14,909 bases of DNA, taken from positions 1 to 14,909 of the forward strand of contig JALGVQ010000059.1 of NCBI GenBank assembly GCA_025774615.1, given 5' to 3'. Positions 1 through 14,909 of the stretch are shown piece after piece. The DNA is from a bacterium (GTDB lineage Bacteria > Blakebacterota > Blakebacteria > Blakebacterales > Blakebacteraceae). The position numbers and the translations under genes are program-made. A model generated the notes under the pieces. That model had not been told where the DNA came from and made no database searches. It saw only the letters and a program-made list of their open reading frames with translations. Every line of letters starts with the position of its first letter. Position 1 is the stretch's first letter.

Positions 1-56
1 AGGAGACCCCGGAAGAGCCGGCAGTAGAGGAACCGGGTGAGGAACCCGTTCTTTAA
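1..56 (+). CDS. nusA: 3' end of an upstream gene, probably nusA (partial)
   Basis: Reading from base 3, a short open frame encodes an acidic Glu/Pro-rich tail ending in EEPVL and stops at TAA (54-56). Acidic C-terminal tails are common on transcription elongation factor NusA, and NusA sits just upstream of the L7Ae-like/infB pair in many bacteria. The identity therefore rests on gene order and composition, because no NusA domain (S1 or KH) is inside the window. The frame overlaps the start of the next gene by 20 bases, which suggests translational coupling. Confidence 0.55.
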   Translation, partial: ETPEEPAVEEPGEEPVL

Positions 57-384
57 CCTCCTCGGAATCGCCTTCAAAGGTAAGAACGCCGTTGTCGGGC
101 GGGAGCGGGTCCGTGATGCAATACAGCGCCGGAAAGCAGTCCGTGTATTCGTGACGATGGACGCGGGCAATGCTCTTCTCGGTCAGATAACGAATTTGTG
201 TCGGACCGGGAGTATTCCACTGACACGGTATGGAGAGAAAGCAGAGGTTGGACGCGCACTCGGCAGGCAGGAAGTAGCGGTTGTAGCATTGACAGACCGC
301 GGCCTGGCCGAGGCACTTATAGCGTTGATCGAGGAGAGATCCACGGCAGACGGAAGCACCACTGGCAAGAGCTCTGAAGAATGA
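37..384 (+). CDS. L7Ae/L30e-family RNA-binding protein (YlxQ-like)
   Basis: Encodes 115 residues. The N-terminus has the signature LLGIAFKGKNAVVGRERV, followed by a basic AIQRRKAVRVFV strand and a hydrophobic EVAVVALTD strand, the pattern of the L7Ae/L30e/S12e/Gadd45 fold. Members of this family bind kink-turn RNA; the bacterial copy next to infB (YlxQ) is a small ribosome-associated-type protein of poorly defined role. The GTG start at 37 is chosen because GAGG at 27-30 lies six bases upstream and the family motif begins a few residues in. It starts inside the preceding frame, so coupling is likely. The polar C-terminal tail (about residues 100-115) is probably disordered. YlxR, often found between nusA and this gene, is absent. 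The fold assignment is firm; the molecular role is inferred. Confidence 0.85.
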   Translation: MRNPFFNLLGIAFKGKNAVVGRERVRDAIQRRKAVRVFVTMDAGNALLGQITNLCRTGSIPLTRYGEKAEVGRALGRQEVAVVALTDRGLAEALIALIEERSTADGSTTGKSSEE

Positions 385-399
385 TCTCAAGAGCTGTTC

Positions 400-404
400 G
401 GAGG
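400..404 (+). promoter_or_regulatory. Shine-Dalgarno site fixing the TTG start of infB
   Basis: GGAGG lies five bases before TTG (410-412). It decides the start, since there is no ATG before the conserved NRVYDVAREF motif, which needs a start at about this point. Confidence 0.75.
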
Positions 405-409
405 AAGGC

Positions 410-3202
410 TTGACCAAGCAGAACCGAGTATACGATGTGGCACGGGAGTTCAAAGTCTCCAGCCAGGCGATGATCGAAGTACTTCAGAGCCTTGACTTCG
501 AGATCAAGAGCCACATGAGCCCCGTCAACGAAGCCATGATGCTGGCCATCGAGGAATATTTCGAAGGACAGAAGGCTGAGTCGAAAGCCGCTGTCGCTCG
601 CAAGAAGGAAGTTGCGGAGAAGCGCAAAGCTCTTGAAGAGGCCGAGAAGGAAGCGGTAAGGGCCGGGAAGGAAGCGGCGAAGGCCGAGCGAGAAACGGCG
701 AAGAAGAAGACGGAAGGCGAGCCCCGGGTTGAAGGTCGCCCCGAGCGAAAGAAGCCCGATGGAGACGCCTCTCTCAGGGTCGCCGAAAAGCTGGCTCGCG
801 CCAAGGCTGAGACCGAGAGACTGCAGAGACTTGCTTCAAAGACGAAGCAGGAGGCGGAAGCCAGGACTACCGCACTCAAAGAGGAGGCAGAGGTCGAGAC
901 CGTCGAGGCGGAGATCACTGATGCTGTAGAAGCGGTTCTGGAGGAAGCGGAAACGGTCGCTGCTGAGAGTGTAGAGGCAGTCGAAGCCGACACTCCCGCT
1001 GGTGAAGAGACAGTGGTTGCCCCTGAAGAGGTTACCCGGGCAGCGAGTGAAGAGGTTAAGGAGGAAGAGACTGCTGAAGAAGGAGTCGCCTCCCAACAGG
1101 ATGCAGCGGAAAAGGCGGGACGACTGTCGGGGTCGAGCCTGCGTGAGCGGATCAGGCAGACCAAGGAGTCGAGGGAGGCAGAAGGGGAGGGGCCGAAGAT
1201 CATCGAACGTCGCGCTCCGCAACCAAAGGAGCGTCGCCCTGCTCCCCAGGCAAGTGCAGCAGCAGCCCCGCAGAAGAAAAAGAAGCGGAAGAAGGGGCGT
1301 AAAGCGGTCGACCAGGAAGAGGTCCGTTCCACTATCAAGGAGACACTGGCGGACATACGCAGCGGTCCAGGACGTTCCAAGGGCAAACGCCGTCGTCGGG
1401 TGATCGAAGGCGAAGAAGGCGAAGTGATGGAGGTCGAGGAGCGCAGGGTGATCCAGATCACCGAGTTCGCTTCTGTTTCAGAACTTGCGACTCAGATGGA
1501 AGTGGGAGCGAGTGAAATCATCGCTGCCTGTTTCCAGCTGGGATTCGTGGTGACGATGAATCAGCGTCTCGATATGGAGACGATAGAGTTTATTGCCGAT
1601 GAATTCGATTTTGAAGTCGAATCGATCGATGAATTCGGCGCCGACATCTTCGATGTGGAAGAGGACGAGGTAGACGAGGCGTTACTGACACCGCGGGCTC
1701 CGGTGGTGACCGTGATGGGGCACGTAGATCACGGGAAAACCTCCCTGCTTGACTTCATACGGCAGTCGACTGTCGTGGCCGGTGAGGTCGGGGGGATAAC
1801 CCAGCATATCGGTGCCTACGAAGTTGAGACAGTGCACGGGAACATCACGTTCCTCGACACCCCTGGTCACGAAGCGTTCACGGCCATGCGGGCTCGAGGT
1901 GCTTCACTGACTGATATCGTGGTGCTCGTTGTTGCCGCTGATGACAAGGTCATGCCTCAGACCGTGGAGGCGATCAATCACGCCAAGGCAGCCGGAGTTC
2001 CCATCGTCGTTGCGATCAACAAGATGGATCTTCCCGATGCCGATCCTGAGGGTGTCAAGCAGCAGCTGACACAGCACAATATCGTTGTTGAAGATTTCGG
2101 TGGTGAAACCGTAGCCCTGCCGGTATCGGCGAAGACCGGAGAAGGTGTGGACAGGCTGCTCGAACTGCTCCTCCTGCAGGCGGAGATGCTCGAGCTGAAG
2201 GCGGATCGAACCGGTTTTGCCAGGGGGATCGTGCTTGAGGCAGAGCTGGACAAGGGGCGCGGGCCGGTTGCCACGGTCCTGGTGCAGAAGGGTGAATTGA
2301 AGGAAGGGGACGCCTTCCTTGCCGGCCTCCACTCCGGGAGGGCCAGGGCTCTCTTTGACCAGCGCGGACGCCCCAGAAAGGACGTCCATCCCTCACAGGC
2401 TGTTCAGATCCTCGGATTCGACGGATTGCCGCAGCCAGGTGATTCTTTCCATACCCTGGCCGACGAGAAGGAAGCGAGGATTCTTTCCCAGAAACGCCAG
2501 CAGATACGACGCCAGCAGGAATTCGCTGTCCGTGAAGCAACGAGTCTGAGCGAACTGCGAGCCCGGATCGAAGTCGGTGAGGTCAGTGAACTGCCGCTGA
2601 TCGTGAAGGCCGATACCGATGGGTCGATGGAAGCTCTGAGCGATTCCTTCCACAAGCTGAGTACCGAAGAAGTAAAGGTGAGGGTCATTCATCAGGGTGT
2701 TGGCGGGATCAACGAGTCAGATGTGATGCTGGCTCAGACATCCAAAGCGATCATCGTGGGATTCCAGGTGCGGCCGGACAAAAATGCCCGTGATGCCGCG
2801 GAGCAGTTGAGCGTGGAAATTCGACTCTACGAAGTCATCTACGAGGCGGTCGAGGAGATCAAGCAGGGTCTTGAGGGTCTGCTGAAACCAGATATCAAGG
2901 AAGAGGTGACGAGTTCGATCGAGGTACGGGAAATATTCAGGGTACCAAAGGTCGGAACAATCGCCGGATCGATGGTCATCGAAGGAACGATCGTACGGAA
3001 AAACAAGGTCAGACTTATCCGTGACGGGATCGTGATCTATGACGGAAGGTTAGGGAGCCTGAAACGTTTCAAGGAAGATGTGAAAGAGGTCAAACAGGGA
3101 TTCGAATGCGGGATCGGCATCGAGAATTTCAACGATATCAAAGTCGGGGACATCATCGAGGCCTATGAGGTCGAAGAAATCGCCCGGACTCTTGAGGGAT
3201 AG
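410..3202 (+). CDS. infB: Translation initiation factor IF-2
   Basis: A 930-residue GTPase that brings fMet-tRNA to the 30S subunit and promotes 50S joining. Residues 1-52 form the first IF2_N domain (VYDVAREFKVSSQAMIEVL). About 55-345 is a long Lys/Glu/Ala-rich, probably helical or disordered linker. About 345-415 is the second IF2_N domain (ITEFASVSELATQM). The GTPase motifs are complete: G1 GHVDHGKT at 437-444, G2 GGITQH from 461, G3 DTPGHE at 483-488, G4 NKMD at 537-540, G5 SAK at 573-575. Domains II, III and the C-terminal fMet-tRNA-binding barrel follow to EIARTLEG. Length is normal for a long IF-2. The start is TTG, supported by a good Shine-Dalgarno site. The gene begins 25 bases after its upstream neighbour and its stop is two bases before ylxP. 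Identity is certain. Confidence 0.98.
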   Translation: MTKQNRVYDVAREFKVSSQAMIEVLQSLDFEIKSHMSPVNEAMMLAIEEYFEGQKAESKAAVARKKEVAEKRKALEEAEKEAVRAGKEAAKAERETAKKKTEGEPRVEGRPERKKPDGDASLRVAEKLARAKAETERLQRLASKTKQEAEARTTALKEEAEVETVEAEITDAVEAVLEEAETVAAESVEAVEADTPAGEETVVAPEEVTRAASEEVKEEETAEEGVASQQDAAEKAGRLSGSSLRERIRQTKESREAEGEGPKIIERRAPQPKERRPAPQASAAAAPQKKKKRKKGRKAVDQEEVRSTIKETLADIRSGPGRSKGKRRRRVIEGEEGEVMEVEERRVIQITEFASVSELATQMEVGASEIIAACFQLGFVVTMNQRLDMETIEFIADEFDFEVESIDEFGADIFDVEEDEVDEALLTPRAPVVTVMGHVDHGKTSLLDFIRQSTVVAGEVGGITQHIGAYEVETVHGNITFLDTPGHEAFTAMRARGASLTDIVVLVVAADDKVMPQTVEAINHAKAAGVPIVVAINKMDLPDADPEGVKQQLTQHNIVVEDFGGETVALPVSAKTGEGVDRLLELLLLQAEMLELKADRTGFARGIVLEAELDKGRGPVATVLVQKGELKEGDAFLAGLHSGRARALFDQRGRPRKDVHPSQAVQILGFDGLPQPGDSFHTLADEKEARILSQKRQQIRRQQEFAVREATSLSELRARIEVGEVSELPLIVKADTDGSMEALSDSFHKLSTEEVKVRVIHQGVGGINESDVMLAQTSKAIIVGFQVRPDKNARDAAEQLSVEIRLYEVIYEAVEEIKQGLEGLLKPDIKEEVTSSIEVREIFRVPKVGTIAGSMVIEGTIVRKNKVRLIRDGIVIYDGRLGSLKRFKEDVKEVKQGFECGIGIENFNDIKVGDIIEAYEVEEIARTLEG

Positions 3203-3204
3203 GT

Positions 3205-3486
3205 ATGACGCTCGGAACACTTTTCATCGATCTCTACCTGCCCGATTGCAGGTCTCTGAAGGAGAAGCGTGGTCTTCTCAAGAGGCTGATCTCACGGTTG
3301 CGCAGGGATTTCAACGTGAGTGTGGCTGAAGTGGATAAACAGGATCTCCATCAATCGGCGCGTCTGGGTGTGGCAATCGTCTGTAACGACAGATCGTTTG
3401 CCAACAGCGTACTGTCCAAAGTCATCGAAAAAGTGGAACGTGATCCTTCCTGCCAGCTGCAGGATCACGTTCTCGAGCTTCTCTGA
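3205..3486 (+). CDS. ylxP: DUF503 / YlxP-family protein
   Basis: A 93-residue protein beginning TLGTLFIDLYLPDCRSLKEKR, the typical DUF503 opening: a beta strand followed by SLKEKR. It continues with an arginine-rich helix (LLKRLISRLRRDFNVSVAEVD) and a strand (ARLGVAIVCND). The family is small, conserved and nearly always next to infB and rbfA; a link to ribosome maturation is assumed but not well defined. The ATG at 3205 follows the infB stop by two bases, with GAGGG inside the infB end acting as ribosome binding site. The last 60 bases also contain a strong inverted repeat, listed separately. Length is normal for the family. Confidence 0.93.
   Translation: MTLGTLFIDLYLPDCRSLKEKRGLLKRLISRLRRDFNVSVAEVDKQDLHQSARLGVAIVCNDRSFANSVLSKVIEKVERDPSCQLQDHVLELL
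3435..3473 (+). other. Strong hairpin in the 3' end of ylxP, just before rbfA
   Basis: AACGTGATCC (3437-3446) and GGATCACGTT (3462-3471) are perfect reverse complements. The stem extends by a G-C pair (3436/3472) and a G-U pair (3435/3473). The 15-nt loop can form an inner TGC/GCA pairing. No T-run follows, so it is not a typical intrinsic terminator. It ends 22 bases before the rbfA GTG, which has no clear Shine-Dalgarno site, so a role in translation or mRNA processing is possible but only inferred. Confidence 0.6.
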
Positions 3487-3494
3487 AAATCGCC

Positions 3495-3854
3495 GTGGAA
3501 CATTTCAAAAGAACAGACAGGGTCAATGACGAGTTGAAACGACTGCTCGGTGATCTGATAGAACGTGAGGTCCAGGATCCTCGCGTGGGTTTTGTCACGG
3601 TGCTCGATGTTGAGGTTGCCCGGGATTTCTCAGTGGCAACCGTCTACGTAACGCTTTCAGAAGATGAAGATACAGAGGAAACATTGGCCGGCTTGAAAGC
3701 AGCAGCGGGATTTCTGAGGAAACGGGTCGGTGAGTCGATGAGTCTCCGTCTCACGCCTGAACTGCATTTCGTCTACGACACCTCGCTCGACCGGGGATTC
3801 CGAATGGACGCGCTGCTGAAACAGATAGCCGACGATCGGAATGACGATGCTTGA
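3495..3854 (+). CDS. rbfA: Ribosome-binding factor A
   Basis: A 119-residue KH-like protein that binds the 30S subunit during late 16S rRNA maturation. Family landmarks are RVNDELKRLLGDLIEREVQDPRVGFVTV at the N-terminus, the ATVYVTLSE strand, and the closing LRLTPELHFVYDTSLDRG motif, which is diagnostic of RbfA. The start is GTG at 3495, eight bases after the ylxP stop. No clear Shine-Dalgarno site is visible, although the N-terminal length matches the family. The last 14 bases overlap the start of the next gene. Position between ylxP and the DHH phosphoesterase is the usual one. Confidence 0.95.
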   Translation: MEHFKRTDRVNDELKRLLGDLIEREVQDPRVGFVTVLDVEVARDFSVATVYVTLSEDEDTEETLAGLKAAAGFLRKRVGESMSLRLTPELHFVYDTSLDRGFRMDALLKQIADDRNDDA

Positions 3855-4845
3855 AGGATTTGTGGAATTACGGGATACGCTCGAGGGAATCGAGAGAGTC
3901 CTCTTGACGACTCATGTAAATCCGGATGGTGACGCGATCGGATCCGTCCTCGGTATGCGATCGATACTTGAACAGTTGGGTAAAACGGTCGAGATCGTTG
4001 TCTGTGATCCCGTTCCTCCCAAATATCGGTTTCTCCTCGATCGACCGGTCAGGATCCTCGGCGATTCCGAACTTGAGGAGATGGTGAAAAAAGAGAAGTT
4101 CGGTATGGTGATCTATCTCGACGCCTCGGAGCAGCAGAGGGCCGGAGCGGTGGTGGAGTGGTGCGATGAGTGGATCGACGAGAGTGTCGTTGTCGTCAAT
4201 ATCGACCACCATATCAGTAATGATTCTTTCGGGGATATCGTGATCCTCGATCCGGAGAGATCCGCCACAGCCGAACTCGTGCTTGAAGCTGCTTCAGTTC
4301 TGGATGCCGAAGTGACGCTGCAGGCTGCAAATCAGCTGTTCGCGGGTGTCCTTACCGATACAGGCTCTTTCCAGTACTCCAATACAAATGTCATGAGTCT
4401 GACCGCAGCCGGCGTGATGGTGAAGGCCGGCGCGTCACCCGCCATGGTTGCCGACCAGATATATCACCAGCGATGCCTCTCTTTCTATCGACTCCTCGGA
4501 TACCTGCTGGGCACGATGGAACTGCACCATCAGGGCAGAACCTGTGTGATGATGCTCCCCGCTGAGAACGCGAAAGCCCTCTGGCCTGAGGGAGAGATGG
4601 ATACCGAGGGAATCGTTGATTACACCGTTCAACTCAAGGGTACCGAGGTCGGGATATTCCTGAGGGAAACAACGGGAGATACCCTCCGGGCGAGTCTCCG
4701 TTCACGGGGGAATGTGAACGTTCAGAAGGTGACAGAACTACTGGGTGGCGGCGGACATGCGAGTGCCGCGGGTTGCACTCTCAATGGAACTCTGAACTCG
4801 GCCCGGGATGCTCTCCTGGCCGAAGTGGAAAAACACCTGGAATGA
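3841..4845 (+). CDS. nrnA: DHH/DHHA1 phosphoesterase: nanoRNase / pAp phosphatase (NrnA-like)
   Basis: A 334-residue enzyme of the NrnA class, which degrades very short RNA oligomers and dephosphorylates 3',5'-pAp; the metal is normally manganese. Catalytic motifs are present in order: HVNPDGDAIGS (H25, D29, D31), YLDAS near residue 97, the DHH triad at 122-124 (IDHHISND), and GVLTDTGSF near 170. The C-terminal DHHA1 domain carries the substrate-binding GGGGHASAAG at 302-311. Length fits the family. It starts at ATG 3841 inside the end of rbfA (a second ATG at 3847 is possible) and its stop overlaps the truB start as ATGA. With PNPase in the same unit, it would complete RNA turnover down to mononucleotides. 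Confidence 0.93.
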   Translation: MTMLEGFVELRDTLEGIERVLLTTHVNPDGDAIGSVLGMRSILEQLGKTVEIVVCDPVPPKYRFLLDRPVRILGDSELEEMVKKEKFGMVIYLDASEQQRAGAVVEWCDEWIDESVVVVNIDHHISNDSFGDIVILDPERSATAELVLEAASVLDAEVTLQAANQLFAGVLTDTGSFQYSNTNVMSLTAAGVMVKAGASPAMVADQIYHQRCLSFYRLLGYLLGTMELHHQGRTCVMMLPAENAKALWPEGEMDTEGIVDYTVQLKGTEVGIFLRETTGDTLRASLRSRGNVNVQKVTELLGGGGHASAAGCTLNGTLNSARDALLAEVEKHLE

Positions 4846-5777
4846 ACACCGAAACGAGAAGAGACGGGTTCGTCCTGGTCGACAAGCCTGAAGGCTGGAG
4901 TTCCTTCGATGCGGTGCGATGGGTGCGCAAGGCACTAAAGGGTGCAAAGGTGGGGCATGCTGGAACGCTCGATCCGTTCGCGACGGGGCTGTTGATCCTT
5001 CTTGTGGGGAAAGCCACCCGGCTCATGCGCTATCTGGAGGATTACCGGAAGTCGTACACCGGCGTGATGCGTCTGGGGATCAGGACCGACACCTGTGACC
5101 TGACCGGTACGGTTATTGAGGAGAAGTCGTCCGACATCGTTTCTTCCATGCCGAAATCCACGATAGCTGATGCCCTCAGTTCATGGATCGGAGAAGTCGA
5201 GCAGGTCCCCCCGAAATACTCGGCGGTGAAGATTGAAGGTGAGCCGGCTTATCGGCTGGCACGCAGAGGCGAAGCGCCAGAACTCGATGCCAGGGATATC
5301 ACCATCCATGAGCTGACCATGGATGATTACACTCCGCCTGATGTCACCTTCAGCGCGGTTGTGGGCACGGGTACCTATCTGCGCGCACTTGCGCGCGATG
5401 TGGGAGAACAGCTCGGTCTCGGGGGGCACCTGAGAGAGCTGAGAAGGACCGGTATCGGACCATTCGACGTAAAGGACGCATTTCCCCTGGCTCAGCCGGA
5501 GGGTGAGGGGTACGTGCGTGAATGGATTCGGCCGATGACCGAACTCCTATCGAAGGATCTGCAGATCGAAGTCACTCCTGCCCAGGCGAAGCACCTCAAG
5601 CATGGGAACGAACTGCGATTGCCTGCCCAGGCCGTCAGGCATGCCGCTGAATTCTCCCATGTCGGTGTAGTCTGCCGGGATGATCTGGTGGCTGTGGGAC
5701 GTCTGGTCGTTGTCGGGACCGAGGGACTGTTCCAGCCTCGGACCGTCCTCTCTTCACAGACGGGTGAGGAGGGCTGA
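4842..5777 (+). CDS. truB: tRNA pseudouridine-55 synthase TruB
   Basis: A 311-residue enzyme that converts U55 in the tRNA T-loop to pseudouridine. Motif I is LVDKPEGWSSFDAV. The catalytic aspartate is D44 in GHAGTLDPFATGLL. The substrate motifs YSAVKIEGEPAY and GTYLRALARDVG, and the ending GGHLRELRRTGIGPF, are all typical. A small PUA-like C-terminal domain follows (about 240-305). The start is placed at ATG 4842, which overlaps the nrnA stop as ATGA; an in-frame ATG at 4773 would add 23 residues with no family likeness lying inside the nrnA coding sequence. It ends three bases before ribF. Confidence 0.96.
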   Translation: MNTETRRDGFVLVDKPEGWSSFDAVRWVRKALKGAKVGHAGTLDPFATGLLILLVGKATRLMRYLEDYRKSYTGVMRLGIRTDTCDLTGTVIEEKSSDIVSSMPKSTIADALSSWIGEVEQVPPKYSAVKIEGEPAYRLARRGEAPELDARDITIHELTMDDYTPPDVTFSAVVGTGTYLRALARDVGEQLGLGGHLRELRRTGIGPFDVKDAFPLAQPEGEGYVREWIRPMTELLSKDLQIEVTPAQAKHLKHGNELRLPAQAVRHAAEFSHVGVVCRDDLVAVGRLVVVGTEGLFQPRTVLSSQTGEEG

Positions 5778-5780
5778 TCG

Positions 5781-6719
5781 ATGGAGGTCTACCTCGGTCT
5801 TGATGGGCTGACCGCCAGCATGGCGAACCCGGTAGTGACGATAGGGGCCTTCGACGGTATCCATCTCGGTCATCAGCAGCTCATCGAACGGGTGAAGGCG
5901 AGGGCCTTGGAACTCGATGGAACCGGAGTGCTTCTGACATTCGAACCGCATCCACAGCGCGTAATTGCGCCGGGGACCGCACCGCCGCTCCTGACCTCGA
6001 GAGAGGAGAAGATCCCGCTTCTGGAGGAGACAGGCCTCGATGCCGTGGTGATTCTTCCCTTCAACCGCGAGTTGAGTGAGATGGAAGCGGAAGATTTCGT
6101 AAGCGGGATCCTCTGCAAGGCGATCGGTGTCAGGTTCCTCGTGCTCGGGCATGACCATGCTTTCGGTAAGGGAAGACGTGGCCGACCTGAACTGTTGCGA
6201 TTGATGGCACCTGATCACGGTTTTGATCTTGAAGTTGTTACAGCAGTAAGGGAGAACGGCGATCCGATCACCAGCACGTTGATACGGAATCACCTGCATG
6301 ACGGCGATGTTGAAAAGGCCCGTAATCTTCTTGGTCGTCCCTATGGTGTGAAAGGACTTGTCGAGAAAGGTGAACAGCGAGGCAGGGAGATCGGGTGGCC
6401 TACCGCGAACATTGCGTTGCCCTTTCCGGAAAAATGTACACCTGGGGACGGAATATACGCGGTACGTACGGTTGTACGTGATCAGGTGCTTGCGGGTGCC
6501 TGCAGCGTTGGAGTCAGACCGACATTCGGAGTCGGGACACGCACCATCGAGGTGCACATCCTGGATTTCGATGACGATATCTACGGTGAATCGGTGGAAG
6601 TCCGCTTCCACAGGAAGATCCGTGATGAAGTTGCTTTCGATGGAGTTGATGCACTCGTAAAGCAGATAGAGAGAGATGTAGTTGAGGCAAGAACGATTCT
6701 CACACAGGAGGAACACTGA
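5781..6719 (+). CDS. ribF: Bifunctional riboflavin kinase / FAD synthetase
   Basis: A 312-residue enzyme that phosphorylates riboflavin to FMN and adenylylates FMN to FAD. The N-terminal nucleotidyltransferase domain has GAFDGIHLGHQ (22-32, with the HxGH-type motif), GHDHAFGKGR (123-132) and TSTLIR (164-169). The C-terminal flavokinase domain (about 185-305) has the ATP/Mg-binding PTAN at 207-210 and the catalytic glutamate E257 in TIEVHILDFD. Both halves look intact. GGAGGG at 5768-5773 sits seven bases before the ATG. The stop is immediately followed by the rpsO start codon. Location between truB and rpsO is the common arrangement. Confidence 0.96.
   Translation: MEVYLGLDGLTASMANPVVTIGAFDGIHLGHQQLIERVKARALELDGTGVLLTFEPHPQRVIAPGTAPPLLTSREEKIPLLEETGLDAVVILPFNRELSEMEAEDFVSGILCKAIGVRFLVLGHDHAFGKGRRGRPELLRLMAPDHGFDLEVVTAVRENGDPITSTLIRNHLHDGDVEKARNLLGRPYGVKGLVEKGEQRGREIGWPTANIALPFPEKCTPGDGIYAVRTVVRDQVLAGACSVGVRPTFGVGTRTIEVHILDFDDDIYGESVEVRFHRKIRDEVAFDGVDALVKQIERDVVEARTILTQEEH
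6706..6711 (+). promoter_or_regulatory. Shine-Dalgarno site of rpsO
   Basis: A perfect AGGAGG lies inside the last codons of ribF, eight bases before the GTG at 6720. It supports a GTG start directly abutting the ribF stop TGA (6717-6719). Confidence 0.75.
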
Positions 6720-6989
6720 GTGACCCTCAAGAAAGAAGATAAGACTGTTCTGGTTGAGAAGTTCGGTCGTTCTGAGAACGACACCGGTTCATCGGAGGTC
6801 CAGATCGCGCTCCTGACAGAGCGCATTACCGGTCTCACAGACCATTTCAAGAAGCATCCGAAGGACCATGCAGGTCGGCGTGGCCTCCTCAAGATGGTAG
6901 GCCAGCGCAGAAGGCTCCTGGATTATCTAGCACGGAAAGACAGGAAGCGATACAAGACCCTTCTGGAAGAGTTGGGTCTGAGAAAGTAA
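6720..6989 (+). CDS. rpsO: Small ribosomal subunit protein S15 (uS15)
   Basis: Encodes 89 residues, the standard S15 length. S15 is a primary binder of the 16S rRNA central domain and forms an intersubunit bridge. Hallmarks are [16 protein letters not shown], the conserved [16 protein letters not shown] turn with the His-Asp pair that contacts 16S rRNA, and [13 protein letters not shown], followed by the basic end [13 protein letters not shown]. Start is GTG with a strong Shine-Dalgarno site. It is followed by a 58-base gap and then pnp, the same rpsO-pnp pairing as in Escherichia coli. No obvious S15 autoregulatory pseudoknot could be assigned upstream, because the leader is ribF coding sequence. 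Confidence 0.98.
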
Positions 6990-7000
6990 CCGATAATCAC

Positions 7001-7017
7001 GGCAGGAAGGCCCTGTC
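7001..7017 (+). other. Small hairpin in the rpsO-pnp gap
   Basis: GGCAGG (7001-7006) can pair with CCTGTC (7012-7017), with one G-U pair and a 5-nt loop. No U-run follows, so it does not look like a terminator. In enterobacteria this gap holds processing structures that control pnp; a similar role here is speculative. The remainder of the 58-base gap shows only a weak ribosome binding site (GAGAG) before the pnp ATG. Confidence 0.3.
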
Positions 7018-7047
7018 TGGATTCGGACGAAAAGAGAGTAGACAATA

Positions 7048-9162
7048 ATGATAGTGAAAAAAGAAATATCAGTTGGAGGCAGGGTCCTGAGTATCGAGAC
7101 CGGCAAGGTAGCCCGACAGGCTAACGGCGCGGTCTGGGTGCAGTATGAGGGCACTGTTGTACTGGTGGCAGCCACGGCGACCAAAAAGCCGAAGGATATG
7201 CCCTATTTCCCCCTGATGGTTGAATTCAGGGCGAAAACGTATGCCGCTGGCAGGATCCCCGGTGGTTTTTTCAAGCGGGAAGGTCCACCACGTGAGAAAG
7301 AGATCATCAGCGCCCGGCAGATCGATCGCTCGATCCGTCCGCTGTTCCCCAGTGACTACCAGAACGACGTGCAGGTATTCGTCAGCGTTATTTCCACCGA
7401 CTGTGAGAACGACGCCGACATCCTGGGACTCATCGGAGCGAGCGCTTCTCTTTCGATATCAGATATACCATTCGCCAAGACCATTGCCAGTGTCAGAGTC
7501 GGTCGGATCGACGGTGAACTGGTGCTCAATCCCACCATGACGCAGTTCAAGGATAGTGATATAGAGCTCGTCGTGGCTGGTTCGGCGGACAGTATCGTGA
7601 TGGTCGAGGGGGGCGGAAAAATCGTTCCCGAGGCCGAGATGGTCGAGGCGCTTGCTTTTGCTCACGAGCATATCAAACCGATCGTCGCATTGATCGATGA
7701 GCTCAAGGCTGAAGTCGGGAAACCGAACCAGGATTACACGCCGGTCACCCCGTCCGAGGAGTTCATCTCCCGCGTGGATGGAATCGCCCGCGAGAAGATC
7801 GTTGCGGCCAATCAGATGGGTGACAAGGTCGAGCGGGAAGATGCAATGGAAGCGGTGCTCGAACTCGTCAAGCAGGAGACCGAAGAGGAATTCGCCGACC
7901 AGCAGCGGTTCGTCTACAGGGTGACGCACGATATCCAGAGCGATGAAATGCGCAGTGCTGTACTGGAAACCGGTAAACGCGTCGATGGCAGGCAACCGGA
8001 TGAACTCCGTGATGTCACCTGTGAGGTCTCGGTTCTTCCGCAGACTCACGGCTCGGCGATATTCACACGGGGAGAGACCCAGTCACTGACCGTGACGACG
8101 CTTGGAACCAAGCAGGATGAGCAGCGGATGGATGAGCTGGAGGGGGAAACGTGGAAATCGTACATGCTCCACTACAACTTCCCCTCATTCAGCGTCGGTG
8201 AAGTCCGGCCGGTCAGAGGACCCAGTCGTCGGGATATCGGTCATGGCGTCCTGGCGGAGCGCGCGCTCCGTCCGGTCATCCCGACCGAGGAATCCTTCCC
8301 TTACACGATCCGTATCGTCAGCGACATCCTGGAATCGAACGGTTCCTCGAGCATGGCAACGGTATGCGCGGGGTCGCTGTCCCTCATGGACACCGGTGTA
8401 CCGATCAAGGAAGCGGTTGCCGGGATCGCCATGGGCCTCATCCAGGAGGGTGACAAGGATGTCATCCTTACCGATATCACCGGTACCGAGGATCATCTCG
8501 GCGACATGGATTTCAAGGTCGCGGGTACGCGTGATGGTATCACCTCGATCCAGATGGATATCAAGATCGATGGGGTATCAAGTGATCTGCTGGCAAAAGC
8601 ACTCGATCAGGCCCGTGATGCCCGTCTGAGCATCCTCGATACGATGAACAAGACGATCGATACACCACGGACCGAGATCAACGACAAGGCTCCACGGATC
8701 ATCAGTCTCAGGATCAACCCGTCGAAGATCGGTGAAGTGATCGGTCCGGGCGGCAAGGTGATCCGGTCGATCCAGGAGGCAACCGGTGCCAAGATCGACA
8801 TCGATGATGATGGTCTGGTGACGCTTGCAAGTGTGGACAAGGACGCCTGCGAACAGGCATTCGCGATGGTGTCTGCGATCGTCGAGGAGGCTGAACCTGG
8901 CAAGATCTACCAGGGGATCGTAAAGACCGTAGTGAAATTCGGTGCCTTCGTGGAGATCATGCCCGGCAAGGATGGACTCTGTCACATCTCTGAACTCGCA
9001 GCTGGCCGCGTCAACGAGGTTGAAGACGTTCTGCGGGAAGGGGACAAAGTCCGGGTGAAGTGCATCGGGACCGATGATCACGGCAAGATCAAGCTGAGTC
9101 TGAAGGCAGCCATCGAGGAACTGGGCGAAGAGGACGTCTGGATCCAGAAAGTGCCGCGGTAG
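7048..9162 (+). CDS. pnp: Polyribonucleotide nucleotidyltransferase (PNPase)
   Basis: A 704-residue phosphorolytic 3'-5' exoribonuclease of the RNA degradosome. Domains in order: first RNase PH domain (about 10-140; FFKREGPPREKEI from 74), helical linker, second RNase PH domain (about 310-540) with FTRGETQSL (339-347), PSRRDIGHG and the acidic active-site cluster D482/D486/D488 in EDHLGDMDFKVAGT. Then come the KH domain with the GPGG loop at 566-569 and the S1 domain from about residue 618 (IYQGIVKTVVKFGAFVEI) to the end. Length and all motifs are standard. The ATG at 7048 is followed by the usual short N-terminal strand. The M16 peptidase gene starts seven bases after the stop. Confidence 0.98.
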   Translation: MIVKKEISVGGRVLSIETGKVARQANGAVWVQYEGTVVLVAATATKKPKDMPYFPLMVEFRAKTYAAGRIPGGFFKREGPPREKEIISARQIDRSIRPLFPSDYQNDVQVFVSVISTDCENDADILGLIGASASLSISDIPFAKTIASVRVGRIDGELVLNPTMTQFKDSDIELVVAGSADSIVMVEGGGKIVPEAEMVEALAFAHEHIKPIVALIDELKAEVGKPNQDYTPVTPSEEFISRVDGIAREKIVAANQMGDKVEREDAMEAVLELVKQETEEEFADQQRFVYRVTHDIQSDEMRSAVLETGKRVDGRQPDELRDVTCEVSVLPQTHGSAIFTRGETQSLTVTTLGTKQDEQRMDELEGETWKSYMLHYNFPSFSVGEVRPVRGPSRRDIGHGVLAERALRPVIPTEESFPYTIRIVSDILESNGSSSMATVCAGSLSLMDTGVPIKEAVAGIAMGLIQEGDKDVILTDITGTEDHLGDMDFKVAGTRDGITSIQMDIKIDGVSSDLLAKALDQARDARLSILDTMNKTIDTPRTEINDKAPRIISLRINPSKIGEVIGPGGKVIRSIQEATGAKIDIDDDGLVTLASVDKDACEQAFAMVSAIVEEAEPGKIYQGIVKTVVKFGAFVEIMPGKDGLCHISELAAGRVNEVEDVLREGDKVRVKCIGTDDHGKIKLSLKAAIEELGEEDVWIQKVPR

Positions 9163-9169
9163 TCAGCAG

Positions 9170-10447
9170 ATGGTCGAAAACGACACGGGCACACAGTCGC
9201 CCAACGGACACTATCAGCTCACAACGCTCAGTAACGGCCTGACGGTCGTTACTGAGACGTTGCCGCATGTGAGATCGGTAGCGTTCGGTGTCTGGAGCAG
9301 GGCGGGGTCCCGCGACGAGGAAGCAGGTCGCGAGGGCACCGCCCATTTCCTTGAACACATGTTCTTCAAGGGGTCAGAGAACCGCTCGGCCTACGATATC
9401 GCGTACGAGCTCGAGCGGAAGGGTGGTTACCTCAACGCCTTCACCTCGAAGGACCACACCTGCTTTTACGCGCATATCCTCGACGATCACCTCCCGGTGG
9501 CTGTCGATGTGCTGGGTGACATGCTGCAGAATCCGAAGCTCGATCCGGCTGAGCTGGAGCGGGAGAAGCAGGTGGTTCTGGAGGAGATCAAGACATCGAT
9601 CGATACTCCGGATGACTGGGTCCACGAGCTCTTCCTGATGGATCTGTATGGAGAGCATCCCCTGGCCCATCCGGTGCTTGGAAATGAAGAGAGTGTCACC
9701 GGTCTTGATCGTGATCACCTGCGTTCATTCATCGATTCACGGTACAGGAACGGGAACCTGCTGATCGCGGCTGCCGGATCTCTCGTCCATGAAGAGGTAG
9801 TCGATCTGGTTGAGCGGACATTCAGTGAACGGTCTTCTGAGAACTTTGAGGACCGTATTGTGAGCCAGCCCGGTAAGAGTGGTACGGAATTCCTGCATCA
9901 CCGGGATATCTCACAGGTCCATGTACTCCTTGGTTCCCAGGGTCTTCCCTACCGGCACGATGACAGGTACTCGCTGGTGATCCTGATGAATCTTCTCGGA
10001 GGAGGGATGAGCAGCAGACTCTTCCAGTCACTTCGGGAGCAGAGAGGGCTTGTCTACACTGTCAGCAGCGCCACGTCATTCCACGAAGACACGGGGCTCG
10101 CGGCCTTTTACCTTGCCTGTGCGCCAGAGAACGCCCGGCTCGCGCTTGATCTGATCGCTTCGGAGATCAGCGATATCTCAAGGGGTGACTCGGTATCTGA
10201 GGAGGAACTGCAGAGTTCCAGGGAGCAGGTGAAAGGGCATGTCATTCTCGCTCTTGAAAGTACCTTTCCGCGGATGTCCAGGTTGGCAAAGGGGATACTC
10301 TTCGAAGAGCGGATACTGAGTATCGAGGAGACACTGGCGAACATAGACGCGGTGACGGTCGATGACATGGTCCGGATGGCGAAGACAATCCTCAGACCCG
10401 AGATCATCACCACGACCATGCTCGGTGCCACAGAGGATGTTGCGTAA
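9170..10447 (+). CDS. M16-family zinc metallopeptidase
   Basis: A 425-residue inverzincin (pitrilysin / processing-peptidase-like). The inverted zinc motif HFLEH spans 59-63 (H59, E62, H63), in the typical [16 protein letters not shown] context. The distal zinc-ligand glutamate is in VVLEEIK at about 138-139, the expected 74-76 residues later. The C-terminal inactive M16 domain carries the conserved [17 protein letters not shown] near 280-300, which supplies the Arg/Tyr substrate-binding pair. No signal peptide is seen, so it is probably cytosolic. A single-repeat M16 next to pnp is common (YmxG/MlpA type); its natural substrate is usually unknown. The ATG at 9170 has no strong Shine-Dalgarno site. 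It ends two bases before dut. Confidence 0.93.
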
Positions 10448-10449
10448 TC

Positions 10450-10908
10450 GTGAACAGGTCCGAACGGATCAACGTGAAACTGATGTGGCTCGATGATCAG
10501 GCCACCCGGCCTCTACCCGCGTACGAGAGTGAAGGCGCGGCTGGTATGGATATCAGAGCTCATCTTGATGAACCGGTGACCATCGAACCGGGCAGCACCA
10601 GGTTGATACCGACAGGCTTTGCCATAGCTCTTCCCGAAGGGTATGAAGCACAGATCAGACCGAGAAGCGGTCTGGCCCTCCGAAACGCGATATCTTTGCC
10701 AAATTCTCCGGGAACGATCGACAGCGACTACCGTGGTGAGGTAAAAATTATCCTTATCAACCACAGCCGTGATTCGTTTACAGTGGAGGACGGGATGCGG
10801 ATAGCCCAGATGATAGTAAGTCCGGTCTGCAGGGCGATCATCGAGGATGTACCGCAACTTCCTGAAACAAGCCGCGGGGCCGGAGGTTTTGGCTCAACAG
10901 GAAACTGA
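10450..10908 (+). CDS. dut: Deoxyuridine 5'-triphosphate nucleotidohydrolase (dUTPase)
   Basis: A 152-residue trimeric dUTPase that hydrolyses dUTP to dUMP and pyrophosphate, keeping uracil out of DNA and feeding dTMP synthesis. All five motifs are present: AGMDIRA (31-37), PRSGLA (71-76), [10 protein letters not shown] (88-97, with catalytic-water Asp91), RIAQMI (117-122) and the glycine-rich C-terminal arm [10 protein letters not shown] (142-151). The GTG at 10450 is preferred because it falls two bases after the upstream stop and leaves a normal-length N-terminus. The ATPase gene begins two bases after the stop. Confidence 0.97.
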
Positions 10909-10910
10909 CC

Positions 10911-13025
10911 ATGAACACAAACCTGGATCAGAGCTACCTTGACTACTGGGGCTTCGATCGAGCTCCGTTCGCGCTTACTCCTGATCCCGATATGCTCTAC
11001 CTCTCGAAGCAGCATCGCGAGTGCATGCTGCGCCTGCAGTACGCGATAGCCGGCAACAAGGGCGGCGCACTTCTGGTGAGTGAGAATCCCGGAGACGGGA
11101 AGACGAGTGTGCTGCGCAGGCTTGAGAAGGACCTCACTGCTGCCGCTGATGACAACTACCGGATCGTGTTCATAGATCATCCGACCCTGACCCCGAACCA
11201 GATGCTCTGGGAACTCCTCAGGCAACTGGGGTTCGGAGAATCGCAGGGGGAGAAGATCCAGAACCTGCTTCAACTGCGTGAGGCTCTGGTGGAAATGTTC
11301 GAGCGGGGTGAGCGCTGCGTATTCATCCTCGATGAAGGGCAGCTGCTCATTGACCGTCCGGAACTACTTCAGGAATTCAGGGTTCTCCTCAACTACACAG
11401 TAGGTGACACGTTCCTGCTGACATTCATCTTCTGCGGGCAGAGCGAACTCGAAGGCACGATGAAGCGGCTGCCGGAATTCTATCAGCGACTACCGGTCCG
11501 TTACTTCCTCCACAGCATGGATCTTGTTGATACCGGTCGGATGCTGGAACATCGCATCAAGGTTGCGGGGTACACCGGCCAGAAACTGTTCAGTGACGAA
11601 GCGGTGAAGGAGATCTACCGGTATGCCCGGGGAATCCCGCGCGTGATCTGTTCTGTCGCTGACCTGACTCTTGTGGTCGGACACAGCAGGAGTGTTCGTC
11701 AGATCCACGATCGGGAGGTCTTTATGGCCATCCGCGATATGGATCGATCGACACAGGATGGCTATCACTACTATCACTTCCTGCGGTCGGCAGGGGTTGG
11801 GACCCCCGAGGAGCAGAAGGAAATTGCTGCTGCTGATGCCGAACTGGATCGCAAGGAGGCGGAAGCGGCTCTCGACCGGCTTGAAGCGACCGAGAGGGGC
11901 GGTGATGTACCGATAAAATCCCTTGCAGCAGAGATAGAAGCCTGGTCTCCGGAAGAGGGCGCACACGATACTGAACTGGAAGAACACACTCTGGAACCGC
12001 AGCCGGAAGAATCCATTTCGGCTTTCAGCCTGGATGAAGAGGTCGAGCATGAGGAGTGGAAGACAACCGATGATATCGATGAAGAGCCGATAGCCGGTGA
12101 AGAAGAGTCGACCATCACCAGGGACAAAGCTGAAGTATCCCCGGATGGTTCAGGGATGGCAATACCGCTGATATCCGATTTCACGTACCGCTACTATGGC
12201 GATGAAGAGGATGAAGATGTCTCCGCACTGCCCGATATCGTGGAGAAACCTGGGTTGGGGGAGGAGCAGGAGGAGGAGGAGGAGGAGCAGCAGCAGGAAG
12301 AGGAGCAGCAGGAGCAGGAAGAGGAGCAGCAGGAAGAGGAGCAGCAGGAGCAGGAGGAGGTTGCTGACACGATCTCCGAACTGGATGAGGATTATTACCC
12401 TCCGATTCAGGACCTTTCCGGGGACGAACCATTCGTCAACTGTCCTTCGTGCGGGACCCGTCAGCAGGCTGATCGGGGAACCTGTGTACAATGCGGTGGT
12501 CCGCTTCACTGGATATGCCCGTCGTGTCAGTTCAAGAACAGTGCTCATCGCGCCAGGTGTGACCGGTGTGGGCAGAGTCTTGCACAGGCACTTCAAGAAG
12601 CCGAGCATCTTCTTCGGGAATCAGTGAGCTCATCGGTTTCCGGTCCCCAGTGGGGCTTTGTTTCAACTCCGGAATTCAGCCTGAAGCTGGGTGATGGTGA
12701 GAAGATTCTCGCAGTGGTGAAGAACAAGCCGATGCTGGGGAAGGGCGTGAATATCCGTGCCCGCACTCAGGCCTGGGGGGAGAGAGAACAGAAGGTGGAT
12801 GTGGTCATCACAAACCATCGTCTGCACATAGTCGCAAAAGAACTCCAGAGCAGGGTTCCCTATCATGAGATACAGGGTGTCAGGGCGGGGAAGGGGAAGG
12901 TGCATCTCTTCTTCAAGGATGGTAGCCTCCGAATCGGATACCCGGCCTCAGAAAGCACCATATACAGTTTGACTCGAAATCTCATCGAGTTCCTCGAGTT
13001 CCAGACGAGCCGATACCGGGTCTGA
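10911..13025 (+). CDS. ExeA/GspA-like AAA+ ATPase fused to a double zinc ribbon and a possible PH-like domain
   Basis: A 704-residue protein with several parts. The opening YWGFDRAPFALTPDPDMLYLS is typical of ExeA/GspA-type ATPases. Walker A is NPGDGKT (K64), Walker B is CVFILDE (D141, E142), sensor-1 is FIFCGQSEL (about 173-181) and the GIPRVI sensor-2 region is 242-247. After an acidic linker (about 295-450) comes a Glu/Gln tract (451-483). Then two matched zinc ribbons: C511-x2-C514-x10-C525-x2-C528 and C536-x2-C539-x10-C550-x2-C553. The C-terminal 120 residues (EFSLKLGDGEKILAVV, VVITNHRLHIVAKE, HLFFKDGSLRI) are predicted beta-rich and resemble a PH/GRAM-like domain; this last call is by eye. 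ExeA acts in type II secretion assembly, but related ATPases have varied roles, so the function here is unknown. No transmembrane segment is seen. Confidence 0.8.
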   Translation: MNTNLDQSYLDYWGFDRAPFALTPDPDMLYLSKQHRECMLRLQYAIAGNKGGALLVSENPGDGKTSVLRRLEKDLTAAADDNYRIVFIDHPTLTPNQMLWELLRQLGFGESQGEKIQNLLQLREALVEMFERGERCVFILDEGQLLIDRPELLQEFRVLLNYTVGDTFLLTFIFCGQSELEGTMKRLPEFYQRLPVRYFLHSMDLVDTGRMLEHRIKVAGYTGQKLFSDEAVKEIYRYARGIPRVICSVADLTLVVGHSRSVRQIHDREVFMAIRDMDRSTQDGYHYYHFLRSAGVGTPEEQKEIAAADAELDRKEAEAALDRLEATERGGDVPIKSLAAEIEAWSPEEGAHDTELEEHTLEPQPEESISAFSLDEEVEHEEWKTTDDIDEEPIAGEEESTITRDKAEVSPDGSGMAIPLISDFTYRYYGDEEDEDVSALPDIVEKPGLGEEQEEEEEEQQQEEEQQEQEEEQQEEEQQEQEEVADTISELDEDYYPPIQDLSGDEPFVNCPSCGTRQQADRGTCVQCGGPLHWICPSCQFKNSAHRARCDRCGQSLAQALQEAEHLLRESVSSSVSGPQWGFVSTPEFSLKLGDGEKILAVVKNKPMLGKGVNIRARTQAWGEREQKVDVVITNHRLHIVAKELQSRVPYHEIQGVRAGKGKVHLFFKDGSLRIGYPASESTIYSLTRNLIEFLEFQTSRYRV
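12261..12360 (+). repeat. Purine-rich GAG/CAG trinucleotide tract encoding a Glu/Gln stretch
   Basis: About 33 codons made almost only of GAG, GAA and CAG. Within it a 21-nt unit (GAAGAGGAGCAGCAGGAGCAG) occurs at 12297-12317 and again at 12333-12353, with a 15-nt partial copy between them. The frame stays open. Such a tract is prone to length change by slippage and probably forms a flexible or helical spacer between the ATPase and the zinc ribbons. Confidence 0.8.
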
Positions 13026-13030
13026 TTCCG

Positions 13031-14089
13031 ATGAATGACCGGCCGGGCAGGGGAGCGCGGTTCACACTGATCATCCTCCTGCTTCTTCTGCTGGTTCCGT
13101 CACATGTTCTGCGTGCAGGCGACCCTCCGGAAGGACCGCCCTGGCACATGGATTACTGGACGGCAAGGAGTGAAGCACTCCGCAACGGTACCCCTGTCTT
13201 TATCTACTTTACCAAAACCTACTGACCACACTGTGTCCCGCTGGAGCGGGACGTCCTGAGTAACCCGGCGCTCGAGCCGTGGTATGAGAGTGTCACCTGG
13301 CTCTTCGTGAACCGGAACTTCGGCTGGGACCATCGGGATGAGACCGTTCAGGACGGGAGTCTGGCCGGCGCGCCCGACTCGCTTCTGACGGACATGGAGG
13401 CTCTGCGTATCCATGACCGGTTCGGTATCTCATCCTGGCCTCAGATGATCGTGATGGATCCCCGTGATGACCGGGTTATCGGCATGCCGGAGCGCACAGT
13501 GGAGAGCGTGACCGGACTCTTCGATACCGCGATCAGGGAGATCCCCGATCCCGGCAGCAATGCTCGGCGCCTGTACCGCAGACTCGATAAGGCCATCAAG
13601 CTGTACGAGAAGGGGAAGAGAGAGAAGGGGGGGGAGCAGCTGATCGGATTGAGCAGGGAGATAGATCCCTGGCTGGTCTGGCTCGAGGCCCACCGGGCCA
13701 TGAAGGAATACACGGGCTCCGTTCTTGGTGAATCATCCAGCACGGGGTCGCAACCCGGAATACCCGATGTAGATGATCCCGACCCTGCCTGGCGCGCGCT
13801 CTCGCTGGAAAGATATCTCCTCGTTCTTGAGGATATCGCGCAGTTCAGCCAACTGGATGTGGAGTTCGGTTATGATGACAAACTGCTTCGCGCCGCGCTC
13901 TCTGATGAGGATATCGTCGTCCGCCTGCGGGCGCTCAGATGCCTCGCGTTGACGGAGCCGTCCATGATCATGGAATACGCGGCCGAACTGCTGCAGGTCC
14001 CCAACGATCCTATCCGCTATGAAGTACTCAGTGTCATCGAGCGTCCTGCGGATCAACACGGTGCGCTGTCTCAGGGAATCGGGAGATGA
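13031..14089 (+). CDS. Exported thioredoxin-fold selenoprotein (U-P-H-C active site) with a HEAT-like C-terminal part
   Basis: Read with TGA 13223-13225 as selenocysteine, this frame gives 352 residues. Residues 1-29 look like a signal peptide: Arg-rich start, Leu/Ile-rich core 13-22, possible cleavage after A29. A thioredoxin fold follows (about 35-165): strand TPVFIYFTKTY, then U65-P-H-C68 with the usual VPLERDV helix, and a cis-proline candidate P137 in SSWPQMIVMD. Exported relatives have CxxC here, so Sec exactly replaces the attacking cysteine while the resolving cysteine stays. A helical region follows (about 170 on) with HEAT-like helices (VVRLRALRCLALTEP). The frame ends at TGA 14087-14089, but the helical repeat seems to continue in another frame (see next CDS). 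The start lies five bases after the ATPase stop. If TGA were read as stop, only a 64-residue stub would remain. Substrate unknown; a periplasmic redox role is inferred. Confidence 0.8.
13223..13225 (+). other. In-frame TGA, probable selenocysteine codon (Sec65)
   Basis: This TGA occupies the first cysteine position of a thioredoxin CxxC motif: the preceding strand is IYFTKTY and the codons after it give P-H-C. The frame is open both before it (from 13031) and after it (to 14087). Most other genes in the window end in TGA, so a global recoding of TGA is not the explanation. Confidence 0.82.
13226..13254 (+). promoter_or_regulatory. Candidate bacterial SECIS element
   Basis: Nine bases after the TGA, GTCCCGC (13235-13241) pairs perfectly with GCGGGAC (13246-13252), enclosing the tetraloop TGGA (13242-13245). 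Two G-U pairs can extend the base (13234/13253 and 13233/13254). Known bacterial SECIS elements are a short stem just after the UGA with a G among the first two apical-loop bases, about 16-37 nt from the UGA. Here the first loop G (13243) is 18 nt after the last base of TGA. SelB binding is inferred, not shown. Confidence 0.72.
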
Positions 14090-14444
14090 GAGCTGTGTGG
14101 AGGTACTGGTCTCTGAGGTCTCGGAGCCGAATCCGCGTAATTACCTGCATGGGCTTATCGTCGAGACGGTGGCGGAGATAGCCCTCAGAGGTGACGACAG
14201 TCTGCAGGAGAGGACAGTTGGTGATCTCCTCCAGTCATTCCCGGCTGCAGTGGATGTATCGGGGGGCGATGAGGATACCAGGGCGCAGGAGCTCAGGATA
14301 TCGCTCTCGTTCACCCGGAAGGTGCACAAGGCGTTGGTCCACCTCAGCGGGAGAGAAGACCTCCCGGAACCGCCTGAAGAATGGTCACTTCGATCCAGAA
14401 GCGGGTATCTGGCTGAACTTCACCGTCTGCTCGGCAACGGATAG
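14019..14444 (+). pseudogene. HEAT-like continuation of the selenoprotein in a shifted frame
   Basis: This frame is open from 13968 (after TGA 13965-13967) to TAG 14442-14444; the first ATG is at 14019. It overlaps the end of the previous CDS by 71 bases. The helices VLRINTVRCLRES, SCVEVLVSEVSEP and YLHGLIVETVAEIA continue the HEAT-like rhythm of the upstream frame (DPIRYEVLSV), while the last upstream residues (after about 14040) look unlike it. Moving forward one base near 14030-14045 joins the two into a single protein of about 470 residues. The cause could be a sequencing or assembly error, a real frameshift mutation, or less likely programmed shifting. A separate small gene starting at 14019 is the alternative, but no Shine-Dalgarno site is evident. 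The end overlaps the opposing gene by 25 bp. Confidence 0.6.
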
Positions 14445-14909
14445 AACAGTGTCAGCCGAAATCTGAAACCGGGTCGGAAGAACAGGTGGCCGGGATCGTC
14501 ATCCAGGTCCCACCTGGTGAGGATTTCGAGGCGGGTGAATTCCAGCGCGATGGCGGGACCACTCCCGGGTGTCGATCTGATCCGGAATCCGATGTCCGAT
14601 GTCACCAGCCAGCCGGTATGGCCGGTGGTATCGAGCGGTGAAGCAGGCTGGGGCGCACCGATAGTACCGGAATAGACCAACCGCTCACGCTGGTTCGTGA
14701 CACCGAGGAAGAATCCTGTCTCGACGGTGGCGGTAGGAGTTCTCATGACCTGGATGAGTCCTCCCAGCGAGAACGTGAACGAGGAGACCTTCAGGACTGG
14801 CCCTGGCATGATTCCGGATGTCTGTCCTCCGGATGCAGATCGGCGCCAGGGACAGTAATCAGCGATGAAAACGAACTGACCGGCCTCCGAGCCGGGGAAT
14901 ACGACCTGT
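14420..14909 (-). CDS. Probable outer-membrane beta-barrel protein, C-terminal part (partial)
   Basis: On the minus strand a frame is open from the window edge (14909) to TGA at 14422-14420, giving at least 162 residues. An internal ATG at 14809 is not a convincing start, because coding-like sequence (FVFIADYCPW) continues upstream of it. The protein shows alternating hydrophobic/polar strands typical of a barrel: VSSFTFSLGGLIQV, ATVETGFFLGVTN, GWLVTSDIGFRIR, PAIALEFTRLEI, and the last strand HLFFRPGFRFRLTLFY. Most barrel proteins end in an aromatic residue; here a short PLPSRR tail follows, which is unusual but tolerated. No family can be named. It is the only minus-strand gene and marks the end of the plus-strand unit. 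Confidence is moderate for the gene and lower for the barrel call. Confidence 0.6.
   Translation of the reverse strand, partial: QVVFPGSEAGQFVFIADYCPWRRSASGGQTSGIMPGPVLKVSSFTFSLGGLIQVMRTPTATVETGFFLGVTNQRERLVYSGTIGAPQPASPLDTTGHTGWLVTSDIGFRIRSTPGSGPAIALEFTRLEILTRWDLDDDPGHLFFRPGFRFRLTLFYPLPSRR

Follow-up and report, generated by a model that had tools for sequence, protein, structure and literature searches.

In thioredoxin-fold proteins with a UxxC active site, the selenolate of selenocysteine (Sec, U) makes the attack and the second cysteine resolves. Published selenoproteome tables list UxxC proteins of the family PF13098 and one PF13899 (Thioredoxin_7) protein, which has a PDZ domain and a CxxU motif (PMC9312934, PMC13188914). 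The locus considered here, found in a DNA stretch of 14,909 nucleotides analysed as a whole ('the window'), very probably encodes an exported thioredoxin-fold selenoenzyme in which UGA codon 65 is decoded as Sec with the aid of a hairpin. The sole NCBIfam model touched by the window protein (E 0.0097, residues 38-79) is NF041199 (Trx7/PDZ, PF13899), likewise a Thioredoxin_7 selenoprotein (PMC9312934, PMC13188914); the score, however, is 14.9 bits against a cut-off of 300, and NF041199 places Sec second (CxxU) and carries a PDZ domain, whereas the window protein is read with Sec first (UxxC) and a HEAT-like tail, and has no PDZ domain among its Pfam hits. The PF13098 thiol:disulfide interchange protein shares the thioredoxin fold and the UxxC motif (PMC13188914, PMC9312934), but no HEAT-like tail is described for it in the tables, and the window protein falls below the cut-off of that family (Thioredoxin_2, a weak match of 24.2 bits against 27) while exceeding that of PF13899. 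In the case of TsoB (NF045694, rhodanese/DsbD fusion-like), the C-terminal thioredoxin is the best NCBIfam match for several of the sister and TPR-tailed proteins described below; its architecture differs, their best score is 65.5 bits against a cut-off of 805, and the window protein does not match it. The nearest relatives found for the thioredoxin part are short exported Planctomycetota proteins (L050-L052) and a similar protein of genome G275, which are 28-40% identical to it over the aligned stretch, but are tail-less, measure about 175-185 residues and carry CxxC instead of Sec.

In NCBIfam 20.0 the window protein reaches the cut-off of no model, nor do the sister proteins or those with TPR-type tails pass any selenoprotein cut-off. 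A preliminary description of this DNA had suggested that the architecture (signal peptide, thioredoxin fold, HEAT-like tail) may be undescribed, and for the architecture this holds: neither NCBIfam 20.0 nor the two published selenoproteome tables contain a PF13899 UxxC protein with such a tail (open literature only), HEAT and TPR being unmentioned in PMC13188914 and HEAT repeats in PMC9312934. It does not hold for the kind of protein, since UxxC and PF13899 selenoproteins are already listed (PMC13188914, PMC9312934). The features of the gene are as follows.

13031..14089, + strand: coding frame; 64 codons, TGA (Sec), 287 codons, stop reached via an 83-bp deletion
13031..13117, + strand: probable signal peptide MNDRPGRGARFTLIILLLLLLVPSHVLRA; judged by eye from a charged n-region, a hydrophobic core and terminal small residues
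13142..13348, + strand: Thioredoxin_7 (PF13899), N-terminal part, across the TGA; Pfam profile match
13223..13225, + strand: TGA read as selenocysteine U65, first residue of the UPHC site; homologue column
13232..13234, + strand: resolving cysteine C68 (TGT); homologue alignment
13235..13252, + strand: candidate bacterial SECIS GTCCCGC-TGGA-GCGGGAC; fit to the bSECIS model
13439..13441, + strand: cis-Pro137 of the thioredoxin fold; column invariant in the homologue alignment
13883..14035, + strand: HEAT-like helical repeat stretch; HEAT_2 below threshold
14043..14044, + strand: junction of the 83-bp deletion relative to contig C205 (its positions 115-197); 1-base microhomology, frameshift
14044..14444, + strand: rest of the gene, out of frame in the window and in frame on C205; C205 comparison

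The frame begins at ATG 13031, meets the in-frame TGA at codon 65 (13223-13225) and is then open to the stop at 14087-14089. Translated with U at the TGA, 13031-14089 reads MNDRPGRGARFTLIILLLLLLVPSHVLRAG... YFTKTY-U-PHC-VPLERD ... RFGISSWPQMIVMDP .... The Pfam profile Thioredoxin_7 covers residues 38-104 and so spans the TGA, with 32.5 bits against a gathering score of 27; together with the signal-type N-terminus (by eye), this predicts, as the preliminary description did, an exported thioredoxin-fold protein of the UxxC type. The catalytic C/U-x-x-C and cis-proline of the family are present as U65, C68 and P137. When residue 65 was entered as X, each of the 19 hits among homologues from other genomes (16 or 17 different proteins, as some loci are the same gene) aligned Cys at columns 65 and 68, and sister genes carry TGA at the former. 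The proposals that the TGA stands at the column of the first active-site cysteine, and that the fold continues in frame beyond it with C68 and P137, are therefore both upheld, the two latter residues lying in columns invariant among the homologues. A search with a two-sequence alignment returned four Cys-type relatives. In the PDB, a sequence search gave two marginal thioredoxin hits and nothing else. The AlphaFold2 model built without an alignment had low confidence (pLDDT 50 for the full protein and 37 for the thioredoxin part), and a PDB search with the full-length model found no match at E <= 0.001; no claim is therefore placed on the structural models.

The genome to which the window belongs (G000) is a MAG of 3.3 Mb in 324 contigs, 82% complete, and it holds the complete set of selA, selB, selC and selD genes whose presence the earlier reading had made a point to check. 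Each exceeds its curated cut-off: selA on contig C132 (509 bits against 268), selB on C262 (346 bits, neighbours in frame included, against 242), selD on C273 (351 bits against 125) and tRNA-Sec on C184 (66 bits against 47). The selD gene itself has a TGA at its catalytic position (TCAG-U-ASKLGP), and so have selD genes of the relatives G001 and G003. TGA serves as an ordinary stop as well, terminating seven of the 11 window genes, and reassignment of TGA to Trp was rejected on this ground. Two selD genes are present in G003, L069 on contig C304 and L072 on C168; one is a Sec (TGA) form, and the other is stop-free within an unusually long open frame of 741 codons.

The strongest and decisive evidence for the Sec reading is the recurrence of TGA at one column. 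A Thioredoxin_7 search of G000 and three relatives yielded five genes with a single in-frame TGA each, distributed over G000, G001 and G003, and in 5/5 the TGA occupies the position of the first active-site cysteine. Besides the window gene (KTY-U-PHC), they comprise two pairs. The genes on contig C155 of G000 (L065, L108) and on C194 of G003 (L060), from relatives in different genera, both read FHG-U-HWC, and their products have a lipoprotein-type N-terminus, Thioredoxin_7 and a repeat tail resembling a beta-propeller. The genes on C64 of G000 (L063, L109) and on C345 of G001 (L064), within one genus, encode tandem thioredoxins, with CGWC in the first Thioredoxin_7 domain and APW-U-GYC in the second. 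One exported chain of this pair would thus combine a Cys active site with a Sec active site. A profile built from three of these TGA-bearing genes and run over 386 genomes, added three further genes of other lineages with TGA at the identical column: SPT-U-KWC in G060 (L105), RPG-U-KWC in G011 (L106) and APW-U-HTC in G355 (L107). All three products appear to be exported; the tails of the G060 and G011 proteins match TPR-type families, and that of the G355 protein is long and helical with weaker TPR-type matches. Most of the matches listed are free of a stop, and Cys occupies the TGA column in those that were read out. Altogether, TGA falls on the same column in all eight TGA-bearing Thioredoxin_7 genes examined, which represent five families and six genomes. 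For a TGA placed at random over 83 domain positions, the chance that four further families agree with the first is about 2e-8 (a rough figure), and the agreement far exceeds chance. All six of these genomes have selA above cut-off, compared with three of nine comparison genomes picked by hand (p = 0.017). What computation thus establishes is the fold, where the key residues lie, the Sec machinery and the recurrence of the TGA.

The gene does not end as the window suggests. Another contig of G000, C205 (L002/L045), opens with 114 bases identical to 13930-14043, continues with 83 bases absent from the window, and then follows 14044-14909 at about 95% identity. The frame on C205 reaches a TAG equivalent to 14442-14444, and it is because of the 83-bp deletion that the window frame arrives at its stop at 14087-14089. 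The end at 14089 given in the preliminary description is hence wrong for the intact gene, which counts 498 codons from the window start codon with the 3' part of C205, and not 352. The tails of the two alleles differ synonymously at 15 codons and non-synonymously at 11, and all of the first ten differences are synonymous, a pattern that shows the intact tail to be under purifying selection. The window copy would stem from a deletion that arose recently in one strain, or else from a wrong join; an identical overlap of 114 bases followed by divergence resembles the trace that an assembly graph might leave where it splits into two branches. The deletion seems to be of recent date or limited to a single strain, and it is independent of the TGA. 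The claim of a HEAT-like tail is partly sustained: HEAT_2 gives 19.6 bits for the window protein, below its gathering cut-off of 27.7, and 17.8 for the C205 tail, and no HEAT family (PF13646/PF02985) reaches its gathering score, so that the label 'HEAT-like' is fair, but not certain.

These data also bear on the possibility of a decaying pseudogene, in which the TGA and the 83-bp deletion would be two disabling mutations. Two apparent lesions within one gene would fit such decay, as would the lack of the gene at the matching place in G003. On the other hand, sister genes and genes of other lineages have their TGA at this one column, and their genomes carry Sec machinery; the frame stays open for 272 codons from the TGA to the deletion, with a coding-type base composition; and the tail alleles differ mostly at synonymous sites, with an undeleted version on C205. 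Decay is accordingly very unlikely. An error of sequencing or assembly, with TGT or TGC as the true codon of an ordinary C-P-H-C thioredoxin, might be suspected in a fragmented MAG with a mixture of strains, where contigs C44 and C205 are identical over 114 bases and then diverge; but the same codon would have to be affected each time, across several genes and several independent assemblies, all of genomes with selA. As the same TGA is found in five gene families and six genomes, sequencing error offers no explanation, and we consider it extremely improbable. That the TGA terminates a short peptide and a restart near GTG 13307 yields a separate protein can practically be discounted: the mechanical open reading frames do fall at 13031-13225 and 13307-14089, which bears out the predicted split by gene callers, but such a division would cut the Thioredoxin_7 domain and lose both active-site residues, and inspection of the sequence ahead of 13307 revealed no ribosome-binding-like element.

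For the exported selenoenzyme, we infer Sec insertion, enzyme activity, SECIS function, export, electron donor, substrate and the role of the tail, in the following scheme. SelB and Sec-tRNA-Sec would decode the UGA at codon 65, aided by the hairpin just downstream. The mature protein would then carry its U-P-H-C site outside the cytoplasm, in a Thioredoxin_7 domain that precedes the alpha-helical HEAT-like tail. The Sec65 selenolate would likely attack a disulfide, or another oxidised substrate, and C68 would resolve the intermediate as a Se-S bond. The enzyme could be re-reduced from the cytoplasm, plausibly via a DsbD-type transporter encoded in the genome; a DsbD-like protein with a C-terminal Trx_7 domain on contig C191 of G000 is a plausible source of electrons. 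The HEAT-like tail probably docks partners or substrates, and it is an obvious candidate for selecting them.

The candidate SECIS at 13235-13252 has a stem of 7 bp (9 with two G-U pairs), a UGGA loop that starts 16 nt past the TGA, and a folding energy of -13.9 kcal/mol. The bSECIS model asks for a loop of 3-9 nt, a G in the first two loop bases, a spacing of 16-37 nt (PMC13188914) and an MFE <= -7.5 (PMC13188914). The hairpin agrees with every one of these constraints, but so do 22% of the codons in window genes, and taken alone it is therefore weak evidence; this loose criterion was dropped. An equally long stem at equal spacing follows only 0.25% of window codons. The selD gene of G000 has a hairpin with its loop at 17 nt, and a similar hairpin is found in selD of G001 and G003. 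In the two sister pairs, codons +1 to +14 past the TGA are identical in 11/12 and 13/13 comparable cases, against a codon identity of 58% and 66% elsewhere (p = 0.016 and 0.006), and results are similar with windows of 10-25 codons. This conservation is compatible with an overlapping RNA element. The C155/C194 pair, though, also shares a series of identical codons immediately ahead of the TGA, and synonymous conservation is thus not specific to a downstream element. Rfam gave no match over the whole window.

It is rather probable, with a fair margin of doubt, that the window gene belongs to an unlisted set of exported Sec-first Thioredoxin_7 proteins that occur in several lineages and form an envelope redox module, with scaffold tails as varied as HEAT-like, propeller-like, TPR and a second thioredoxin. 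Standard gene callers break genes of this sort at the TGA, and the active site is lost; since related genes of the same and other lineages share the TGA at this spot, gene finders would miss a small group of these enzymes. If the proposed set is real, an envelope redox module of the selenoproteome has been hidden by this splitting. From a single window, the analysis arrived at eight TGA-bearing, apparently exported Thioredoxin_7 genes in six genomes, which suggests that extracytoplasmic thiol chemistry uses selenium more widely than the published family tables indicate. The gene also offers a clean case, with matched Cys homologues, for measuring the benefit of Sec outside the cytoplasm.

No orthologue of the window gene was found in the 386 genomes, nor any close relative of its protein in a scan of a collection of 85,000 species. 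At locus L023 of G003 (C23:1-190), the counterpart of the AAA gene that precedes the Sec gene in the window is followed directly by DNA that resembles, by eye, the C205 region upstream of asnS; the Sec gene and its downstream minus-strand neighbour are both absent between these regions. The absence of the gene at the matching locus of G003 indicates that it is dispensable. The contig of G001 breaks at the point matching the locus. In the window, the AAA gene (10911-13025) ends 5 bases upstream of the start of the Sec gene, and the two probably share a transcript; its product is an AAA ATPase that contains a long acidic linker rich in Glu and Gln and has a zinc-ribbon region at its C-terminus.
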